64,000 nt of DNA from Chloroflexota bacterium (GTDB taxonomy: Bacteria > Chloroflexota > Anaerolineae > UBA2200 > JACIWT01), in assembly GCA_014360825.1 (NCBI GenBank), contig JACIWT010000004.1:62001-126000 (forward strand), written 5' to 3'. The position numbers were made by a program, and so were the translations under genes. A model generated the notes under the pieces. That model did not search any database. It had not been told where the DNA came from and saw only the letters and a program-made list of their open reading frames with translations. Below, in pieces: positions 1 through 64,000 of this stretch (position 1 is its first letter; every line of letters begins with the position of its first letter).

Positions 1-332
1 CCAGGGGCTTGAATGGAGGCCAAGGTGGGGTAGAACCGGGTGAGGATCTCGCGCATGCCCGCCACTTCTCCCAGCCGGCTGGGTGCGCCTGGGCGGGTGA
101 GCATAGCGCCACGTGGGGTCAGGATGGCGGTATCCTCCACGAAAGTGGAGTCGGGGTGGGATGGGTCGGGTGGCAAGCGAGTGAGGGCGAGACCGCACTG
201 CTGCAAGGCGAAGCAATACCGCTCGTGTTGTTTGAGGGCCAACTCGTAGTCCGGCGGCCCTAGGCCGGCAGTGGTCAGACCGTCGGCAAAGTTAGGGGCG
301 GGTGGGCGGACGATGGCGTGGGTGAAACGCAT
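1..332 (-). CDS. ddaH: Dimethylargininase-like amidinotransferase (DDAH family), 3' part outside window
   Basis: Reading the minus strand from the ATG at 332 gives an open frame running off the left edge, about 110 residues. It begins MRFTHAIVRPPAPNFADGLT and contains GPPDYELALKQHERY, LPPDPSHPDSTFVEDTAIL and LTRPGAPSRLGEV. These are the N-terminal signatures of the DDAH/arginine-deiminase pentein fold: the substrate-binding FVEDT segment and the TRPGAPSR strand. The family hydrolyses N-omega-methylated arginine to citrulline and methylamine or dimethylamine; some bacterial members act on arginine. The catalytic His and Cys lie in the missing C-terminal part, so activity cannot be judged. The start lies 2 nt after the stop of the HEAT-like gene (TGA-CC-ATG), so the pair is probably co-transcribed. 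Confidence 0.8.
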   Translation of the reverse strand, partial: MRFTHAIVRPPAPNFADGLTTAGLGPPDYELALKQHERYCFALQQCGLALTRLPPDPSHPDSTFVEDTAILTPRGAMLTRPGAPSRLGEVAGMREILTRFYPTLASIQAP

Positions 333-334
333 GG

Positions 335-970
335 TCAGGCCGCTCGCCTTTCTGCCTCTCTCATCACCCTCTTCAGTCGTGATGCTTGCGAACTCCTCAT
401 CTCCGTCATCCTGCTTTCCAGGACCCGGAGGAAATCGTCCCGGTTGCTGGCGTTCACTGCCACAGCGGTGCTTTCCGCATGTTGTGGGACATCCTTGGGA
501 CGGCAGGTTTCCAGGTGCTCCAGCAGATAGGGGAATATGGCTTTTCGATATTCGTCCCTCGTGGAGGCGATGGCGGCAAGGATCTTGACCCCGTTGTCTC
601 GCGTGATGACCGAGCCCTGTTCCATCAGGCGCTGGATTTCTCCGACGTGTGGGTATATCTCATCTGCACGGATCGCCGCGATGGTGGACAGAGCGATCAT
701 GCTCCCCCAAACCATGCGGTTGTTCTTGCTCTGCAATAGTCGCAGGAAATCGCCCACATAGTCTGCTATTAGCCCGGGTTCGAGATAGCCGATCTCGTAC
801 AGGACTTTCAGGCGGTCGCTCTGAATGTTCTGGTTCTCGTTCCACAGGTTACGAGCGATTTCCTGTATGCCCTGCCGATCCCTTTTCTCGGCCAGGTCTC
901 TGGCCAGTTCCTGATTGGGAACTTCGTCGCGTCGGTTTTGAAAGTAGGCGATGCGGTTCAAAACGGACAT
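335..970 (-). CDS. HEAT-like alpha-helical repeat protein, function unknown
   Basis: A 211-residue soluble protein of repeated helical pairs resembling degenerate HEAT/ARM repeats, such as IADYVGDFLRLLQSKNNRMVW and IYPHVGEIQRLMEQG followed by DNGVKILAAIAS. No catalytic motif, signal peptide or membrane segment is seen. I chose the ATG at 970 rather than the upstream GTG at 1054: a full AAGGAGG sits 9 nt before it, and the longer frame runs into the palindromic repeat cluster. Such scaffolds usually mediate protein-protein contact. It immediately precedes the dimethylargininase-like gene with a 2-nt gap, suggesting a linked role, but no specific function can be assigned. Confidence 0.72.
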   Translation of the reverse strand: MSVLNRIAYFQNRRDEVPNQELARDLAEKRDRQGIQEIARNLWNENQNIQSDRLKVLYEIGYLEPGLIADYVGDFLRLLQSKNNRMVWGSMIALSTIAAIRADEIYPHVGEIQRLMEQGSVITRDNGVKILAAIASTRDEYRKAIFPYLLEHLETCRPKDVPQHAESTAVAVNASNRDDFLRVLESRMTEMRSSQASRLKRVMREAERRAA

Positions 971-1032
971 AAGTACGCGCCTCCTTGGTCGGGCGGTGCT
1001 GTGGCCGCTGGCGAGCCGAGCGAGGTGAAGCC

Positions 1033-1220
1033 TTATGTTCCCCCGCAGTTGCACTGCGGGTTGCCCTGGTCAGCGCGGCAGTACAACTGCCGCTGAACGA
1101 TGGGCAGTATAACTACCGCTGAACGATGAGGGTTGCCTTTTCACGGCATCTTATGTTCTCCCGCAGTTGCACTGCGGGTCGCCTTGTACCGCGCGGCAGT
1201 ACAACTGCCGCTGAACGATG
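1033..1220. repeat. Tandem pair of GCAGT-hairpin palindromic repeats (family E)
   Basis: Two copies of a unit (about 1033-1101 and 1151-1220) each hold two 8-bp-stem triloop hairpins. These are CCCGCAGT-TGC-ACTGCGGG (1042-1060 and 1160-1178) and GCGGCAGT-ACA-ACTGCCGC (1075-1093 and 1193-1211), followed by the spacer TGAACGATG. A degenerate third copy of the second hairpin lies at 1102-1119. The same hairpins and spacer recur in opposite orientation at 61681-61825. This fills most of the 384-bp gap between the HEAT-like gene and the SARP regulator; apart from the promoter at 1264 I see nothing else there. Confidence 0.85.
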
Positions 1221-1263
1221 AGTACAACGGCTGCTGAACGATGAGCGCGATTTTCGGCATCGT

Positions 1264-1292
1264 TTGACCAGGGACGGGGCCTGGTGTAAAAT
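1264..1292 (+). promoter_or_regulatory. Sigma70-type promoter of the SARP/STAND regulator
   Basis: TTGACC at 1264-1269, a 17-nt spacer and TAAAAT at 1287-1292, about 62 nt before the ATG at 1355. A strong RBS (GGAGG) precedes that ATG. Confidence 0.65.
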
Positions 1293-1354
1293 GTATGGTA
1301 CGATCTTGACAGCCCCTGCATTCGCTCATGCCTTAGCCTCTTGGAGGAGCACAC

Positions 1355-4300
1355 ATGGCCCTCCTGTGCCTGTCTTTTCTGGGGCCACTGGCGCTGTTCG
1401 ACGAAGACCAGCTGCTGCCCCTGCCCGCAACGCAGAAATCGCAGTCGTTGCTGGCCTATTTGGTGATGCACTGCCACCGTACCCAACGCCGGGCCCGGCT
1501 AGCGGGTATGTTTTGGCCCGATGTGCCGGAGGCACGAGCACGCCGCAACCTCAATACCGCCCTCTGGCAAATCCGCCGCGTGTTGCCCTCTGGCGATTAT
1601 CTCTTCACCAGCGCTCAGGAGGTGCAATTCAATTCCCGTAGCGCCTACTGGCTGGATGTGGCCGAATTTGAGTCGTTGCTTTCCTCACTGCCGCCGGGCG
1701 GAACCGAAAACCCTGCACAGTTGGTGCGCTTGCAGCAGGCTGTATCCCTCTACCGCGGGGATTTTCTCGCCGGATTCTACGACGATTGGGTGATAGAGGA
1801 ACGCTACCGCCTGGAAGCGGCGTTCCTGGAAGCACTGGCACGCTTGGCGCTGGCCTGTCAGCGAGAGGGCAAATACGCCGACGCTCTGAATTACGCGCAA
1901 CAATTGTTACATTATGACTCCCTGCGCGAAGACATCCATCGTCTGGTAATCTATCTGCATCTGACTCTGGGTGACACGGTGGCGGCGGTGCGCCAGTGCA
2001 ATCGCTGCCTGACCCTGCTGAAAGCCGAACTGGGTGTGGAACCCAGCCCCGAGACGTTGGCTCTATGCCGTCCCCTGTTTCATGGCCCTTGGCCCACCGG
2101 CGAGGAGATGGACATCGGTCCGACTGTGCGCCCAAGCCCCCGGCAGGCATCGCTCCAAGTGCCACCTTTGGTGGGACGTGACCGCGAATTGGGCCTTCTC
2201 TTGGCAGCCTGGCAGGAGGCAGTCGCCGGACACGGTCGGACGATCCTGGTGAGTGGCGAGGCCGGTGTGGGGAAGACCCGTCTGGTCACCGAACTGGCCC
2301 AGTCCACCGGCTGGCGCGATAGCCTCGCGCTGTGGGGGTGTTGCTATGAATATCCGGGTTCGCTGCCTTATCAACCTTTGACCGAAGCGCTTGAGGCTGG
2401 CCTGCGGTTTGTGCCTCGCCTGCGCCTGGACACGCTATCCCCCTGGATGCTGGCCGAGGTATCCTGGCTCGTGCCCGCCTTACGCCAACGCTGCCCAGAC
2501 CTTCCTCCACCCGCACCCCTTGCGCCCGCCCACGCCCAGGCCCGCCTATTTATCGCCCTCACCGACTTCCTCGCGGTGATGTCTGCCCAGATGCCCTTAC
2601 TACTGGTACTGGAGGACCTGCATTGGGCTGGCGAACCGATGCTGGCCTTCTTCCATTACCTGGCCCGGCACCTGGGCGATAAACGCCTGTTGCTGGTGGG
2701 CACTTACCGACATGAGTACATAACCGCTGAACACCCTCTGGTCGGCATAGCGCGCGAACTGAGCCGCGAGAGATTGCTCTCCGACATCCGATTGGACCGC
2801 CTGTCCGCCGAGGCGGTAACTCATTTCATCGGCGCTCTCACCGACCTGGAGGATCGAGGTGTGTCTCTGGCCCAACATCTCTACCAGGCCACGGGTGGCA
2901 ATCCCTTTTTCCTCATCGAGACATTGCGTGCCCTGGCGGAAAGTGGGAACCTGGATGCGGGAACGAAAATAGACGCGCTGACGCTACCCATTCCCCCGTC
3001 GGTGCGCGCCCTCATCTTGGATCGGGCTGCCCGAATCACCCCAGAGGCACGCGACCTGCTCAATTTGGCAGCCGTGGCCGGACGTGAGTTCGATCTGGAC
3101 TTGCTGGAGGCAGCCTGGGGCAGGGGCGAGGAAGCAACCTTGCAGGCCCTGGATGACCTCTTGCGCTACCACCTCGTGCGCGAGAACCCAGGGCAACGCG
3201 ATTATATTTTCGATCACGATCTCATCTGCGAGGTAGTATATCAGGCTTTGCATCACCATCGTCGGCGGCATCTGCACCGTTTGGTGGGTCACGCCCTACA
3301 GCAACTGGCCGACAAGTTACCGCGCCCGCCGGTGTCGGCCTTAGCCTATCACTTCTACCATGGCCGTGGCCACGACCCCACATTGGCTGCACGCTACGGC
3401 CTGGAGGCTGGCGACCAAGCTCTATCCCACTATGCTCGGCGCGAGGCTCTACACTGGTATCGCCAGAGCCGTACCCTCCTGGACGATGCTGGTCTGACGC
3501 CAGCCAGTGCGCCACCATTGGCCGAGATTTATACGCGCCTTTGTCTGGGCAAAGGAAACGTTTTGTTTCTCTTGGGTGAAAGGGAATCAGCGGAGGCCGC
3601 CTTGCAAGAGGGCCTGCGTTGGGCCAATGCCCTGGGCGATCGGGCAGCCCGCGCCGATCTCTTGTGCGCGCTGGGGCGCACTGCTCTTGAGGCGGGCGAC
3701 TTCGTCGTGACCAAAGACTACTTCCGCCAGGCGGCAACACAGTACCAGGCTCTGCAGGATCGCACCGGCCTGGCCGAAGCCCTCCACCGCTTGGCACGCA
3801 CAGCCTACGATGCCGGCGACGATCCCGCTGAGACCGAGACCCTTTCGCAGCAAGTCCTGGCCCTGAGCCAGGAGATCGACGACCTGAACCAGGGAGGGCT
3901 TGCTCGCTGGGCGTTGGGCCGCATCCATTACCGCCGTGCGCAGTTCGCCGCTGCCGACGCCTATTATGGCCGCGCCCTGGACTGTTTCCGCCAGGTGGGC
4001 AACCGAGAGGATGAGGGATGGACACATCTCCTATGGGGGCTAGTCTATGGGATGCGCTACGAACTGGCGGAGGCGGCCGCGCATTTCGAAGCCTCTGAGG
4101 CCATCTTCCGCGACTTAGAACAGCCCCTGGGCATCGGCGCCAGCCTGACCCAACGCGGGATGGTGTACCTGCGGCGCGGCGAACTGGATCAGGCGCAGGC
4201 GCTCTGGGGGCAGGCCCTGGATATCTTCCGGACCCTGGGCAGCCGGTGGGAGCAAGCGGCGGTCCTATGGCGCTTGGGGCTGTCCGCCTATCAGCGCGGC

Positions 4301-4780
4301 GCTCTGGACGAGGCGCTGACCCATCTGTCTGAAGGCGGGGCACTGGCCCAAGCCATTCGTCATCGCGAACTGTGCCTGTTGATCCACCTGACGGCGGGTG
4401 ACGTCCACGCTGCAGCCGGAGATTGGCCGGCCGCCGAAGCAGCCTACAGCGATGCCCTGGCGCTCGGGCGTGCTACCGATGACCGGCGCTTCCTACCGCG
4501 CATCTGTTGTGGCCTGGCCGGGGTAGCCCTGGCCCGCGGCGATGCAGTAGGAGCCGGCCAATGGTTGCGGGAGGGACGCACCCTGGCCGCATCGGAGGAC
4601 GTGGAGGCGCAGGGGATGCTGTTCCGGTTGGCAGGCGAAGTCGCCGCCGCCCAGGGATTATTAGAGGACGCCCTGGCTCTGCTGCGACGCAGTGTGGCCA
4701 TCCTGTCCGGTCCCCCCGTCCCCTTTGAATTGGCCCGTAGCCAGCACGCCTTAGCCTGTCTGGAGACAAGGCATTTGTAG
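1355..4780 (+). CDS. SARP-type transcriptional regulator with BTAD, STAND/AAA ATPase and TPR repeats
   Basis: A 1141-residue protein. Residues about 1-95 form a SARP/OmpR-like winged helix (LLAYLVMHCHRTQRRARLAG, then the recognition-helix region RARRNLNTALWQIRRVL). Residues about 96-235 form a bacterial transcriptional activation domain of helical repeats. Residues about 270-600 are a MalT/AfsR-like ATPase with Walker A GEAGVGKTRL (about 303) and Walker B LLLVLEDLHWA (about 415). The rest is TPR repeats. The family couples ligand or partner sensing by the TPRs to ATP-driven DNA binding. The ATG at 1355 follows GGAGG and a good promoter. The TAG stop lies inside a 13-1-13 palindrome. It is the nearest upstream gene to the protease cluster, same strand, and may regulate it; that link is inference. 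Confidence 0.88.
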   Translation: MALLCLSFLGPLALFDEDQLLPLPATQKSQSLLAYLVMHCHRTQRRARLAGMFWPDVPEARARRNLNTALWQIRRVLPSGDYLFTSAQEVQFNSRSAYWLDVAEFESLLSSLPPGGTENPAQLVRLQQAVSLYRGDFLAGFYDDWVIEERYRLEAAFLEALARLALACQREGKYADALNYAQQLLHYDSLREDIHRLVIYLHLTLGDTVAAVRQCNRCLTLLKAELGVEPSPETLALCRPLFHGPWPTGEEMDIGPTVRPSPRQASLQVPPLVGRDRELGLLLAAWQEAVAGHGRTILVSGEAGVGKTRLVTELAQSTGWRDSLALWGCCYEYPGSLPYQPLTEALEAGLRFVPRLRLDTLSPWMLAEVSWLVPALRQRCPDLPPPAPLAPAHAQARLFIALTDFLAVMSAQMPLLLVLEDLHWAGEPMLAFFHYLARHLGDKRLLLVGTYRHEYITAEHPLVGIARELSRERLLSDIRLDRLSAEAVTHFIGALTDLEDRGVSLAQHLYQATGGNPFFLIETLRALAESGNLDAGTKIDALTLPIPPSVRALILDRAARITPEARDLLNLAAVAGREFDLDLLEAAWGRGEEATLQALDDLLRYHLVRENPGQRDYIFDHDLICEVVYQALHHHRRRHLHRLVGHALQQLADKLPRPPVSALAYHFYHGRGHDPTLAARYGLEAGDQALSHYARREALHWYRQSRTLLDDAGLTPASAPPLAEIYTRLCLGKGNVLFLLGERESAEAALQEGLRWANALGDRAARADLLCALGRTALEAGDFVVTKDYFRQAATQYQALQDRTGLAEALHRLARTAYDAGDDPAETETLSQQVLALSQEIDDLNQGGLARWALGRIHYRRAQFAAADAYYGRALDCFRQVGNREDEGWTHLLWGLVYGMRYELAEAAAHFEASEAIFRDLEQPLGIGASLTQRGMVYLRRGELDQAQALWGQALDIFRTLGSRWEQAAVLWRLGLSAYQRGALDEALTHLSEGGALAQAIRHRELCLLIHLTAGDVHAAAGDWPAAEAAYSDALALGRATDDRRFLPRICCGLAGVALARGDAVGAGQWLREGRTLAASEDVEAQGMLFRLAGEVAAAQGLLEDALALLRRSVAILSGPPVPFELARSQHALACLETRHL

Positions 4781-4803
4781 GGCAAGATGCCATCTTGCCC
4801 TAC
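4777..4803. repeat. 13-1-13 palindromic repeat overlapping a stop codon (family C)
   Basis: GTAGGGCAAGATG, a single central C, then CATCTTGCCCTAC: a perfect 13-bp inverted repeat. The TAG stop of the SARP regulator (4778-4780) is inside the left arm. A second copy, with two compensating base changes, lies at 23999-24025. Confidence 0.85.
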
Positions 4804-4868
4804 GTGCTGACCGGTGCGTGCGAATAAAACCCCAAGCCTTGAGATAGATTTTTGATAGGCCTCTGTTA

Positions 4869-4901
4869 TGCTGCCACCAAACATTGGCAGCATTTTCGTT
4901 T
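4869..4901 (+). terminator. Weak intrinsic terminator or attenuator upstream of the protease cluster
   Basis: TGCTGCC (4869-4875) pairs with GGCAGCA (4886-4892) over a 10-nt loop and is followed by TTTTCGTTT. The right arm overlaps the -35 of the proposed cluster promoter. Confidence 0.4.
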
Positions 4902-4912
4902 CCGCTTACGAT
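4884..4912 (+). promoter_or_regulatory. Candidate promoter of the protease/conflict cluster
   Basis: TTGGCA at 4884-4889, 17-nt spacer, TACGAT at 4907-4912, about 18 nt before the first gene of the cluster. The -10 matches consensus at four of six bases, so this is a moderate call. Confidence 0.4.
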
Positions 4913-4929
4913 CCACGATAAAGGAGCCC

Positions 4930-5130
4930 ATGATGAGCACTGTAGCCCCTTTGCCTGGCAACCACACGTTCGTCGTTCGTCTCTGGCGAGAGACAGGGGG
5001 CAACACCCCTCAATGGCGAGGATGGATCGAGCACATACAAAGCGGCCAGCGGCGTGCCTTCACCAAACTGACGGAGATGTTGGAGTTCATGGATAATTTT
5101 GTCGCGCTGGGGGAGGGAGAAAACAAGTAA
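4930..5130 (+). CDS. Small conserved protein at the head of the protease cluster
   Basis: A 66-residue protein starting MMSTVAPLPGNHTFVVRLWR. The core (FVVRLWRE, then WRGWIEHIQSG, then LTEMLEFMDNF) looks like a compact alpha/beta domain: two strands, a WRG turn, a strand and a C-terminal helix. AAAGGAG precedes two adjacent ATG codons (4930 and 4933); SD spacing slightly favours the second. An upstream in-frame ATG at 4852 would precede the promoter and has no RBS. I recall similar short 'VRLW...WRG' proteins beside bacterial caspase-like and STAND genes, but cannot name a family. A role as an adaptor or sensor of the cluster is inference. Confidence 0.7.
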   Translation: MMSTVAPLPGNHTFVVRLWRETGGNTPQWRGWIEHIQSGQRRAFTKLTEMLEFMDNFVALGEGENK

Positions 5131-5153
5131 AGCGATGCGTTGGCTAAGACTGG

Positions 5154-5729
5154 CATTTGAGCGGCGCAAGAAATATCAAATTACAAGAGGAGGTTTCCAG
5201 TGGAAGAACAAGAGTTTACAGAAGAAGAGTTCACTGCGGAACTTGTAGCAGCGGCCAAGGATTACATGGCCTTCAGAGAGCAGGAAGCGGCTGGGCTCCG
5301 GCCACTCACTGCAGATCAACTGCCCGCAGACCTCAAGGAAGCGATGGGCCTGGATATCTTTCCCGAGGACATCCAGAATGACATTCTGGCGCTCAGCCAG
5401 AAACTCGCCGACTATATGTTGAGCCTGGCAGAAGAATCAGGTGAAGAGGCCACACCTTGGGGACGCAGTTTCATCAATTGCGCCGCCGATATGCCGTCCA
5501 GGGCGATACACCGTGATGCGATGAGAAATGCCACAACGGTTTGGCGCTACTCCAAGGGCCCCTTGAAACCCGTTAGGCTGCCAGGATCACTTGCCGCCTA
5601 CGGTGGAACATTGATTGGCGGAGCGGCTGGTCACATGTACGGATGTGTGAAGGGCTCCTTTAGGCGATAGTCTAACAGGGGATTGCTGAAGGGGTGGCTG
5701 TGCCAACTGACTCTTGCGCCGCTCAAATG
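5154..5729. repeat. 18-bp perfect inverted repeats flanking one small gene
   Basis: The arm at 5154-5171 (CATTTGAGCGGCGCAAGA) is the exact reverse complement of 5712-5729. The 540-bp interior holds only the 156-residue gene with its own RBS. No direct target duplication is seen outside the arms and no recombinase is nearby. Possible readings are a non-autonomous mobile cassette, an invertible segment, or a large transcript-level structure. Confidence 0.85.
5200..5670 (+). CDS. Unknown protein with acidic N-terminus and Gly-rich C-terminus
   Basis: A 156-residue protein starting at GTG behind AAGAGGAGG. Residues 1-85 are acidic and helical (EEQEFTEEEFTAEL, then DIQNDILALSQKLADYMLSL). Residues about 130-152 are hydrophobic and Gly-rich with GxxxG spacing (GSLAAYGGTLIGGAAGHMYG), ending in a basic KGSFRR. 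The tail could be a membrane-active or glycine-zipper segment like that of some small toxins and bacteriocins; this is inference from composition. No family is recognised. The gene is enclosed by perfect 18-bp inverted repeats, unlike its neighbours, so it may have been inserted into the cluster separately. Confidence 0.65.
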   Translation: MEEQEFTEEEFTAELVAAAKDYMAFREQEAAGLRPLTADQLPADLKEAMGLDIFPEDIQNDILALSQKLADYMLSLAEESGEEATPWGRSFINCAADMPSRAIHRDAMRNATTVWRYSKGPLKPVRLPGSLAAYGGTLIGGAAGHMYGCVKGSFRR

Positions 5730-5793
5730 TTGACCTCAGAGCCTCTGAAAATACCAATCGAGTGCTACTCGCACACGTTATAGAGGTGAGGAA

Positions 5794-6348
5794 ATGAGTT
5801 CCGATCTGTTGCTTCTACAGGTCGTCGCTGTGGTTTTTGTCGTGGCCGCGAATCTGCTGTCGGAGATTGGACTTCCTTGGCTGCGGCGCTGCGTGTGGCC
5901 ACGGGTACGCCAGCGGTTGATTTCCGAAGAGGAGCGAATCTCAGAGGAGGAGCAAGAACGGGTCGCGCCGGTGCACCTACCCTGGTACTGGATTGCGCCG
6001 GTCGAAACCGGTATTCTGGAGGTGGCGCTGGCCATGACTGCGGCGGCGATGGCATTGCCCGCCTTCGCTCAACCAGGAATCGGGACGCCCCCCTATGTGG
6101 TGTGGGGCTTTCAGATCGCCCTCCTGCTATCGGCTTCACTGGCTGCCCTCTCCACAGTATGGCTGTACCGGATCTACGTCAGACAATTGAGGAGCCCAAC
6201 CACCGTAAGGGGAGCGGCAGATCCCGATGCACAGAATGGGGGCAACCCGTTGTCCGTTCGACAGTCTGGCCCATATTCCCTTTTGGCCTATGCGATGATT
6301 CTTCTGTTGATCAGCCTAGCCTTACTGCCTTTGATGGTTACGCTTTGA
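5794..6348 (+). CDS. Four-helix membrane protein of the protease cluster
   Basis: A 184-residue protein with predicted transmembrane segments near residues 3-25, 64-90, 101-126 and 158-180. A charged loop at about 30-62 (RQRLISEEERISEEEQERV) lies between the first two. GAGGTGAGG precedes the ATG. No enzymatic motif is visible. It sits between the small genes and the two proteases on the same strand, with a 40-nt gap to the trypsin-like gene. A role as membrane anchor, receptor or pore for the proteolytic module is plausible but unproven. Confidence 0.72.
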   Translation: MSSDLLLLQVVAVVFVVAANLLSEIGLPWLRRCVWPRVRQRLISEEERISEEEQERVAPVHLPWYWIAPVETGILEVALAMTAAAMALPAFAQPGIGTPPYVVWGFQIALLLSASLAALSTVWLYRIYVRQLRSPTTVRGAADPDAQNGGNPLSVRQSGPYSLLAYAMILLLISLALLPLMVTL

Positions 6349-6388
6349 GACATCAGCAGGAAGCACATTCAAATTAAGGAGGTGGAGG

Positions 6389-7483
6389 ATGGACCGCACC
6401 GCAGAATTGATAGCGAAAACAAGGCATCTCTTGCCCGATCTCGATGAGTTGGAAGAGGTCCTGGCAGAAGAGCCGGAGACGATCATCTCTCGCGCTTTTC
6501 CTGTCGCTGAGTCCGAATTGCGGGCCCGTGGGATGCTATCGCGCGGTATTGTGCCAATGGAGTTCAATGAACTTGACGTGGCCACGGAACGGGAAAGAAT
6601 GCGGATCGTCGGTGCGGCTCGGCGTGCGGTGAGCAAAATCCGCGCCAGGGGCGAGGACGCCGTACTCGAACCAGATGAGGCAAACAGTTATGAGGCTATC
6701 GTCTGGATGGTGGGTCGGCCCGCGATCTTGATTCAAAACGGCCGCTTCTTCCCGCCGCCTCGCGGATGGGAGACCCTGGAAGAGGTACGGGCCAGCATAG
6801 AGAAGACGTGCCAGAGCGTAGGTCGCATCGAGGTGTCTGGGCATCCATTGTTGGATTGGATCGGTACGGGATTCCTCGTCGCCGAAGACGTGGTGATGAC
6901 CAACCGCCATGTGGCAAAGGAATTCTGCCGTTTGGGGGAGAGCGGACACTGGGTATTTGAACTGGGGATGGAGTCACGCATTGATTACGTCGAAGAACTG
7001 GGCGCTCTCGAATCTGCAGAGTACGCTCTCACAGAAGTGATTGGCATCCACGAGGAGTTTGATCTGGCGCTGTTTAGGGCATCCCACCACTCGGTTCAAG
7101 GAGAGGGGCCACCGGAGCCGCTTACCATCGCCACAGAAGTGCCGGGCGCGAGGGAGGGCCGCAAAGTCTATGTGGTGGGCTATCCAGAGTGGGACGGCCG
7201 CCGGAATGATCCCGAGGTCATGCGCCGCATTTTCAACGACGTCTACGGCGTCAAGCGTCTTCAGCCTGGTGAGATGCGAGAGGTGTTCGGTGATCGCCCT
7301 CTGTTTTACCACGATTGTTCTACGCTGGGCGGCAATTCCGGCTCTTGTGTCGTGGATCTGGAGACCAATCAGGTTATCGGGCTTCACTTCAGTGGCCGCT
7401 ATCTCGAAGCCAACAAGGCCGTGGCCCTGTGGGCGCTCCGCAATGATCCGCTGATCAGGCAGGCTAGTGTGCACTTCGACTGA
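6389..7483 (+). CDS. Trypsin-like serine protease with N-terminal helical extension
   Basis: A 364-residue cytoplasmic-type protein without signal peptide. Residues 1-110 form a charged helical extension (LLPDLDELEEVLAEEPETI). The trypsin-fold domain follows, with His174 in VVMTNRHVA, Asp225 in EEFDLALFR and Ser317 in GGNSGSCV; GTGFLVAEDVV precedes the His as in S1/S46-like bacterial proteases. All three catalytic residues are present. AAGGAGGTGGAGG precedes the ATG. It is followed after 11 nt by the caspase-like gene. Intracellular trypsin-like proteases adjacent to caspase-like or STAND genes are known from predicted bacterial conflict systems; here it is probably an effector or an activator in a cascade. 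Confidence 0.88.
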   Translation: MDRTAELIAKTRHLLPDLDELEEVLAEEPETIISRAFPVAESELRARGMLSRGIVPMEFNELDVATERERMRIVGAARRAVSKIRARGEDAVLEPDEANSYEAIVWMVGRPAILIQNGRFFPPPRGWETLEEVRASIEKTCQSVGRIEVSGHPLLDWIGTGFLVAEDVVMTNRHVAKEFCRLGESGHWVFELGMESRIDYVEELGALESAEYALTEVIGIHEEFDLALFRASHHSVQGEGPPEPLTIATEVPGAREGRKVYVVGYPEWDGRRNDPEVMRRIFNDVYGVKRLQPGEMREVFGDRPLFYHDCSTLGGNSGSCVVDLETNQVIGLHFSGRYLEANKAVALWALRNDPLIRQASVHFD

Positions 7484-7494
7484 AAGGGGGCGAG

Positions 7495-9921
7495 ATGTCG
7501 CGCTTTGCTGTGGTGATCGGCATAGATGCCTATGCCAATCCGGCCTGGAACCTCACCGCTGCCGTGAGTGACGCCTTGCGTTTCACCGAATGGGCGCTGG
7601 GGCCAGGAGGTGTCGCGTTTGAGAACCTGCGTCTTCTCCTGAGCCCAACGCAGGCAAACGCGACCCACTTGCCTTACAAGGAGGCAACTTCGCGCCACAT
7701 TGTGGAGACCATCCAGGAGTTCCAGGAAGGCTTAGCCCAGGGTGCCGATCGGCTGTATTTTTACTTCGCGGGCCACGGTCTATCGGCCCCCGACGTCAGT
7801 TATGGGGGGCCGCTGGAACCCGTCATGATCCCTGCTGACGTGGAATCCATCAGGATGGATTCCCGCCTCCTGATCGGCTTCTCGGATGTTTTCCCCCCTT
7901 TCGCCAACGTGGACCCAGCCGAGCAGTTCTTCTTCATTGATGCCTGCCGCGACTTTGAACTGGAGGACTTCAAGCCTGCCGTTGGCAGATCGGTGGGGCC
8001 CTGGATTCCCGGGCGCACCGAACCGGGTTCGCGCAGTGCCCAATACATCCTCTACGCGACTTCACCCGGTCACAGCGCGTACGAGGAAACGCGGGGCCGG
8101 GGCGTGTTCGCCACCGCCCTCCTCGATGGGCTCAAGGGGAAAGGCCCGGCCATCGTCTGGTCGCAGGCGAACACGTGTTACGAGGTCCGCTTTTCCAGTC
8201 TGGTGGCGTGTGTGAAATCACGGGTCCAGCAAGAGGTGGAGCGTCGCCGGCCGAGGGATTGGCAGCGGTATGTGCAAATCCCACAGCAGCAAATCCAAGG
8301 AGGTGCAGAGGATCCAGTCCTGGTCGCTTTCTCGGGGGAAGAGGTGAGCCGAGTCCCCATCCGTGTGCGCGTGCGACCGTCCGCCGCGCGGCAGAGTGGC
8401 GAGATTCAGGCACTTCAGTATTTCCAGGGACGCCAGCGGTTTGAGGTTATTGACCGGGTGCCGCCGCCCGTGCCTTTGCCCTGCCAATTTCAACTCCTGC
8501 CAGGGGACTACTCGCTTTTCGCGCAAGCAGAGGGGTATAAACCCAGGCGAGAGGCTTTCTCTTTCTACGAGCCGCAGGAAGTGGATTGGAAACTGGAGCC
8601 TGCGGCAGCGCCTACCTCTGAGCAGACTGTCGAGCCTAAGCCATGGAGTAGGTTGGTGATCTTTGTGCAGGATGAGAACGCGATTGTGGTGATTCGGGAT
8701 GCGGACCGTCGGTTGATCTGGTCTGGCCCCGGCAGTTGGCACCAAGCCCTCCCCCCTGGCGTATATCAGGTCCAGTTGGTTCTGCCCGAGGGCACTGTCA
8801 GGCAAAAGACAGCGGAGGTGCTGCCCGACCAAACTACGATCGTGAGCATGGATTCGCCCCCTCCCCAAATCGGCTCTCACCAGATACGCATGCTGGACGA
8901 ACTCGGTATCTCCGTCACCCACCCTTCCGAACACCTCGGCGATGTGGCCAAGCCAACTTTGGCCTCACTATTGAGTTTTGCTGCCTTCGCTGCCCTTTGG
9001 CCTTGGGAGGGGTTTGAGAGACTGAGAAACCTCGGCATCCAGCGCTTTGAGGGCATACCCGAAAGTGGCTCGGGATGCCTGGTCCTGATCGGTGTCGGAG
9101 GGGATCGGCCAGCGCCAGGCGTGAGCACAGCACAATTCCTCAGCGAGGGACAACTTGTGGCCCGTGGCTACCAAGGGCAGGTGATGGATCAGGGTGGTTT
9201 TGCGGTTCTCCCGGAGTTCAGCGTGGCAGGTCAGCGTCGCTTCCAGATTCAGCCGGGCCCGTTGACCCTGGAGTTGGATTTGCCTGGCTTCGCACCCACG
9301 CGTTATGCACTGGTCGGCTTGCTGGGCCGGATCACCGTGCTCGTCGCTGTGGCCGAAGAGGGTGGCGAGTTTGCAGTCCAACAGTACTTATTACCATTGC
9401 CCCAACCAACACCCGTGCCCGAATACCTGCTCGAGATGCCCTCCAATATCCGGCGCCTCGAGATCGCCCAGCGCTACTACGCCAATGGGCAGCAAATCCC
9501 TAACTACCAGGACCTAGACATATTGCTCTACGGCAAGTGGTTGGATCCACTTCTGGGCTGTCTTGCTGGCTATTCCCTCATCCGCACTGGTAACCAGCAG
9601 CGTTACATCGGCCATCCACTGCCAGGCCCTGGCCCTAACTACCCTGAACCATCTGCGTTGCGCAACATGCTCAGGTTCTTCAGCGGATTACCGGATAGTC
9701 ATATCCTTGCTGGATTGTGCGAACCGGAGAGAAGGGGCGAACATTACGCTCACGCCCTGGAGCAAGGCTTGCCGGTGTTTGCCGAGGGATTTCGCATCCT
9801 GTACGAGTGGTACGCGCAGCAGGATGCTGAACTACCACCCCTCCTGGTCGAGCCTGGCAAGGGTCTGTTGCCTGTCTCTCCCTGGACTGCCTGGGTGTTC
9901 CACGAGGGCGGAGGGGAGTAA
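7495..9921 (+). CDS. Caspase-family (peptidase C14) protein with beta-rich and novel C-terminal regions
   Basis: An 808-residue protein. Residues 1-250 are a caspase/metacaspase fold: FAVVIGIDAY at the start, His94 in YFYFAGHG and Cys151 in FFIDACRD, so the catalytic dyad is intact. Residues about 285-375 and 380-455 look like PEGA-type beta-sandwich repeats (LLPGDYSLFAQAEGYKPRRE; LPPGVYQVQLVLPEGTVRQK). From about 465 to 808 no family is recognised; a further beta-rich part precedes a helical end. GGGGG precedes the ATG. The protein has no signal peptide. Bacterial caspase-like proteins typically cleave after Arg/Lys and act in programmed death, immunity or signalling. The neighbouring trypsin-like protease may be its substrate or activator (inference). 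Confidence 0.9.
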   Translation: MSRFAVVIGIDAYANPAWNLTAAVSDALRFTEWALGPGGVAFENLRLLLSPTQANATHLPYKEATSRHIVETIQEFQEGLAQGADRLYFYFAGHGLSAPDVSYGGPLEPVMIPADVESIRMDSRLLIGFSDVFPPFANVDPAEQFFFIDACRDFELEDFKPAVGRSVGPWIPGRTEPGSRSAQYILYATSPGHSAYEETRGRGVFATALLDGLKGKGPAIVWSQANTCYEVRFSSLVACVKSRVQQEVERRRPRDWQRYVQIPQQQIQGGAEDPVLVAFSGEEVSRVPIRVRVRPSAARQSGEIQALQYFQGRQRFEVIDRVPPPVPLPCQFQLLPGDYSLFAQAEGYKPRREAFSFYEPQEVDWKLEPAAAPTSEQTVEPKPWSRLVIFVQDENAIVVIRDADRRLIWSGPGSWHQALPPGVYQVQLVLPEGTVRQKTAEVLPDQTTIVSMDSPPPQIGSHQIRMLDELGISVTHPSEHLGDVAKPTLASLLSFAAFAALWPWEGFERLRNLGIQRFEGIPESGSGCLVLIGVGGDRPAPGVSTAQFLSEGQLVARGYQGQVMDQGGFAVLPEFSVAGQRRFQIQPGPLTLELDLPGFAPTRYALVGLLGRITVLVAVAEEGGEFAVQQYLLPLPQPTPVPEYLLEMPSNIRRLEIAQRYYANGQQIPNYQDLDILLYGKWLDPLLGCLAGYSLIRTGNQQRYIGHPLPGPGPNYPEPSALRNMLRFFSGLPDSHILAGLCEPERRGEHYAHALEQGLPVFAEGFRILYEWYAQQDAELPPLLVEPGKGLLPVSPWTAWVFHEGGGE

Positions 9922-9925
9922 GGAC

Positions 9926-10276
9926 ATGCGCGCGTTAGTGATCCGCGAACCGTGGATAAACCTGATCCTGGAAGGGCGCAAGACCTGGGAGATCCGGGGC
10001 AGCAATTGTAACATACGAGAACGCATCGGCCTTGTTCGAAGCGGATCTAGGCTGGTGGTTGGGACGGTGGAGATCGTGAATGCCCGCGGGCCACTAGCGT
10101 TCGACGAGTTCAGAGCAAATGTTGCCAAGCACTGCATGCCACCCAGTGCATTCTACAACCTCCCTTACCGCGACAAATACGCTTGGATTCTCGCCGATCC
10201 AAAGGCGCTTGCGGAACCGTTTCCGTATGAGCATCCCAGAGGGGCGAGGATATGGGTTGAGATCCCCGATATTTAG
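9926..10276 (+). CDS. ASCH-domain protein
   Basis: A 116-residue protein starting at the ATG 4 nt after the caspase stop. It shows the ASCH/PUA-like pattern: MRALVIREPWINLILEGRKT followed by WEIR, the family GxKxxExR motif, then the barrel strand SRLVVGTVEIVNA and AWILADPKALAEPFPYEHP. ASCH proteins bind RNA or modified nucleosides; some hydrolyse N4-acetylcytidine or act as ribonucleases. A longer in-frame ORF starting at 9563 overlaps the caspase gene and has no support. The tight spacing implies translation with the caspase, making this the last gene of the cluster. Confidence 0.82.
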   Translation: MRALVIREPWINLILEGRKTWEIRGSNCNIRERIGLVRSGSRLVVGTVEIVNARGPLAFDEFRANVAKHCMPPSAFYNLPYRDKYAWILADPKALAEPFPYEHPRGARIWVEIPDI

Positions 10277-10448
10277 TGGCGGGGGTTCCGGATCGTTACA
10301 GTGCGGCGTCATCTACAACCGGGTCGAGGGGCGCAGCGATGTCTCCGATCCCAATCCGGGAAACAACGTCGCCATCACGGGGACGTTAATTGGGTCCTGC
10401 GTCCGCCGCATCTATCTGCCAATAATGATGCGGCAGTTCACTCGGTAA
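10272..10448 (+). pseudogene. Fragment of a secreted protein C-terminus with YLPI motif
   Basis: The frame overlapping the ASCH stop reads SGGGSGSLQCGVIYNRVEG, then SDPNPGNNVAITGTLIGSC and ends RRIYLPIMMRQFTR-stop. There is no start codon, RBS or signal peptide of its own. The terminal YLPIMMR matches the motif in the next gene remnant (HLYLPIIIK) and in the subtilase (IFLPIIL). It is probably the 3' end of a lost secreted protein gene; the 5' part was likely replaced by the protease cluster. Confidence 0.5.
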
Positions 10449-10462
10449 ACCTAAGCAGGGAT

Positions 10463-10496
10463 ACCCTCCCGCAGGTTCTGAAACCTGCGGGAGGGT
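10463..10496. repeat. 15-4-15 perfect palindrome (family B)
   Basis: ACCCTCCCGCAGGTT, loop CTGA, AACCTGCGGGAGGGT. Same architecture and core (GGTTCTGAAACC type) as 25716-25749 and 40792-40826. Confidence 0.85.
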
Positions 10497-10531
10497 GGGT
10501 GTTCTAAGGGCAAGGTGTGCCTCGCGCTTGC

Positions 10532-10560
10532 TTGTCTTTCGTAAAGATGGGTGTTACAAT
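10532..10560 (+). promoter_or_regulatory. Sigma70-type promoter of the degraded secreted-protein gene
   Basis: TTGTCT at 10532-10537, 17-nt spacer, TACAAT at 10555-10560, about 107 nt upstream of the ATG at 10667. Confidence 0.6.
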
Positions 10561-10666
10561 ATAGACGCCCTGGTGACGTGGGGCCGATCACGATAGGCGA
10601 CGAGCGGCAGGCGTACCCCTACGAATGAGATTTGTGCGTCTTTACAATGGCACAGGAGGTTATCCC

Positions 10667-11048
10667 ATGGATACGCGCCGGGTTCGCATTACGCTCTCGC
10701 TCGTCGCCATGATACTGGCCATTGGGAGCGCCTGGCTGGCGGCAATGCCGGGCGCAGAGGCGGTCAGGGATGCGCCCGCTGCCGCTTCAGTCAAGGTGCT
10801 GGAGGGCCATGTCTATGAGATAGTCCCCGGCAGATTATATCTCTGCCATGGCCACGTCCATAGGTGGCACGGTGATGACTCTCAACTGGATACGATACAC
10901 GTACGTTGGCCTCAACGGGACTCTGACCGACAACAACTTCTGGGATAGACGCCGTGCTCCCACCCCCATGCCCACCCATACTCCTGCCCCCACTGGCACA
11001 CCCATACACCTCTATCTGCCGATCATCATCAAGGAACCGATTCGCTAA
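10667..11048 (+). pseudogene. Frameshifted secreted protein with signal peptide, Thr-Pro linker and YLPI motif
   Basis: AGGAGG precedes an ATG at 10667 that opens a clear signal peptide (basic MDTRRVR, hydrophobic LVAMILAIGSAWLAA, AEA cleavage site). After about 55 codons this frame becomes non-secreted-like and stops at 10948. The +1 frame continues with GGTVMTLNWIRYTYVGLNGT, a linker (TPMPTHTPAPTGTP) and the end IHLYLPIIIKEPIR-stop at 11048. A frameshift near 10830-10850 therefore joins two halves of one short secreted protein. A sequencing error is an alternative. Function unknown. Confidence 0.55.
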
Positions 11049-11125
11049 CGTACGTGGGGTAAGACTTCCGCCTCCTCGACTATCATGCAGTGGGCATGGG
11101 GGGGAAATAGCATTTGACATAAATT

Positions 11126-11181
11126 GTGGGAGCCGTCTCCAGACGGCGACGTGATAATCGCAATCTGGAGATTGCTCCCAC
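11126..11181. repeat. 56-bp two-hairpin repeat (family A), copy 1
   Basis: Outer arms GTGGGAG/CTCCCAC enclose two perfect hairpins (CCGTCT-CC-AGACGG and CAATCT-GG-AGATTG) separated by CGA-N8-TCG. It is in opposite orientation to the copies at 30679 and 30753. It lies between the end of the secreted pseudogene and the end of mltG, where it could terminate both. Confidence 0.88.
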
Positions 11182-11191
11182 AGAGTGGGCT

Positions 11192-12334
11192 CTACTGCTG
11201 GTACTTGCGCCAGTTCTCCAGGTGTTCCTCGTAGGTTGAGGCGAAGGCGTGGGACCCGTCGCCCTTACTGAAGAAGAAGAGGTAGTCGGTGTCGGCAGGC
11301 TGGAGGACGGCTTGGATGGCAGCCAGGCCCGGACTGCAGATGGGTCCTGGCGGCAGCCCCGGGTGTAAGAAGGTGTTATACGGCGACTCTATGGTGTTCG
11401 CTTCCTCCTGCAGCATCGGTGCCCACCAGCGACCCGTCTTCTCATCGAAACCCTTAGCATACTGCACGGTGGGGTCCGCCTGGAGGTACATACCGGCCTT
11501 CAGCCGGTTGAAGTAAATGCTGGCGATGATGGGCCTCTCCTCGTCCAACACGGCCTCCCGCTCCACGATGGAGGCCAGCGTTATCACCTGATAGATGCTC
11601 ATATTGCGGTCCAGGGCTTGCTGGCGCATCTGCAGGGTAAATCGCCGGTCGAAGTTGCGCAACATTGTCTCGATGATATCCCGCGCGGAAGCGTTGGCTG
11701 GGAACTCATAGGTATCGGGGAAGAGGAAACCCTCGAGTCCATCCGGAGCATCGGCGGGCCGGGCCAGGAAATCGTAGTCAAACTGGCCTTGGCGGACCAG
11801 GGTGATGAATTCCTCTTGTGAGACCAGCCCCTCGGAGGCTAAGAGATGCGCCACCTCCTCGGCCCGGAGACCCTCCTTGATCGTTACCACTTTGGATCGC
11901 AGGCGACCGTGCTGCAACTCCGCAGCCATCTCGGCCATGGTCATATTGGGCCGCAGCCGATAGTCCCCGGCCTCGATCTGGGCATCCACGCCCCAGTAGC
12001 GTAGTGCCAGGCGAAACAGTTGCGCGTCTTTGATCAGGCCCTTGCTCTCCAGCCGCTCGGCGATCGAAGTAACGGATTCGCCCGGTTGGATAGTGAACTC
12101 CACGGGCGTGGCATCGCTGCTCACGGGCGTCTCGATCTCCTGCTGGTGAAAACTCAGGTAGAGTCCCAGCAGTGTTTTCTCCAGCGAGGTGAGATCTACG
12201 GCCTCACCGGAAGCCGATGCGTTCGTGAGTTCGCGCCTCACAAACCACACGATGCCCAAGGCCATGGCCAAGATGAGCACCACGCCCAGGACAAAGGTCA
12301 GGATGTGTATGGTGCCTCGATATTCGCTGCTCAA
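11192..12334 (-). CDS. mltG: Endolytic murein transglycosylase MltG (YceG-like)
   Basis: A 380-residue protein with one N-terminal membrane helix (residues about 8-32), a LysM-like region (EFTIQPGESVTSIAERLESK) and the YceG domain. The catalytic Glu258 lies in ASIVEREAV; LEGFLFPDTYEF and YFNRLKAGMYLQADPTVQYA are further family signatures. MltG cleaves nascent glycan strands at the membrane and sets glycan length. The TTG start at 12334 follows GAGGAGG and overlaps the ruvX stop by 4 nt (TTGA), so the two are translationally coupled. The length is normal for the family. Confidence 0.93.
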   Translation of the reverse strand: MSSEYRGTIHILTFVLGVVLILAMALGIVWFVRRELTNASASGEAVDLTSLEKTLLGLYLSFHQQEIETPVSSDATPVEFTIQPGESVTSIAERLESKGLIKDAQLFRLALRYWGVDAQIEAGDYRLRPNMTMAEMAAELQHGRLRSKVVTIKEGLRAEEVAHLLASEGLVSQEEFITLVRQGQFDYDFLARPADAPDGLEGFLFPDTYEFPANASARDIIETMLRNFDRRFTLQMRQQALDRNMSIYQVITLASIVEREAVLDEERPIIASIYFNRLKAGMYLQADPTVQYAKGFDEKTGRWWAPMLQEEANTIESPYNTFLHPGLPPGPICSPGLAAIQAVLQPADTDYLFFFSKGDGSHAFASTYEEHLENWRKYQQ

Positions 12335-12783
12335 GGGTCTCCTCCTCGCTCGGTAGTGGAACTCAAGCCCTTGGCGCCTCCCGCGTCAAGGAATTCCTGC
12401 AAGATCACTGCTGCGGCCACTGCATCCGCCCAATGGCGCACTTTCGGGGGTCTGTGAGCCGCCTCATGCATCAGTTGCTCGGCCCGGCGGGTGGTCAGTC
12501 GCTCATCCCAGAAAACGAGCGGCACCGAAACCGCTCTCTCCAGGGCGGCAGCGAAACGGGCCACCGCCTCCGCTTGGGGGCCGGCCGTCCCGTTCATATT
12601 ACGCGGGTAGCCGACGACGATGACTCCCACGTCGTGCAGCGTCACCAACTCCTGGATGGCGGCGCTATCTTCTCTCTTGCTCCGCCGGTCTATGACCATC
12701 AGGGCGTGGGCCAACGTGCCTGTGGGGTCGCTCAGGGCCACGCCGATCCGCCGCTGACCCACGTCCAAAGCCATCACCCGCAT
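12331..12783 (-). CDS. ruvX: RuvX/YqgF family Holliday-junction resolvase-like protein
   Basis: A 150-residue RNase H-fold protein with MRVMALDVGQRRIGVALSD, VVGYPRNMNGT and WDERLTTRRAE motifs; acidic residues of the active site are retained. YqgF proteins act in Holliday-junction resolution and/or pre-16S rRNA 5'-end maturation. The frame extends to 12852, but that would overlap the upstream gene. I chose the ATG at 12783, with GAGGG 8 nt upstream; ATG 12789 is possible. The gene forms a chain with the baseplate-J-like gene (28-nt gap) and mltG (4-nt overlap). Confidence 0.9.
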   Translation of the reverse strand: MRVMALDVGQRRIGVALSDPTGTLAHALMVIDRRSKREDSAAIQELVTLHDVGVIVVGYPRNMNGTAGPQAEAVARFAAALERAVSVPLVFWDERLTTRRAEQLMHEAAHRPPKVRHWADAVAAAVILQEFLDAGGAKGLSSTTERGGDP

Positions 12784-12811
12784 GGACATTGCCCTCGCGC
12801 CGAGATGCTTC

Positions 12812-14335
12812 TCATTTCTCGCTCGCCACCTGTTCGATCCGAATGCGGGCATCCCACCAGGGCACCCACTTCCACCCGGTCGGGCTCACCTCAATCTGCG
12901 GTTCCGAGGCCAAAGTCAGGGTGCGTTTCAAGGCGGTTACGGCAGCCTCGATCCCTTTGCCCCGGATAGTGGCTTTGACTTTGCCTATGTCCAGCCGCGG
13001 TGCAGCCAGGCCGTTGGCCCGCAGGACGAATCTCACTCGCTCAGGTGTAGCATTCAAAATATCACCCCGCTGAAACTGGGTTTCATCCGGCAGGAGTTGA
13101 TATCCCGACGGCAACTTGGTCTCCAGCAGCCGGGTGATGAGGGCTTCGGCGCTCTGCTGATCCACTGCCAGGCCGGTCACGCGCACCACTGCCCGCATGC
13201 CTAACGTTTCCGTAACGGCGTCCACCGCGTTGTCGAATTCCGCCGAGAGAACCGTCACCTGTAGGGATCCCGGCGGAATGAACTCATACCCCTTCAGTTC
13301 CGAGACCAGTTTGTTGTAGGCTTCTTCTTGCAGGCGTTTCACCAGTTGGGCTTGGAGCCGGCTTCTATCGTCGTTGGCGACCACGGACACACGTTTGACT
13401 GCCCCGCCCGTGGTGGGCGCCTCGTTCAGCACGTCCACCAAGAATTCCAGTTCTCCCTCTACCTTGTTGATGGTCAGTGCCCCCACATTTCCGGATGGGC
13501 CTGGCTCCATCGCCACGATTCCGACGCGGGCAGTGCCAAAAGAAGTGCCTTGGGTGGGTGGCAGGCCCACATCGGTGATGGTGTAGAAGCGCACGTTGGT
13601 GCCAGCAGTGGTGCAGACGATAGTGCCCTTAGTGACGGTGATAGCCTGGGGAGTCTTGTTGGTGAGGACGACGATGCCCTGGGCGCGGGTGTCTGGCACA
13701 TCGCGCCGACCTGTCGTGGCGATCCGATCCTGCCCCTCGATCTCCACCGAGACCGTCCGTGCCGGTATCTCGGCGGTGCCGTAATTGATCTCCGAGAGGT
13801 CTTTCACTGCCACGATCTCCATCTCGCCTTCCACCGGAGTGGTAGCCGGCGTCAGGCGCACGGTCGCGCTGGGCACGGCGAGGGCGACCGCGGCAAGGAG
13901 GATGATGAACAAAGCCCCGCTCAGAGCCAGGCGCTGCCAGTTCGCAGCCTTGCGTCGCGGAGTCAGGACCTCCTCACGCTCCAAAGCCGCCGCTGCTCTT
14001 CTCTCCTCCGCGGGCAATTCCACTTTCTTGCGGCGACCGAGCAAGCGGCGCTCGAGGGCGCGGATGTCCAAAGACTGCCCTTTCTCCGGCGAGGGCGCTA
14101 ACACAATCCCTGCTTCCCGCGCCAAGGTGCGGGTGGTGGCGTCCTCGACCACCAGCGCCAGACTGAGGGCCAGGTTGTCGGCGTAGCGCCGCAGCAGTTT
14201 CAGGTAGACCAAATTGCGCAGAGCCTCGTTCTCTGCGGGTACGACCAACAGAACCTCAGATGACTGCGCCTCCTCCAATTTGTTGCGGATGACGGCGATT
14301 GTATCGTTAGGTTCGACTTGGATGACTTGCTTCAA
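12812..14335 (-). CDS. Baseplate J/gp47-like membrane protein
   Basis: A 507-residue protein. Residues 1-75 resemble a small alpha/beta domain (VEPNDTIAVIRNKLEEAQSS, LLVVPAENEALRN). A charged linker precedes one membrane helix (about 134-156, LALSGALFIILLAAVALAVP). The C-terminal two thirds are beta-rich with baseplate-J-like segments (GIVVLTNKTPQAITVTKGTI; GPSGNVGALTINKVEG). Chloroflexota genomes carry such proteins away from phage genes, so I do not read it as prophage. It overlaps the FtsA-like gene upstream by 29 nt and is followed by ruvX and mltG, suggesting a cell-envelope role (inference). Confidence 0.75.
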   Translation of the reverse strand: MKQVIQVEPNDTIAVIRNKLEEAQSSEVLLVVPAENEALRNLVYLKLLRRYADNLALSLALVVEDATTRTLAREAGIVLAPSPEKGQSLDIRALERRLLGRRKKVELPAEERRAAAALEREEVLTPRRKAANWQRLALSGALFIILLAAVALAVPSATVRLTPATTPVEGEMEIVAVKDLSEINYGTAEIPARTVSVEIEGQDRIATTGRRDVPDTRAQGIVVLTNKTPQAITVTKGTIVCTTAGTNVRFYTITDVGLPPTQGTSFGTARVGIVAMEPGPSGNVGALTINKVEGELEFLVDVLNEAPTTGGAVKRVSVVANDDRSRLQAQLVKRLQEEAYNKLVSELKGYEFIPPGSLQVTVLSAEFDNAVDAVTETLGMRAVVRVTGLAVDQQSAEALITRLLETKLPSGYQLLPDETQFQRGDILNATPERVRFVLRANGLAAPRLDIGKVKATIRGKGIEAAVTALKRTLTLASEPQIEVSPTGWKWVPWWDARIRIEQVASEK

Positions 14336-15593
14336 GAATGCTACTCCCCACGCGTCGGTACGAAAGTTGTCCTATCGCTTGACGAAGGAGCGTGCTCTCC
14401 GATGGATTGAATGCCGCCGACCGGGCCAATGCCCAGAGGATGACGTCCTCAGTCTGATCTGCCCGGTTCAGGACAGCAGGGACGTCCCGCGCCGATAGGA
14501 TGCGAGGGATGGGGCACGGTTGGCAGATGCCCTTTTGACTCAGGGCATCGCGCAGCGCTGCCACTACCTCGGGGTAAGCCCATCCCCATCCCTGGAGAAA
14601 AATGGCCGGGAACGGACCCTCGCTCTCCAACACCTCAATGGTGGCAACGATGTCCTGCACCCAATGGTCGGCACTCGATCGAAACGCTCGCCTCCACACC
14701 TTCATCTCTGGTTCTCGCAGTTCGCCCCCCTGATAGGCCCGCAACGCAGCCGCCAGGTCGTTAGACAGTGCTCCTAAAGGCGTGTTCGATCGAACAGCCT
14801 CGTCGTAGGTAGACACCAGTGCCCGCTCTCCGCCCGGCCCGGCAGCCATATCCACTGGCCGGCCCCCGTGCACCAAGACGACCTGATGTCCTGCGGCCCC
14901 CAGCGCAATCAGGAGGGCGTCCCGCTGTGGCAAACTCTGCCCCAGGGCAAAGGGCCAGGACACGAAGGCTGGCTCATCCAGTTCGAGGGCCGTGGCCAGA
15001 TTGCGCAGGGTGGCGAGTTCGTCGGCCGGGGCCAGGGTGACGAAGATCTCGGCTGCCAACTCCCGGCCATGTAGGCCAACGGGGCCATTCACCTGCAATC
15101 CGTCTACCGTCAGGCTCTCGACCACATCCACCACATCCAAATCCGGCGTCTCCGACGCTGATGGGGTGGTGCGGTTCAGGGGACGGGTCTTTTGCCGGGC
15201 CACTTGCCAGGCCCGGGAGAGGAGGCGGCGGGCCTCCTCCTGGTCCACCGGGCGTGACGGGTCGGCGCGGCGGGTTCGCGCGCTGCCGCGCGCCGTATAG
15301 AGGTCGTGGGGCAGCACAGCGATGAGGACGGCGTCGGGCACTATCTTGCGCCCGGCAGTCTCGGCCGTCATATCCTCGGCGGCGCAGAGAGCCTCATCGC
15401 AGACCGAGACGGCGACGGCGAGTTCGCTGGCAGCCTCGTCCGGCGGCCATGTCCTGTGAGCACTGCCCCACACGACGGCCGTGTCACCACGTCTCTCCAC
15501 GACCAGGGCGGTCACGCCCTCCGCAGTGAGGTATAGGGCACTGCGGTAGCGCTCTGGTGTGCGATTGTCCCTGAGTTTTGGATGTCTTAGCAC
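14307..15593 (-). CDS. FtsA/PilM-like actin-fold protein, divergent
   Basis: A 428-residue protein without signal peptide. The N-terminus (YRSALYLTAEGVTALVVERRG), an SHS2-like segment around residues 90-200 with VVDVVESLTVDGLQVNGPVG, and VFLQGWGWAYPEVVAAL-like end (FPAIFLQGWGWAYPEV) follow the order of FtsA/PilM/type IV pilus ATPases. The phosphate-binding loops are poorly conserved, so nucleotide binding is uncertain. GTG start at 15593; no strong RBS. It overlaps the baseplate-J-like gene by 29 nt, implying coupled synthesis. A role in envelope or division assembly is inferred from fold and context only. Confidence 0.55.
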   Translation of the reverse strand: MLRHPKLRDNRTPERYRSALYLTAEGVTALVVERRGDTAVVWGSAHRTWPPDEAASELAVAVSVCDEALCAAEDMTAETAGRKIVPDAVLIAVLPHDLYTARGSARTRRADPSRPVDQEEARRLLSRAWQVARQKTRPLNRTTPSASETPDLDVVDVVESLTVDGLQVNGPVGLHGRELAAEIFVTLAPADELATLRNLATALELDEPAFVSWPFALGQSLPQRDALLIALGAAGHQVVLVHGGRPVDMAAGPGGERALVSTYDEAVRSNTPLGALSNDLAAALRAYQGGELREPEMKVWRRAFRSSADHWVQDIVATIEVLESEGPFPAIFLQGWGWAYPEVVAALRDALSQKGICQPCPIPRILSARDVPAVLNRADQTEDVILWALARSAAFNPSESTLLRQAIGQLSYRRVGSSILEASHPSRT

Positions 15594-15640
15594 GCTATTT
15601 GTATCCTATCGCATCCCGCCATTCGTTATGGAATCTGCGG

Positions 15641-15695
15641 CTACGGGGCGCACGGCTGTGCGCCCCTACGCGCCGGTCGCCCGCCTGCGCGGGCG
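15641..15695. repeat. Two adjacent GC-rich palindromes
   Basis: GGGGCGCAC-GGCT-GTGCGCCCC (15645-15666) with flanking TAC, then TCGCCCGC-CTG-CGCGGGCGA-like hairpin (about 15676-15695). They separate hicA from the FtsA-like gene and resemble the other intergenic palindromes of the window. Confidence 0.65.
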
Positions 15696-15716
15696 ATGAC
15701 GATTCCGTCTGCGTAT

Positions 15717-15947
15717 CTACAGACGATCCCATTCCTCAACTGTGATCTCACGGCCCATGATTTCCGCTACTTCCCGAAGCATCATTCGCAATTGCGGTAC
15801 AGAGAACTCGACATTAGAAGGGAGAGCCAGCCGATGTTGTTCATAAACCATAAACTGATGCCTGGTTCCAGAAAAGGGGCCATCGAAACCCAGTTGACGT
15901 AATCTTCGAATGAAATCCCGGCGTTTACATGGTGTCCACCGGTTCAC
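15717..15947 (-). CDS. hicA: HicA-family mRNA interferase toxin
   Basis: A 76-residue protein with the HicA/YcfA double-stranded-RNA-binding-like fold. It shows CKRRDFIRRLRQLGFDGPFS, the catalytic-His region GTRHQFMVYEQHRLALPS and the terminal helix RMMLREVAEIMG. HicA toxins cleave mRNA and tmRNA independently of the ribosome. GTG start at 15947 behind AAGGAG; it overlaps the antitoxin gene by 23 nt. Here the antitoxin precedes the toxin, the reverse of the commonest hicAB order, although both orders are known. Confidence 0.82.
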   Translation of the reverse strand: MNRWTPCKRRDFIRRLRQLGFDGPFSGTRHQFMVYEQHRLALPSNVEFSVPQLRMMLREVAEIMGREITVEEWDRL

Positions 15948-16197
15948 GAATCGGCTCCTTGTTTAGATCAATGCTCCCGATCACCGGCAGCGGATGCCCT
16001 AATTTAAGGCCAAGTAGAATCCAGTCCTCCAGCGTGGAACGCAATTCCTCCTCGCATTCCCGCAGCGTGGCCCCGAATGCTACAACACCTTTGCAGGATG
16101 GAATTCGGCCCGCAAATGTGCCATCTTCCAGTTTGTCGTAGAGGGCTTGCGCCATCGCCTGATCCACATATTCGCTCAAGATGTAGCGTCTTGTCAT
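15925..16197 (-). CDS. hicB: HicB-family antitoxin
   Basis: A 90-residue HicB-like protein. It starts MTRRYILSEYVDQAMAQALY and shows the partial RNase H-like fold signature DGTFAGRIPSCKGVVAFG followed by TLRECEEELRSTLEDWILLG. A DNA-binding tail is not evident, so repression may rely on a different surface. GGAGG lies 6 nt before the ATG at 16197; the longer frame from 16251 has no RBS. It neutralises HicA and normally autoregulates. A 9-bp inverted repeat upstream (16213-16241) is a candidate operator. Confidence 0.82.
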   Translation of the reverse strand: MTRRYILSEYVDQAMAQALYDKLEDGTFAGRIPSCKGVVAFGATLRECEEELRSTLEDWILLGLKLGHPLPVIGSIDLNKEPIREPVDTM

Positions 16198-16212
16198 TAC
16201 ATACCTCCGAAC

Positions 16213-16241
16213 TAGGGAACAGGCCTCAAATTTGTTCCCTA
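16213..16241 (-). promoter_or_regulatory. Candidate HicB operator (9-11-9 inverted repeat)
   Basis: TAGGGAACA at 16213-16221 and TGTTCCCTA at 16233-16241 form a perfect inverted repeat 16 nt upstream of the hicB start. It could also be a decayed palindromic repeat of the TAGGGCAAA type. Confidence 0.45.
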
Positions 16242-16260
16242 CCATGGACAACAGAGCATG

Positions 16261-18906
16261 TTATGCCCCTACTGCCTCACCCACAATTTTCTCCACCCTG
16301 CCCAGCGCCTCGTCGAGGCGGCTTAGATCGTGGCCGCCAGCCTGGGCCAGTGTGGGCCGGCCTCCACCGCTGCCGCCGACAATCTTCGCCACCTGGCGCA
16401 CGATGGCCGTCGCATCCAACCCGCGTTGCACCAGGTCGGGCGTAACCACTGCCACCAGCGCGGGCCTATCGTGGATAGCAGCCCCCAGGACGATGACCCC
16501 GGAACCCATTTGGTCCCGCAAATAATCGCTCAATTCCCGCAAACCTTCCATGCTCGCTGCCTCCACCCGCGCGGCAAGGACTTGGATTCCGCCGACCTTG
16601 TGGACATCCGCGAGCAATGCTCTGGCTTGGAAGCGGGACAACTGGCGGCGCAGGTCCGCGATCTCGCGCTGCGCCTCGCGCCATTGCTGGGCCAGCGCCT
16701 CGACTCTCTGGGCCAGGTCGTCGGGCGTGGACTCCAGGGTTGTGGCAGCTTTCTCCAGGATGCCCAAGCGTGCGCGCACGTACTCTTGTGCGCCGCGCCC
16801 AGTCACCGCCTCGATGCGCCGCAGCCCAGAGCCAATGCTGGATTCGCTGACGATATAGAATGCGCCGATCTCGCCAGTGGCGCGGAGATGCGTTCCCCCG
16901 CACAATTCACGACTGAACCCGCTTGTCTCCACCATGCGCACCACATCCCCATACTTCTCGCCAAATAGGGCTACCGCGCCAGCACGAATGGCCTGGTCGT
17001 AGGGCATGGTCTGGGCTATCACCGGCAGGTTGTCTCGAATGGCGGCGTTCACAATGTCTTCCACTGCCCGCAACTGTTCCGGCGTAACCGGACGCAAGTG
17101 GGTGAAGTCGAAGCGCAGGCGATCGGGGGCCACCAGGGACCCGGCTTGCCGGGCGTGGTCGCCCAGCACGGTGCGCAGCGCCCGATGCAAGAGATGGGTG
17201 GCGGTATGATTGCGGGCGATGTCCAGCCGCCGCTCGCGATCCACCTTGGCTGTTACCTGCTCACCAGTGCGGATAGTGCCATCGGCGACGTGGCCATAGT
17301 GAACGGTTACGTCGGGCAGGGGTCGGCGGGTGTCTTCCACCACCACCCGGCCCGATGGGCTCTCCAACACGCCCGTGTCGCCCACCTGACCGCCCGCCTC
17401 GGCGTAGAAGGGTGTCTTATCCAAAACGACCTCGACGCGTTGGCCAGCACTAGCCTGCTCCACCGGTCGCCCTTCTACCACCAGGGCCAGCACTACGCCC
17501 TGATCCTCCAACGTCTCGTAGCCACTGAAGAGGGTCGGCGGCAGACCCATCCCACGGTAGCGCTCTGCTTCCTCGGCGGCAGCAAATTGTTGTGCTGCCC
17601 GGGCACGGGCGCGCTGTTCCTCCAGCGCAGCCTGGTAACCCGCTTCATCCACCGTCAAACCGTGTTCCTTCGCCACATCCCTGGTCAGGTCCAGGGGAAA
17701 ACCGTATGTGTCATAGAGGCGAAAGGCGGTTGGGCCGGGGATGGTGCGGCCGCCCGCCGCCTTCACCTCGGCGATGGTTTCATCCAATAGAGTCAGACCC
17801 ACGCTGAGCGTTTGCAGGAAACGCTCCTCCTCTTGGGTAACCGCCTCCAGGATGAACTCACGTGCCTTCACCAGCTCCGTATAATGGCTGCCCATCACCT
17901 CGATGACCGGCTCGATGACCTTGGCCATGAACGGGCCCTCGAAGCCGATCATTTTGCCATGACGGGCGGCCCGGCGCAGGATGAGTCGCAGCACGTAATT
18001 GCGCCCTTCGTTGCCGGGCAAGACCCCGTCGGCGATGAGGAAGGCAGTGGCCCGGGCGTGGTCGGCGATAACGCGATAGGAGACGTACTTGCGGGCCCGC
18101 TCCGCATCACTGTCGCCCAGCAATTCCTGCACCCGGTCCATAATGGGCAGGAAAAGATCGGTGTCATAGTTGCTGTCTGCGCCCTGCAGGATGGCTGTCA
18201 GGCGCTCCATACCCATCCCAGTGTCAATGCTGGGCTTGGGTAGATCGCGGGTCGTGCCATCGGGCAGGGTCTCGTATTGCATGAAGACCAGGTTCCAGAG
18301 TTCCCACCAACGCTCGCAATCGTGAGCCGGAGAGCAATCGGGGCGGCCACAGGTACAATATTGCTTCCCCCGGTCGTAGATGATCTCGGAGCAAGGGCCG
18401 TTCGGGCCGGTATCGCCCATGGCCCAGAAGTTGCTGTCCTTGCCCATTCGCGTGATTCGCTCCGGTGAGAGGTGAGCGACTTCCTGCCATAGTGCTGCCG
18501 CCTCGTCGTCCTGCTCGTAGATGGTGGCGTAGAGCCGGTCCGGCGAGAGTCCATACACCTGGGTGAGGCATTCCCAGGCGTAGGCGATGGCCTCGCGCTT
18601 GAAATAGTCCCCGAAGGAGAAATTGCCCAACATCTCGAAGAAAGTGTGGTGGCGGGGCGAGGGGCCAACGTTCTCCAGGTCGTTGTGCTTGCCGCTCACG
18701 CGCATGCACTTCTGAGCCGTGGTAGCGCGCGAGTACTCCCGCTTTTCCACTCCGGTGAAGATATCCTTGAATTGCACCATCCCCGCGTTGGTGAAAAGGA
18801 GGGTGGGATCGTTGGCGGGGACAAGGGAAGAACTGGGGACCACGGTGTGGCCCTTGCTGGCAAAATAATCCAAAAATGCTTTTCGGATCTCGGTGCTGGT
18901 CTTCAT
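16261..18906 (-). CDS. alaS: Alanyl-tRNA synthetase
   Basis: An 881-residue class II synthetase charging tRNA-Ala. The N-terminal catalytic core has IRKAFLDYFASKGHTVVPSS, FTNAGMVQFKDIF and TTAQKCMRVSGKHNDLENVG. The editing domain carries the zinc ligands HTATHLLHRAL and CGGTHLRATGEIG. The C-terminal DHHA1-like oligomerisation region (GSGGGRPTLAQAGG) is complete. AGGGAG lies 7 nt before the ATG. The length is normal. It stands alone, 144 nt from clpX; no T-box or other leader motif is seen upstream, only a long repeat. Confidence 0.97.
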   Translation of the reverse strand: MKTSTEIRKAFLDYFASKGHTVVPSSSLVPANDPTLLFTNAGMVQFKDIFTGVEKREYSRATTAQKCMRVSGKHNDLENVGPSPRHHTFFEMLGNFSFGDYFKREAIAYAWECLTQVYGLSPDRLYATIYEQDDEAAALWQEVAHLSPERITRMGKDSNFWAMGDTGPNGPCSEIIYDRGKQYCTCGRPDCSPAHDCERWWELWNLVFMQYETLPDGTTRDLPKPSIDTGMGMERLTAILQGADSNYDTDLFLPIMDRVQELLGDSDAERARKYVSYRVIADHARATAFLIADGVLPGNEGRNYVLRLILRRAARHGKMIGFEGPFMAKVIEPVIEVMGSHYTELVKAREFILEAVTQEEERFLQTLSVGLTLLDETIAEVKAAGGRTIPGPTAFRLYDTYGFPLDLTRDVAKEHGLTVDEAGYQAALEEQRARARAAQQFAAAEEAERYRGMGLPPTLFSGYETLEDQGVVLALVVEGRPVEQASAGQRVEVVLDKTPFYAEAGGQVGDTGVLESPSGRVVVEDTRRPLPDVTVHYGHVADGTIRTGEQVTAKVDRERRLDIARNHTATHLLHRALRTVLGDHARQAGSLVAPDRLRFDFTHLRPVTPEQLRAVEDIVNAAIRDNLPVIAQTMPYDQAIRAGAVALFGEKYGDVVRMVETSGFSRELCGGTHLRATGEIGAFYIVSESSIGSGLRRIEAVTGRGAQEYVRARLGILEKAATTLESTPDDLAQRVEALAQQWREAQREIADLRRQLSRFQARALLADVHKVGGIQVLAARVEAASMEGLRELSDYLRDQMGSGVIVLGAAIHDRPALVAVVTPDLVQRGLDATAIVRQVAKIVGGSGGGRPTLAQAGGHDLSRLDEALGRVEKIVGEAVGA

Positions 18907-18964
18907 TGTGGTACTCCCTGCTCAGGGCAGTTAGCAAATGGCTCTGGCTGAGAACATCTATCGA

Positions 18965-19036
18965 AACCACAGAGAGCGCCGAGACCGCTGAGTTTCATCA
19001 TTATTAATCTCTGCGAACTCCGCGCCCTCAGCGGTG
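18965..19036. repeat. Long 'CACAGAG'-type intergenic repeat (family D), copy 1
   Basis: ACCACAGAGAGCGCCGAGAC through CTCTGCGAACTCCGCGCCC and CAGCGGTGAACC: two imperfectly complementary halves around an AT-rich centre. Related copies occur at 48072-48141 and, more diverged, 23870-23928. It fills the alaS-clpX gap. Confidence 0.65.
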
Positions 19037-19050
19037 AACCTTGTTGGGCT

Positions 19051-20325
19051 TTAGGCGGTCTCCTGCAATGGCCAATCAGTCGCGTCCATAGGCTTCAGGC
19101 TGGTCACCTGACGCCGGCGGATGGTCTCGGCGTCAATCACGCATTCCTTCACATCGTGGCGTGACGGGATCTCGTACATCACATCCAACAGGGTCTCCTC
19201 GATGATCGTGCGCAGGCCGCGCGCACCCATCTTGTAGGTCATTGCTTCGCGGGCGGCCTCTCGCAGCGCGTCCTCCGTGAACACTAGCTTCACCCCATCG
19301 AGGGCGAAGAGGGCCTGGAACTGTCGGACGATGGAGTTCTTCGGCTCAGTGAGGATGCGGATCATCTTCTCTTCATCCAACGGCTCGACGCTCACTACCA
19401 CAGGCAGACGGCCCACGAATTCGGGGATCAGACCGAACCGGAGCAAATCTTCGGAGGTAACGCGGCGCAAGAGTTCCGTTGCTGTCCACTCGGTTTTCTC
19501 TCCCGTGTCACCCCGGAAGCCAAGAGGACGCCGCGTGCCGACGCGCTCGGCCACGATATCCTCCAGACCGTGGAATGCGCCCCCGCACACGAACAGGATG
19601 TCGGTGGTATCCAGTTGGATGAACTCCTGGTGCGGGTGCTTCCGCCCACCCTGTGGCGGGACGTTGGCGACCGTGCCCTCCAGGATCTTGAGCAGCGCCT
19701 GCTGTACACCCTCACCGGAAACATCGCGGGTGATGGAAGGGCTATCGCCGGACTTGCGGGCGATCTTGTCTATCTCGTCAATGTAAACGATGCCCTTGGC
19801 TGCCCGGGCCAGGTTGTAGTCAGCAGCCTGGATGAGTCGCAGGAGGATGTTCTCCACGTCCTCGCCCACATAGCCCGCTTCGGTCAGAGTGGTGGCGTCA
19901 GCGATGCAGAATGGCGCGTCTAAGATGCGGGCTAACGTCTGGGCCAGAAGGGTCTTGCCACAGCCGGTGGGGCCGATGAGCAGGATGTTGCTCTTCTGCA
20001 GTTCCACGTCACCCAGTCGTCGTCCTGCCACCACCCGCTTGTAGTGGTTGTAGACGGCTACCGAGAGCACCTTCTTGGCTCGCTCCTGCCCCACCACATA
20101 TTCGTTCAGTTGGTCGTAGATTTCCTTCGGCGGGGGGATGCGGACAAATGGGTCCTCGCCCAGCACCGGCTTTTCCAGGGCATCCTCTTCCAGGATTTCT
20201 TTGCACAGGGACACGCACTCCTCGCAGATGAACACGGATTTCGGGCCAACGACGAGGCGTCCCACCTCATATTCCGGGCGGTTGCAAAACGAGCAGTACC
20301 GAACGCCGCTGTTTTTCTGCGCCAT
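19051..20325 (-). CDS. clpX: ATP-dependent Clp protease ATP-binding subunit ClpX
   Basis: A 424-residue AAA+ unfoldase. The N-terminal zinc-binding domain is [19 protein letters not shown] with a second CEECVSLC pair. Walker A is [12 protein letters not shown] and Walker [11 protein letters not shown]; the sensor region and C-terminal small domain ([20 protein letters not shown]) are present. It feeds substrates, including tmRNA-tagged proteins, to ClpP. AAAAAGGAG precedes the ATG at 20325; the frame to 20364 would overlap clpP. The clpP stop lies 1 nt upstream (TAA-C-ATG), so clpP and clpX are one operon with tig. Confidence 0.97.
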
Positions 20326-20326
20326 G

Positions 20327-20938
20327 TTAGGACTCCTTTTTCTCCGACCTGGTGAGCACAGCATCTACGATGCCGTACTCCACCGCGCTCTCGGCATCCA
20401 TGTAGTAATCGCGGTCGAAATCGTGGCTGATTTTCTCCACGCTCTGGCCGGTGTGCAGGGCCATGATCTCCTGCAGTTTCTTCTGCATGCGCATGACCTC
20501 TTTGGCCTGGATCTCGATGTCTGGGGCATAGCCCTGCATCCCACCGCCGGCGGGGTGCATGTGAATGGTGGCGTTGGGCAGGGCGTAGCGCCGACCCTTG
20601 GTGCCCGCCGCCAGGAGCACGGTGCCCATGCTGGCCGTCGCGCCTACGGCGATGGTGGAGATCGGCGGGCGGATGAGTTGCATGGTATCGTAGATGGCCA
20701 GGCCGGCGTAGATGATGCCGCCCGGGCAGTGGATGTAGAGGGAGATCTCTTTCTCCGGGTCTTCCCGCTCCAGGAAAAGGAGTTGCGCTACTACCAAGTT
20801 CGCCACATTGAAATCAATGGGACTGCCCAGGAAGATGATGCGCTCCTTGAGCAGGAGAGAATAGATGTCATAGGCGCGCTCGCCGCGCCCGGTGGATTCA
20901 ATCACCATTGGGATCAATTCATACATTTCACTCGCCAT
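20327..20938 (-). CDS. clpP: ATP-dependent Clp protease proteolytic subunit ClpP
   Basis: A 203-residue serine protease forming the 14-mer Clp chamber. The catalytic triad is Ser103 (GATASMG), His126 (NATIHMHP) and Asp177 (DRDYYM). Two usually conserved stretches differ: [12 protein letters not shown] in place of YINSPGGsVyaG, and [16 protein letters not shown] in place of IHQPLGGaqGQaTD. The latter carries a one-residue insertion near the handle. The gene sits between tig (16 nt) and clpX (1 nt). It is active by residue content; the substitutions mark a divergent ClpP lineage. Confidence 0.96.
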
Positions 20939-20954
20939 TTTACATAGCTCCTAT

Positions 20955-22292
20955 TCAGTCTTTCTCTTTCGTCTCTTCGCTACTGTTGGTCTCTGCCGGG
21001 GCTTGGGCCGGCAATTCGGGAGCCTCGCCCTTGGCGATCTGGACCAGCCGTTCGATGGTCTTGCGTGTGAACAGATCGCTGCGGATTAGAGGGAGGAGTG
21101 ACTCGCTGCGGAGCAACTTGCTCATGCGGTCGGCGTTTTCCCCGAATGGTTCGGCGCGCTGGTTGATTTCGACGTCTACATCCTCGTCGGTTACTTCGAT
21201 GCCTTCGATTTCGGCGATTTTCCCCAGCACTAGAGCGCGCTGCAGCCGCCGTTCGGCTGTCTCGCGCATGCTCTCCCGCAGGCCCTCCTCGGTCTGCTTG
21301 ATGAGGCTCAGGTAGTTCTCCCAGGGCAAGCCCTGGCGAGTAACCCGCCTCTTATAGTCCTCGATCATGTGGTCGAGTTCACGCTCTACTGCCAAACCAG
21401 GGTATTCCAACTGTGCTTGGTTCACCGCCGCGTCGAGCACGTTCAGTTCGAACTCGCGCTCGGACTCTGCCTCTAACTGCGCTTGGAGCCTCGATCGCAG
21501 CGTCTCTCGCAACTGTTCCAGGGTCTCGTGTTCCCCGACTGCTTTGGCGAAGTCATCGTCGAGCGGGGGCAAGCGTTTCTCTTTCACGGCCTGGACTCGG
21601 ATGTGGAAACGTACCTCCTGTCCCGCCAGGGCCGGGTTGTCAAAATCCTCTGGGTACTGAATGGCGAGGTCCTTCTCATCGCCAGCGGCCAGGCCGATCA
21701 ATCCTTCCCGAAAAGCGGGCGGCGATAGTTCCTCCGAGAGGATGATCTCCTCACTCTCCTGATTCACCACGGTGCCATCGCTTTTCTGCCCCTGCATGTC
21801 TATGACAATCAGGTCGTCATTCGCCGCTCGGCGCTCTACAGGCACCCACTCCGCCTGCTCCTCTTGGAGATTGGCCAGCGCTTGGGCCACCTGCTGAGGC
21901 TGCACCACTACTTTCTCCGGTGTCATACGGATGCTGCGATAGTCGCCCAAGGTGACGACTGGTTGGACGGCCACTGTGGCCTTCAGGATCAGCGGCTCGA
22001 TGCTCTCCAATTCCAGGCGCGGGAGGGCATACGGCTCCAGACCACTCTGCTGGATGGCCTCCTCGTAGAGATCGGGTGCGATGGCATCCAGCGCGGCGTC
22101 GTAGATGGCCTCCTTGCCGAAAGTGCGCACCACGATCTCATAGGGGGCCTTGCCGGGGCGGAAGCCGGGTATGGGCCGGCGCTGATTGATCTGGCGTGCG
22201 GCCTGGCGGAGTGGTTCCTGGAGTCGCTCGGGTTCCACCTCGATGGTCAAACGATATTCACATGAGCCAACTTTCTCGGATGTAACTTTCAA
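20955..22292 (-). CDS. tig: Trigger factor, ribosome-associated chaperone and prolyl isomerase
   Basis: A 445-residue protein. The N-terminal ribosome-binding signature GFRPGKAP lies at residues 43-50, followed by a PPIase FKBP-like domain (LIVIDMQGQKSDGTVVNQ; ALAGQEVRFHIRVQAVKEK) and a helical C-terminal chaperone domain. The tail after about residue 425 is Pro/Ala- and Glu-rich. It starts at TTG (22292) behind AGAGGTG. It binds nascent chains at the ribosome exit. The tig-clpP-clpX order is the common bacterial operon. Confidence 0.95.
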   Translation of the reverse strand: MKVTSEKVGSCEYRLTIEVEPERLQEPLRQAARQINQRRPIPGFRPGKAPYEIVVRTFGKEAIYDAALDAIAPDLYEEAIQQSGLEPYALPRLELESIEPLILKATVAVQPVVTLGDYRSIRMTPEKVVVQPQQVAQALANLQEEQAEWVPVERRAANDDLIVIDMQGQKSDGTVVNQESEEIILSEELSPPAFREGLIGLAAGDEKDLAIQYPEDFDNPALAGQEVRFHIRVQAVKEKRLPPLDDDFAKAVGEHETLEQLRETLRSRLQAQLEAESEREFELNVLDAAVNQAQLEYPGLAVERELDHMIEDYKRRVTRQGLPWENYLSLIKQTEEGLRESMRETAERRLQRALVLGKIAEIEGIEVTDEDVDVEINQRAEPFGENADRMSKLLRSESLLPLIRSDLFTRKTIERLVQIAKGEAPELPAQAPAETNSSEETKEKD

Positions 22293-22334
22293 GAAGCACC
22301 TCTTTCGCTAAAGATCTGTCGCCTGCAAATAAAT

Positions 22335-22401
22335 TGGCAGGCCCATCATGTCCAGTCCCGAAGGGACTTTATCGGGTGAGCCGGTGGATTCATCCACCGG
22401 C
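22335..22401. repeat. Mosaic of palindromes downstream of the DUF4265-like gene
   Basis: GTCCC-GAA-GGGAC (near 22354-22367) is followed by GCCGGTGGAT-TC-ATCCACCGGC (22380-22401). The second palindrome contains the stop codon (22390-22392) and last codons of the adjacent gene. Confidence 0.7.
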
Positions 22402-22728
22402 GCGCTTACCTCTTTTCCGTTTTCGTGTAACGCCCAATATACCTGGGAGAAAATTCTCGACGACGTATCCTCTTGACTCCCAATAGGTCCGTTCCTTTGA
22501 AAACCTCCCTTTATATTGGTAAAACTTTGTTCTTGTGAAGCCGCCATCAGCAACCTTCTCAGCGAATTCCCCGGTTTCGGGATCAAATCTGATCACGTCT
22601 TTGTACTTGAATTTTATGGCAAAGTAGGGGAGGTTGCAGATTTCTCCAATGTCCTCGCTTAATGGCTTCACCCAGACATTCTCGCCATCAAAACATTTAT
22701 GTTTAAACGGCAACTTCACTTTGATCAT
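22390..22728 (-). CDS. Small conserved protein, possibly DUF4265-like
   Basis: A 112-residue soluble protein: FDGENVWVKPLSEDIGEICN, LPYFAIKFKYKDVIRFDPET and GGFTRTKFYQY match the general order of DUF4265 (a W-x2-x-L strand, N-x-P-x-x, gDvv turn and a terminal 'YWESRGY..E' segment). The match is from memory and moderate. AGGAGA precedes the ATG, which overlaps the stop of the nuclease-like gene by 4 nt (ATGA), so the two are co-translated. The last five codons (KRAGG-stop) come from a palindromic repeat, so the native C-terminus may have been altered. Base composition is more AT-rich than the surroundings. Confidence 0.6.
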   Translation of the reverse strand: MIKVKLPFKHKCFDGENVWVKPLSEDIGEICNLPYFAIKFKYKDVIRFDPETGEFAEKVADGGFTRTKFYQYKGRFSKERTYWESRGYVVENFLPGILGVTRKRKRGKRAGG

Positions 22729-23804
22729 GACAGTTCTCCTGGTCCGAGGGAATCCACAATCCTTATTCCTTTGTGTAATTGTAACATGATAACAAACCTG
22801 AAACCCGCTGGCGTTAACATCAGATTGTTACCTATCATCGCGATCAGGCCTAACTCTGTAGCGAAATTTGAAAAGGCGTTAGTCCCAAGGAAAGCAGATC
22901 GCTCAGTAGACCAGTCGAATCTCTTGCCCACACTCTCCCGAAAGTAAGGTATCAGGTCTTGCATTGTTACTGGGTAGGAGTTTCGTGCCAACACAAAGAT
23001 CGCCTCTACCAAACTATATATGCCAAACACTATACTCGAGGAGAATGGATCGCGGACGATGCTCTTCCGTAGTAGGTCCATTTGTTCATTAGACAATTGA
23101 TATGATGTGAGCGACTCATCGCGTAGCCTAACATAAGAAACCCCTAAATCAGTGAGGAAGTACCTCTTGCCATATCTACGAACAAGTCCCAACTGCTCTC
23201 CAAACCTAAGATGGTTTCTCACTGTGTTTGAGGCGATACCTATTGTTTGGGATAACTCTTCGATGGTGTTCTGCTCCGGAAGAGTATATAAAACTCTGTT
23301 AATTACATGTATGTGCCAAACTCCCAGGTCTACAGGGCGAATAGTTAAGAATCCGGAAACACCTGCCATCTGGCTATAAAAACTCTTTAAAACTGCTTCA
23401 GGGTCATAGCGTATCAAACGTATGTCCCTCTCGGTACAGATGCGAGCGTCATCTCGACTATATTTCGTTACCAATAGTATTGCATTTATGTCCCCTTGCA
23501 CAAGGTTATTAGTATTTTGGAGTTGTATCAGGTCGCTTTTGTATCCAGCAATTTGATCAGCAAATTCCCGTCTAAAGAGATCTACTTTCAACTCAACTAA
23601 GAATAGCTGGTTCCGAGACACGAACAATAAATCAAGCCGCCCGGATGGTAACGGTAGTTGCCTTGCTACCAAACTCAATTCGTGATCCCAGGTGAGCAAC
23701 TGGGCAAGGATGTTGGGATAGATAACAAAAACGTCTTCTATCTCAGATTCGTGTACTTTGATCTCCCTTTCGGTCTCTTTATTAGGCGTCTGATGGGCCT
23801 CCAT
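22725..23804 (-). CDS. NucS-like/PD-(D/E)xK nuclease-domain protein with winged helix
   Basis: A 359-residue protein. Residues about 15-110 carry the endonuclease NucS-type core: HESEIEDVFVIYPNILAQLL, then LPSGRLDLLFVSRNQLFLVE and LK, giving the D-x(n)-E-x-K motif (GRLDLL...FLVELK). Residues about 170-230 form a winged helix (TIEELSQTIGIASNTVRNHL; RRYGKRYFLTDLG). The remainder is helical with no recognised domain. AGAAGG precedes the ATG at 23804; the upstream ATG at 23861 lacks an RBS. The gene is clearly AT-rich compared with its neighbours, pointing to transfer. A DNA-cleaving defence or repair role is plausible; the target is unknown. Confidence 0.68.
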   Translation of the reverse strand: MEAHQTPNKETEREIKVHESEIEDVFVIYPNILAQLLTWDHELSLVARQLPLPSGRLDLLFVSRNQLFLVELKVDLFRREFADQIAGYKSDLIQLQNTNNLVQGDINAILLVTKYSRDDARICTERDIRLIRYDPEAVLKSFYSQMAGVSGFLTIRPVDLGVWHIHVINRVLYTLPEQNTIEELSQTIGIASNTVRNHLRFGEQLGLVRRYGKRYFLTDLGVSYVRLRDESLTSYQLSNEQMDLLRKSIVRDPFSSSIVFGIYSLVEAIFVLARNSYPVTMQDLIPYFRESVGKRFDWSTERSAFLGTNAFSNFATELGLIAMIGNNLMLTPAGFRFVIMLQLHKGIRIVDSLGPGELS

Positions 23805-23869
23805 ATAACCTTCTCTAATTGGTCTCGATTCGCATGTGAGATCAAAAGGGCAAGCATTCATCTACCACA

Positions 23870-24025
23870 AAGGCTCAAAGATCCGTGACTTTTCGTTCCA
23901 CTTAGTGTCTTCGCGGCTTCGTGGTTAGATCTGCGGTCGCTATCTCCCTAACACAGATTGCGCTGGTTCATCCGAACCAGCACCTCTGTGCCTTGCCGGT
24001 AGGGCAAATTGCCAATTTGCCCTAC
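23870..24025. repeat. Three stacked intergenic repeats between the nuclease-like gene and tRNA-Leu
   Basis: A diverged family D element (about 23870-23928, ending GCGGCTTCGTGGTTAG) is followed by GCTGGTTC-ATCC-GAACCAGC (23962-23981). Then comes the family C palindrome GTAGGGCAAATTG-C-CAATTTGCCCTAC (23999-24025). The last could terminate the tRNA transcript. Confidence 0.7.
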
Positions 24026-24027
24026 AA

Positions 24028-24109
24028 TGGGGAAGGAGAGACTCGAACTCTCACGGATTGCTCCACGTGATCCTAAGTCACGCTCGTCTGCCACTTCCGA
24101 CACTTCCCC
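24028..24109 (-). tRNA. tRNA-Leu (anticodon UAG)
   Basis: The minus strand folds as a class II tRNA. The acceptor is GGGGAAG/CTTCCCC with discriminator A at 24028. The anticodon stem CGTGA/TCACG has loop CTTAGGA (anticodon TAG, plus-strand 24073-24075). A long variable arm and the T-arm GAGAG-TTCGAGT-CTCTC are present. CCA is not encoded. It reads CUA and, by wobble, other CUN leucine codons. Confidence 0.93.
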
Positions 24110-24138
24110 ACACCGCGGACTATTGCCGCTCGGCGGTT

Positions 24139-24166
24139 ATTATAAGAACTTCAAGGTGTTTGTCAA
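24139..24166 (-). promoter_or_regulatory. Promoter of tRNA-Leu
   Basis: On the minus strand TTGACA (24161-24166), 16-nt spacer, TATAAT (24139-24144), about 30 nt from the tRNA 5' end. Both hexamers are perfect consensus. Confidence 0.8.
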
Positions 24167-24179
24167 AACACCGCCAGAC

Positions 24180-24208
24180 AAAAAGGCCCGTCCGGGAGGG
24201 GACGGGCC
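24180..24208 (-). terminator. Intrinsic terminator of the ferritin-like gene
   Basis: On the minus strand GGCCCGTCC, a short loop and GGACGGGCC (24185-24207) followed by TTTTT (24180-24184), 17 nt after the stop codon. Confidence 0.88.
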
Positions 24209-24224
24209 TCTGCGCCGGTATTCG

Positions 24225-24641
24225 CTACTTACCGAGCAGGGTGGTGAAGGTGTTGTGGTGATCCTCTTCGTCGGCCAGGATGTCGAGGAACAGTTCGCGG
24301 GTGGTGTAGTCCTTCTCTGCCTCAGCCATCTCGACGATGCCGCGATACATCTTGATGGCCCCTTCTTCGGCTGCTACGTCGTTTTGGAGCATCTCCTCCA
24401 ACGTTTCACCCACCTGGATGGGCGTCGGCTTGGTAGTCGGCACGCCACCCAGGTAATCCAGTCGCTCGGCGATAGCCTCGGCGTGCTTCATCTCCTCGAT
24501 GGAGATCTTCTCGAACACGTCACTGATGGCGGCACTCTCCTTCCCGATGACCAACACGTGCTGCCACATGTACTGGATGATCGCGCTCAGTTCCGCCGCG
24601 ATGGCGTCGTTCAATAGACCCATGAGTTTCTCGCTCGCCAT
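24225..24641 (-). CDS. Ferritin-like/bacterioferritin-type iron protein
   Basis: A 138-residue four-helix protein with di-iron ligands: AAELSAIIQYMWQHV, the EEMKHAEAIAERL helix, AAEEGAIKMYRGIVEMAE and LFLDILADEEDHHNTF. This E...ExxH...E...ExxH pattern is typical of bacterioferritin-like and rubrerythrin-like proteins. It would oxidise Fe(II) and detoxify peroxide. No haem-ligand Met could be assigned with confidence, and there is no rubredoxin tail. GGAAAGGAG precedes the ATG. The gene is monocistronic, with its own consensus promoter and terminator. Confidence 0.85.
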   Translation of the reverse strand: MASEKLMGLLNDAIAAELSAIIQYMWQHVLVIGKESAAISDVFEKISIEEMKHAEAIAERLDYLGGVPTTKPTPIQVGETLEEMLQNDVAAEEGAIKMYRGIVEMAEAEKDYTTRELFLDILADEEDHHNTFTTLLGK

Positions 24642-24688
24642 TTCAGTCTCCTTTCCTTTTGGCTCAGACTCCTGTTCGATCTAGCCAT

Positions 24689-24717
24689 ATTCTACTGCTT
24701 CCGTCTCCTTTTGTCAA
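24689..24717 (-). promoter_or_regulatory. Promoter of the ferritin-like gene
   Basis: On the minus strand TTGACA (24712-24717), 17-nt spacer, TAGAAT (24689-24694), about 40 nt upstream of the start codon. Confidence 0.75.
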
Positions 24718-24735
24718 TGACGGGTTTGTTGATAC

Positions 24736-25524
24736 TCACCCGCGCACCTGAATCGCCATACTCGGACACGAACGCACGCACTCCATACAGCGGATGCACT
24801 CCGGGGAGTTGGGCATTTCGGTGACATCTATGTCCACCGGGCACACGGCGCGGCACAGTCCGCAATCGCTGCATGCTTCCTGGTGGAACTCCAGCCCCAA
24901 GTGGCTGACCTGATTGAAGGGCGAATAGATGGCCCCCAGAGGGCAGACGAAGCGGCAGAAGGGCCGCTTGCTGACAGCGAACCAGATCAAGAACCCGACC
25001 AGGATGACCATCTTGAGGGCGAAGAAACCGCCTGCCAGCGCGCGGATGCTGGCGTCCAGGATGACCCAGGGGATACCGGCCTCCAGCGCCCCCGCCGGAC
25101 AAAGTTTGCAGAACCACGGCTCCGCCGTGGCGAAAGCAATGATGACCGCCACCACGACCAAGAAACCATAGCGCAGCCAGCCGAAGCGCCTGGCCGAAAC
25201 ACGCCACTTGGGCACGGGCAGTTTGTACACCAGTTCCTGGAAAAAGCCCCACGGGCAGGACCAGCCGCACGAGAGCCGGCCCACTGTTGCCCCCACCAAA
25301 CCAAGCGCTCCCAGGAGGTAAAAGGGGAACTGGCGGATAATCATGAAATGTTGCAGCGAACCGATAGGGCAGGCGAAGACTGCGGCCGGGCAGGCGTAGC
25401 AGTTGAACCCGATGCACGGGATGCCTTTCAGACCCTGGAAGAAATAGGAGTTGAAGACAACGAGGGAGATGGACTGCATCAGGGCGCGGGGCCCACGGAG
25501 CAGGAACCTGACCAACCGGTTCAT
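24736..25524 (-). CDS. NapH/YccM-type membrane polyferredoxin
   Basis: A 262-residue membrane protein with about four to five hydrophobic helices and paired Cys motifs: CIGFNCYACPAAVFACPIG, CGWSCPWGFFQEL, CKLCPAGALEAG and CRFVCPLGAIYSPF in the membrane part. It ends with two 4Fe-4S ferredoxin motifs, CSDCGLCRAVCP and CIRCMECVRSCP. Such proteins pass electrons between the quinone pool and periplasmic or cytoplasmic redox partners. It starts 6 nt after the CXXC mini-protein, which suggests a two-protein complex. No reductase subunit is adjacent, so the partner is unknown. Confidence 0.87.
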   Translation of the reverse strand: MNRLVRFLLRGPRALMQSISLVVFNSYFFQGLKGIPCIGFNCYACPAAVFACPIGSLQHFMIIRQFPFYLLGALGLVGATVGRLSCGWSCPWGFFQELVYKLPVPKWRVSARRFGWLRYGFLVVVAVIIAFATAEPWFCKLCPAGALEAGIPWVILDASIRALAGGFFALKMVILVGFLIWFAVSKRPFCRFVCPLGAIYSPFNQVSHLGLEFHQEACSDCGLCRAVCPVDIDVTEMPNSPECIRCMECVRSCPSMAIQVRG

Positions 25525-25530
25525 TTCACC

Positions 25531-25674
25531 CTATTCCAGGCCGATGCAACTGAAGCACAACGTAGTGGCGTTGGCGAACACGCGGCCCGGGTCGCCCAGA
25601 GCCACGCCAATGGCCAGAAAGGCGAGGGCCACCCAAACCAGGAGTAAAGCCATCCGCTGGTGCTGCTTACTCAT
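25531..25674 (-). CDS. CXXC-containing small membrane protein (CD1871A-like)
   Basis: A 47-residue protein: one membrane helix (MALLLVWVALAFLAIGVALG) followed by VFANATTLCFSCIGLE-stop. The tail matches the CD1871A family of single-helix CXXC proteins, commonly next to a 4Fe-4S membrane protein, as here. GAGGAG lies 7 nt before the ATG at 25674; the frame to 25767 lacks support. The Cys pair could carry thiol redox chemistry or a cluster at the membrane surface. Confidence 0.72.
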   Translation of the reverse strand: MSKQHQRMALLLVWVALAFLAIGVALGDPGRVFANATTLCFSCIGLE

Positions 25675-25715
25675 CGCATTGCTCCTCTGGAAGTGCTCCA
25701 ATAGCCTTGTCCAAT

Positions 25716-25749
25716 AGCCTTGCGAAGGTTCTAAAACCTTCGCAAGGCT
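25716..25749. repeat. 15-4-15 perfect palindrome (family B)
   Basis: AGCCTTGCGAAGGTT, CTAA, AACCTTCGCAAGGCT. It lies between the WW-repeat membrane protein and the CXXC gene and could act as a terminator in either direction. Confidence 0.85.
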
Positions 25750-25767
25750 TGGATCTATTGTTTCCAC

Positions 25768-26733
25768 CTATGCTTCTTCGCCCACGTGATCGGAACCGCG
25801 TGTCGCCGGCGGCTCGCTTGGTTCGGGGGCGACGGGAGGCTGTTCGGGCGCAGGCGGCGCTTCTGGCACCGGCGGGACGGGGACCTCGGGCGCAGGCGGC
25901 GGAGGCGGCTCCGTTGGCCTGCCCACTTCGCGTGACACCCGACCGTAGGCCAGCAGATTGCGGACCAGCATCCCTGCCCCGAGCAGGATCAGGAGGGCGG
26001 GCCAGAAATAGCGCAGCAGTCCCTCTCCCAAGAACATGATCAGCGCCAGGCCGAAGAGAAACATGGGCCCGGCCACCCACAGTGCCCAGTGGGTGGGCAC
26101 CTCTGGGCTGCGCAGGAGATAGAGGACCACGAACACCAGACCGATGCCGATGAACAATGCCCCAGGCAAGAGGCTCTCCCAACCGGCCGCGGCGAGCAGC
26201 GGCAACACCCCGATCACTACCATCACCCCGCCGGGAATGAGTGCCCACCAATTCTGGCGTCGGTTCTGCAGGAAGAGCCACCCGAAGGCTGCTGCGATGG
26301 CCCACATCACGAACGCACCGACCCAGACCCCACCGAGCACTCTCTCGAGCGGGGTGATGATCGCCAAGATGAGCATCACTCCACCGGGGATAAGTGCCCA
26401 CCAGTTCTCTTGCCGGTTGAACAGGTATATGGTGGCGAAGGCTGCACACAGCCCGAGGAACAGAAATTCCGGCAACAACCAGTCCGGCAGGCCAATCCAG
26501 GTCAACAGGAGGCCGAGACCCAGCGGGAGAAATGCCCCGGCTGGGATCAGCGGCCACCACTGGCTGCGGTCGCCGAAATATGTGACCATGAATGTGACAC
26601 CGAGGCCAGCGAGGACCAAGCCCCAGAAAAGGGAACTCAACTCGGCGAGATAGCCCAATGTGACCAGCAGCATTAGGACACCTGCGATGATGAGCAAGAG
26701 ACCCCACACCACACGTATCCAGTCCTTATGCAT
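25768..26733 (-). CDS. Multi-pass membrane protein with internal WW..LIPGG repeats
   Basis: A 321-residue protein with about ten hydrophobic segments in the first 250 residues. It contains three copies of a module around QWWPLIPAG, NWWALIPGG and NWWALIPGG, each preceded by a helix ending in a basic turn. This suggests duplication of a two-helix unit. The last 60 residues are a hydrophilic Pro/Glu-rich tail (PPPPPAPEVPVPPVPEAPP). I know similar proteins from Chloroflexota but not their function. GGAAGGAGG precedes the ATG at 26733. Confidence 0.7.
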   Translation of the reverse strand: MHKDWIRVVWGLLLIIAGVLMLLVTLGYLAELSSLFWGLVLAGLGVTFMVTYFGDRSQWWPLIPAGAFLPLGLGLLLTWIGLPDWLLPEFLFLGLCAAFATIYLFNRQENWWALIPGGVMLILAIITPLERVLGGVWVGAFVMWAIAAAFGWLFLQNRRQNWWALIPGGVMVVIGVLPLLAAAGWESLLPGALFIGIGLVFVVLYLLRSPEVPTHWALWVAGPMFLFGLALIMFLGEGLLRYFWPALLILLGAGMLVRNLLAYGRVSREVGRPTEPPPPPAPEVPVPPVPEAPPAPEQPPVAPEPSEPPATRGSDHVGEEA

Positions 26734-26859
26734 GACTCCATTCCTCCTTCCGAATTTGGCAGGTCCGCGATCAGAAGAACTACCAGCGTATTGTAACACC
26801 TAAATCACAATGGGGCAATTCCAATGCGAACCGTCAGCGCCCTTGCCACGTCTCCGTTG

Positions 26860-26888
26860 TTGACAAACTATTACTTGCAGGCTATACT
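26860..26888 (+). promoter_or_regulatory. Strong promoter of the subtilase gene
   Basis: TTGACA (26860-26865), 17-nt spacer, TATACT (26883-26888), about 87 nt before the start codon. Confidence 0.8.
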
Positions 26889-26975
26889 CCACACCAATGG
26901 GTGCCTGTGCCATTCGGCCCCGTCACGCGGGATCCCTTTGGCTCTATGCACATTTGACAGAGAGGAGCCTTTTCG

Positions 26976-29900
26976 ATGAAAACCCATTACAGCCTCGCCC
27001 TCATCTTGGCAGCCGCTGTGCTGGTCTCCTTGGCTGGCCTGACCCTGGCTGATCACTCACTTGGAGAGGAACCCCTCCTCATCCACCTCCGCGTGACCAC
27101 GTTCGATCCCTTGGTGGCCCTACCTGATATTCCGGCTCACCTGCAAGCGGGCCCTCTTGGCGAGGGGCGTGCGCCTTACATCGTCCAGTTCACCGCATCG
27201 GCCAGGGAGGAATGGAAGCAGAGCATCACCGCCCGCGGCGGCGAAATCATTGGCTACATTCCCGATTACGCCTATCTCGTGCGGATGACCGCCTCCACTG
27301 CACGGCAAGTGGAGGCCCTGGAGGCTGTGCGCTGGGTGGGCCCCTTCGCCCCAGCCTACAAGATCGAGCCCAGCCTGCAGAAATTGGCGCTGGGCTCAGC
27401 AGACGTTTTCACTCTCCACCTCATGACCTTCCCAGGCGAAGACATAGCCACGCTGGAAGCGACGATCAGCGGTTTGGGCGGCAAGGTGTTGGCTGCCTCT
27501 GAAGGTGAGATGGCCTCCTACTTGCGCCTCGAATTACCCGGCGTGCGCATCGCCGATCTGGCGCACCTTCCGGCTGTGGCGTGGATCGAGCCCTTTATCC
27601 CCAAAACTCTACATAACAATGTGGCCCGCGGCATCATGAACGTGAACTCCGCCTGGACCGGGGCGGGTGTCGGTCTGTACGGGGAGGGGCAGATCGTGGC
27701 CGTGGCCGACACAGGCCTCGACACCGGCAACGCGGCGACCATCCACGAGGATATCCGCGGGCGGTTGCAGGACGCATACGCCTGGGGCCGGCCCGGCGAC
27801 TGGAGCGACGATGTTACCTACGATGGGGTGCCCCAGGGAAGCCACGGCACTCACGTGGCCGGGTCGGTGCTGGGCAACGGCACTCTTTCCGGCTCCAACC
27901 CGGGCGCGCACAACTACACCAATTCCTTCGCTGGGGTAGCGCCCGAAGCCCGCCTGGTGTTCCAGTCTGTGATGGATGCACAAGGCAGCCTGGGGGGCCT
28001 CCCCAACGACTTCAATGACCTTTTCCTGCAGGCCTACAACGCTGGCGCACGGATTCACACCAACAGTTGGGGCGGCCCGACCAGCATGGATCCTAGCAAT
28101 CCCTACGGCGGCTACACTATCGAGGATCAACAGACGGACCAATTCATGTGGAACCACCCCGATTACCTCATTCTCTTCTCCGCCGGCAATGAGGGTGTGG
28201 ATGCGAACGCGGACGGAGTAATAGACCTGGATAATGTGGGCTCCCCTGGCACAGCAAAGAATGTCGTCACCGTGGGGGCGACGGAGAACAACCGCCCGCC
28301 CGGAAGCGGTTTCGGCGGCTACTCGAACTATATGTGGGGCACCGGCAGTTGGGAACCAGACTACCCCGTGAACCCTATTCACGACGATTACATCAGCAAC
28401 AACCCCAATGGCATGGCTGCTTTCTCCAGCCGCGGCCCGTGCGATGACGGGCGCATCAAGCCCGACGTAGTGGCTCCGGGGACAGACATCATCTCCGTGC
28501 GCGCCCGGGTGCCTGGAGCCGACACAGGCTGGGGCGAGTACAATGCCAATTACCTGTATATGGGCGGGACGAGCATGGCCACTCCCCTCACCGCCGGCTC
28601 GGCAGCCATCATCCGCCAGTGGCTGCAGCAGGTCAAGGGCATCGCCAACCCACAGGCTTCGCTGGTGAAGGCGGTTCTCCTGAACGGGGCGACCAACATC
28701 GCCCCGGGTCAATACGGCACCGGCCAGTATCAGGAAATCCCGTACACCATCCCCAACGGTGTAACGGGCTGGGGACGGGTGAACGTGGCGGAGAGCATCG
28801 GCGCGGGCAGCGCGACGGTGCTGGTCGAGCAGAGAACCGATGGGCTAGGCACTGGCGGCTCGCACACGTACCAGTACAACATCGCCGTGGGCGCTGCGCC
28901 GGCTTCTGGTGGGCAGAAGGTCTCGAGTCTGCCGCAAAGTCAGGCCCTCCGGCAGGAGGGTGTTACTGCGGTCTTGGACAGCAGTGGCATCACCTGGCCG
29001 GAACCGGTGCGCCCCACTTTGGCCGCGACGGGCTGGACGAATATCATGACCGAGGACTTCGAGGGCGCTTTCCCCTCGGCGGGCTGGACTGTGTTCGACA
29101 ACGACGGATCCAATTATGGCGAGTACTTCTGGGCCAAGCGCAACTGCAAGCCTTACCAGGGCAATTACAGCGCTTGGTGCGTGGGCGGAGGAGCCAATGG
29201 GAGTGCCCTGGCCTGCGGCGCTGACTACCCCGACTACGCCGACTCGTGGATGGTGTACGGTCCCTTCGACCTGAGCGACGCCACCAATGCCCAACTGCTA
29301 TTCTACCACTGGACCAAGACCGAATACAACTGGGATTACCTCGTCGTTATGGCCTCCCTGGATGGTACTAATTTCTATGGCGACGCTTTCCATGGCGACT
29401 GGGTGGGTGAGTGTGGAGGATGGTGTGCGGAGACCTTCGATTTGACCGATGTCTATATGTTGGGGAACCTGTGTGGGCAGCCCCGTGTCTGGGTCGCTTT
29501 CAACTTTGAGAGCGATTACAGTGTTACCTACCCGGGCGCCTTCGTGGACAACATTGTATTACGGGCTGAGCGTGGCGGGGTTGGACCGACGCCTTCGATT
29601 ACCATCCCTGCGGGTACCAGCCCCACGCCGTCGCCCACTACTACTGGCGCTGTTAGCGGCGTCCCCTTCAAGGTTACGCTGGCCTGGACGGACTACCCCG
29701 GCTCACCGTGGAACAGCGTGCAACTGGTGAACGACCTGGATCTGGAGGTCATCGCCCCCGACGGGACGCACTACTATGGCAACAATGCTTCCGCTGGCAG
29801 CCGCGACCGACGCAATCCCGTCGAGAGCGTGATCATCGCCAATCCCCCCTCTGGCAACTACCAGGTGATCGTGCGTGCCCACAACGTGGCTATGGGAGGC

Positions 29901-30671
29901 TTGCAAGGCTACGCCCTGGCGGTGAGCGGCCCGAATCTTTCCGCCGGACAAGGGCTCACACCGAGTCCCACGGCCACGGCGACGTCAGGCCCATCAGCCA
30001 CGCCTACCAGCACTGGTACGGCGGAGCCATCGCCCACAGCCACGCGTACTGTTACAGTAGGGCCATCGCTGACGCCCACCAGCACCCGTACTCCGGGGGC
30101 AATCCAGATATTTCTGCCCATCATCCTGTACTACTATCCGCCGTTTCCCGCCACGCCTTCGCTGAACCCGATTGACAATGCCGATGGGGACAACGAGTAC
30201 ACGGTCTCATGGACCACTGCCGCCCGCGCGGACACTTACACACTGCAGGAGGACGACAACGCTTCCTTCTCCAGCCCGACGGTGGTGTATGAGGGCAGCG
30301 CCACGAGCACGCATCTGACGGGCAAGCCGACGAATAAGACTTTGTACTATCGGGTGCGGAGCAACAATGCCTGGGGCACGAGCGGGTGGAGCAACACCCG
30401 TTCGGTGTGGATTCCGCCGGCGATGGGGACTTGGCGGATCATCAACGACACGGGAGGGACACTGACCATCGAACTGTACGGGGTGCAGACGCGCGAGTTC
30501 GCGCCTGGGACGCACGATTGGCAACTGGCGCCGGGGACGTACTCCTATCGGGCCAGTGCGAGTTGTGGCTCGTTGACCAGTTCGGTGCGGATTTACGAAT
30601 ACTCAGTGACCACGACGCGGTTCTATTGCGCCTACTACAGCCCGCCGGAGCGAGGACTGCGAGCGCGGTAG
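26976..30671 (+). CDS. Secreted S8 subtilase with multidomain C-terminus
   Basis: A 1231-residue protein. A Sec signal peptide (LALILAAAVLVSLAGLTLA) is followed by a propeptide-like region (to about 220). The subtilisin domain follows, with Asp245 (VAVADTGLD), His290 (SHGTHVAG) and Ser533 (GGTSMATP); all catalytic residues are intact. A MAM/jelly-roll-like region starts near residue 690 (FEGAFPSAGWTVFDNDG). A P-domain-like beta sandwich (VTLAWTDYPGSPWNSVQLVN) lies near 895. Next come a Ser/Thr/Pro linker, an internal IQIFLPIIL motif near 1045, an fn3-like domain and a short beta domain. GAGAGGAG precedes the ATG. It probably degrades extracellular protein. It is monocistronic with a strong promoter. 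Confidence 0.93.
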   Translation: MKTHYSLALILAAAVLVSLAGLTLADHSLGEEPLLIHLRVTTFDPLVALPDIPAHLQAGPLGEGRAPYIVQFTASAREEWKQSITARGGEIIGYIPDYAYLVRMTASTARQVEALEAVRWVGPFAPAYKIEPSLQKLALGSADVFTLHLMTFPGEDIATLEATISGLGGKVLAASEGEMASYLRLELPGVRIADLAHLPAVAWIEPFIPKTLHNNVARGIMNVNSAWTGAGVGLYGEGQIVAVADTGLDTGNAATIHEDIRGRLQDAYAWGRPGDWSDDVTYDGVPQGSHGTHVAGSVLGNGTLSGSNPGAHNYTNSFAGVAPEARLVFQSVMDAQGSLGGLPNDFNDLFLQAYNAGARIHTNSWGGPTSMDPSNPYGGYTIEDQQTDQFMWNHPDYLILFSAGNEGVDANADGVIDLDNVGSPGTAKNVVTVGATENNRPPGSGFGGYSNYMWGTGSWEPDYPVNPIHDDYISNNPNGMAAFSSRGPCDDGRIKPDVVAPGTDIISVRARVPGADTGWGEYNANYLYMGGTSMATPLTAGSAAIIRQWLQQVKGIANPQASLVKAVLLNGATNIAPGQYGTGQYQEIPYTIPNGVTGWGRVNVAESIGAGSATVLVEQRTDGLGTGGSHTYQYNIAVGAAPASGGQKVSSLPQSQALRQEGVTAVLDSSGITWPEPVRPTLAATGWTNIMTEDFEGAFPSAGWTVFDNDGSNYGEYFWAKRNCKPYQGNYSAWCVGGGANGSALACGADYPDYADSWMVYGPFDLSDATNAQLLFYHWTKTEYNWDYLVVMASLDGTNFYGDAFHGDWVGECGGWCAETFDLTDVYMLGNLCGQPRVWVAFNFESDYSVTYPGAFVDNIVLRAERGGVGPTPSITIPAGTSPTPSPTTTGAVSGVPFKVTLAWTDYPGSPWNSVQLVNDLDLEVIAPDGTHYYGNNASAGSRDRRNPVESVIIANPPSGNYQVIVRAHNVAMGGLQGYALAVSGPNLSAGQGLTPSPTATATSGPSATPTSTGTAEPSPTATRTVTVGPSLTPTSTRTPGAIQIFLPIILYYYPPFPATPSLNPIDNADGDNEYTVSWTTAARADTYTLQEDDNASFSSPTVVYEGSATSTHLTGKPTNKTLYYRVRSNNAWGTSGWSNTRSVWIPPAMGTWRIINDTGGTLTIELYGVQTREFAPGTHDWQLAPGTYSYRASASCGSLTSSVRIYEYSVTTTRFYCAYYSPPERGLRAR

Positions 30672-30678
30672 ACACGTT

Positions 30679-30734
30679 GTGGGAGCAATCTCCAGATTGC
30701 GACTTTTGTATCGCCGCCTGGAGACGGCTCCCAC
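30679..30734. repeat. 56-bp two-hairpin repeat (family A), copy 2
   Basis: GTGGGAG, CAATCT-CC-AGATTG, CGA-N8-TCG, CCGCCT-GG-AGACGG, CTCCCAC. One base of the second hairpin differs from copy 3 and pairs as a wobble. It starts 8 nt after the subtilase stop. Confidence 0.88.
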
Positions 30735-30752
30735 GGGAAATGCTCTCACTCT

Positions 30753-30808
30753 GTGGGAGCAATCTCCAGATTGCGACTGTTGTATCGCCGTCTGGAGACG
30801 GCTCCCAC
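30753..30808. repeat. 56-bp two-hairpin repeat (family A), copy 3
   Basis: Same orientation as copy 2 and 18 nt beyond it; hairpins CAATCT-CC-AGATTG and CCGTCT-GG-AGACGG are perfect. The pair lies between the subtilase and the rplS promoter. Confidence 0.88.
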
Positions 30809-30821
30809 GAGAGATGGCATT

Positions 30822-30849
30822 TTGCAGAAATGCAATTCTTTGCTATAAT
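30822..30849 (+). promoter_or_regulatory. Promoter of the rplS operon
   Basis: TTGCAG (30822-30827), 16-nt spacer, TATAAT (30844-30849); transcription would start near 30856. Confidence 0.7.
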
Positions 30850-30859
30850 CTTCCTCGCA

Positions 30860-30901
30860 ACGGGTGGTCTTTGCTGGCTGTGTGCTCCAAGGACCACCCG
30901 T
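30860..30901 (+). promoter_or_regulatory. Leader hairpin of rplS mRNA
   Basis: ACGGGTGGTC (30860-30869) and GACCACCCGT (30892-30901) form a perfect 10-bp stem with a 22-nt loop right at the predicted 5' end of the transcript, 25 nt before the rplS start. It has no U-tract, so it is more likely a protein-binding or stabilising leader than a terminator. Confidence 0.55.
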
Positions 30902-30926
30902 AAATAACGAAAAGTGGTGGTGAGCC

Positions 30927-31310
30927 ATGACAGATTTGTTGGCATCCGTGGAAGCACAAGCGAAGAAACCAGAAATCCCGGACCTGCGCCCGGGCGATAC
31001 AGTGCGCGTCCATAACCGCATTGTGGAGGGTGACCGCGAACGAGTGCAAGTGTTCCAGGGCACCGTGATGCGCTTGCGCAAGAGCGGGCCTAACGCCAAT
31101 TTCACCGTGCGGCGTATTGCCAGCCACGGCGTGGGCGTGGAACGCACTTTCTTCTTACACTCGCCGCGCGTCGAGAAGATCGAGATAGTCCGCCACGCGC
31201 ACGTGCGGCGGGCGCAACTCTACTACCTGCGCGGCAGGCGGGGCAAAACCAGCCGCCTGCGCGAGAAGCGCGCCGCAGTGGTAACGGAAACGGAAGAGGC
31301 GACTCCATAG
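30927..31310 (+). CDS. rplS: 50S ribosomal protein L19
   Basis: A 127-residue L19. It shows IPDLRPGDTVRVHNRIVEGD, RVQVFQGTVMRLRKSGPNAN and FTVRRIASHGVGVERTFFLH, the family signatures, ending with YYLRGRRGKTSRLREKR. It sits at the 30S-50S interface. The N-terminal 10 residues and a short acidic tail are lineage-specific. GTGGTGAG precedes the ATG. Next comes rnhB after 70 nt that include a GC-rich hairpin and a T-rich stretch, perhaps a partial terminator. Confidence 0.96.
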   Translation: MTDLLASVEAQAKKPEIPDLRPGDTVRVHNRIVEGDRERVQVFQGTVMRLRKSGPNANFTVRRIASHGVGVERTFFLHSPRVEKIEIVRHAHVRRAQLYYLRGRRGKTSRLREKRAAVVTETEEATP

Positions 31311-31380
31311 GGCTTGCCTGTGTGGGGGGCGCGGGCCGGGTCTCCGGACCTGCGTCTCTTTTCCTTTGGGGGCCACTGTA

Positions 31381-32043
31381 ATGGAAACCCCTACGCTGGA
31401 CGAAGAACGGGCGCTGATGCGGGATGGCTATCACCGGATTGCTGGCCTCGATGAGGCGGGACGAGGCGCGCTGGCCGGCCCAGTGGTCGCCGCCGCCCTG
31501 ATGTTGCCTCTCGAAGATCGGGACCACGAGGACATCCTCTCCGCAATGGCAGGTGTGCGCGACTCGAAAATGCTGACCCCACAGGCTCGCCAAGCGCTTT
31601 TCCCCCACATCTTGCGTTTCGCCTGCGCCGTTGGCGTAGGCTTAGTGTGGCAGCAGGAAATTGATGCCTTTGGCATCGTGGCCGCCACCCGGCGGGCGAT
31701 GACAATGGCTGTCCGCGCCCTGCCGATTCCCCCCGATCACCTGATTGTGGACTCCCTCACTCTGCCCCAGGTCTGTATCCCGCAACGCGTTCTGATCCGC
31801 GCCGACAGTTCTGTCCTCTCCGTGGCTTGCGCTTCCATCGTCGCCAAGGTGGTGCGCGATCACTTGATGACGTGCGCCGAGGCCACCTACAGCGGTTACG
31901 GTTTCAGCCAGCACAAGGGCTACGGCACTCCTCAGCACCTCCGCGCTCTGGCAGAACTGGGGCCCTGCGCCTTGCACCGTTTATCCTTCGCCCCCTTGAG
32001 AGGTGTATCACCCACCTGCGCAGAAAACGCCACGCTTGCATGA
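31381..32043 (+). CDS. rnhB: Ribonuclease HII
   Basis: A 220-residue type 2 RNase H removing ribonucleotides and RNA primers from DNA. Active-site residues are Asp24 and Glu25 (IAGLDEAGRGALAGPVVAAA), Asp in LIVDSLTLP and Asp in RADSSVLSVACASIVAKV; the GYGFSQHKGYGTPQH loop is typical. I use the ATG at 31381; an in-frame TTG at 31366 is possible, and no strong RBS is seen for either. The C-terminal LSFAPLRG is the usual end, followed by a short unique tail. Confidence 0.95.
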   Translation: METPTLDEERALMRDGYHRIAGLDEAGRGALAGPVVAAALMLPLEDRDHEDILSAMAGVRDSKMLTPQARQALFPHILRFACAVGVGLVWQQEIDAFGIVAATRRAMTMAVRALPIPPDHLIVDSLTLPQVCIPQRVLIRADSSVLSVACASIVAKVVRDHLMTCAEATYSGYGFSQHKGYGTPQHLRALAELGPCALHRLSFAPLRGVSPTCAENATLA

Positions 32044-32064
32044 CGGCTGCAATTATGATAGAAT
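32036..32064 (+). promoter_or_regulatory. Promoter for yraN-miaA inside the 3' end of rnhB
   Basis: TTGCAT (32036-32041), 17-nt spacer, TAGAAT (32059-32064); a start near 32071 leaves a 34-nt leader before yraN. Confidence 0.5.
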
Positions 32065-32104
32065 GAGCCCGTACATTTGCGGTCGGGCGGGTGAGGGAGG
32101 TGCG

Positions 32105-32479
32105 GTGCCAAAAGCCAATCGTCGCCAGAGAACTGGCCGGCGGGGAGAAGAGCTCGCCGTCGCGAAACTCGCTGCGCTGGGGTGTCAAATCGTGACCCGG
32201 AACTACCGCTGCCCTTACGGAGAGGTAGACATAATATGCCAGGACGGCTCGGCTCTGGCCTTCGTGGAGGTGCGCGCCAGGACGGGTGACGACTACGGTT
32301 CGCCGGAGGAATCGGTGACCCCGGCCAAACAGGCACGGTTGGCGAATGTGGCGGCGCACTACCTGCAAGAAAACGAGATGGAAGCGTCCGACTGGCGCAT
32401 AGACTTGGTGGCAATTGAGTTGGACTCGGATGGCAGCGTGCGGCGCGTGGAATGGATAAAGAACGCCGTGACCGAATGA
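32105..32479 (+). CDS. YraN/UPF0102 family nuclease-fold protein
   Basis: A 124-residue protein of the UPF0102 family, a PD-(D/E)xK fold. It has RTGRRGEELAVAKLAALGCQ, RNYRCPYGEVDIICQDG and the LAFVEVRAR strand, so the acidic residues and the E-x-K-like (EVR) position are visible. The third position is Arg in place of the usual Lys, which may weaken catalysis. GTG start at 32105 with GGGAGG upstream; longer starts would overlap the promoter. The family is linked to recombination and DNA uptake, but its activity is unproven. It overlaps miaA by ATGA. Confidence 0.87.
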   Translation: MPKANRRQRTGRRGEELAVAKLAALGCQIVTRNYRCPYGEVDIICQDGSALAFVEVRARTGDDYGSPEESVTPAKQARLANVAAHYLQENEMEASDWRIDLVAIELDSDGSVRRVEWIKNAVTE

Positions 32480-33432
32480 ACGCAGACTCGATCCCCTTGG
32501 TGGTGTTGGTCGGTCCGACGGGGGTGGGCAAGACTGCCCTGGCCTTGTCTCTGGCCGAGCGCATCCACCTGGAGGTGATTTCCGCCGATTCCCGGCAAGT
32601 GTACCGCTATATGGACATCGGCACCGCCAAGCCGAGCACCGAAGAGCAGCGCCGGGTGCGCCACCATCTGATAGACATCGTGGACCCGGATGAAGAGTTC
32701 ACCCTGGCGCAATACCAAGCGCTGGCCTACGAGGCCATAGAGGAAATATGGTCACGCGGGGCATTGCCGCTCCTGGTGGGTGGAACTGGCTTATACGTCA
32801 AGGCAGTGGTGGAGGGATGGACGATCCCGCGGGTGCCGCCGGATAGTGCCTTGCGTCGTCGCCTGGAGGACCTGGCGGAGGCGGAGGGGGCGGCGGCACT
32901 ACACCAGAGGCTGCGAACATTGGACCCGGTGGCGGCAGCGCGTATTGACCCGCGCAACGTGCGCCGGGTGATACGCGCCCTGGAAGTATGCGAACGAATG
33001 GATCAACCCATCTCGGATTTGCAGAGGAAAGAGCCCCCACCATACCGTATCCTGCAATTAGGGCTGACTATGCCCCGCCCACTGCTGTACGAGCGCATTG
33101 ACCGACGGGTGGATGAGATGATCGCTCGCGGGCTGGTGGCAGAGGTGGAAGGGTTGGTGGCCCGCGGATACCACTACGATCTGCCTTCGATGTCGGGTCT
33201 GGGATACCGCCAGATCGGGGCGTATCTGCAAGGCAAAATGAGCCTGGCGGAGGCAATCGCCGACATCAAGCGACAGACACGACGCTTTGTGCGCCAGCAA
33301 TACAACTGGTTCCGCCTATCGGATCCGCGCATTCGCTGGTTGGATGGCACGACGTTGCCCACCGACGCGGCTGAACAGGCCATTCGAGCCCACGTAGGCG
33401 CAGGAGAGAGAGTGAGGGTGACTGCACCATGA
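32476..33432 (+). CDS. miaA: tRNA dimethylallyltransferase MiaA
   Basis: A 318-residue enzyme adding a dimethylallyl group to A37 of tRNAs reading UNN codons. It has the P-loop LVGPTGVGKTALALSLAE, ISADSRQVYRYMDIGTAKPS, HHLIDIVDPDEEFTLAQYQ and LVGGTGLYVKAVVEGW, then RRFVRQQYNWFR near the end. The ATG at 32476 overlaps the yraN stop by 4 nt; ATG 32452 is an alternative. The next genes (two tiny ORFs and the kinase) follow with overlaps, so the operon may extend downstream. Confidence 0.95.
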   Translation: MNADSIPLVVLVGPTGVGKTALALSLAERIHLEVISADSRQVYRYMDIGTAKPSTEEQRRVRHHLIDIVDPDEEFTLAQYQALAYEAIEEIWSRGALPLLVGGTGLYVKAVVEGWTIPRVPPDSALRRRLEDLAEAEGAAALHQRLRTLDPVAAARIDPRNVRRVIRALEVCERMDQPISDLQRKEPPPYRILQLGLTMPRPLLYERIDRRVDEMIARGLVAEVEGLVARGYHYDLPSMSGLGYRQIGAYLQGKMSLAEAIADIKRQTRRFVRQQYNWFRLSDPRIRWLDGTTLPTDAAEQAIRAHVGAGERVRVTAP

Positions 33433-33441
33433 GCAAGAAAT

Positions 33442-33607
33442 TTGAAAGTCTGGGATGTGGTTCAGAACAATATCCCAACTCTCATAACTCTCATCGAACC
33501 CCTGGTCCCAGCCGACGAAGAGGAGGGGCATGGTTGAGAAAGAAACAGAGGTGCTTCCGCCACCTGTGGAATGGATTGACATCGCGAGTATGAGGAGCGT
33601 AGTATGA
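33442..33607 (+). other. Two tiny overlapping ORFs between miaA and the Ser/Thr kinase
   Basis: ORF a (TTG 33442-33537, 31 codons) reads KVWDVVQNNIPTLITLIEPL and then VPADEEEGHG. ORF b (ATG 33530-33607, 25 residues) reads [20 protein letters not shown] and then MRSVV. ORF b has a strong GAGGAGGGG just upstream, overlaps ORF a by 8 nt, and its TGA overlaps the kinase ATG (ATGA). The chain of overlaps suggests translational coupling. They could be real micro-proteins, a leader device, or the remnant of one frameshifted small gene. Confidence 0.35.
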
Positions 33608-35436
33608 CATTGCACGCGGGCGACATCCTGGCAGGCAAATACGAGATCATCGCCGAGATCGGGAAGGGCGGGTTCGGGAAGATTTACCTGGGCCACGACA
33701 AGGGCATGGATCGCCCCGTCGCCATCAAAGAGTTGTCCCATGACCGCGCCGAACTGAGCCCCGAAGAGTACGAAGACTACGCACGGCGTTTTCACAAAGA
33801 GGCACAGATCGTCAGCCGGCTCCTGCATCCCAACGTAGCGGCTGCCTACGCCTTGGAAACCGACGCCGACGGCACCATCTACCTGATCATGGAATACGTG
33901 GATGGGGGCAGCCTCAAGACTATCCTGGAGGAGCGAGGACCTCTGGAGCCAGAGAAAGTCGTCCGCATCGGGGTAGATATATGCAATGCCATCGAAGCCA
34001 TCTGGCGACACGACATCGTCCACCGCGACATCAAGCCCAGCAACATCCTGGTGACCAAGGATTGGCAGGCCAAACTCACCGATTTCGGTGTGGCGCAATT
34101 GGGTCACGAAACCCGTCGCACCCAGGAGGCCAAGAGCCACCCCGGCACACCGGCCTACAAATCGCCGGAGCAGGCCACTACCACTGGATACCTCGACCAA
34201 CGCTCTGACATCTATGCCCTCGGCCTCGTTCTCTATGAACTGCTGACCGGCAAACTCTACCTGCGCAACCGCGTGACGCCGCGCCAGCAGAATCCCAAAG
34301 TGCCGGCCGCCCTGAGCATGGTCATCATGAAAGCCCTGGCCGAGAACCCGAACGATCGCTATCAATCGGCGGAAGCGTTTCGCGCCGCCCTCGAGCGTTC
34401 GCTGAAGAGCAATGTGCTCGCCGATGTGCAGGCAGCCATGTCCAGCCTGAACGTGAACCCTTCGCTGGTGATCGGGGTACTGGCATTGATTGCGGCGGTG
34501 GCTCTCTTTTTGGCGGGCAGGTCCTTCACCAATGCTCGCCAGCGCGCTGCGATGGCCACGAGCGCGGCGCTCAGCCTCACCCAGACCCGAGCCGCGGAGT
34601 TGACCTATACCGAGACGCCAACTCCCACGAACCCGGCGTTAGCAGGCGACCCTTATGAGCCAGATGATGAGGACCCACGCCCCATCGCTTTGGGCGAGAC
34701 ACAGCAGCACTCCTTCAACCCGCACGGCGATGTGGATCGAGTATCGTTTCTGGTGAAAGCGGGGCACTGGTATGCGGCGATCACGTCGCAATTGTCTCTG
34801 GGCGTGGACACAAAGTTGGTGGTGAATGTGGCCGGGCGCACCTACGAGAATGACGACGTGGTGCCCGGTGCTCTGGCTTCCGAGGTGCGCTTCCAGGCTC
34901 CGGCCGATGCCCAAGCGGTGGTAGCGATCTACAACCTCAACCAGTTTGGCCCCGACAGAACCTATGAGATCACGGTGGTCGAATTGCCGCCGACACCCAC
35001 CCCCACGAGCACAGGGACTCCGCTGCCCACTGGGACGCCCACTTTCACTCCCACGCGCACGGATACGCCCACCAGCACGCCCACTCGCACGGCTACCAAT
35101 ACTCCGACGGTGACGAATACGCCCACTGAAACGCGCACTCCAACGCAGACTCGCACGCCAACGGAAACACGCACACCGACCCAGACGCGCACTCGCACGC
35201 CCACCGCCACCTACACGGTGACGAAGACGCCCACCGAGACGCGCACGCCTACTGAAACTCACACGCCAACGGTGACGCTCACGCCCACTGAGACCTCTAC
35301 GCCGACAGAGACGGCCACTCCCACCGATACGGCTACCCCTACAGAGACATCCACGCCGACGGAAACGCCCACGGAGACGCCTACGGAGACACCGACGGAA
35401 ACGCCTACTACACCATCCCCCGGCTCCATAAGGTAA
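33604..35436 (+). CDS. Membrane-anchored Ser/Thr protein kinase with extracellular PPC-like domain and Thr-Pro tail
   Basis: A 610-residue Hanks-type kinase. The cytoplasmic domain has the glycine loop [11 protein letters not shown], Lys42 (VAIKEL), HRDIKPSN with catalytic Asp142, DFG at 160-162 and [10 protein letters not shown]. One membrane helix lies at about 287-308 ([18 protein letters not shown]). Outside the cell there is a beta-rich domain ([36 protein letters not shown]), similar to bacterial pre-peptidase C-terminal domains. About 140 residues of Thr-Pro repeats follow. The kinase should be active. The external domain may sense or bind cell-surface components. The ATG overlaps a tiny upstream ORF; the YfhO-like gene follows after 15 nt. 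Confidence 0.9.
34990..35420 (+). repeat. Coding low-complexity Thr-Pro repeat tract
   Basis: About 140 codons of near-periodic TPT/ETxTPT units (for example [19 protein letters not shown]). At DNA level these are short C/A-rich repeats of 6-18 bp with varied third positions. It forms the extended wall-spanning tail of the kinase and could vary in length by slippage. Confidence 0.85.
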
Positions 35437-35451
35437 GGGCTGCGGGGCGGG

Positions 35452-38172
35452 GTGCAAAGGGCCATGCTCCCGGCTTGGCAACGGTTCGCTCGTAACGGTT
35501 GGCTGCCTTTGCTCCTGTTGGTCGGCGTGATCTTCTGGCGGGCGACCACACTGCAGGGCATCTTCTACTTCGGCGACATCTATCAACTGCACTATCCCCT
35601 GCGCGTGGCTTATGCCAATGCCCTCCGCTCCGGCACGCTGCCCTTCTGGAGCCCCGATATTGCCGCCGGCTACCCGTTGCTCGCCGAAGGGCAGTTGGGC
35701 GCACTGTACCCGCCCAATCTCCTTTTTCACCTGCTCCTGGATGTCCCCTGGACCATCAATGCCACGGTGCTATTTCATTTCGTGTTGGCGTCCTGGGGGA
35801 TGTACGCCTTTGCTCGGGCCCTGGGCCTGCGCCGGGCTGGGGCCTATCTGGCGGGCATCGTTTACGCGTTGAGTGGCTTTCTCATCGCCCACCTGAATCA
35901 CCTGAACATCCTGTCCTGTGCGGCTTGGCTGCCCTGGCTGTTCCTGCTCACGCGGCGCTGCATCCGAGGGGAGCGATGGACGGATGTCTTGGCTCTGGCA
36001 GTGCTGTGGGCACTGGAATTCTTGGCTGGACACCCTCAGATCGCGCTCCTGAGCGCTTTGGCGGTGGGGAGTTATGCCCTGGCGCTACCTGCCGTAGAAA
36101 GGATTGGGAAGCCGAGACGTGGCGTCTTGGCCAGTGCCAGCGCCCTGGTGCTGGGCTTGCTGCTGGCCGCGCCCCAACTCCTGCCCACCTATGAATTGAC
36201 GACCCTTTCCTCGCGCGCTGGCGGCCTGGACCCTAAATTCTTCACCTCTTTCTCCCTCCATCCCGCTTACCTGGCCACATTGCTCTCGCCGTTCCTACGC
36301 GGCAACCCGTATCCGAACATCTCGGTGGAACTGGTGGGCTATCTGGGCATATTGCCGCTGGCTCTGGCGTCCCTGGCCTTGCCCCTGCGACGGGATCGGA
36401 TCACGAGATATTTTGTGGGGCTGGCCCTGGTCTCGCTGTTGCTGGCCTTCGGGCGCTGGAATCCTTTATATGCATATTTCCTGCGCCTGCCGCCCCTCAA
36501 TCTCTTCCGCGTCCCGGCGCGATATCTCTACACATTCACCTTCGCCGGGGCAGTGCTGGCTGGTCTGGCCGCCGACCGCCTGTTGGCACGGGCGCGCGGA
36601 ACGGAGCGTCATCGGCTGGCAGCGGGAGTGGCTTTGTCTTGCGCGTTGGCGGGGATAGCGGCACTCGCCTTGCCACTCGAGGCTTTGCTGACTGCCTGGC
36701 GGCTGCTGCCGCTGGTGTGGATGGTGGCGGGTGGAGCGGTGCTATTCATGGCCTGGCGGGGCGCGCTGGGTCGTCGGACATTGGCTATCCTTTTCCTGTC
36801 CCTGGCGCTCTTGGACCTCATCGCCTTCACTGCGGTGTACAACCGCACCTACAACGACGTGATGCCATACCAAGACTTCATCGCCCCGCCGCGCTCCCTG
36901 GGCTTCTTCGCCGGTCAGGATCCGTCTGCCTACCGCATCCTGACCCACGAGGGTATCGTGCCCGTCCTGTCTGTGATGCGCGAGTCCTTCTACCCGAATA
37001 TCTCCATCGCTCACGGTGTCCCCAGCGCCAACGCCCTGTTCCCCCTCCTCCCCCGCGCCTACCAGGACTATATGGCTCACCTCACCTCGCGGATGGCGGA
37101 TGCCCTCGGTATCCGCTATTTCCTGATCCCACAACTCCTGCCGGTAGATGAGGATACGGAATTCTACGATCTGGAGAACCCGCTCGCGCCCAGTCTGGTG
37201 GGTCGGGCGCTGGATTTCGAGCCCATCACGGTAACACAAGTGGAGATCGAGTCCTACGTCAGCCATTCGGCCAGCGTGGGGGATGGCGTGCTGGCGGCGG
37301 AGGTGGTGCTGCGCCTGGTGGATGGGCGGGAGCGGCGTTTGCCCCTGCGCGTGGGGTTGGAGACCGCCGAGTGGGCCTACGACCGCGACGACGTGTGGGA
37401 GAACGTGGCCCACGACCGCCCGACGGTGGCGCGGACCTGGCCCGCTCGCTCGGGCTTCCCGCCCCGCGACCACCCAGGGCACTCTTATTTGGCAGCCATC
37501 ACGTTCCAGGAGCCACTTGTCATAACCGGCGTGCGCATTGAGCCTGCCCTGCCGCGGGCATTCGTCCGCGTGGAGCGAGTGCGTTTCACCACGGTGAACG
37601 GCGATACCGTGCTCCTCTCGCATCTGGTGGGGGAGAGCGATTTCGCCCTGGTGTATCGCAGCGAGGACGTGGCCATCTACGAGAACCGCGACGCCATGCC
37701 GCGCGCCTATCTGGTGCACCGCGCCGAAGTGGTGGCTTCGGACGAGGAGGCGCTGGCACGGCTCCAGGCCCGGGATTTCTCGCCCCGGGAGGTGGTCTAT
37801 CTGTTGGATGGGGAGGGGCGACCCACCGGGCCGCCCGGCTCAGACGACGTGGTGATCGTGGAGGAATATGCTCCCATGCGGGTCTCCCTCACGACCATCT
37901 CCGATGCCGATGGCTACTTGGTCCTGGCCGACAGTTACTATCCCGGCTGGCGTGCTTATGTGGATGGCGTCGAGACCCCAGTGTGCCGGGCCAATCTGAT
38001 GATGCGCGCCGTCTATGTCCCGGCCGGGCGGCACGCTGTTACGTTCGTTTACAAGCCGCGGATGTTCCGGTTGGGATTCGTCTTGGCGGGCCTGGCGGTG
38101 GTGGGGATGGGGGGAGTGAGAGGAGTGAAAAAGTTGACAAAACGCGAAAGTTGTGCTATATTAATTTTGTAA
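35452..38172 (+). CDS. YfhO-family multi-pass membrane protein
   Basis: A 906-residue protein. The first 470 residues contain about 11-13 membrane helices with the family pattern: GDIYQLHYPLRVAYANALRS, LPFWSPDIAAGYPLLAEGQL and NLFHLLLDVPW-like loops. A large extracytoplasmic region (about 480-870) follows, with the sequence VLADSYYPGWRAYVDGVETP near its end, then one final helix. YfhO proteins are GT-C-like and in Firmicutes modify teichoic acids; the substrate here is unknown. The Asp in the first loop (FGDIYQLHYP) fits a GT-C catalytic Asp. The GTG at 35452 and ATG at 35464 are equally weak starts. The last codons contain the promoter of the NYN gene. Confidence 0.85.
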   Translation: MQRAMLPAWQRFARNGWLPLLLLVGVIFWRATTLQGIFYFGDIYQLHYPLRVAYANALRSGTLPFWSPDIAAGYPLLAEGQLGALYPPNLLFHLLLDVPWTINATVLFHFVLASWGMYAFARALGLRRAGAYLAGIVYALSGFLIAHLNHLNILSCAAWLPWLFLLTRRCIRGERWTDVLALAVLWALEFLAGHPQIALLSALAVGSYALALPAVERIGKPRRGVLASASALVLGLLLAAPQLLPTYELTTLSSRAGGLDPKFFTSFSLHPAYLATLLSPFLRGNPYPNISVELVGYLGILPLALASLALPLRRDRITRYFVGLALVSLLLAFGRWNPLYAYFLRLPPLNLFRVPARYLYTFTFAGAVLAGLAADRLLARARGTERHRLAAGVALSCALAGIAALALPLEALLTAWRLLPLVWMVAGGAVLFMAWRGALGRRTLAILFLSLALLDLIAFTAVYNRTYNDVMPYQDFIAPPRSLGFFAGQDPSAYRILTHEGIVPVLSVMRESFYPNISIAHGVPSANALFPLLPRAYQDYMAHLTSRMADALGIRYFLIPQLLPVDEDTEFYDLENPLAPSLVGRALDFEPITVTQVEIESYVSHSASVGDGVLAAEVVLRLVDGRERRLPLRVGLETAEWAYDRDDVWENVAHDRPTVARTWPARSGFPPRDHPGHSYLAAITFQEPLVITGVRIEPALPRAFVRVERVRFTTVNGDTVLLSHLVGESDFALVYRSEDVAIYENRDAMPRAYLVHRAEVVASDEEALARLQARDFSPREVVYLLDGEGRPTGPPGSDDVVIVEEYAPMRVSLTTISDADGYLVLADSYYPGWRAYVDGVETPVCRANLMMRAVYVPAGRHAVTFVYKPRMFRLGFVLAGLAVVGMGGVRGVKKLTKRESCAILIL
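38134..38162 (+). promoter_or_regulatory. Promoter of the NYN-domain gene
   Basis: TTGACA (38134-38139), 17-nt spacer, TATATT (38157-38162), embedded in the last codons of the YfhO-like gene. Confidence 0.78.
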
Positions 38173-38174
38173 TC

Positions 38175-38233
38175 CCCTCTACACCTTCGGGTGTAGGGCG
38201 CGAGGCCGCCATAACAGGCGGCCTTTGCTTTTG
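38175..38233 (+). promoter_or_regulatory. Structured leader with terminator-like hairpin before the NYN gene
   Basis: CTACACC-TTCG-GGTGTAG (about 38179-38196) has a stable UUCG tetraloop. GGCCGCC (38204-38210), ATAACA and GGCGGCC (38217-38223) follow, with TTTGCTTTTG after them. GGAGG (38235-38239) and the ATG at 38245 come directly after. This has the layout of an attenuator. Confidence 0.6.
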
Positions 38234-38244
38234 CGGAGGTTTCG

Positions 38245-38871
38245 ATGAGAACCAACGTTTATGTGGATGGTTTTAATCTATATTACCGTGTGAAAGGCAC
38301 CCCGTACAAATGGCTTGATCTGTCGACTCTTTGTCGACTGGTTCTACCTAAACATCTTATCGTTAATCGTATTAGATATTTCACAGCCATAGTTCGGGCA
38401 ACACCAAATGATCCCCGTAAGCCTCAACGCCAGGCTATTTTCATTCGCGCTTTGCAGACCATACCTAATCTCACTGTACACTATGGGCAATTTCTTTCAC
38501 ATTGTAAGCGAATGGCACTTGCTAATCCACCACTTGGCGGACCTCAGACGGTGGAAGTTATTAAGACGGAGGAAAAGGGGTCTGATGTCAATTTGGCCAC
38601 TTGGTTACTATTTGACTGCTTTCGCAACGAATATGACGTGGCTGTGGTGATCTCTAATGATTCTGATTTGGTAGAGCCAATCAAAATCGTGAGATATGAG
38701 TTCGGACGCGAAGTTGGAGTGGTGAACCCACAAAAATACAGAACCAGTTTCGAGTTGGCAAAGATAGCATCATTCTGCCGCAAGATTCGAGATAATGCGC
38801 TCAAATCAAGCCAGTTTCCGCCCGTTCTTACTGATGCACACGGGTCGTTTTCGAAACCAGCTGAGTGGTAG
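38245..38871 (+). CDS. NYN-domain (PIN-like) ribonuclease
   Basis: A 208-residue NYN protein. Conserved acidic residues lie in MRTNVYVDGFNLYYRVKGT, EEKGSDVNLATWLLFDCF and VAVVISNDSDLVEPI, ending with VGVVNPQK. These form the PIN-like metal-dependent active site. NYN proteins cleave RNA. GGAGG precedes the ATG. The gene is more AT-rich than its neighbours, with its own promoter and structured leader, suggesting an independently moving unit. No partner antitoxin gene is adjacent. Confidence 0.87.
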   Translation: MRTNVYVDGFNLYYRVKGTPYKWLDLSTLCRLVLPKHLIVNRIRYFTAIVRATPNDPRKPQRQAIFIRALQTIPNLTVHYGQFLSHCKRMALANPPLGGPQTVEVIKTEEKGSDVNLATWLLFDCFRNEYDVAVVISNDSDLVEPIKIVRYEFGREVGVVNPQKYRTSFELAKIASFCRKIRDNALKSSQFPPVLTDAHGSFSKPAEW

Positions 38872-39158
38872 ACTAAGATAACGGGTCATTCAAGGATGAG
38901 GATATAGCGTCTTGCAGTACTGTTACTCTGGTGCAGACATTTTACTTGCCGACCTCTCCCAGTTTCGATGCGGTCTCAGTTTTCTTCTATCACCGTTTGG
39001 ATGACGAACGTCTGGGCTGTGTAGAATACCATCCCTATCTTTTGCAACCTCGACGCTCTAGCAGTAGAATTCGGGGTGATCGTTGAATCGAATGAACAAG
39101 TAGCATACTTCAAGATATTCTGCGGTCAATAGGACAAACCCTAACCGAGATTGCGCAA
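38872..39158. other. Intergenic region without recognised feature
   Basis: 287 bp between the NYN gene and the small membrane protein gene. I see no ORF with an RBS, no clear hairpin and no copy of the window's repeat families. Confidence 0.5.
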
Positions 39159-39365
39159 ATGTTTAAGCACATCAAGAAGAACCATCCTAATCTCTACGCC
39201 GTCCTCTTCGGCGTCTCCATCATTATGTTCTGGAGAGGACTGTGGGGTCTGATGGACCTGTACCTTTTCCCAGGCCATCCGGTTGTGAGTTACGCGGCAT
39301 CGGCTCTGCTGGGGTTGCTGTTACTGTTGCTGATCACGGATTTCAGACTGGAGGGGTTGGGATGA
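39159..39365 (+). CDS. Small two-helix membrane protein, unknown function
   Basis: A 68-residue protein: a basic start MFKHIKKNHPNLYAVLFGVS, helix VLFGVSIIMFWRGLWGLMDL, a short loop FPGHPVVS and helix YAASALLGLLLLLLITDF. Short proteins of this pattern (N-P-x-LYA, WRG-W-L-D-LY, two helices) are widespread in bacteria, but I know no function. There is no strong SD before the ATG. It stands alone, about 200 nt from the amaP-like gene. Confidence 0.62.
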   Translation: MFKHIKKNHPNLYAVLFGVSIIMFWRGLWGLMDLYLFPGHPVVSYAASALLGLLLLLLITDFRLEGLG

Positions 39366-39419
39366 GTCCGGTTCTGGGCGAGTCCCACCGCAAAAATGTG
39401 GAATGGCTATCATCATCGT

Positions 39420-39520
39420 TGCGTCCCCGCAGGGGGAACGCCGGATCGAAGGCCCGTGAGGAGCGGTTTCAACCGCCAGTTCAGGGCTGAAGGTAGCCCG
39501 GAAATTCCATTTCCGGGCGG
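39420..39520. repeat. Mosaic of short palindromes upstream of the amaP-like gene
   Basis: GCGGTT-TC-AACCGC, GGGCT-GAAGGT-AGCCC and GCCCGGAAA-TTCCA-TTTCCGGGC (39496-39518) follow one another. No coding signal overlaps them. Confidence 0.65.
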
Positions 39521-39570
39521 GTCTCTGCAGTCTTGGATAATGGATGTTCCGAAGAAAGAGGAGGTCGGCG

Positions 39571-40188
39571 ATGAATCTGTTCAATCGCATTGTGGTTGTG
39601 CTTTTGTTGCTCCTAATGATGGCTTTTCTGGTGCTCACCGTTGTGCTCCCCGATCCCGTGCTCACCACCATCGCGCAGGGCATCAGCCAGATCCGGGGGA
39701 ATCTCTACGTGTACTATCGTAGTTATCTCTTGGGAGCAGTGCCGCTTTTCTTCATCTGCCTGGTACTTTTGTACTTGGAGGTGCGGCGCACAGGCCGCGA
39801 CACCGTGCGCATCACCCAGGTCTCGGGGGCTCAAGTGGAAATGACCACCAGTTCCATCGCCCGCAGCCTGGACTACGAGATAGGGAAGTTGCCCGACGTG
39901 CTGAAAGTGAGGCCCATTGTGATCAGCAAGGGCAAAGGCGTTGTCGTGCGCTTGGACTTGGAGACGACGCCCGACATCCACGTGCCGGCGAAAATGCAGG
40001 AAGTCGCGCAGGTGGCGCGGGAGGCCATTGAGGATAAAATGGGTGTCAAACTCCTGCGCATTGCGGTGAACATCACCCAGGCCCCCTACGCCCGGGTGGA
40101 GGAGGCCGTCGCCAAGGCACGTATCGAGATGCCACCGCCGCCCATCCCGCCCGCTGGGGAACAACCGCCCTTCATGGATGCTCCATGA
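39571..40188 (+). CDS. amaP: AmaP/Asp23-like membrane-anchored envelope protein
   Basis: A 205-residue protein with two N-terminal membrane helices (VVVLLLLLMMAFLVLTVVLP; LLGAVPLFFICLVLLYLEV). A cytoplasmic Asp23-like domain follows (VEMTTSSIARSLDYEIGKLP; KGKGVVVRLDLETTPDIHVP; VREAIEDKMGVKL-like segment). It ends in a Pro-rich tail. In Gram-positives AmaP anchors Asp23 at the membrane under envelope stress; here the Asp23 domain is fused. GAGGAGG precedes the ATG at 39571, preferred over 39544. scpB follows 41 nt downstream. Confidence 0.78.
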   Translation: MNLFNRIVVVLLLLLMMAFLVLTVVLPDPVLTTIAQGISQIRGNLYVYYRSYLLGAVPLFFICLVLLYLEVRRTGRDTVRITQVSGAQVEMTTSSIARSLDYEIGKLPDVLKVRPIVISKGKGVVVRLDLETTPDIHVPAKMQEVAQVAREAIEDKMGVKLLRIAVNITQAPYARVEEAVAKARIEMPPPPIPPAGEQPPFMDAP

Positions 40189-40229
40189 CGCAGGGGCATC
40201 TCTTGTGATCTCTAGGGGAGTGGGATGCC

Positions 40230-40811
40230 GTGGCTGACGTGGAGAATGCGGAGACCGAAGAGAATATCTTGCCACCGCCAACGCCAGAGCAAATACCGGC
40301 TTTGTTGGAGGCCCTCCTCTTCGTGGCCGATGAGCCAGTAGAGGTGAGGTCCCTGGCCTCTGTGCTCGGGGTGGATGTGGCGGCAGTCGAGCAGGGGCTT
40401 GAGCAATTGACCGGGGATCACGCCGGGCGGGGCCTGGCCCTCCAGCGCAAGGGTGACAAGGTGCAATTGACCACTGCTCCGGAGGCGGCCCCGTATATCG
40501 AGCGCTTCCTGGGACTGGGGTACTCGGGGAGGCTTTCCCAAGCCGCCCTGGAGACGCTGGCGATCATCGCCTACCAGCAGCCCATCACCAGAGCCGACAT
40601 CGAGGCCATTCGCGGGGTGAACTGCGACGCAGTATTGCGGACGCTCCTATCCCGAGGCTTGATCGCCGAGGTGGGTCGCCTGGAACAGGTCGGTCGTCCC
40701 ATTCTCTACGGTACCACCTTCGCCTTCCTGCAATACTTCGGTTTGCAGAGCCTGGAACAATTGCCTCCCCTAGACACCAAAAGGGAACGGATATCCTCCC
40801 GCTGGTTCTGA
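40230..40811 (+). CDS. scpB: Segregation and condensation protein B
   Basis: A 193-residue winged-helix kleisin partner: IPALLEALLFVADEPVEVRS, LSQAALETLAIIAYQQPITR, ADIEAIRGVNCDAVLRTLLS and GRPILYGTTFAFLQYFGLQS. It works with ScpA and SMC to load and organise chromosomal DNA. scpA is not in the window. GTG start at 40230 behind GGGGAG. The last codons and the stop come from a palindromic repeat (40792-40826), so the C-terminal RISSRWF is probably not ancestral. It converges with smc. Confidence 0.93.
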   Translation: MADVENAETEENILPPPTPEQIPALLEALLFVADEPVEVRSLASVLGVDVAAVEQGLEQLTGDHAGRGLALQRKGDKVQLTTAPEAAPYIERFLGLGYSGRLSQAALETLAIIAYQQPITRADIEAIRGVNCDAVLRTLLSRGLIAEVGRLEQVGRPILYGTTFAFLQYFGLQSLEQLPPLDTKRERISSRWF

Positions 40812-40826
40812 GCCTGCGGGAGGATA
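40792..40826. repeat. Family B palindrome containing the scpB stop codon
   Basis: ATCCTCCCGCTGGTT, CTGA loop, then GCCTGCGGGAGGAT with one mismatch region. The TGA of scpB (40809-40811) is the loop itself. Confidence 0.82.
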
Positions 40827-40895
40827 CCTCCCCCAAGGGAGGGAACCAAGGTGAGGGCCATCCGCTAATCCGCTACCCATCCCCTGGTAGGCTGG

Positions 40896-40922
40896 CAATC
40901 GCCGTCTGGAGACGGCTCCCAC
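40896..40922. repeat. Half copy of the 56-bp repeat (family A)
   Basis: Contains TCG, CCGTCT-GG-AGACGG and CTCCCAC, the right half of the element only, between the convergent scpB and smc genes. Confidence 0.75.
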
Positions 40923-40935
40923 GTCCTTCGCCAGG

Positions 40936-43900
40936 TTATCGTCTCTCCTCCAGTGTCTCCGGCGTGACTTGATCCAACCGTAGCGACACCGTCTGCGAGA
41001 TCCCGTCCGCGCCCATCGAAATACCGTAGATGGTATTAGCAGCCTCGATGGTATAGCGGTTGTGGGTGATGACGACGAATTGGGTTTTCTCGCTCAGGCT
41101 CTTGAGGATATCGCGGAAGCGCACCACATTGACCTCGTCGAGCATGGCGTCAACTTCGTCCAGGAAGCAGAACGGGGTCGAACTGGCCTTGACCAGGGCG
41201 AAGATCAGGGCGGCTGCCGTCAGTGCTCTTTCGCCGCCGGAGAGGAGAGCCAGGCTCTGCTGCCGTTTGCCTGGTGGCCGCGCGATGATGTCCACCCCAG
41301 TGTTGCCCAGGTCGTCGGGATCGGTGAGGGTGAGCCGCGCCGACCCGCCCCCGAATAGGCTCTGGAAATAGCGGCTGAATTCCTCCGCCACCACCGTGAA
41401 CACCGTCCGGAACTTCTCCTGCATGATGCGATCCAGTTCGGCGATGACCTCGCGCAAGGATTGCGCAGCCCGCTCCAAATCGGCGGCCTGTTCGGTCAGA
41501 AAGGTGTGACGATGGAGGACTTCCTGGTATTCCTGCGGTGCTTCGGGGTTGACGGTGCCCAGCCGGCGCAGCCGGGCTCGCGTCTCGCTGATCTCGTGGG
41601 AAAGCCCTTCGGGCAGTACCGTTACGGCCTCCAGGGTAACGATGTGGTCGTTCACCCACAGGCGCAATTGTTGAGGGCGTTCATCTTGCAACTCCACAGG
41701 GCCCAGTTCGCTTTCGATCTGGTGCACCAAATTGTCTATGGCATCCTTGCGCCGCTCCGTTTCCAGGATGGCTTGGTTGCGCGTTGCTTCCAGTCCGGAG
41801 AGGCGGGCCCGGGCATCGTTGAGCCGGGTTTCCAGGGCCTTCTCCTGGGTCTCGAGCGCGGATAGGCGCGATTGGTGTGGGGCAATGCGTTCGCTGAGAG
41901 ATGTGGCTTCCATCTCCAGATCCGCTATCGCCTGTTGGAGAGCAGCAACGCGAGCATCGAGTTCCGCCTCCTCACGAGATAGTGTCTCGGCGCGGGCGAG
42001 TTTCTCTTCCAGCCGAGCGTGAATGGCATCCCGCTCGCTCTGCAATCGCTCGAGCAGGGCCTGCCACTTCTTGACGTTCTCGGCGTGTACGGTCTGCTGT
42101 ATCTCTGCCTCTCCACGCTCGTGGCGCAGTTCAACGAGTGGCAAATCTGAGAGTTGCTCCTGCAGGGTGGCCAATTCGGCGCTCGCGGCTCCGTGTTCCG
42201 CCTCGAGACGACCGCGCTCCTGTTCTATGTCTCGGATTTTCTGTTCGAGGGCCTGGCGCTCACCTTCCAGTTGGGTGAGGATCAACTCGCGCCATTCTAT
42301 CTCCTGGCGGGCTCGCTGGAGCCGGCTCTCGGCTTCGGCAATGGCTTTTTCCTCCGTCCTCTGGGCAGAGAGGAGTTGGTCCCGCTGCGCCTCCAATTCG
42401 CCGAGATGGGTCTGTAGAGACGCATGCCGTTCCACCAGTTTTTGTAAGTCCTGCTCCAGCGCGTTTGTCTTTTCCCGCGAACGTTCGATGCGCGTTCCTA
42501 GGTCACGCCATTCCCGGTCCTGGCCCAAGAGCCCGGGCATCTCCGGGGTCCCGCCACTGAGGGGCCCGCGTGATAAAAGCACTTCCCCAGAGAGGGTTAC
42601 CGCCTTGCTCAGCCCGGGTGTGGCGCGCAGCACACGGAGGGCGGTGGCCAGATCGTTCACGATGGCGGTGCGTCCCAGGAGCAGTTGGAAAACAGGAGCA
42701 TATCGCCCATCGTATTCGATCAGGTCGGCGGCCAGGCCCATGACATCGGCTGAACCGGCCGGTTTGACGGGCGGCTCGGGGGAGAGTGAGTCTAAGGGCA
42801 GGAAGGTGGCCGAGCCGGCGGCAGACTGTTTGAGCCGGGCGATGCAGGCGTTGGCGACGTCCCAACTCTCGACCACAATGCCTTGTAGATATGGCCCCAA
42901 TGCCGATTCGATAGCGCGCTCGAGATGTACTGGCACACGGCACAGTGAGCTCACCAGGCCGATGACGCCCTCTGGTGGAGTGGAAAGGATGGCTCTCACC
43001 CCGCCTGGGTAGTCCGCCAGGTCCCGTTGCAGCCGCGCCAGCACACTGTGGCGCTCCTGGAGCCGCTCCAGTTCGCGGCGGGAGGCTTCCAGTTCGCTGC
43101 GCAATGCCTCGCGCCGCTCTGATGCTTCGGACATCTCGCGCCCCTTTGCCTGGCGTTCCTCCTCCAGGGCACGCAGTTCTTTCTCCCTCTTCTCGCTGTT
43201 GGCGCGGTATCCTGTTAGTTGCGCTTCGATCTGTTCGGCGATGGGGCGCTGTTCTTCGATAATCTGGCGATGTCCTTGTGCCTCTCGGTCTATCTCCGCT
43301 ATGCGCTCGCGAGCCTGAGTCTGGCGATTGTTTTGGTCCGCGAGAGTGGTGGCCAGATGGAAGACCCGTTGTCGGGCGGCTTCGATTGCCGCTTCGATCG
43401 CGGCACTTTGGGACTGGGCTGCTTTCAGTCCCTCGTCAGCGGCTCGCAACCTTTCCGTGCTCTTTGCCCAGGCTTCCTCGGCGGCACAGAGTTCAGCGGT
43501 GACCCCTTCGATTTCGCTGTCTTGCCTGGCTGCTTCTTCGCGCAGGGATTGGATCTCGGCAGTCAGTGTCTCACGGATTGCGGCCAGGTTTCGCCGCCGC
43601 TCTTCGCTCACGGCGAGTTCCCGCCGCTTCCCCTCTGTCTGGGCTTGCAACAAGGCAGCCTGCTCACGCCACAGTGTCAGGTCATCGCCGAGGTGCGTCT
43701 GCTCCTGGCGACAGGCGGCCAGTTGCTGTTCCAGGGCTTGCATGACTTGACGATGGACCCGGATGTCCTCCTCACATCGGGCTAGGGCCGCACGAGCCTC
43801 CGCCAAGTGTTCTGCCTCTTGATGCCAGCGATAGCCATACCAGATACGCAGCAGTCGCTCCAGGTCGCGGCTGACAAGGGCGTATTCCTCGGCCCGGCCC

Positions 43901-44526
43901 GCCTGACGCTGGAGGCTCTCCAGTCGTGGGGTGATCTCGTTGATGATGTCGTTCACGCGCAGGATATTCTGGCGGGTCTCTTCGAGTTTGTTTAGCGCAT
44001 CCTGGCGCTTGGCCTGATAGATGGTGATGCCCGCCGCCTCCTCGAAGAGGCTGCGGCGCTCTTGGGGGCGCAGGCTGAGGGCGGCGTCCACTAAGCCCTG
44101 CCCGATCACCACGTAGGCGTTGTTTCCCAGACCGCCCTTGCCCAGCAGTTCCACGATGTCCTTGAGCCGCACGCGATTGTTATTGAGATAATACTCGTTC
44201 TCGCCGGTGCGATAGGCGCGGCGGGTGATGGTGAGTTCACTGTACTCAATGGGCAGCCACTGGTCGGAGTTGTCCAGCGTCATGCTTACCTCGGCCATGC
44301 CCAGACGCGCCCGTTGCTGGCTGCCGGCGAAGATCATGTCCTCACTGCGCTTGGCACGCAAGTAGCGGTAACTCTGCTCGCCCAGAACCCAGCGGACGGC
44401 GTCGGCGATGTTGCTCTTGCCGCTGCCGTTGGGGCCAACGATGGCTGTGATGCCGCTGTCGAAATGGAATTCGGTGGGCGTGGCGAAACTCTTGTATCCT
44501 TGTAGGCGTAGGCTTCTCAGATGCAT
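40936..44526 (-). CDS. smc: Chromosome segregation protein SMC
   Basis: A 1196-residue SMC ATPase. Walker A is GPNGSGKSN (residues 31-39); long coiled coils run from about 170 to 500 and 680 to 1020. The hinge lies at about 510-660 ([36 protein letters not shown]). The C-terminal head has the signature [17 protein letters not shown] and Walker [14 protein letters not shown]. It compacts and segregates DNA with ScpAB. I use the ATG at 44526 ([14 protein letters not shown]); the frame to 44634 would lie inside rnc. It overlaps the rnc stop by 10 nt. Confidence 0.96.
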
Positions 44527-45233
44527 GATGGTTGGCGGCGTTCCTTCCGTCCGAATTCTGTGGCGCGTGCAAGGGCAACCCGGGCCGCGGCCTGCTCGGC
44601 TGCTGCCTTGCTGGAGCCCAGTCCTACGCCCCACTGTTCATCGCCCACATAAACGGCCACGGTGAATTGCTTTGCATGGTCTGGACCTACCTCGTGGAGG
44701 GTGCGATAGGTGGGCGTGAGGTGTAGGGTTGCCTGCACGAGTTCCTGCAATTGTGTTTTGGCATCTTTATAGGCTTCGGCACTCAACAGGTCGCCAATCA
44801 AAGAGTGCAGATGCGGCCAGAGGACATGGCGCGTCATTTCCAGCCCTTGGTCTAGGTAGATAGCGCCGACAATGGCCTCGAAAGCGGCGCAAAGGATGGT
44901 AGGTCGTTCTCGCCCGCCAGTAGCCTCCTCGCCGTGACCGAGGTGCAGGTATTCGCCCACCCCCAACTGCACTGCCAAATTCGCCAGGGTGGAAGTCTGC
45001 ACCAGCGAGGAGCGCAGGGCGGTGAGTTCTCCCTCGCCGTATTCTGGGAAGCGCTGCCAGAGGTAATCGGCGGTGAGGAAGTTGAGCAGCGCATCGCCCA
45101 AGTATTCCAACCGCTCGTTGTCGGGGTAGGGCCAGTCAGGATTCTCATTGACATAAGAACGATGGGTCAGGGCCTGCTCCAATAGACCTTTGTCTTTGAA
45201 TTCGAGTCCCAGGTGGCGTTCAAGTTGGTTCAT
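44517..45233 (-). CDS. rnc: Ribonuclease III
   Basis: A 238-residue double-stranded RNA endonuclease. The catalytic domain has [35 protein letters not shown] (the family signature with catalytic Glu/Asp) and [14 protein letters not shown]. The C-terminal dsRBD has [20 protein letters not shown] and [18 protein letters not shown]. It processes rRNA and mRNAs. Its ATG overlaps the ROK kinase stop by 14 nt and its end overlaps smc by 10 nt, giving a tightly coupled rok-rnc-smc string. Confidence 0.95.
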
Positions 45234-46203
45234 AGGCTCTCGGTGCTTGCGGTTGGATGGAGGAAAGTACCAGTGCTGCTGCGCCTAACGTCCCCACGTG
45301 CTCACCCAGGGCAGCGGGGACGATGCGCACCTGGCCAAAGGAGGGCATCACCCGCTCGGCGACGGTGGCCCGGATGGGCGCGAACAGGAGTTCCCCGGCC
45401 CTAGTTACTCCTCCTCCCAGGATGATGAGTTCCGGGTCAAAGCAGTGCACCAGGTTGACGAGGTGCACCCCGATGTAGAAGCCGGCACGGTGCAGCGCTT
45501 GCCGACAGAGTTCGTCGCCCTCCTGCGCGGCCTGGCTTACTATTTCGGCAGTGATAGTTGATGGATCTCGGACCATATCCAAAACTGCGGAGTGCGCCCC
45601 TTTCTGGATTTCACCCCGCACCCAGGCCGCAATCGCAGGGCCCGCTGCCAATGCCTCCAGACAGCCGATGTTCCCACAGGCACAGCGCGGGCCATTGGGC
45701 TCGACGGTCATATGCCCGATTTCCCCGGCCAGGCCATGGATGCCGAGCAGTAATTGGTCGTCTATGATGATGCCGCCGCCGATGCCGGTGCTAATGGTCA
45801 TATAGATCAGGTGATGCACACCCCGCCCCGCGCCGAAGCGGTGCTCTCCTAGAGCGGCGACATTGGCGTCATTGTTCACGAAGGTCGGCCGGCCGAAGGC
45901 GTCTGCAATCATATCGCGCAGGGGCACATTGTGCCAGCCAGGCAGGTTCACCGGCGCTATGGCCACGCCGCGCCAGGGGTCGAGGGGCCCTGGCGCGCCT
46001 ACGCCGATGCCCAGCACGGCCTCCGGGTTCTGCGCCGGGAATACTTCCGCGATGGCAGCGCGGATGCGCCCCCAAACGGCCTCCGGCCCCTCTTGAGCCA
46101 ACGTCAGCCGCGAGGCGGTCTGGCGGATTTCGCCCTCTGGTGTTACCAGGGCGGCGCGGATGCGCGTGGCTCCCAGGTCCACGCCGATAATGAGTGATTC
46201 CAT
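45220..46203 (-). CDS. ROK-family sugar kinase (glucokinase-like)
   Basis: A 327-residue ROK protein without a helix-turn-helix, so an enzyme rather than a repressor. The ATP-binding loop is IIGVDLGATRIRAALV. The catalytic region is FVNDANVAALGEHRFGAG, and the zinc-binding ROK signature is CACGNIGCLE preceded by GLAGEIGHMTVEPNG. It probably phosphorylates glucose or a related hexose with ATP. GGAGGGG precedes the ATG at 46203; the frame to 46257 lacks support. It is first in the rok-rnc-smc string. Confidence 0.9.
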   Translation of the reverse strand: MESLIIGVDLGATRIRAALVTPEGEIRQTASRLTLAQEGPEAVWGRIRAAIAEVFPAQNPEAVLGIGVGAPGPLDPWRGVAIAPVNLPGWHNVPLRDMIADAFGRPTFVNNDANVAALGEHRFGAGRGVHHLIYMTISTGIGGGIIIDDQLLLGIHGLAGEIGHMTVEPNGPRCACGNIGCLEALAAGPAIAAWVRGEIQKGAHSAVLDMVRDPSTITAEIVSQAAQEGDELCRQALHRAGFYIGVHLVNLVHCFDPELIILGGGVTRAGELLFAPIRATVAERVMPSFGQVRIVPAALGEHVGTLGAAALVLSSIQPQAPRAYEPT

Positions 46204-46294
46204 GGAAACCCCTCCGGTTGTGAAATAAAGTATACTCTCGTTGGCGAGGGGAGACAAATCAGATGGTAGGGGGTAGACTTCCCGCCTGCCGGGG

Positions 46295-47131
46295 CTACAA
46301 ATCGCGCTTCTCGAAAACGCGCAGGGCGAGGACCAGGGCGACCAGCGTGTAACCTACCACATAGATCATCATCGCGGTGCTGGGCGGAGAGGTAACGCTG
46401 AAGGGGGTCATACTGAACTCCCGGAAAATCGGGGGTTGCATCAGATAAGCGGCCCGTTTCCACACCGCCTCGGAGGGCATGATGAGGCTGGCGACGATGC
46501 CGATGTTCACTGCCGTTTCGTTGTGCAAGATGCTCCCGAATTGCTCCACCCAGCCGCCGATGAAGGCCACGCTGAAGAGCCCGAAGACCAATACGCCGTT
46601 GGCCAGCGTGGAGAGGAAAGTGCCACCGAGGAGGGAGAGGGTGAGGAGCACCAGTCCTTCCAGGATCATGAAGAGACTGCCTTCCAAGGGATGAGGGGGA
46701 AGGTGTCCTGATTCCAAGTAGGTGGCAAGGAGGACGCCGCCAATCATGAATGCCGTGTAGAGGACGAGCATTCCGGCGAAGCCCAGCCATTTGCCCAGGA
46801 GGATTTCCGCTCGGCGAATGGGCTTCACAGCGATGGCCTGTATCGTGTTGGAGGCGATCTCCCCGGAGATGGTATCCACCGAAGTGAGCACCGTCATCAC
46901 CACGATGAGGAAATTGACGGCATAGAGGGCCATCATGAGCAGAAGATTGACCCAATCGGGGAGGAACTGGGGCCTACTGGCAAGTTCCCTCTTTAATTCC
47001 CGGTAGATGAAGTGGAACCCAAGACCGTAAAGCAACAAGAAGGCTGCTCCCAGCAGCAAGGCCGCCCACATAATCTTGCGTCGGCGGACCTCGTGAAAGG
47101 TGAGTTCGGCGATCAAGAGGATGTTGGTCAT
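46295..47131 (-). CDS. ABC-2 type transporter permease
   Basis: A 278-residue membrane protein with six hydrophobic segments and the ABC-2 permease pattern: a cytoplasmic start TFHEVRRRKIMWAALLLG, then ISGEIASNTIQAIAVKPIRR, the coupling-helix region, and LVLALRVFEKRDL at the end. Its ATG overlaps the ATPase stop by 4 nt (ATGA). With the ATPase it forms an exporter of unknown substrate. The long upstream frame to 47314 is inside the ATPase gene and is not used. Confidence 0.87.
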   Translation of the reverse strand: MTNILLIAELTFHEVRRRKIMWAALLLGAAFLLLYGLGFHFIYRELKRELASRPQFLPDWVNLLLMMALYAVNFLIVVMTVLTSVDTISGEIASNTIQAIAVKPIRRAEILLGKWLGFAGMLVLYTAFMIGGVLLATYLESGHLPPHPLEGSLFMILEGLVLLTLSLLGGTFLSTLANGVLVFGLFSVAFIGGWVEQFGSILHNETAVNIGIVASLIMPSEAVWKRAAYLMQPPIFREFSMTPFSVTSPPSTAMMIYVVGYTLVALVLALRVFEKRDL

Positions 47132-48051
47132 CCTGGCTCTCCAGTCGTGCCGACGATTTCCAGAAAAAGATCTTCCAGCGAAAGCCGCTTTGGTTCCAGC
47201 GTGTACAATCGGGCACCCTGCTCGATGACCCAAGCGGCAATGGCGGGCAGAACCTCTTCGTCGTCCACTACCAAGTGCACGTGTGCCCCATCGGCTCGTA
47301 TCTCTGTGCCCCACTGCTTCAATCCCTCCAGCAGGGTAGGGGTGACGCCGCCCACGCGCATCTCCACAGTAGTTTGACCCTCTACCAGGCGCTGGAGTTC
47401 AGCCGTGCGCACGACCACACCTTCTTTTATAAACGCCACACGGTCGCACGTGATTTCCACTTCGCTCAGAAGGTGGGAGTTCAGGAACACGGTAGTCCCT
47501 TGAGAGCGCAGGTCGCGGATGATGTCGCGCACCAGTCGGCGCCCCAGCGGGTCCAGGCCAGAGGTGGGCTCATCGAGGAAGACCAGTTCTGGCTCGTTGA
47601 GGAGCGCTTGCGCCAGCCCAATCCGCTGCAGCATCCCCTTGGAGAAGGTCCGGAGGCGCGCATCGCTGTAGCGGCTCAAGCCGACTAGATCAAGGAGTGC
47701 AGGCGCTTGGCGCTCGCATTCGTCCTGCCCCATTCCCAGGAGCCTGCCGTGATAGATGAGCAGTTCGCGGGCGGTGAGCCAATCGTAGAAGCGGAAGTGC
47801 TCGGGGAGAAAGCCGATCTTTCGCTGGATGGAGCGGTCAGTGAACGGACAGCCCAGAATCCGCGCGGTGCCGGAGGTGGGCGCCGTGAGCCCAAGGAGCA
47901 TTTTGATGGAAGTGGTCTTGCCCGCGCCGTTGGGGCCGAGAAAACCGAAGATCTCGCCCCGCTCGACGCGCACGGTCAGGTCCGCGACGGCGACTTTTGT
48001 GCCGTATTCCTTCCGCAGACTACTGGTCTCAATGGCTGATGTCGAAGTCAT
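47128..48051 (-). CDS. ABC-2 type transporter ATP-binding protein
   Basis: A 307-residue ATPase: Walker A GPNGAGKTTSIKMLLGL, signature FSKGMLQRIGLAQALL (SKGM in place of SGGQ, common in this subfamily), Walker B LVFLDEPTSGLDP and the switch His (LNSHLLSEVE). The C-terminal DUF4162-like domain is present. I prefer ATG 48051 over 48096 because the latter lies in a repeat; no strong SD is seen. Export substrate unknown; the next gene downstream of the pair's promoter region is a membrane-anchored DUF4367-like protein on the same strand. Confidence 0.9.
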   Translation of the reverse strand: MTSTSAIETSSLRKEYGTKVAVADLTVRVERGEIFGFLGPNGAGKTTSIKMLLGLTAPTSGTARILGCPFTDRSIQRKIGFLPEHFRFYDWLTARELLIYHGRLLGMGQDECERQAPALLDLVGLSRYSDARLRTFSKGMLQRIGLAQALLNEPELVFLDEPTSGLDPLGRRLVRDIIRDLRSQGTTVFLNSHLLSEVEITCDRVAFIKEGVVVRTAELQRLVEGQTTVEMRVGGVTPTLLEGLKQWGTEIRADGAHVHLVVDDEEVLPAIAAWVIEQGARLYTLEPKRLSLEDLFLEIVGTTGEPG

Positions 48052-48071
48052 CGTGTTTGAGAGTTTTCCTG

Positions 48072-48141
48072 TTTCACCGCGGAGAGCGCGGAGCACACAG
48101 AGGAGAACATGTTTGATTTCTCCGCGCTCTCGGCGGTGGAG
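48072..48141. repeat. Long 'CACAGAG'-type intergenic repeat (family D), copy 2
   Basis: TTCACCGCGGAGAGCGCGGA, CACACAGAGGAG, an AT-rich centre, then TTCTCCGCGCTCTCGGCGGT: complementary halves as in the copy at 18965-19036. Confidence 0.68.
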
Positions 48142-48146
48142 AATTG

Positions 48147-49025
48147 TTAGAACATAGACTCGGCGACGGCGACCAATTGCTCCGGTGTGGCCATGCCCTG
48201 TAGCCCGTATACGATATTGTCTTTCTCGAAAACCAGCATCCAGTGGCCCTCGGCTTCGTCTGTGCCAGCCTCGCCGATGATAAGCCCTGTGGAGCCTGCC
48301 ACCGAGACTTCTTGATACGAGGCATAATTCATCGGCACGGGGATGACGAGGGTGTTAGCCCAGTCAATGGATTCCGCCAGTTGCGAAGCCTCGTCTTCAG
48401 ACATCCCCGCCATGCGCAAGGCGAACTTACCCAACTCCTCCAAGTTCAGGTCAGGGGGGAGTTGGATTTCTGGCGAGGGTGCTTCGACAAGTTCTATGGT
48501 GCCGCGTGACGATGAATACCAGGCGCTAAATACCTTGGGGATGTTCGCGTCCACACGGGCTCCGTCCAAATTCGAGGGTATAGGAACATCGGTCCTGCCT
48601 AGCGCTTCCTGAATGGCGCGCACGTGATCTACCTTGACCGTAACCCGGAAAGATACCTCGTCTTGCACTCGCATGGTGGATGGCCCGCTATACCCTTCTG
48701 GGAGCCAGGCTGGAAGACGGACTTGAAACCCCGCCAGGCTGCTGGCCTGATGAACGGAATTCACCGCCGTGGAAGAGTCGGGATCGCCGGTGAACTGCAC
48801 TTGGTCAGATAAGGCTGTCTCCAGAACATCTGCGAAGGTTGGGTTCCCCTCTAAGGCGGAGATGTTGATGGGGATGGCGGCGAACTTGCGGACTCGGAAG
48901 ATGCCTAGGAAGTCAGATGCGGCTGTCCGCAAGGGCGGATAGAAGACGAACAGGGCGAGAACAGCGATCAAAGTGATGCTGACCCACGCCGTTCGCCAAT
49001 GACGAGACGTAAGGTGGTTTAACAT
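48147..49025 (-). CDS. Membrane-anchored DUF4367-like protein
   Basis: A 292-residue protein with a short cytoplasmic start (MLNHLTSRHWR), one membrane helix (TAWVSITLIAVLALFVFYP) and a large extracytoplasmic part. The latter has VRLPAWLPEGYSGPSTMRVQ and the terminal strand region EGHWMLVFEKDNIVYGLQG, typical of DUF4367 domains found in anti-sigma-like or sporulation-type membrane proteins. I use ATG 49025 with AAAGGAG 10 nt upstream. The open frame extends to 49334, but that part has no RBS and reaches into the divergent promoter. No sigma factor gene is adjacent. Confidence 0.68.
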   Translation of the reverse strand: MLNHLTSRHWRTAWVSITLIAVLALFVFYPPLRTAASDFLGIFRVRKFAAIPINISALEGNPTFADVLETALSDQVQFTGDPDSSTAVNSVHQASSLAGFQVRLPAWLPEGYSGPSTMRVQDEVSFRVTVKVDHVRAIQEALGRTDVPIPSNLDGARVDANIPKVFSAWYSSSRGTIELVEAPSPEIQLPPDLNLEELGKFALRMAGMSEDEASQLAESIDWANTLVIPVPMNYASYQEVSVAGSTGLIIGEAGTDEAEGHWMLVFEKDNIVYGLQGMATPEQLVAVAESMF

Positions 49026-49290
49026 AACGCGCACACTCCTTTCCGAACCCCGTGATTGGGAATTCTGAACGCGACTCCGAAAACGAGCCAGTGCTTGGTA
49101 TGGAGACGCTTGAACCCCCTGGTTGGGTTCCATCAAATTGGCTATGGCCGACGCACTCACCGCCGAAAGAGAAAATGTGACATCTTGTGGACGTGATCTG
49201 GCGATGGCAAGAAAACGCCAAATGCCAATGTATAAACCTGACCAGAGTATACCTTGCTTGGCAACAGGAGCCAAAATGGAACTTTGGCAC

Positions 49291-49319
49291 TTGACAAATG
49301 GCCCAAAGTATGGTATGAT
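49291..49319 (+). promoter_or_regulatory. Promoter of the SorC regulator
   Basis: TTGACA (49291-49296), 17-nt spacer, TATGAT (49314-49319). The expected start (about 49326) is only about 2 nt before the ATG at 49328, so the mRNA is probably leaderless. Confidence 0.78.
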
Positions 49320-49320
49320 A

Positions 49321-49348
49321 TTCACAAATGTCAATTAACATTCGTGAA
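49321..49348. promoter_or_regulatory. Candidate SorC operator spanning the start codon
   Basis: TTCACAAATGT (49321-49331), CAATTA, ACATTCGTGAA (49338-49348): an 11-bp inverted repeat with one mismatch covering the transcription start and the ATG. A related half-site TTCACAAAT recurs at 50431 upstream of the binding-protein gene. Confidence 0.65.
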
Positions 49349-50317
49349 TCACCGAACGCAAAGCGCGACCATATCCGATTGCTGGTCGAAGTTGCCCAAG
49401 CCTACTACGAGCAGGGACGCACCCAAGAGGAGATTGCCCGGGGCCTGAGCGTTTCCCGATCCCAGGTCTCCCATTATCTTGCCGAAGCACGCGAGATGGG
49501 GATCGTCCAGGTCCGGGTGGTGGATCCGCGGGAGCGGGCTGCCGGCGTGGAGGGTCGGCTGAAAGAACGTTTTCCTCATCTCAAAGAAGTGCGGGTGGCA
49601 CCGCTTTTTGGAGGTGGGGTGGATGTGATCCGCCGGGTGATCGGGCGCACCGCGGCGGAACTTCTGCGCGAAGCAGTGCTGCCAGGGCACCGGGTCTGTA
49701 TCGGCTGTGGGCGCACTCTGCGCGAGATGGTGCAGGCACTACGTCCCGGCCCTGTGGAAAACGTGGCCTTGGTTCAAGCGATGGGCAGCATCGGCCACGA
49801 GGCGCTGGACATTGACTTCAGCGAACTGGCCCGCGAGGCTGGCAAGGCCTTCGGCGCTCGAGTTTACATCATCCATGCTCCGGCTATCTTGGGTGGTGGT
49901 ACTGCGGCGGAATTGGTGGGTGCCAACTCGCCCATCGCCCAAGCCCTGAAACTGGCCCGTTCTGCCGACATCTATATGGTTGGCCTTGGCTCTATGGAGA
50001 GCGACCTCCTCTATGCGCGAACTGGCCTTATCCCGGACCCCGAAATGCAAATCCTGCAGAAAATGCCCGTGGTGGGTGACATCTGTGGCCGCTTCTTTGA
50101 TCTGGCAGGCCAACCTCATCCGTCACCTTTCGAGGAGCGCGTCGTTGGGATCGAACTGGACGATTTGAAACGGGCGCTTTTGGCCGTCGGGGTTGCTGGC
50201 GGACCAGACAAAGTCGCACCGCTTCTCGGAGCACTGCGGGGCCGTTACATCAGCGGGATTGTCACGGATGAGCAAACCGCATGGGCGCTGCTGCGCCTGG
50301 ACGAACAGACATCCTGA
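49328..50317 (+). CDS. SorC/DeoR-like transcriptional regulator of the sugar operon
   Basis: A 329-residue protein. The N-terminal helix-turn-helix is AQAYYEQGRTQEEIARGLSV followed by SRSQVSHYLAEAREMGIVQV. The C-terminal sugar-phosphate-binding domain has GCGRTLREMV, NVALVQAMGSIG, a GGGTAAELVGANSPIAQAL loop and DIYMVGLGSM. SorC regulators respond to phosphorylated sugars. It is the first gene of the transporter operon. An inverted repeat over its own start predicts autorepression, released by the kinase or isomerase product (inference). Confidence 0.92.
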   Translation: MSINIRESPNAKRDHIRLLVEVAQAYYEQGRTQEEIARGLSVSRSQVSHYLAEAREMGIVQVRVVDPRERAAGVEGRLKERFPHLKEVRVAPLFGGGVDVIRRVIGRTAAELLREAVLPGHRVCIGCGRTLREMVQALRPGPVENVALVQAMGSIGHEALDIDFSELAREAGKAFGARVYIIHAPAILGGGTAAELVGANSPIAQALKLARSADIYMVGLGSMESDLLYARTGLIPDPEMQILQKMPVVGDICGRFFDLAGQPHPSPFEERVVGIELDDLKRALLAVGVAGGPDKVAPLLGALRGRYISGIVTDEQTAWALLRLDEQTS

Positions 50318-50456
50318 GCCAACGGCGGTTGAGCGCAGACACAGATCGGCGTGAAAAACACACGTTTGAAAAAGAGGGAAGGGAGGTGGTACTCGCGGAG
50401 GCGAATTTCCTGACTCACGGTGAGATGATCTTCACAAATTGAAAGGAGGATGTGAG

Positions 50457-51542
50457 ATGAAGAAACTGCTTTTGGTACTGACCCTGATTGCCACTGTCTT
50501 GGCTCTGGGCGCTTGCGCACCAACACCGACTCCGGTTCCCCCGACACCGACGCCCGTTCCGCCCCCACCGACTCCGGTGCCGCCCACAGCCACACCGATC
50601 ACCTGGAAAGAGCCAACGATCCTGACCGACCGGATGGGCACCGCCGATGATCTGGTGGTTACTCCGGAGGAGATCGCTGCTGCCAAAGCGCACTTGGGGG
50701 ATAGTTTCGTCGGCATCATCCCCTGCACTATGGCTACGGAGTATCACTTCACGGTTGCCGACGCGGCCCGCAAGGCGTTGGAGGGGTACGGCCTCAAGGT
50801 CCAGCTCGTAGACCCCGAGGCCAAGTCCGAGAAACAAATCACCGCCATCGAGAACTTTGCCGCCGCTGGGGCCAAAGTGATCGTGATCTGCGTCCTCGAC
50901 CCCAAGGTCATCGAATCTGCCCTCAAGGAGGCCGCCGCCAAGGGCATTTTCACCGTCCAGTATGCTGGGCGCGAGTCGGCCTATAATGGCATCGGCATCT
51001 CCATTGAGGACTCTGACCTGGGCTACGCCGCAGGAGAGTACGCCGGGAAACTCATCAAAGAGGAGATGGGGGGCAAAGCCATCGTGGCCATCCTAGATTA
51101 CCCAGACCTGCCCAACGTGGTTATCCGGGCCGACAACATCGAGAAGGCGCTCTTCGAACAAGCTCCTGAGGCCACGATTGTGGGGCGCTACCTGGGCGGA
51201 ATCCAGGAGTATGGTCTGAAGTCCATGGAAACCGCTCTGCAGGCGCATCCGGATATCAATGTAGTGGTCAGCATTAACGATGCTGGTGCCTATGGTGCTC
51301 TGCAAGCCCTGGAAGCGGCAGGCAAGGATCCACAGAAGACCATCATTGTGGGCATTGACGCGGAGAAGATGGCCTTGGACTTGATCAAGCAAGGCGGGAT
51401 GTACCGGGGCACGGTAGACACCCAACCGGCTCGGACCGGCGAGATGGTGGCTCAGGGAGTGGTGAAACTGCTGGCCGGTGGTACTGTTCCACGCGACATC
51501 AAGGTGCCGGTCAAAGTCATCACCCGGGCTGATTTGCAGTAA
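50457..51542 (+). CDS. Sugar ABC transporter substrate-binding lipoprotein
   Basis: A 361-residue lipoprotein with signal peptide and lipobox ending LALGAC (Cys20). A Pro/Thr linker (PTPTPVPPTPTPVPPPPTP) precedes a periplasmic-binding type I domain: HFTVADAARKALEGYGLKVQ, VIVICVLDPKVIESALKEAA, INVVVSINDAGAYGALQALE and VGIDAEKMALDLI. The fold is of the ribose/galactose family. AAAGGAGG precedes the ATG at 50457. A strong hairpin after the stop probably protects this upstream message and lowers permease expression. Confidence 0.92.
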   Translation: MKKLLLVLTLIATVLALGACAPTPTPVPPTPTPVPPPPTPVPPTATPITWKEPTILTDRMGTADDLVVTPEEIAAAKAHLGDSFVGIIPCTMATEYHFTVADAARKALEGYGLKVQLVDPEAKSEKQITAIENFAAAGAKVIVICVLDPKVIESALKEAAAKGIFTVQYAGRESAYNGIGISIEDSDLGYAAGEYAGKLIKEEMGGKAIVAILDYPDLPNVVIRADNIEKALFEQAPEATIVGRYLGGIQEYGLKSMETALQAHPDINVVVSINDAGAYGALQALEAAGKDPQKTIIVGIDAEKMALDLIKQGGMYRGTVDTQPARTGEMVAQGVVKLLAGGTVPRDIKVPVKVITRADLQ

Positions 51543-51552
51543 ATGCACTGCG

Positions 51553-51584
51553 CAGGGGGCCCGGGCCTCTGGCAGGGCCCCCTG
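51553..51584 (+). terminator. Intercistronic hairpin after the binding-protein gene
   Basis: CAGGGGGCCC (51553-51562), 12-nt loop, GGGCCCCCTG (51575-51584). It has no T-run, so it more likely stabilises the 3' end or partially attenuates than fully terminates. Confidence 0.65.
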
Positions 51585-51624
51585 ATCCGTTCCTTTACCC
51601 GACTGAAGTGAGGCGAAAGATGCC

Positions 51625-52581
51625 ATGAACTTAACTCGCGAGCGCGTCTTAGACTTCCTGAGCGAAAACGGCTTCATCGTCATTTTTCTCTTGTGGTGCG
51701 TGTTTCTCTCGTTCACTACGCCGGCCTTCCTCACCGTCTCCAACTTGATGATCGTGCTACGGCAAGCCTCCATCGTAGGGATCGTGGCCATCGGCGAGGC
51801 CCTCATTGTCTTGTCCGGATCGGGGATGGATGTCTCGCTGGCATCTATCTTAGGGCTATCGGGAGTGTTGGTGGCCAGCGGGATGGTGGATCGGGGTATG
51901 TCACCTTGGGTGGCCGGCTGCATCGGGCTGGTTGTGGGAAGCGCGGTGGGCTTATTCAACGGTCTGCTCGTCACCCGTATGCGCATCAGCGGGATTGTGG
52001 TGACTTTGGGCATGATGTACGGCCTCGAAGGGGTGGCTTTTGTGTACACCAAGGGGCAGACCATCTTCGGGCCAGCGATGCAGGCGCTGGCACCTCTTTC
52101 TCGGGGATATCTGGGGCCGATCCCAGTGCCGGTGCTGCTGCTTTTCTTATTCTATGCGGTAGCCTATTATATTCTCAACTATACTGTCTTCGGTGCCCAT
52201 ATCTATGCGATGGGCAACAACGAGCGGGCGAGTTGGTTGGCGGGTCTCAACGTGGATCGGCTGCGACTTATGGGCTATGTTGGGGCCGGGCTTCTGGCCG
52301 GTTTCGGCGGGGTAATGCAGGCTGCTCGTATGGGTTCGGCCACCGGTGGTATGGGAGCCGAGTTCCTCTTCCCCATTTTAACCGCCGTCATCCTGGGGGG
52401 CGTGAGTCTGGGCGGCGGCCGGGGAAAGATCGAACGCGTCCTCATCGCTGCGGTGTTCCTTACCACGATCAACAACGGATTCATCCTTTTGGGCGTCTCT
52501 ATCTACGCCCAAAAGATTATCTCTGGCGTGATCCTGATCCTTGCACTTTCTCTAGATCGGTTGCGGATGGTGATCCGATGA
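51625..52581 (+). CDS. Sugar ABC transporter permease (RbsC-like)
   Basis: A 318-residue inner-membrane protein with about eight to ten helices. It has the RbsC/branched-chain family pattern: VSLASILGLSGVLVASGMVD, GSAVGLFNGLLVTRMRISGI VVTLGMM-like segment and GNNERASWLAGLNVDRLRLM, then ILGGVSLGGGRGKIERVLIA. Only one permease gene is present, so it should act as a homodimer. The ATPase follows after 19 nt. Confidence 0.93.
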   Translation: MNLTRERVLDFLSENGFIVIFLLWCVFLSFTTPAFLTVSNLMIVLRQASIVGIVAIGEALIVLSGSGMDVSLASILGLSGVLVASGMVDRGMSPWVAGCIGLVVGSAVGLFNGLLVTRMRISGIVVTLGMMYGLEGVAFVYTKGQTIFGPAMQALAPLSRGYLGPIPVPVLLLFLFYAVAYYILNYTVFGAHIYAMGNNERASWLAGLNVDRLRLMGYVGAGLLAGFGGVMQAARMGSATGGMGAEFLFPILTAVILGGVSLGGGRGKIERVLIAAVFLTTINNGFILLGVSIYAQKIISGVILILALSLDRLRMVIR

Positions 52582-52600
52582 ACCACGGAGCGGGCAAGCG

Positions 52601-54103
52601 ATGAGCACCAAACTGGAATTCCAGGAGATCAGCCGAGCCTTTCCTGGAGTACAGGCATTGGATCGCGTTTCCTTTGCCATCGAGGCCGGCCAGGTTCACG
52701 CCTTGGTTGGTGAAAACGGTGCTGGGAAGTCCACCCTGATCAAAATCGTTTCTGGTGCGCTGCCGGCCGACGCTGGGGAAATGTTCCTGGACGGTCGGCC
52801 TTACCGGCCCCAGAGCCCGAAGGACGCTTTTGCTGCCGGCATCTCCACCATCCACCAGGAATTGAATTGGCTTCCAGGGCGCAATGCAATGTTCAATATT
52901 TTGATTGGCAGAGAGCCGGCTTCGGTTGGCGGACGGCTGGATTTCGACGAGATGCGTCGCCGTTCGCAGGACATTCTTCGCACTCTGCACGCGGAGACCA
53001 TTCCCCTTGATACCCCGGCAGAAAACCTCAAGGCCGGTGAAAAACAGATTCTGGAGATTGCCCGCGCTCTCCTGCGCGATAGTACGCTCCTGGTGATGGA
53101 CGAACCCACTGCTGCCTTGAACCGTGAAGAGCAAGAGGCCCTCTTCAAGGTCATTGAGACTCTCAAGGCACAGGGTTTGACGGTCCTCTACGTCACGCAT
53201 CGCTTGGAGGAAGTATTTCGCCTAGCCGACCGAGTGACGGTGTTGCGGGATGGCCGATGCGTTCGCACGGTGAACATCGCTGAGATCACTCGTGACGGCC
53301 TCATCAGCGATATGATCGGGCGGCAATGGACGGGCGTATTCCCACCTCGCAATGCCGATCTGGGCCCGGTTCTGATGGAGGTGCGCCGGCTGAGCGCCAA
53401 GAGCATCTTCCGCAACGTCTCCTTCACGCTGCGAGCTGGTGAGGTGTTGGGTATCACTGGGTTGGCTGGGTCCGGGAAGGAGGAACTGGGGCGCGCGCTC
53501 TTCGGGGCCTATCCAGTGGATGCGGGTGAAATCCTGGTAAAAGGGGAGGTGTTCAGCCCTTCGCCAGCAGAGGCCGTTCGTCATGGCGTTGCTTATATCC
53601 CGGACGACCGCAAGGTGGAGGGTATTATCTTGCCGCTCTCGGTCAGCCGGAACATTTCCTTGCCCGTCTTGGAGCGACTGTCCACGTGGACGGGACACAT
53701 CCGTCAGCGGCAGGAGGTAGAGTTAGCCCAGACCTGGGTGGATCGGCTGGAGATCAAGACCCCCAGCCTGCAGCAGATCTGCCAAAACTTGAGCGGTGGC
53801 AATCAGCAAAAGGTGGCTCTCGCGAAATGGCTGGCTTCCGAAGCCCGGGTCCTGATCTTCGCTGAGCCAACCCAAGGCATTGATGTGGGGGTCAAATTCG
53901 AGTTATACCGGCTCGTCGCGGAACTATCCAGGCAGGGCGCGGGGATCATCTTGATCTCATCCGAATTGCCGGAAATCCTGGGTCTGAGCCGCACAGTTTT
54001 GGTGATGCGGGATGGTGAGGTTGTCGCTTGTCTCGCAGGAGAGAAAACTGATGGCGAGACCATCCTGCGCTATGCCCTGGGGCAGGAAGTCCAGACAGCA
54101 TAG
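52601..54103 (+). CDS. Sugar ABC transporter ATP-binding protein (RbsA-like)
   Basis: A 500-residue tandem ATPase. The first half has Walker A GENGAGKSTLIKIVSG, the signature-equivalent LKAGEKQILEIARALL and Walker B LLVMDEPTAAL. The second half has the degenerate P-loop ITGLAGSGKEELGRALFG, the signature LSGGNQQKVALAKWL and Walker B VLIFAEPTQGIDVG. This matches the CUT2 (ribose/galactose/xylose) subfamily. It energises uptake of the operon's sugar. Confidence 0.95.
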   Translation: MSTKLEFQEISRAFPGVQALDRVSFAIEAGQVHALVGENGAGKSTLIKIVSGALPADAGEMFLDGRPYRPQSPKDAFAAGISTIHQELNWLPGRNAMFNILIGREPASVGGRLDFDEMRRRSQDILRTLHAETIPLDTPAENLKAGEKQILEIARALLRDSTLLVMDEPTAALNREEQEALFKVIETLKAQGLTVLYVTHRLEEVFRLADRVTVLRDGRCVRTVNIAEITRDGLISDMIGRQWTGVFPPRNADLGPVLMEVRRLSAKSIFRNVSFTLRAGEVLGITGLAGSGKEELGRALFGAYPVDAGEILVKGEVFSPSPAEAVRHGVAYIPDDRKVEGIILPLSVSRNISLPVLERLSTWTGHIRQRQEVELAQTWVDRLEIKTPSLQQICQNLSGGNQQKVALAKWLASEARVLIFAEPTQGIDVGVKFELYRLVAELSRQGAGIILISSELPEILGLSRTVLVMRDGEVVACLAGEKTDGETILRYALGQEVQTA

Positions 54104-54173
54104 GCCAAACGGAGGTGCGACTTTTGGCTGCCCGTGCCGATTGAATCCATTACCCATAAGGAGGGAGAGAACG

Positions 54174-55418
54174 ATGAAAGAAAAGCGCGAAAAGGAAACG
54201 ATGGAACCTCGCAAGGAGTGGGATTGGCTGGACGAGCGCGGTGAGCGAGCCATTGAGGGCACTGGCGAACTCCCTGTGATGTACATCGCCCTGGGCTCTG
54301 AGCCCAAAACATCCCATCCTTTCAACCTATACCATGACATTATGAGCATTCCCAAGGCGTTGCGGGACACCCTCAACGCCATTCCGGACTCGGTAGCCAC
54401 TGTGGCCGACGAGATCTTGCGGCGCAAACTGACCCGGGTTATTGGCGTTGGCATGGGGACCTCGCAATTCGTGGCTTTGGGCGGGGCGGCGGCTCTTTGG
54501 AATTTCGCGGGCTGGGACGCCGACCAAGCAGATTCCGGAGAATTCTTGACCAGCCTTCGCAACTGGGATTTGCCCCATGCCGCCTTTTTGGTCTTTTCGG
54601 GAAGCGGGCGGACGGTGGACTCCAATCGCGCGGCCGAAAAGGCCCGTGCAGGTGGCGCTTACACCGTGGCGGTAACCTCTGTCCCACATAGCCCCCTCAC
54701 TCGTATCACGGATGCCGCGATCGTCTGCCAGGGCGGTTTCGATACCGGTGGGTCCGATACCTTCCACTACGCAACCCGGTTGGCCGCGGCCATCCTATTG
54801 GCCATTGAATTGGGGGAGCGGACTGACCCCAAGCGATGCGACTTCGCGGCGCTGCGAGAGCAACTATATAGCATCCCTGACTGGCTGGAGGGGCACATCC
54901 AGGAGTTGGATGGCCGTTGCCGCAGCATCGCCCGCCAGTACAAGGATGCGCGCAGCATCCTGACGGTGGGCGGGGGCCCGAACCTGGCCACTGCCGAAGA
55001 GGCTGCTCTGAAATTTGACGAGATGGCCCATATCCCGAGCAAGGCGATGTGTCCCGATCGTCACATTCATGGGGCCCTGGGCCTGACCGATGAGCGTATC
55101 GTCACCCTTATCATTGCCCCGCCGGGACCTTCCTATCCGTGGTTGCGCCAGGTGGCCCAGGCTACAGTGGGGTTGAAGAGCCCCTCTATCGGCTTTGTAA
55201 CCGAGGACGACAATGACATCGCACCGCTGATGGATTATGTGGTGCGGTTGCCTGCGGTGGATGAGGCCATCTTCACCGTGCCGGCCACTCTGCCCGCCCA
55301 ACTTCTGCCCTATTATTGTGCGGTGGAGCAGGGGAACATCAACCCTGATTGCCAGCGCTCCAACATCCCCAAGTACGCGCGGGTCTGGATGCAACTTTTC
55401 CCGCCGGGCACGCATTAG
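54174..55418 (+). CDS. SIS-domain sugar isomerase/deaminase-like protein
   Basis: A 414-residue protein with two SIS domains. The first has TRVIGVGMGTSQFVALGGAA and FLVFSGSGRTVDSNRAAEKA. The second has SILTVGGGPNLATAEEAALK, then FDEMAHIPSKAM. The order resembles GlmS C-terminal or FrlB/AgaS-type enzymes acting on phosphorylated amino sugars or fructosamines. There is no glutaminase domain. GGAGGGAGA precedes the ATG at 54174; the longer frame from 54012 lies within the ATPase gene. Its place after the transporter suggests it converts the imported sugar. Confidence 0.85.
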   Translation: MKEKREKETMEPRKEWDWLDERGERAIEGTGELPVMYIALGSEPKTSHPFNLYHDIMSIPKALRDTLNAIPDSVATVADEILRRKLTRVIGVGMGTSQFVALGGAAALWNFAGWDADQADSGEFLTSLRNWDLPHAAFLVFSGSGRTVDSNRAAEKARAGGAYTVAVTSVPHSPLTRITDAAIVCQGGFDTGGSDTFHYATRLAAAILLAIELGERTDPKRCDFAALREQLYSIPDWLEGHIQELDGRCRSIARQYKDARSILTVGGGPNLATAEEAALKFDEMAHIPSKAMCPDRHIHGALGLTDERIVTLIIAPPGPSYPWLRQVAQATVGLKSPSIGFVTEDDNDIAPLMDYVVRLPAVDEAIFTVPATLPAQLLPYYCAVEQGNINPDCQRSNIPKYARVWMQLFPPGTH

Positions 55419-55419
55419 G

Positions 55420-55454
55420 CGTGATGCGTGATACGTGATACGTGATGCGTGAGC
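55420..55454. repeat. Tandem 7-bp repeat
   Basis: Units CGTGATG, CGTGATA, CGTGATA, CGTGATG, CGTGAGC run in tandem from the second base after the SIS gene stop to just before the PfkB RBS. Length could vary by slippage. Confidence 0.8.
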
Positions 55455-55468
55455 GGTGAGGGGGAGAG

Positions 55469-56440
55469 ATGGAAAAGACGTTAGATGTTGTGGCGGTGGG
55501 CACTCTCAACGTGGATCTCATCATTATCGGTGAGGCTCCTAGGGATATCGAAGCCCTGACCCAGTGGGTGAGCCCTGCTACCGTGGAACTGACTGCGGCT
55601 GGCTCGGTGGGCTACTGTGTCGTGGATCTGGCACGACTGGGGTTGCGAGTGAGCCTGCTCTCCTCGGTGGCCGACGACATCTTCGGCGAATGGATCCTCC
55701 GCCAACTCCAGGCTGAGGGGGTGGGTACCCAGGCTATCACCGTGGAGAAAGACGCTCGTTCGGGCATTGGCATCTATATGCTCCTGTTCGGGAGCCGCAA
55801 ACGGCCGTTGACAGGGCGCCTGGCGACCCATGCCCCTTGGCCTGCCGAACTCTCGCCGATGCAGGAAGAACACCTGCGCACGGCCAGGTTGTTGCATTGC
55901 GGCGGATACTTGCACTATCCTCAACGCTGGGGCGAGCCAACCGAGAAGTTATATCGAAAGGCGAAGGAATACGGTCTGATCACTTCTGTGGACACTCAGT
56001 TCCCCCTGGTGCCAGTGGACGGAACCTGGATGCACCTTCTGGAGGGCTTGCTGCCCTATGTGGACATCGTTTTCTGTGATGAATCGGAGGCACAGGCCAT
56101 CACCGGGATTTCATCCCTGGAGGAAGCAGCCGGGAGAATTGGCGTGGCTGGCCCTGGCCTGGTGGTGATCAAGAAAGGGGCAGAGGGAGCGCTGCTGGTG
56201 ACGAAGGAGCAGGTCGTGCATCAGCCAGCCTTCCCTATGGAGGAGGTTACGGATTCCATTGGTGCAGGCGATGCCTTCGACGCCGGGGTACTGTACAGCG
56301 TCCTGGCCGGCTGGGACATCCAGCGCACGGCGCGGTTCGCCGCGGCCACGGCCGCGCTCACCCTCAAGGGGGTGGGCGGCACCCAAACTGCACCTACTCT
56401 GGCGGAGGTGGAGGCGTTTCTGGCCGCGCGGGGCCATTGA
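55469..56440 (+). CDS. PfkB-family carbohydrate kinase
   Basis: A 323-residue ribokinase-fold enzyme. It has VVAVGTLNVDLIIIGEAPRD, the GSVGYCVVDLARLGLRVSLL motif, GPGLVVIKKGAEGALLVTKE and the catalytic signature DSIGAGDAFDAGVLYSVLAG with the catalytic Asp in GAGDAF. It phosphorylates a sugar or nucleoside using ATP. GGGGGAGAG precedes the ATG. It is last in the SorC operon, closed by a strong terminator. Which of SIS or PfkB acts first is not clear from sequence. Confidence 0.92.
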   Translation: MEKTLDVVAVGTLNVDLIIIGEAPRDIEALTQWVSPATVELTAAGSVGYCVVDLARLGLRVSLLSSVADDIFGEWILRQLQAEGVGTQAITVEKDARSGIGIYMLLFGSRKRPLTGRLATHAPWPAELSPMQEEHLRTARLLHCGGYLHYPQRWGEPTEKLYRKAKEYGLITSVDTQFPLVPVDGTWMHLLEGLLPYVDIVFCDESEAQAITGISSLEEAAGRIGVAGPGLVVIKKGAEGALLVTKEQVVHQPAFPMEEVTDSIGAGDAFDAGVLYSVLAGWDIQRTARFAAATAALTLKGVGGTQTAPTLAEVEAFLAARGH

Positions 56441-56456
56441 GCAAGCGCTAGGGATG

Positions 56457-56495
56457 CGAGGCCACTGGTGAAACCGGTGGCCTCGATTGTTTATT
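56457..56495 (+). terminator. Intrinsic terminator of the sugar operon
   Basis: CGAGGCCACTGG, loop TGAAA, CCGGTGGCCTCG (12 pairs including one wobble), followed by ATTGTTTATT, 17 nt after the PfkB stop. Confidence 0.85.
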
Positions 56496-56521
56496 ACCAC
56501 TGGTTAAGTCTGAAGCGTGGT

Positions 56522-56551
56522 TTGACACTCCTGACCCCATGCGGCTATACT
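56522..56551 (+). promoter_or_regulatory. Promoter of mutS
   Basis: TTGACA (56522-56527), 18-nt spacer, TATACT (56546-56551), 25 nt before the ATG at 56576. Confidence 0.75.
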
Positions 56552-56575
56552 TCCCATAAGATAGGAGTTACACCC

Positions 56576-59152
56576 ATGACCACGCCGATGCGGCGGCAGT
56601 ATCTCCAGATCAAGAAGCAGTTCCCCGATACGATCGTTCTATTCCGCCTGGGCGATTTCTACGAGACCTTTGACGAAGATGCGAAAATCGTCTCCCAGGT
56701 GTGCGACATTGTGTTGACCTCGCGGCCGGTGGGGAAGGGCCAGCGCGTGCCATTGGCGGGGGTGCCTCACCACGCCGTGGAGGGCTACATCGCCCGCCTG
56801 GTGAACGCCGGACACCGGGTGGCTTTGGTGGAGCAGGTGGCCGACGAGGCAACTCGGGGGTTGATGTCGCGCGAGGTGGTGCGGGTGATCACCCCGGGGA
56901 CGGTGGTGGAGCCGGCGCTGCTGGATGCCAAGCGCAATAACTATCTGGCCGCTGCTGTGGTAGATGGCGACCGGGCGGGCGTGGCTTACATTGACATAAC
57001 GACGGGAGAATTTCGCACCACCCAGTTGAATGGAGAGGTGCTCACCCAGGTGCGGCAGGAACTGGAGCGCCTGAGCCCGGCGGAATGCCTGGTGATGGAA
57101 GATAGCCCGCTGGTTGCCTTTTTGGGCGACACTATGCACATCAGCGAATACGAGGGCTGGCATTTCGAGGAGGGGAACGCCCGCCGCGCGTTGCTGGAGC
57201 ATTTCGGGGTGGCTTCATTGGCTGGATACGGCTGTGAAGGGTTACCGCTGGCGGTACGGGCGGCAGGCGCAATTATCCACTACCTCAAGGAGATGCAGAA
57301 GGGCGCGCTGGCCCAAGTTACTGGACTCTCCACGTATTCCACCGCGAGTTTCATGAACTTGGATGCAGCCACGCGGCGCAATCTGGAACTGACCGCCACC
57401 ATCCGTACCGGCGCAGTGAAGGGCTCGCTCTTGGGCGTGCTGGACGATACGGTAACGCCTATGGGTGGGCGACTGCTGCGCCAATGGGTGAACCAGCCCC
57501 TGCTCGATCTCCAGGCCTTGGAAAAACGCCTCTCGGCGGTGGATGCTTTCTACCAGGACACTCCGCGGCGCCTCCAAGTCATCGCCGTTCTCAAACGCAT
57601 CGGTGACCTGGAGCGGCTCATCAACCGTGTGCTGGGGAATATCGCTGGGCCACGTGACCTGATTGCCCTCAAATCCTCGCTGGAAGCAGTGCCGGAACTA
57701 CTCTCCGCCCTGCGGGAGATGGATCGCGAGGTGATCCCGCTGGGTGAACTGGATCCTTGCCCCGACGTGGTGGCTCTGATTTCTCAGGCCATCGTCCCTG
57801 AGCCCCCGGCCACCATCGCTGCCGGCGGTGTGATCGCGCCCGGTTTCTCCGCTGAACTGGATGGTATTGCGGCCGCCGCCCGCGACGCCAAAGTATGGGT
57901 GGCCAGCCTCGAGGCGACGGAACGCCGGCGAACGGGTATTAAATCCCTCAAAGTGGGCTACAACAAGGTCTTCGGCTATTACATCGAGGTGACCAAGAGC
58001 AATCTGGCGCAAGTCCCCGCTGATTACGTGCGCAAACAGACCTTGGTCAACGCAGAACGCTTCATCACCCCCGAACTGAAGGAGAAGGAAGCACTCATCC
58101 TCAACGCCGAGGAACGCATGGCCGAACTGGAAGCGCAGATTTTCCGCCAGGTGTGCGAGCAGGTGGGGGCCGCGGGGAGCCGAATCCTGCAGACGGCGCG
58201 GAATATCGCCCTGGTGGATGTCTATAGTGCTTTGGCGGAGGTGGCCCGACGCAATAACTACACCCGACCCGTCCTCACAGACGGTGACAGCATCGAGATC
58301 ATCGCCGGGCGGCACCCGGTGGTGGAACTGACGATGCGCGAGGAACCGTTTGTGCCCAATGACACGCGTTTGTCGCCCGATGAAGAGATCCTGGTGATTA
58401 CGGGGCCCAATATGAGCGGGAAGTCCACCTACCTGCGCCAGGTGGCGTTGATCGTGCTGATGGCCCAGATCGGCTCCTTCGTCCCTGCTGATGCCGCCAC
58501 TATCGGCCTGGTGGATCGCATCTTCACCCGTGTGGGGGCCCAAGATGAGATCAGCGCTGGCCAGAGCACATTCATGGTGGAGATGATCGAGACGGCGAAT
58601 ATCTTGCACCATGCCACTAACAAGAGCCTGCTCATTTTGGACGAGATCGGGCGTGGGACCAGCACGTATGATGGTATTTCCATCGCCTGGGCAGTGGTGG
58701 AGTACATTCACAATCACCCTCGCCTGCGAGCCAAGACCTTGTTTGCTACCCATTACCACGAACTGACCGAATTGGCAGATATCTTGCCTCGGGTGCGCAA
58801 TTATAATGTAGCAGTGGCCGAGGAAGGCGACCGAGTGATATTCCTGCGCAAGATCGTCCCGGGTGGCGCGGACCGCAGTTACGGCATCCACGTGGCTCAA
58901 TTGGCGGGCCTGCCTCGAACAGTGGTGCATCGGGCGGAGGAGATATTGGCTCAGTTGGAGCGCGAAGCAGAGCGGGTGCCCATCCGCAGACTTCCGCCGC
59001 GTCCGGCAGGACAAGCGCAGCAATTGCCCCTTTTCGCTGCCGATCACCCGGTTCTGGAGGAACTGCGGCGGCTGGATGTGATGAGTTTGTCGCCGCTGGA
59101 GGCACTGAACAAACTGTACGAATTGCAGAAAAAACTCCAGTCGGAAAAATAA
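56576..59152 (+). CDS. mutS: DNA mismatch repair protein MutS
   Basis: An 858-residue MutS1 homologue. The N-terminal mismatch-recognition domain has the Phe-x-Glu motif in LGDFYETF. Connector, lever and clamp domains follow (KSLKVGYNKVFGYYIEVTKS). The ATPase has Walker A GPNMSGKSTYLRQ (about 610), LLILDEIGRGTSTYDG and AKTLFATHYHEL. It recognises mispairs and recruits MutL, which is not in the window. AGGAG lies 8 nt before ATG 56576; the frame to 56468 is not used. Right after the stop is ACCCC-TT-GGGGGT, a short terminator-like hairpin. Confidence 0.97.
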   Translation: MTTPMRRQYLQIKKQFPDTIVLFRLGDFYETFDEDAKIVSQVCDIVLTSRPVGKGQRVPLAGVPHHAVEGYIARLVNAGHRVALVEQVADEATRGLMSREVVRVITPGTVVEPALLDAKRNNYLAAAVVDGDRAGVAYIDITTGEFRTTQLNGEVLTQVRQELERLSPAECLVMEDSPLVAFLGDTMHISEYEGWHFEEGNARRALLEHFGVASLAGYGCEGLPLAVRAAGAIIHYLKEMQKGALAQVTGLSTYSTASFMNLDAATRRNLELTATIRTGAVKGSLLGVLDDTVTPMGGRLLRQWVNQPLLDLQALEKRLSAVDAFYQDTPRRLQVIAVLKRIGDLERLINRVLGNIAGPRDLIALKSSLEAVPELLSALREMDREVIPLGELDPCPDVVALISQAIVPEPPATIAAGGVIAPGFSAELDGIAAAARDAKVWVASLEATERRRTGIKSLKVGYNKVFGYYIEVTKSNLAQVPADYVRKQTLVNAERFITPELKEKEALILNAEERMAELEAQIFRQVCEQVGAAGSRILQTARNIALVDVYSALAEVARRNNYTRPVLTDGDSIEIIAGRHPVVELTMREEPFVPNDTRLSPDEEILVITGPNMSGKSTYLRQVALIVLMAQIGSFVPADAATIGLVDRIFTRVGAQDEISAGQSTFMVEMIETANILHHATNKSLLILDEIGRGTSTYDGISIAWAVVEYIHNHPRLRAKTLFATHYHELTELADILPRVRNYNVAVAEEGDRVIFLRKIVPGGADRSYGIHVAQLAGLPRTVVHRAEEILAQLEREAERVPIRRLPPRPAGQAQQLPLFAADHPVLEELRRLDVMSLSPLEALNKLYELQKKLQSEK

Positions 59153-59165
59153 CCCCTTGGGGGTA

Positions 59166-59194
59166 TTGTGTTGTTTGCATCTTTCTGCTATATT
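59166..59194 (+). promoter_or_regulatory. Promoter of mobB
   Basis: TTGTGT (59166-59171), 17-nt spacer, TATATT (59189-59194), about 36 nt before the mobB ATG. Confidence 0.6.
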
Positions 59195-59229
59195 GAGAGC
59201 AGAGAAATCGCATCTCACTGAGGGTACTA

Positions 59230-59739
59230 ATGAAGCCGGTGGTCTCCGTAGTAGGCAAATCGGGTGTCGGCAAGACCGCTTTTCTGGAGAAACTGATTGC
59301 GGAGTTGAAGCGCCGCGGCTATACAGTGGCTACAGTGAAGCACGACCGCCATGACTTCGAGATAGATCATCCTGGCAAAGACACTTGGCGGCACGCCATG
59401 GCCGGGGCTGACGTAGTGGCCATCTCCTCGCCCCAACGCATGGCCATGATACGACGGGTGAGGGCAGAACTGAGCCTGGACGAGGTGGTGGGCCTGCTCC
59501 CGGATGTGGACATCGTGCTGACGGAGGGATATAAGCAGGGCGACAAGCCGAAAATTGAGGTGTCGCGACGGGAGAAGGGGCGGGAACTCCTGTGCGAGGA
59601 GGGGGAATTGTTCGCCCTGGTGACGGATCAACCGTTTTCACTGAATGTGCCGCAGTTTGACCTCGATGATGCGGCGGGAGTGGCAGATTTGTTGGAGGAA
59701 CGGTTTCTGCGGCGCGGTCTGACATCTGAGGAGGCATAG
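59230..59739 (+). CDS. mobB: Molybdopterin-guanine dinucleotide biosynthesis adaptor MobB
   Basis: A 169-residue GTP-binding protein with P-loop VVGKSGVGKTAFLEKLIAEL, KHDRHDFEIDHPGKDTWRHA and the terminal DIVLTEGYKQGDKPKIEVSR, all family signatures. It assists MobA or nucleotide attachment to molybdopterin. No other molybdenum cofactor gene is in the window. GAGGG precedes the ATG. The small Cys-motif gene follows 30 nt downstream and is probably co-transcribed. Confidence 0.93.
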   Translation: MKPVVSVVGKSGVGKTAFLEKLIAELKRRGYTVATVKHDRHDFEIDHPGKDTWRHAMAGADVVAISSPQRMAMIRRVRAELSLDEVVGLLPDVDIVLTEGYKQGDKPKIEVSRREKGRELLCEEGELFALVTDQPFSLNVPQFDLDDAAGVADLLEERFLRRGLTSEEA

Positions 59740-59769
59740 AGCCCGATGTAGACGGACGGGAGGTAGGCG

Positions 59770-59991
59770 ATGACGGTGGTTCGGTGTTGGCAGGGGGACT
59801 GCAAATACTGGCGGGATGGGTTTTGCCGTGCCCGCCAAATCGAATACGACCCCGACCTGGGCTGTATGACGATGGAGGAGCGCGCCCTGTTTGGATTGGA
59901 GGAGGGCGAGGAGATAGAGGATTGGGAAGAGGAAGGCGGATTAGGGGACGAGGTGGAATGGCCGGAAGAAGGGGGTGAGGTTGAGGAGTGA
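59770..59991 (+). CDS. Small Cys-motif (DUF1540-like) acidic protein
   Basis: A 73-residue protein: VRCWQGDCKYWRDGFCRARQ followed by IEYDPDLGC places Cys at positions 6, 11, 19 and 32, a likely zinc or metal site similar to DUF1540. The second half is extremely acidic (EEGEEIEDWEEEGG and EVEWPEEGGEVEE). GGGAGG precedes the ATG. It follows mobB; a metal-handling or regulatory role is possible but unproven. Confidence 0.7.
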   Translation: MTVVRCWQGDCKYWRDGFCRARQIEYDPDLGCMTMEERALFGLEEGEEIEDWEEEGGLGDEVEWPEEGGEVEE

Positions 59992-59995
59992 GGCC

Positions 59996-60074
59996 TATTT
60001 CGCATAGTCACATTGCCCAAAACAGGCCTCTTTCCTCTCTTATTTCTTGAAATAGCCCTTCGCTATGCGAAATA
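59996..60074. repeat. Nested inverted repeat (TATTTC elements)
   Basis: TATTTCGCATAG (59996-60007) is exactly complementary to CTATGCGAAATA (60063-60074). Between them TATTTC-TT-GAAATA (60041-60054) repeats the outer core. The 79-bp unit could be a small mobile-element remnant or a structured 3' end. Confidence 0.6.
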
Positions 60075-60133
60075 AGATTTCTGAGTCACCGCTCCTGATC
60101 CATCTGCCTTTCACCGAAGAATAAAGAGAAATT

Positions 60134-60172
60134 GAAACGAGAGTCTTACGACCGAAGGCTCTCGTTTCATTT
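60134..60172. terminator. Terminator between convergent mobB-Cys gene and mtnP
   Basis: GAAACGAGAG (60134-60143), 15-nt loop, CTCTCGTTTC (60159-60168) followed by ATTTTC; A-rich on the other side, so it may act in both directions. Confidence 0.75.
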
Positions 60173-60207
60173 TCGTTGTGGGGGGAAGTTCACAAAGGGG
60201 GAGGGGG

Positions 60208-61071
60208 CTACTTCAGGTATTTCCCCACCAGCAAATCCAATTTCCGCCGGGTCTCCGCGGGGATCACATCCCGCTGGGTGATGATGGCAGTGGCCAGGGC
60301 GTTGCCACACTCGCATGACCGCTCCTCTGGCAGGGAGGCGACCAGATACTCGATGGCCTGCTTGGTCACTGCCGCGTTGGCCAGCAAATTCTCGATCAAC
60401 ATGGCCACCGTCACCGATTCCTCCGTCTCGTGCCACACGTCGTAGTCCGTCACGTGGGCCATAGTGGCATAGCAGATCTCCGCCTCACGGGCCAGTTTGG
60501 CCTCCGGCAAAGCAGTCATGCCGATGATGTCCACGCCCCATTGCCGGTAGATGCGGGATTCCGCCTTGGTGGAGAACTGCGGCCCCTCGATGGTGATGAA
60601 AGTGCCACCCCTATGAACGGTCGCCCCGGTCTTCACCGCCGCCTGGTAAACCAGTTCGCTCAACTGCGGGCAGAAGGGGTCCGCGAAACTGATGTGTACC
60701 ACCAGCCCCTCGCCAAAAAAGGTCGCCGGACGACCCTTGGTGCGGTCGAAGATCTGATCGGGGATCACGATGTCCCGAGGGTGATAATCCTCGCGCATGC
60801 TGCCGCAGGCGGAAATGGAGACGATGCGCTCCACACCCAGCGACTTGAGAGCATAGATATTGGCCCGGGAGTTGACTTCGGTCGGCAAGATACGGTGCCC
60901 GCGCCCGTGACGGGGGAGAAAAGCGACCCGCTGTCCCGAAAGCGTGCCGACCACGATCGCGTCACTGGGGTCCCCGAAGGGGGTCTTGACCTTGACCTCC
61001 TGCACATCGCGCAGTTTCTCCATATCGTACACGCCGCTCCCGCCAATGATGCCCAGTTTGACTGGCTCCAT
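60208..61071 (-). CDS. mtnP: S-methyl-5'-thioadenosine phosphorylase
   Basis: A 287-residue purine phosphorylase cleaving MTA to adenine and methylthioribose-1-phosphate. It has [46 protein letters not shown]-type segment, [20 protein letters not shown] and [20 protein letters not shown] followed by [18 protein letters not shown]. The substrate-loop residues fit MTAP rather than nucleoside phosphorylase, but 5'-deoxyinosine or inosine use is possible. GAGGAGG lies 7 nt before ATG 61071. It has its own promoter, just downstream of the tmRNA terminator. Confidence 0.93.
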
Positions 61072-61105
61072 AGTTTTGCCTCCTCGATGGATTCTATAGC
61101 GCCAT

Positions 61106-61133
61106 ATTATAACGCAGACCGTCCCAAACGCAA
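61106..61133 (-). promoter_or_regulatory. Promoter of mtnP
   Basis: On the minus strand TTGCGT (61128-61133), 16-nt spacer, TATAAT (61106-61111), about 35 nt from the ATG. Confidence 0.7.
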
Positions 61134-61149
61134 GCCGAATCAGACAAAG

Positions 61150-61179
61150 AAAAAGCCTGTATGGCTTTACCACACAGGC
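61150..61179 (-). terminator. Intrinsic terminator of tmRNA
   Basis: On the minus strand GCCTGTGTGG, loop, CCATACAGGC (61155-61179, one wobble) followed by TTTTT, 10 nt after the tmRNA 3' end. Confidence 0.88.
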
Positions 61180-61188
61180 CCTCTCATT

Positions 61189-61605
61189 TGGTGGAGATGG
61201 CGGGAATCGAACCCGCGTCCAGATAGTTCGACCGCAGAAATGCTACAGGCTTAGTCGGTTCCCTTCTTTCTCGCCCGACCATCCCTCAACCGACTGAGCG
61301 ACAGTCGGGCCAGTCAGTAGGGGTTGACCCTCTTTGGCTGCCCTCACTGACATCGGGGCAGCCGCACTCCGTCTGTTATGACGCCCGCTCCCGGCCCGGC
61401 GGAGGAAAGCCGGGGCAAGCGAGGTCGTGCTCAGACGACCGTGGCGCTTACGTGATCGCTACGACTGCTTTACGCAGCCATGGCGTACGCATACGCCGGA
61501 GTTCGTGCGGTTTTGCCGCTTCTTGTTTTGCCCCTGATTCACGAGGTGGGGGCGCCTCGGCCTGCATTCTACAGCCAGCCCTACCTGTCGAAACCTGTCA
61601 TCCCC
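61189..61605 (-). ncRNA. ssrA: Transfer-messenger RNA (tmRNA)
   Basis: The minus strand starts GGGGATGACAGGTTTCGACAGG-like at 61605 and ends GCGGGTTCGATTCCCGCCATCTCCACCA-like at 61189. The T-arm (GCGGG-TTCGATT-CCCGC) and acceptor pairing GGGGATG/CATCTCC are clear, and CCA is encoded. The length of 417 nt is slightly above usual. A tag frame, from about 61532 to the TAA at 61470-61472, would end AYAYAMAA; its resume codon (GGC or AGG) is inferred. tmRNA rescues stalled ribosomes with SmpB, encoded just upstream on the same strand, and tags proteins for ClpXP. Confidence 0.93.
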
Positions 61606-61615
61606 AGGCGATATT

Positions 61616-61644
61616 ATTATAGCGCATCCGCCGAAATACGTCAA
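61616..61644 (-). promoter_or_regulatory. Promoter of ssrA
   Basis: On the minus strand TTGACG (61639-61644), 17-nt spacer, TATAAT (61616-61621), about 11 nt from the tmRNA 5' end; a near-consensus promoter. Confidence 0.85.
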
Positions 61645-61650
61645 ACCGCG

Positions 61651-61871
61651 CTTACTTGTCTTGCTCCCCAGCGCGGCTTGTTTAGCGGCAGTTGCCCTGC
61701 CCATCGTTCAGCGGCAGTTGCCCTGCCCATCGTTCAGCGGCAGTTGTACTGCCGCGTACGTTGCCAAAGCGACCCGCAGTGCAACTGCTGGGGAACGACT
61801 GCTGGGGAACGACTGCTGGGGAACGTAAGAAAGTCAACTACACCCTTACTCGTCCTGTTCCCCAGCGCGGC
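61651..61871. repeat. Family E hairpin cluster flanked by a duplicated smpB 3' end
   Basis: 61681-61825 holds several copies of ATCGTTCAGCGGCAGTTG-type hairpins and the CCCGCAGT element, reverse-complementary to 1033-1220, with the short repeat GAACGACTGCTGGG near the end. On either side lies a 27-bp direct repeat (61651-61677 and 61845-61871, three mismatches); the second copy is the 3' end of smpB. Confidence 0.75.
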
Positions 61872-62322
61872 GCGCCTTCAATGCCCGGTGGATGGCGCGG
61901 TCGGCCTCGCGCTCTGCCTTCGCCGCCCGCTTGTCATAAAGTTTCTTGCCCTTGGCCAGCCCAATCTCCACCTTGGCCCGGTTGTCCTTCAGGTACAGGC
62001 GCAAGGGCACGATGGTCAGTCCCTTCTCCTGTACTCGGCTCGCCAGGCGGGCGATCTCCCGTTGGTGCAAGAGGAGTTTTCGATCCCGGCGCGGGTTGGG
62101 GTTCTCGCGACTGCCCTGGGCATAAGGGGAAATATGAACGTTCACCATCCAGGCCTCGCCATCCCGGATGATGACATAACTATCGCGCAGGTTCACCCGG
62201 CCCTGGCGGATAGACTTGATCTCCGTGCCAGTCAGGACAATCCCCGCCTCCTGGGTCTCCTGGATGGCATAATCGTGATACGCTTTTCGGTTGACGGCGA
62301 TGGTCTTAATGGCCACATTCAC
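61846..62322 (-). CDS. smpB: SsrA-binding protein SmpB
   Basis: A 158-residue protein: NRKAYHDYAIQETQEAGIVL, TGTEIKSIRQGRVNLRDSYV, HISPYAQGSRENPNPRRDRK LLLH-type region, and LYLKDNRAKVEIGLAKGKKL YDKR-type region, then a basic C-terminal tail that inserts into the mRNA channel. It is the obligate tmRNA partner. GTG start at 62322 overlaps the ctpA-like stop by 4 nt; GTG 62316 is an alternative. smpB is followed directly by the repeat cluster and ssrA. Confidence 0.95.
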   Translation of the reverse strand: MNVAIKTIAVNRKAYHDYAIQETQEAGIVLTGTEIKSIRQGRVNLRDSYVIIRDGEAWMVNVHISPYAQGSRENPNPRRDRKLLLHQREIARLASRVQEKGLTIVPLRLYLKDNRAKVEIGLAKGKKLYDKRAAKAEREADRAIHRALKARRAGEQDE

Positions 62323-63518
62323 TTCCCAGATAACAGGTAAGAGACCGCGCGGTCGAGTTGGGGATCGCGGCCCGCCTCCAGGTCCTCGTCGGTCAGTTTC
62401 ACTTCGATGTCGGGCGTTAGACCCTGTCCCTCAATCTGGCGGCCTTTGGGCGTATACCAGTGGGTTACCGTCACCCGGAGCGAGGAACTATCGCTGAGCA
62501 TAAACGCCTTCTGCACCGAGCCTTTGCCAAAAGTCCGCTCGCCGATGAGCACCGCGCGGCCGTAGTCCTGCAGCGCACCGGCCACAATTTCCGATGCGCT
62601 GGCCGTGCCCCTATCCACCAATACCACCAAGGGCACCGAGACGGCCAGCCCTCCTTTCTTCACCGGATGTTGGGTCTCGTGACCATCGCGGTCTCGCTCG
62701 ATCAGGACGATGCCATCGCTCAAGAACTGGCTGGCCAGCCGCTGAGCGACGTGCAGGAAGCCACCGGGATTGCCACGCAAGTCGAGGATCAGGCCCTTCG
62801 GCTTTTGGCTCATCAGATTGCGCAAAGCAGCCTCTATGCGCTCGCTGGCCGCATCGTTGAATTCGTAAAGGCGCAAGTAGGCGATCCCATCCGGGCGTAT
62901 CTCGCTCTCCACCGTCGCCATCTCGATGGTTTCACGGCGGATGGACACTTCGAATGGCTCCGGCTCGCCCTCCCGCAGGATGAGCAGGCGCACCACCGTA
63001 CCCCGTGGCCCGCGGATCAGGGCGATCACATGGATCAGTTCCAGGCCCTCCACCGAGACACCATCCACCTGGAGCACCTCATCGTTGGGGCGCAAGCCCG
63101 CGCGCTCGGCGGGAGAGTTGGGCAGGGGGCGCACGATCACGAAGTGCCCATCTCTCTCGTCAATTTCCGCGCCGATGCCCTCAAAAGTGCCTTGCACGTC
63201 CTCACTGAAAATCCGGGACTCGGTCGGCGTCAAAAAGGTGGTATGGCTATCGCCAAGGGAGCGAACCAACCCCTTGGTCGCACCATAGATCATCTCCTGG
63301 TAATCCAGCGGCTCGGTGTGATAGAATTCATTTTCGAGGATGCGCCAGGCCTCCCAGAACACGCGGAAACGGGCCTGTTGCTCCGCCGGGAGATCATTCG
63401 CCACGTACCCCAATGCTGGCGAGGAGTAGCGGCCCACACCAAAACCGGCGGCAAAGATCATGACAGCCGCCAGTGTGACGAAGAAACTAACCGTGATCCA
63501 CTTTCTCATTCTATCCAT
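62319..63518 (-). CDS. S41 carboxyl-terminal processing protease (CtpA-like)
   Basis: A 399-residue protease with an N-terminal signal anchor (WITVSFFVTLAAVMIFAAGF). A PDZ domain lies at about 105-195 (GIGAEIDERDGHFVIVRPLP; AGLRPNDEVLQVDGVSVEGL). The S41 core follows, with Ser307 (GTASASEIVAG) and Lys332 (TFGKGSVQ); both catalytic residues are present, and DLRGNPGGFLHVAQRLASQF is typical. It cleaves C-termini of envelope proteins. It overlaps the upstream S41 gene by 8 nt and smpB by 4 nt, so all three are coupled. Confidence 0.93.
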   Translation of the reverse strand: MDRMRKWITVSFFVTLAAVMIFAAGFGVGRYSSPALGYVANDLPAEQQARFRVFWEAWRILENEFYHTEPLDYQEMIYGATKGLVRSLGDSHTTFLTPTESRIFSEDVQGTFEGIGAEIDERDGHFVIVRPLPNSPAERAGLRPNDEVLQVDGVSVEGLELIHVIALIRGPRGTVVRLLILREGEPEPFEVSIRRETIEMATVESEIRPDGIAYLRLYEFNDAASERIEAALRNLMSQKPKGLILDLRGNPGGFLHVAQRLASQFLSDGIVLIERDRDGHETQHPVKKGGLAVSVPLVVLVDRGTASASEIVAGALQDYGRAVLIGERTFGKGSVQKAFMLSDSSSLRVTVTHWYTPKGRQIEGQGLTPDIEVKLTDEDLEAGRDPQLDRAVSYLLSGK

Positions 63519-64000
63519 ACGAACCCACCATCACAGGAATAAACTCTGCCCAATCGGAGAAAGGCCGGCTGCTTGAGGAAACGCCTTGAGTGCGCAGGAG
63601 AGAAATTGCCTCTTCCAATTGTAGGTCTCGACCCGCCGCCAGGTCCTCCGCCTTGGTTTCGACCACCACATCCGGGGTCAGACCCTGGCCATTGATCTCA
63701 TGCCCGTTTGGGGTGAGCCAACGGGCGATGGTAACGTGCACACTGGAACCATCACTCAGTTCGTGGATGCTTTGCACTGAACCTTTGCCGAAGGTCCTCT
63801 GCCCAACCAGCAGGGCGCGATGATAATCCTGGATGGCCCCGGCAACGATCTCGGCAGCGCTGGCAGTCCCACCGTCCACCAGTACCACCAGGGGCCAGTC
63901 CACTGCCTTCCCATCCAGAGGGGCTGAATACCGCGTCTCCTCGTCCGAGGAAGTCCGCTCCCGCAGCACCAGCCCGCCGCGCAGGAATTCTCCCGTTACC
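63511..64000 (-). CDS. Second S41 protease, 5' part outside window
   Basis: The frame is open to the right edge, giving about 162 residues of the C-terminal half: VTGEFLRGGLVLRER, WPLVVLVDGGTASAAEIVAG AIQD-type segment, and QRTFGKGSVQSIHELSDGSS. The catalytic Lys is in TFGKGSVQ. The Ser is in GTASAAE, where the second Ser of the usual SAS is Ala. It is a tandem paralogue of the CtpA-like gene, overlapping it by 8 nt (ATGGATAG). The signal peptide and PDZ lie outside the window. Confidence 0.88.
   Translation of the reverse strand, partial: VTGEFLRGGLVLRERTSSDEETRYSAPLDGKAVDWPLVVLVDGGTASAAEIVAGAIQDYHRALLVGQRTFGKGSVQSIHELSDGSSVHVTIARWLTPNGHEINGQGLTPDVVVETKAEDLAAGRDLQLEEAISLLRTQGVSSSSRPFSDWAEFIPVMVGSYG

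Follow-up and report, generated by a model that had tools for sequence, protein, structure and literature searches.

According to the sections of PMC3237569 and PMC1569441 consulted here, the LPXTG, PEP-CTERM and GlyGly-CTERM signals each combine a motif with a membrane helix and a basic cluster, and signal and enzyme co-occur; the consulted part of PMC11980579 groups MYXO-CTERM and its myxosortase with these motif-helix-basic-cluster signals. The tag analyzed here, the YLP box, resembles the LPXTG/sortase system in that many cargo proteins with signal peptides have one short common C-terminal motif containing LP. The YLP box, however, has no TG, no helix and no basic cluster following a helix, and sortase does not track the tag. 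With the PEP-CTERM/exosortase, GlyGly-CTERM/rhombosortase and MYXO-CTERM/myxosortase pairs it shares a lineage-restricted, C-terminal position on unrelated exported proteins; compared to these signals, as the consulted sections describe them, it consists of the motif and one or a few basic residues only. The C-terminal domains of type IX secretion are another likeness, being C-terminal, placed after linkers and carried by varied cargo; however, these domains are far longer and belong to Bacteroidota, whereas the YLP box has approximately ten residues.

It should be noted that the tag is already in the databases as a putative sorting motif and is not new. Two NCBIfam models, NF050076 (sort_motif_YLP, 11 positions) and NF053834 (ultrashort_CTERM, 10 positions), bear the same description, "YLP-box putative sorting motif". 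These models matched 26 and 20, respectively, of 54 tagged proteins at E<=1, over the tail in all cases where the matched stretch was shown; strong matches were not obtained because the models have only 11 and 10 positions. In the genome from which the locus comes, three of the six listed places exceeded the 15-bit cut-off of NF050076, two of them C-terminal (contig C27) and one internal (contig C3, L014). At the same lax E-value, matches were also found in 12 of 14 control genomes, two of them over the cut-off. We found no paper on the YLP tag in the open-licence literature, and a subscription paper could exist; the literature matches to "YLP motif" concern other things, judging by the titles and the beginnings of the abstracts.

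Tagged remnants and internal copies in one genome

The window, i.e., the whole stretch of 64,000 nucleotides that was analyzed, contains the following features, with remnants 1 and 2 carrying the tag at their ends.

9926-10276: ASCH-domain gene (Pfam ASCH), upstream of remnant 1
10278-10448 (approximate), plus strand: remnant 1, the C-terminal remainder of an exported protein that is otherwise lost, with a YLP-tagged end, about 56 codons
10413-10445, plus strand: YLP tag of remnant 1, YLPIMMRQFTR, with RRI just before it; stop codon at 10446-10448
10667-11048, plus strand: remnant 2, a small exported protein with a frame break before 10848
10667-10770, plus strand: signal peptide of remnant 2, MDTRRVRITLSLVAMILAIGSAWLAAMPGAEA, ATG at 10667; end approximate, placed by eye
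10956-11003, plus strand: Thr/Pro linker of remnant 2, APTPMPTHTPAPTGTP
11013-11045, plus strand: YLP tag of remnant 2, YLPIIIKEPIR, with IHL just before it; stop codon at 11046-11048
26958-30668, plus strand: subtilase (Peptidase_S8) that has a signal peptide, a Thr/Pro linker and, inside the chain, a YLP-like motif followed by a C-terminal domain
30111-30131, plus strand: YLP-like motif of the subtilase, FLPIILY, after a TRTPG linker and without K/R at position 7

The first-pass annotation had described two gene remnants with YLPI(M/I)x(R/K) ends, and both are present at 10413-10445 and 11013-11045. The two tails, YLPIMMR and YLPIIIK, fit the definition of the tag that we drew from 156 tails ([YF]LP, two aliphatic residues, any residue and K/R, near the C-terminus), and both lie four residues before the stop. 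The ASCH gene and the open frame of remnant 1 (10098-10448) overlap at the end of the former, in different frames; the N-terminus of remnant 1 is lost, and no paralogue was found elsewhere in the same genome. For remnant 2, the tail had been said to lie downstream of signal peptide and Thr/Pro linker: both are there, but the signal peptide is in one frame, and the linker and the tag are in another. Both window genes are damaged, and we read them as decayed genes with their tags retained; the tails are divergent, Ile-rich variants of a Chloroflexota-wide tag; neither tail matched any NCBIfam family at E<=10. The same split between the frame of the signal peptide and that of the body was seen in a second tagged gene of this genome (L099:4972-5700); its cause could be gene decay, an error of assembly or a switch of frame at tagged genes.

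The subtilase had been likened to the remnants. Its motif indeed follows a Thr/Pro linker; however, this weaker FLPIIL is internal, 186 residues ahead of the stop, so that the label "end of secreted proteins" does not apply to this copy. Altogether, seven copies in this genome directly follow a TR(T/P)PG linker and precede a C-terminal domain (L003, L004, L005, two in L057, L083 and the subtilase), and in L023 the motif is between a cohesin-like domain and a linker; the K/R is not kept in all of these internal copies. A peptidase-like protein (L094:3423-6317) carries the C-terminal tag YLPVILRP as well as a YLP-like ICLPLVSP right after the signal peptide.

One alternative is that the tails are chance hydrophobic ends, with the examples picked by eye. 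The bare five-residue DNA pattern is indeed at chance across the 2.89-Mb genome: the Tyr form was found 48 times, compared to 50 for the backwards control, and the Phe form 67 times, compared to 65. We inspected all 115 places, and the placement of the matches is different from the chance expectation: 10 of the 53 in-frame matches in closed open reading frames (ORFs) of at least 100 aa fall within the last 14 residues, with approximately one expected (binomial probability about 2e-7 under random placement). K/R occupies position 7 in nine of these 10, the tenth being YFPIMAWRRS. Judging by eye, most of the 10 have signal-peptide-like N-termini; the exceptions are L095, with an ambiguous start, a 133-aa ORF on contig C27, apparently frameshifted, and remnant 1, which has no N-terminus. 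Scrambled motifs gave no C-terminal matches in the pooled loci, versus 134 for the real motif, although many of these loci were pre-selected for the motif. C-terminal counts in loci that came from motif-plus-stop searches are no test of position; the tests of position are the bare-pattern counts given above and a position-blind search of five genomes described below.

Phylum-wide distribution and cargo of the tag

In a sample of 301 genomes of the phylum, Tyr-only patterns that included the stop were found in 60 genomes with one residue between K/R and the stop, and in 71 genomes with none. For the latter pattern, there were 101 matches versus 6 in the control for family f24 (19 genomes), 18 versus 6 for family f34 (7 genomes), and 37 versus 16 for the class of the genome studied here (38 genomes). 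A single genome, G011, had 19 matches versus 0 in the control with one residue before the stop, 5 versus 0 with none, and 75 versus 1 for the form without the stop. One contig of this genome (L272:2211-9365, G011:C474) has five tagged ORFs of 470-652 aa within about 7 kb, two of them with near-identical ends, probably the result of recent tandem duplication of tagged proteins.

A collection with one genome per species was scanned for one DNA form, YLPL[IVM]xR followed by a stop, which yielded 75 exact matches, 64 of them in records with Chloroflexota titles, including Roseiflexus, Oscillochloris, Viridilinea, Caldilineales, Thermoflexales and Anaerolineae; nearly all of these 64 terminate long exported-type ORFs. 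Among the 11 matches under other titles, seven are frames no longer than 52 aa, two (L175 and L200) represent the same Actinoplanes protein, and two (L191 and L196) also terminate long exported-type ORFs. The end of L191 matches the Roseiflexus loci L162, L201 and L214, and we therefore take L191 as probably misbinned.

A signal-peptide-like start, defined by our own rule (a basic n-region and an uncharged hydrophobic 12-mer) rather than by SignalP, was found in 34 of 36 tagged ORFs, compared to 58 of 242 other, neighboring ORFs (Fisher test, approximately 1e-16). Absence of motif enrichment at the C-termini of signal-peptide proteins had been named in the first-pass annotation as the outcome that would refute the proposed signal, and this outcome was not seen. 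Together with the concentration in Chloroflexota, the long exported-type ORFs and the independent NCBIfam name, this association supports the proposal of a lineage-specific surface signal. The collection scan and the signal-peptide test refute the chance explanation, which is further contradicted by the C-terminal placement, the K/R at position 7 and the 101 matches versus 6 in f24; we give it practically no credence.

The consensus of the tag has ten residues, Y-R-[VLI]-Y-L-P-L-[VI]-x-[RK], with the core Tyr-Leu-Pro, and is usually close to the stop. Conservation extends upstream of the search pattern: among the 156 tails, V/L/I is present at position -1 in 122, R at -2 in 50 and Y at -3 in 40. 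The stop directly follows the K/R in 100 of the 156 tails, a count that is shaped by the search patterns, and all 156 end 0-7 residues after the K/R, with seven being the maximum that the pattern allowed. In a set of five small homologues, found through the tag and with 31-43% identity to the first of them, seven columns are invariant, and the tag residues Y, L, P and R make up four of these. A Thr/Pro linker is frequently in front of the tag, and no transmembrane helix was found after the motif.

The 54 tagged proteins contain 58 Pfam families, none of which is present in more than three members, and therefore these proteins share little but the tag. Many of the cargo domains are beta-rich; in the genome studied here they include DNRLRE, LVIVD-type, cohesin-like and beta-helix domains. 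One protein (L031), whose C-terminus lies 15 residues beyond the K, gives an above-cut-off match to the choice-of-anchor Q domain, a family that is named for the varied anchors it carries. Six loci (L113, L178, L209, L211, L221 and L275) encode small exported tagged proteins of about 85-125 aa, several of them with Gly-rich GGGYTLxGGFW repeats; these proteins are near minimal carriers of the tag and are suited to experiments.

The abundance of beta-rich cargo is compatible with another explanation, namely, that the motif serves as a structural end strand, completing or protecting the final beta domain of each protein without any role in location, and a repeat domain in L014/L300 does include a YLP-like strand. 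Conversely, the motif often follows a long Thr/Pro linker, the cargo folds are unrelated, and the motif can precede the first domain. In addition, in the AlphaFold model of L100, a 207-aa cohesin-like cargo protein, the domain is predicted confidently (block means of 65-96 over residues 51-190), whereas residues 194-207, which contain the tag, score below 50, have no secondary structure and are not packed on the domain; this low confidence is weak evidence because the alignment held three sequences only. The model of one small tagged protein was uninformative (pLDDT 48.7). We consider the structural explanation improbable.

Possible partners of the tag: sorting enzyme or docking surface

The first-pass annotation had suggested that a dedicated processing enzyme might read the tag. 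By analogy to sortase and LPXTG, the YLP box could be a true sorting signal, at which a Chloroflexota enzyme would cut and join the protein to the envelope. The C-terminal preference (43 of 57, see below), the many-to-one pattern exemplified by G011 and the NCBIfam name are consistent with this possibility, as is the distribution of sortase (PF04203), found in 19 of 20 tag-rich genomes versus 12 of 25 tag-poor genomes, both sets being hand-picked from the two motif-plus-stop searches (Fisher test, 9e-4). However, sortase is absent from G168, in which seven ORFs of at least 245 aa and one cut ORF have tag ends, and is present in all five tested tag-poor genomes of the same class. Thus, although commoner in tag-rich genomes, sortase lacks the joint presence and absence that a partner should show, and we rejected it.

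Other candidate partners were rejected as well. Exosortase (PF09721) was detected in one of the 20 tagged genomes, and rhombosortase (TIGR03902) exceeded the cut-off in none of the 20; rhomboids scoring below the TIGR03902 cut-off were also present in all 14 controls. Clustering of the ORFs of L131-L235 revealed no neighboring gene family in more than three loci. The absence of a helix that would keep the substrate at the membrane, as well as internal and N-terminal copies of the motif, also argue against a sorting signal. A dedicated enzyme is thus unsupported, and we regard the sorting-signal explanation as unlikely, albeit more credible than the end strand.

The position-blind search of five genomes produced 119 matches versus 4 in the controls. 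Among the 64 matches that were inspected, 43 were C-terminal, 14 were elsewhere in ORFs of at least 100 aa, six were in short ORFs, and one ran off the end of the stretch. In L245, L252, L255, L249 and the open L278, the motif is located within about 60 residues after the signal peptide, and in most of them a Pro-containing stretch comes after it; the cargo includes a glucose/sorbosone dehydrogenase (GSDH, L245), an expansin (L252) and a CAP-domain protein (L255). Two copies of the motif separate two domains in L254, whereas the L253 match, in what seems to be a cytosolic enzyme, is probably due to chance. After signal peptides, the YLP motif was found four times (one of them membrane-protein-like), compared to 0-1 per scramble; these copies are scarce, and every one of them is from a locus that had been selected with the motif. 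In a beta-helix-like protein (L289, G011:C422), the motif at residue 650 is followed by a hydrophobic, membrane-helix-like stretch, so that both possible kinds of anchor are present.

Internal and post-signal-peptide copies are unlike a signal for C-terminal processing only, and are expected of a binding peptide. We therefore favor the possibility that the tag is an exposed, strand-like peptide that would dock exported proteins non-covalently on the envelope, with a probability of roughly 45%, over the action of a transpeptidase. The tagged Chloroflexota proteins would be exported via the general pathway by their signal peptides, the tag would be kept on the mature protein and hang free on its linker, and it would bind as an extended strand to a common component of the cell envelope, such that the protein is retained without a covalent bond. 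The copies after the signal peptide on the GSDH, the expansin and the CAP protein support docking, since a C-terminal cleavage signal would leave them unexplained. Conversely, the strong preference for the C-terminus would suit an enzyme as well, and the name given by NCBI is that of a sorting motif.

A candidate for the docking surface is an exported, DUF5719-like repeat protein of the same genome (L300:1501-2808, corresponding to C3:27183-28490), with an internal YLP-like strand. Its homologues in several f24 genomes are 45-48% identical, and each of the repeats opens with an xVxLPL[IV]x[RQ]xN strand. The peptide EVYLPLIMRNN of the member in this genome exceeded the cut-off of NF050076 when the genome was searched, and at 12.8 bits was below it in another search; most homologues have not conserved the Tyr. 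Such homologues were found in 17 of 20 tag-rich genomes versus four of 25 tag-poor genomes (Fisher test, 4e-6), and in none of 20 genomes outside the class, a co-distribution with the tag that could be explained by shared ancestry alone; no homologue was detected in the tagged genomes G104, G152 and G246. These sequence comparisons weakly support an L300-type protein as the docking surface. A more specific version, in which the YLP box anywhere in the chain would act by donor-strand or strand addition, with the repeat-opening strand of L300 as its model, and in which the role of receptor for dozens of cargo proteins would fall to an L300-type protein, or to a copy of its domain that is incomplete, with no transpeptidase involved, appears to us a long shot, even less probable than the end strand.

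Mats, sediments and wastewater harbor abundant filamentous Chloroflexota, and, to our knowledge, little is known of protein display at the envelope of these bacteria. Two observations restrict the mechanism and open it to experimental tests, namely, the tag copies at internal and N-terminal positions and the absence of the known sorting enzymes. A receptor or an enzyme for the tag would be a new display mechanism, and a short tag common to many exported proteins per genome is of help in naming the surface proteome from sequence.
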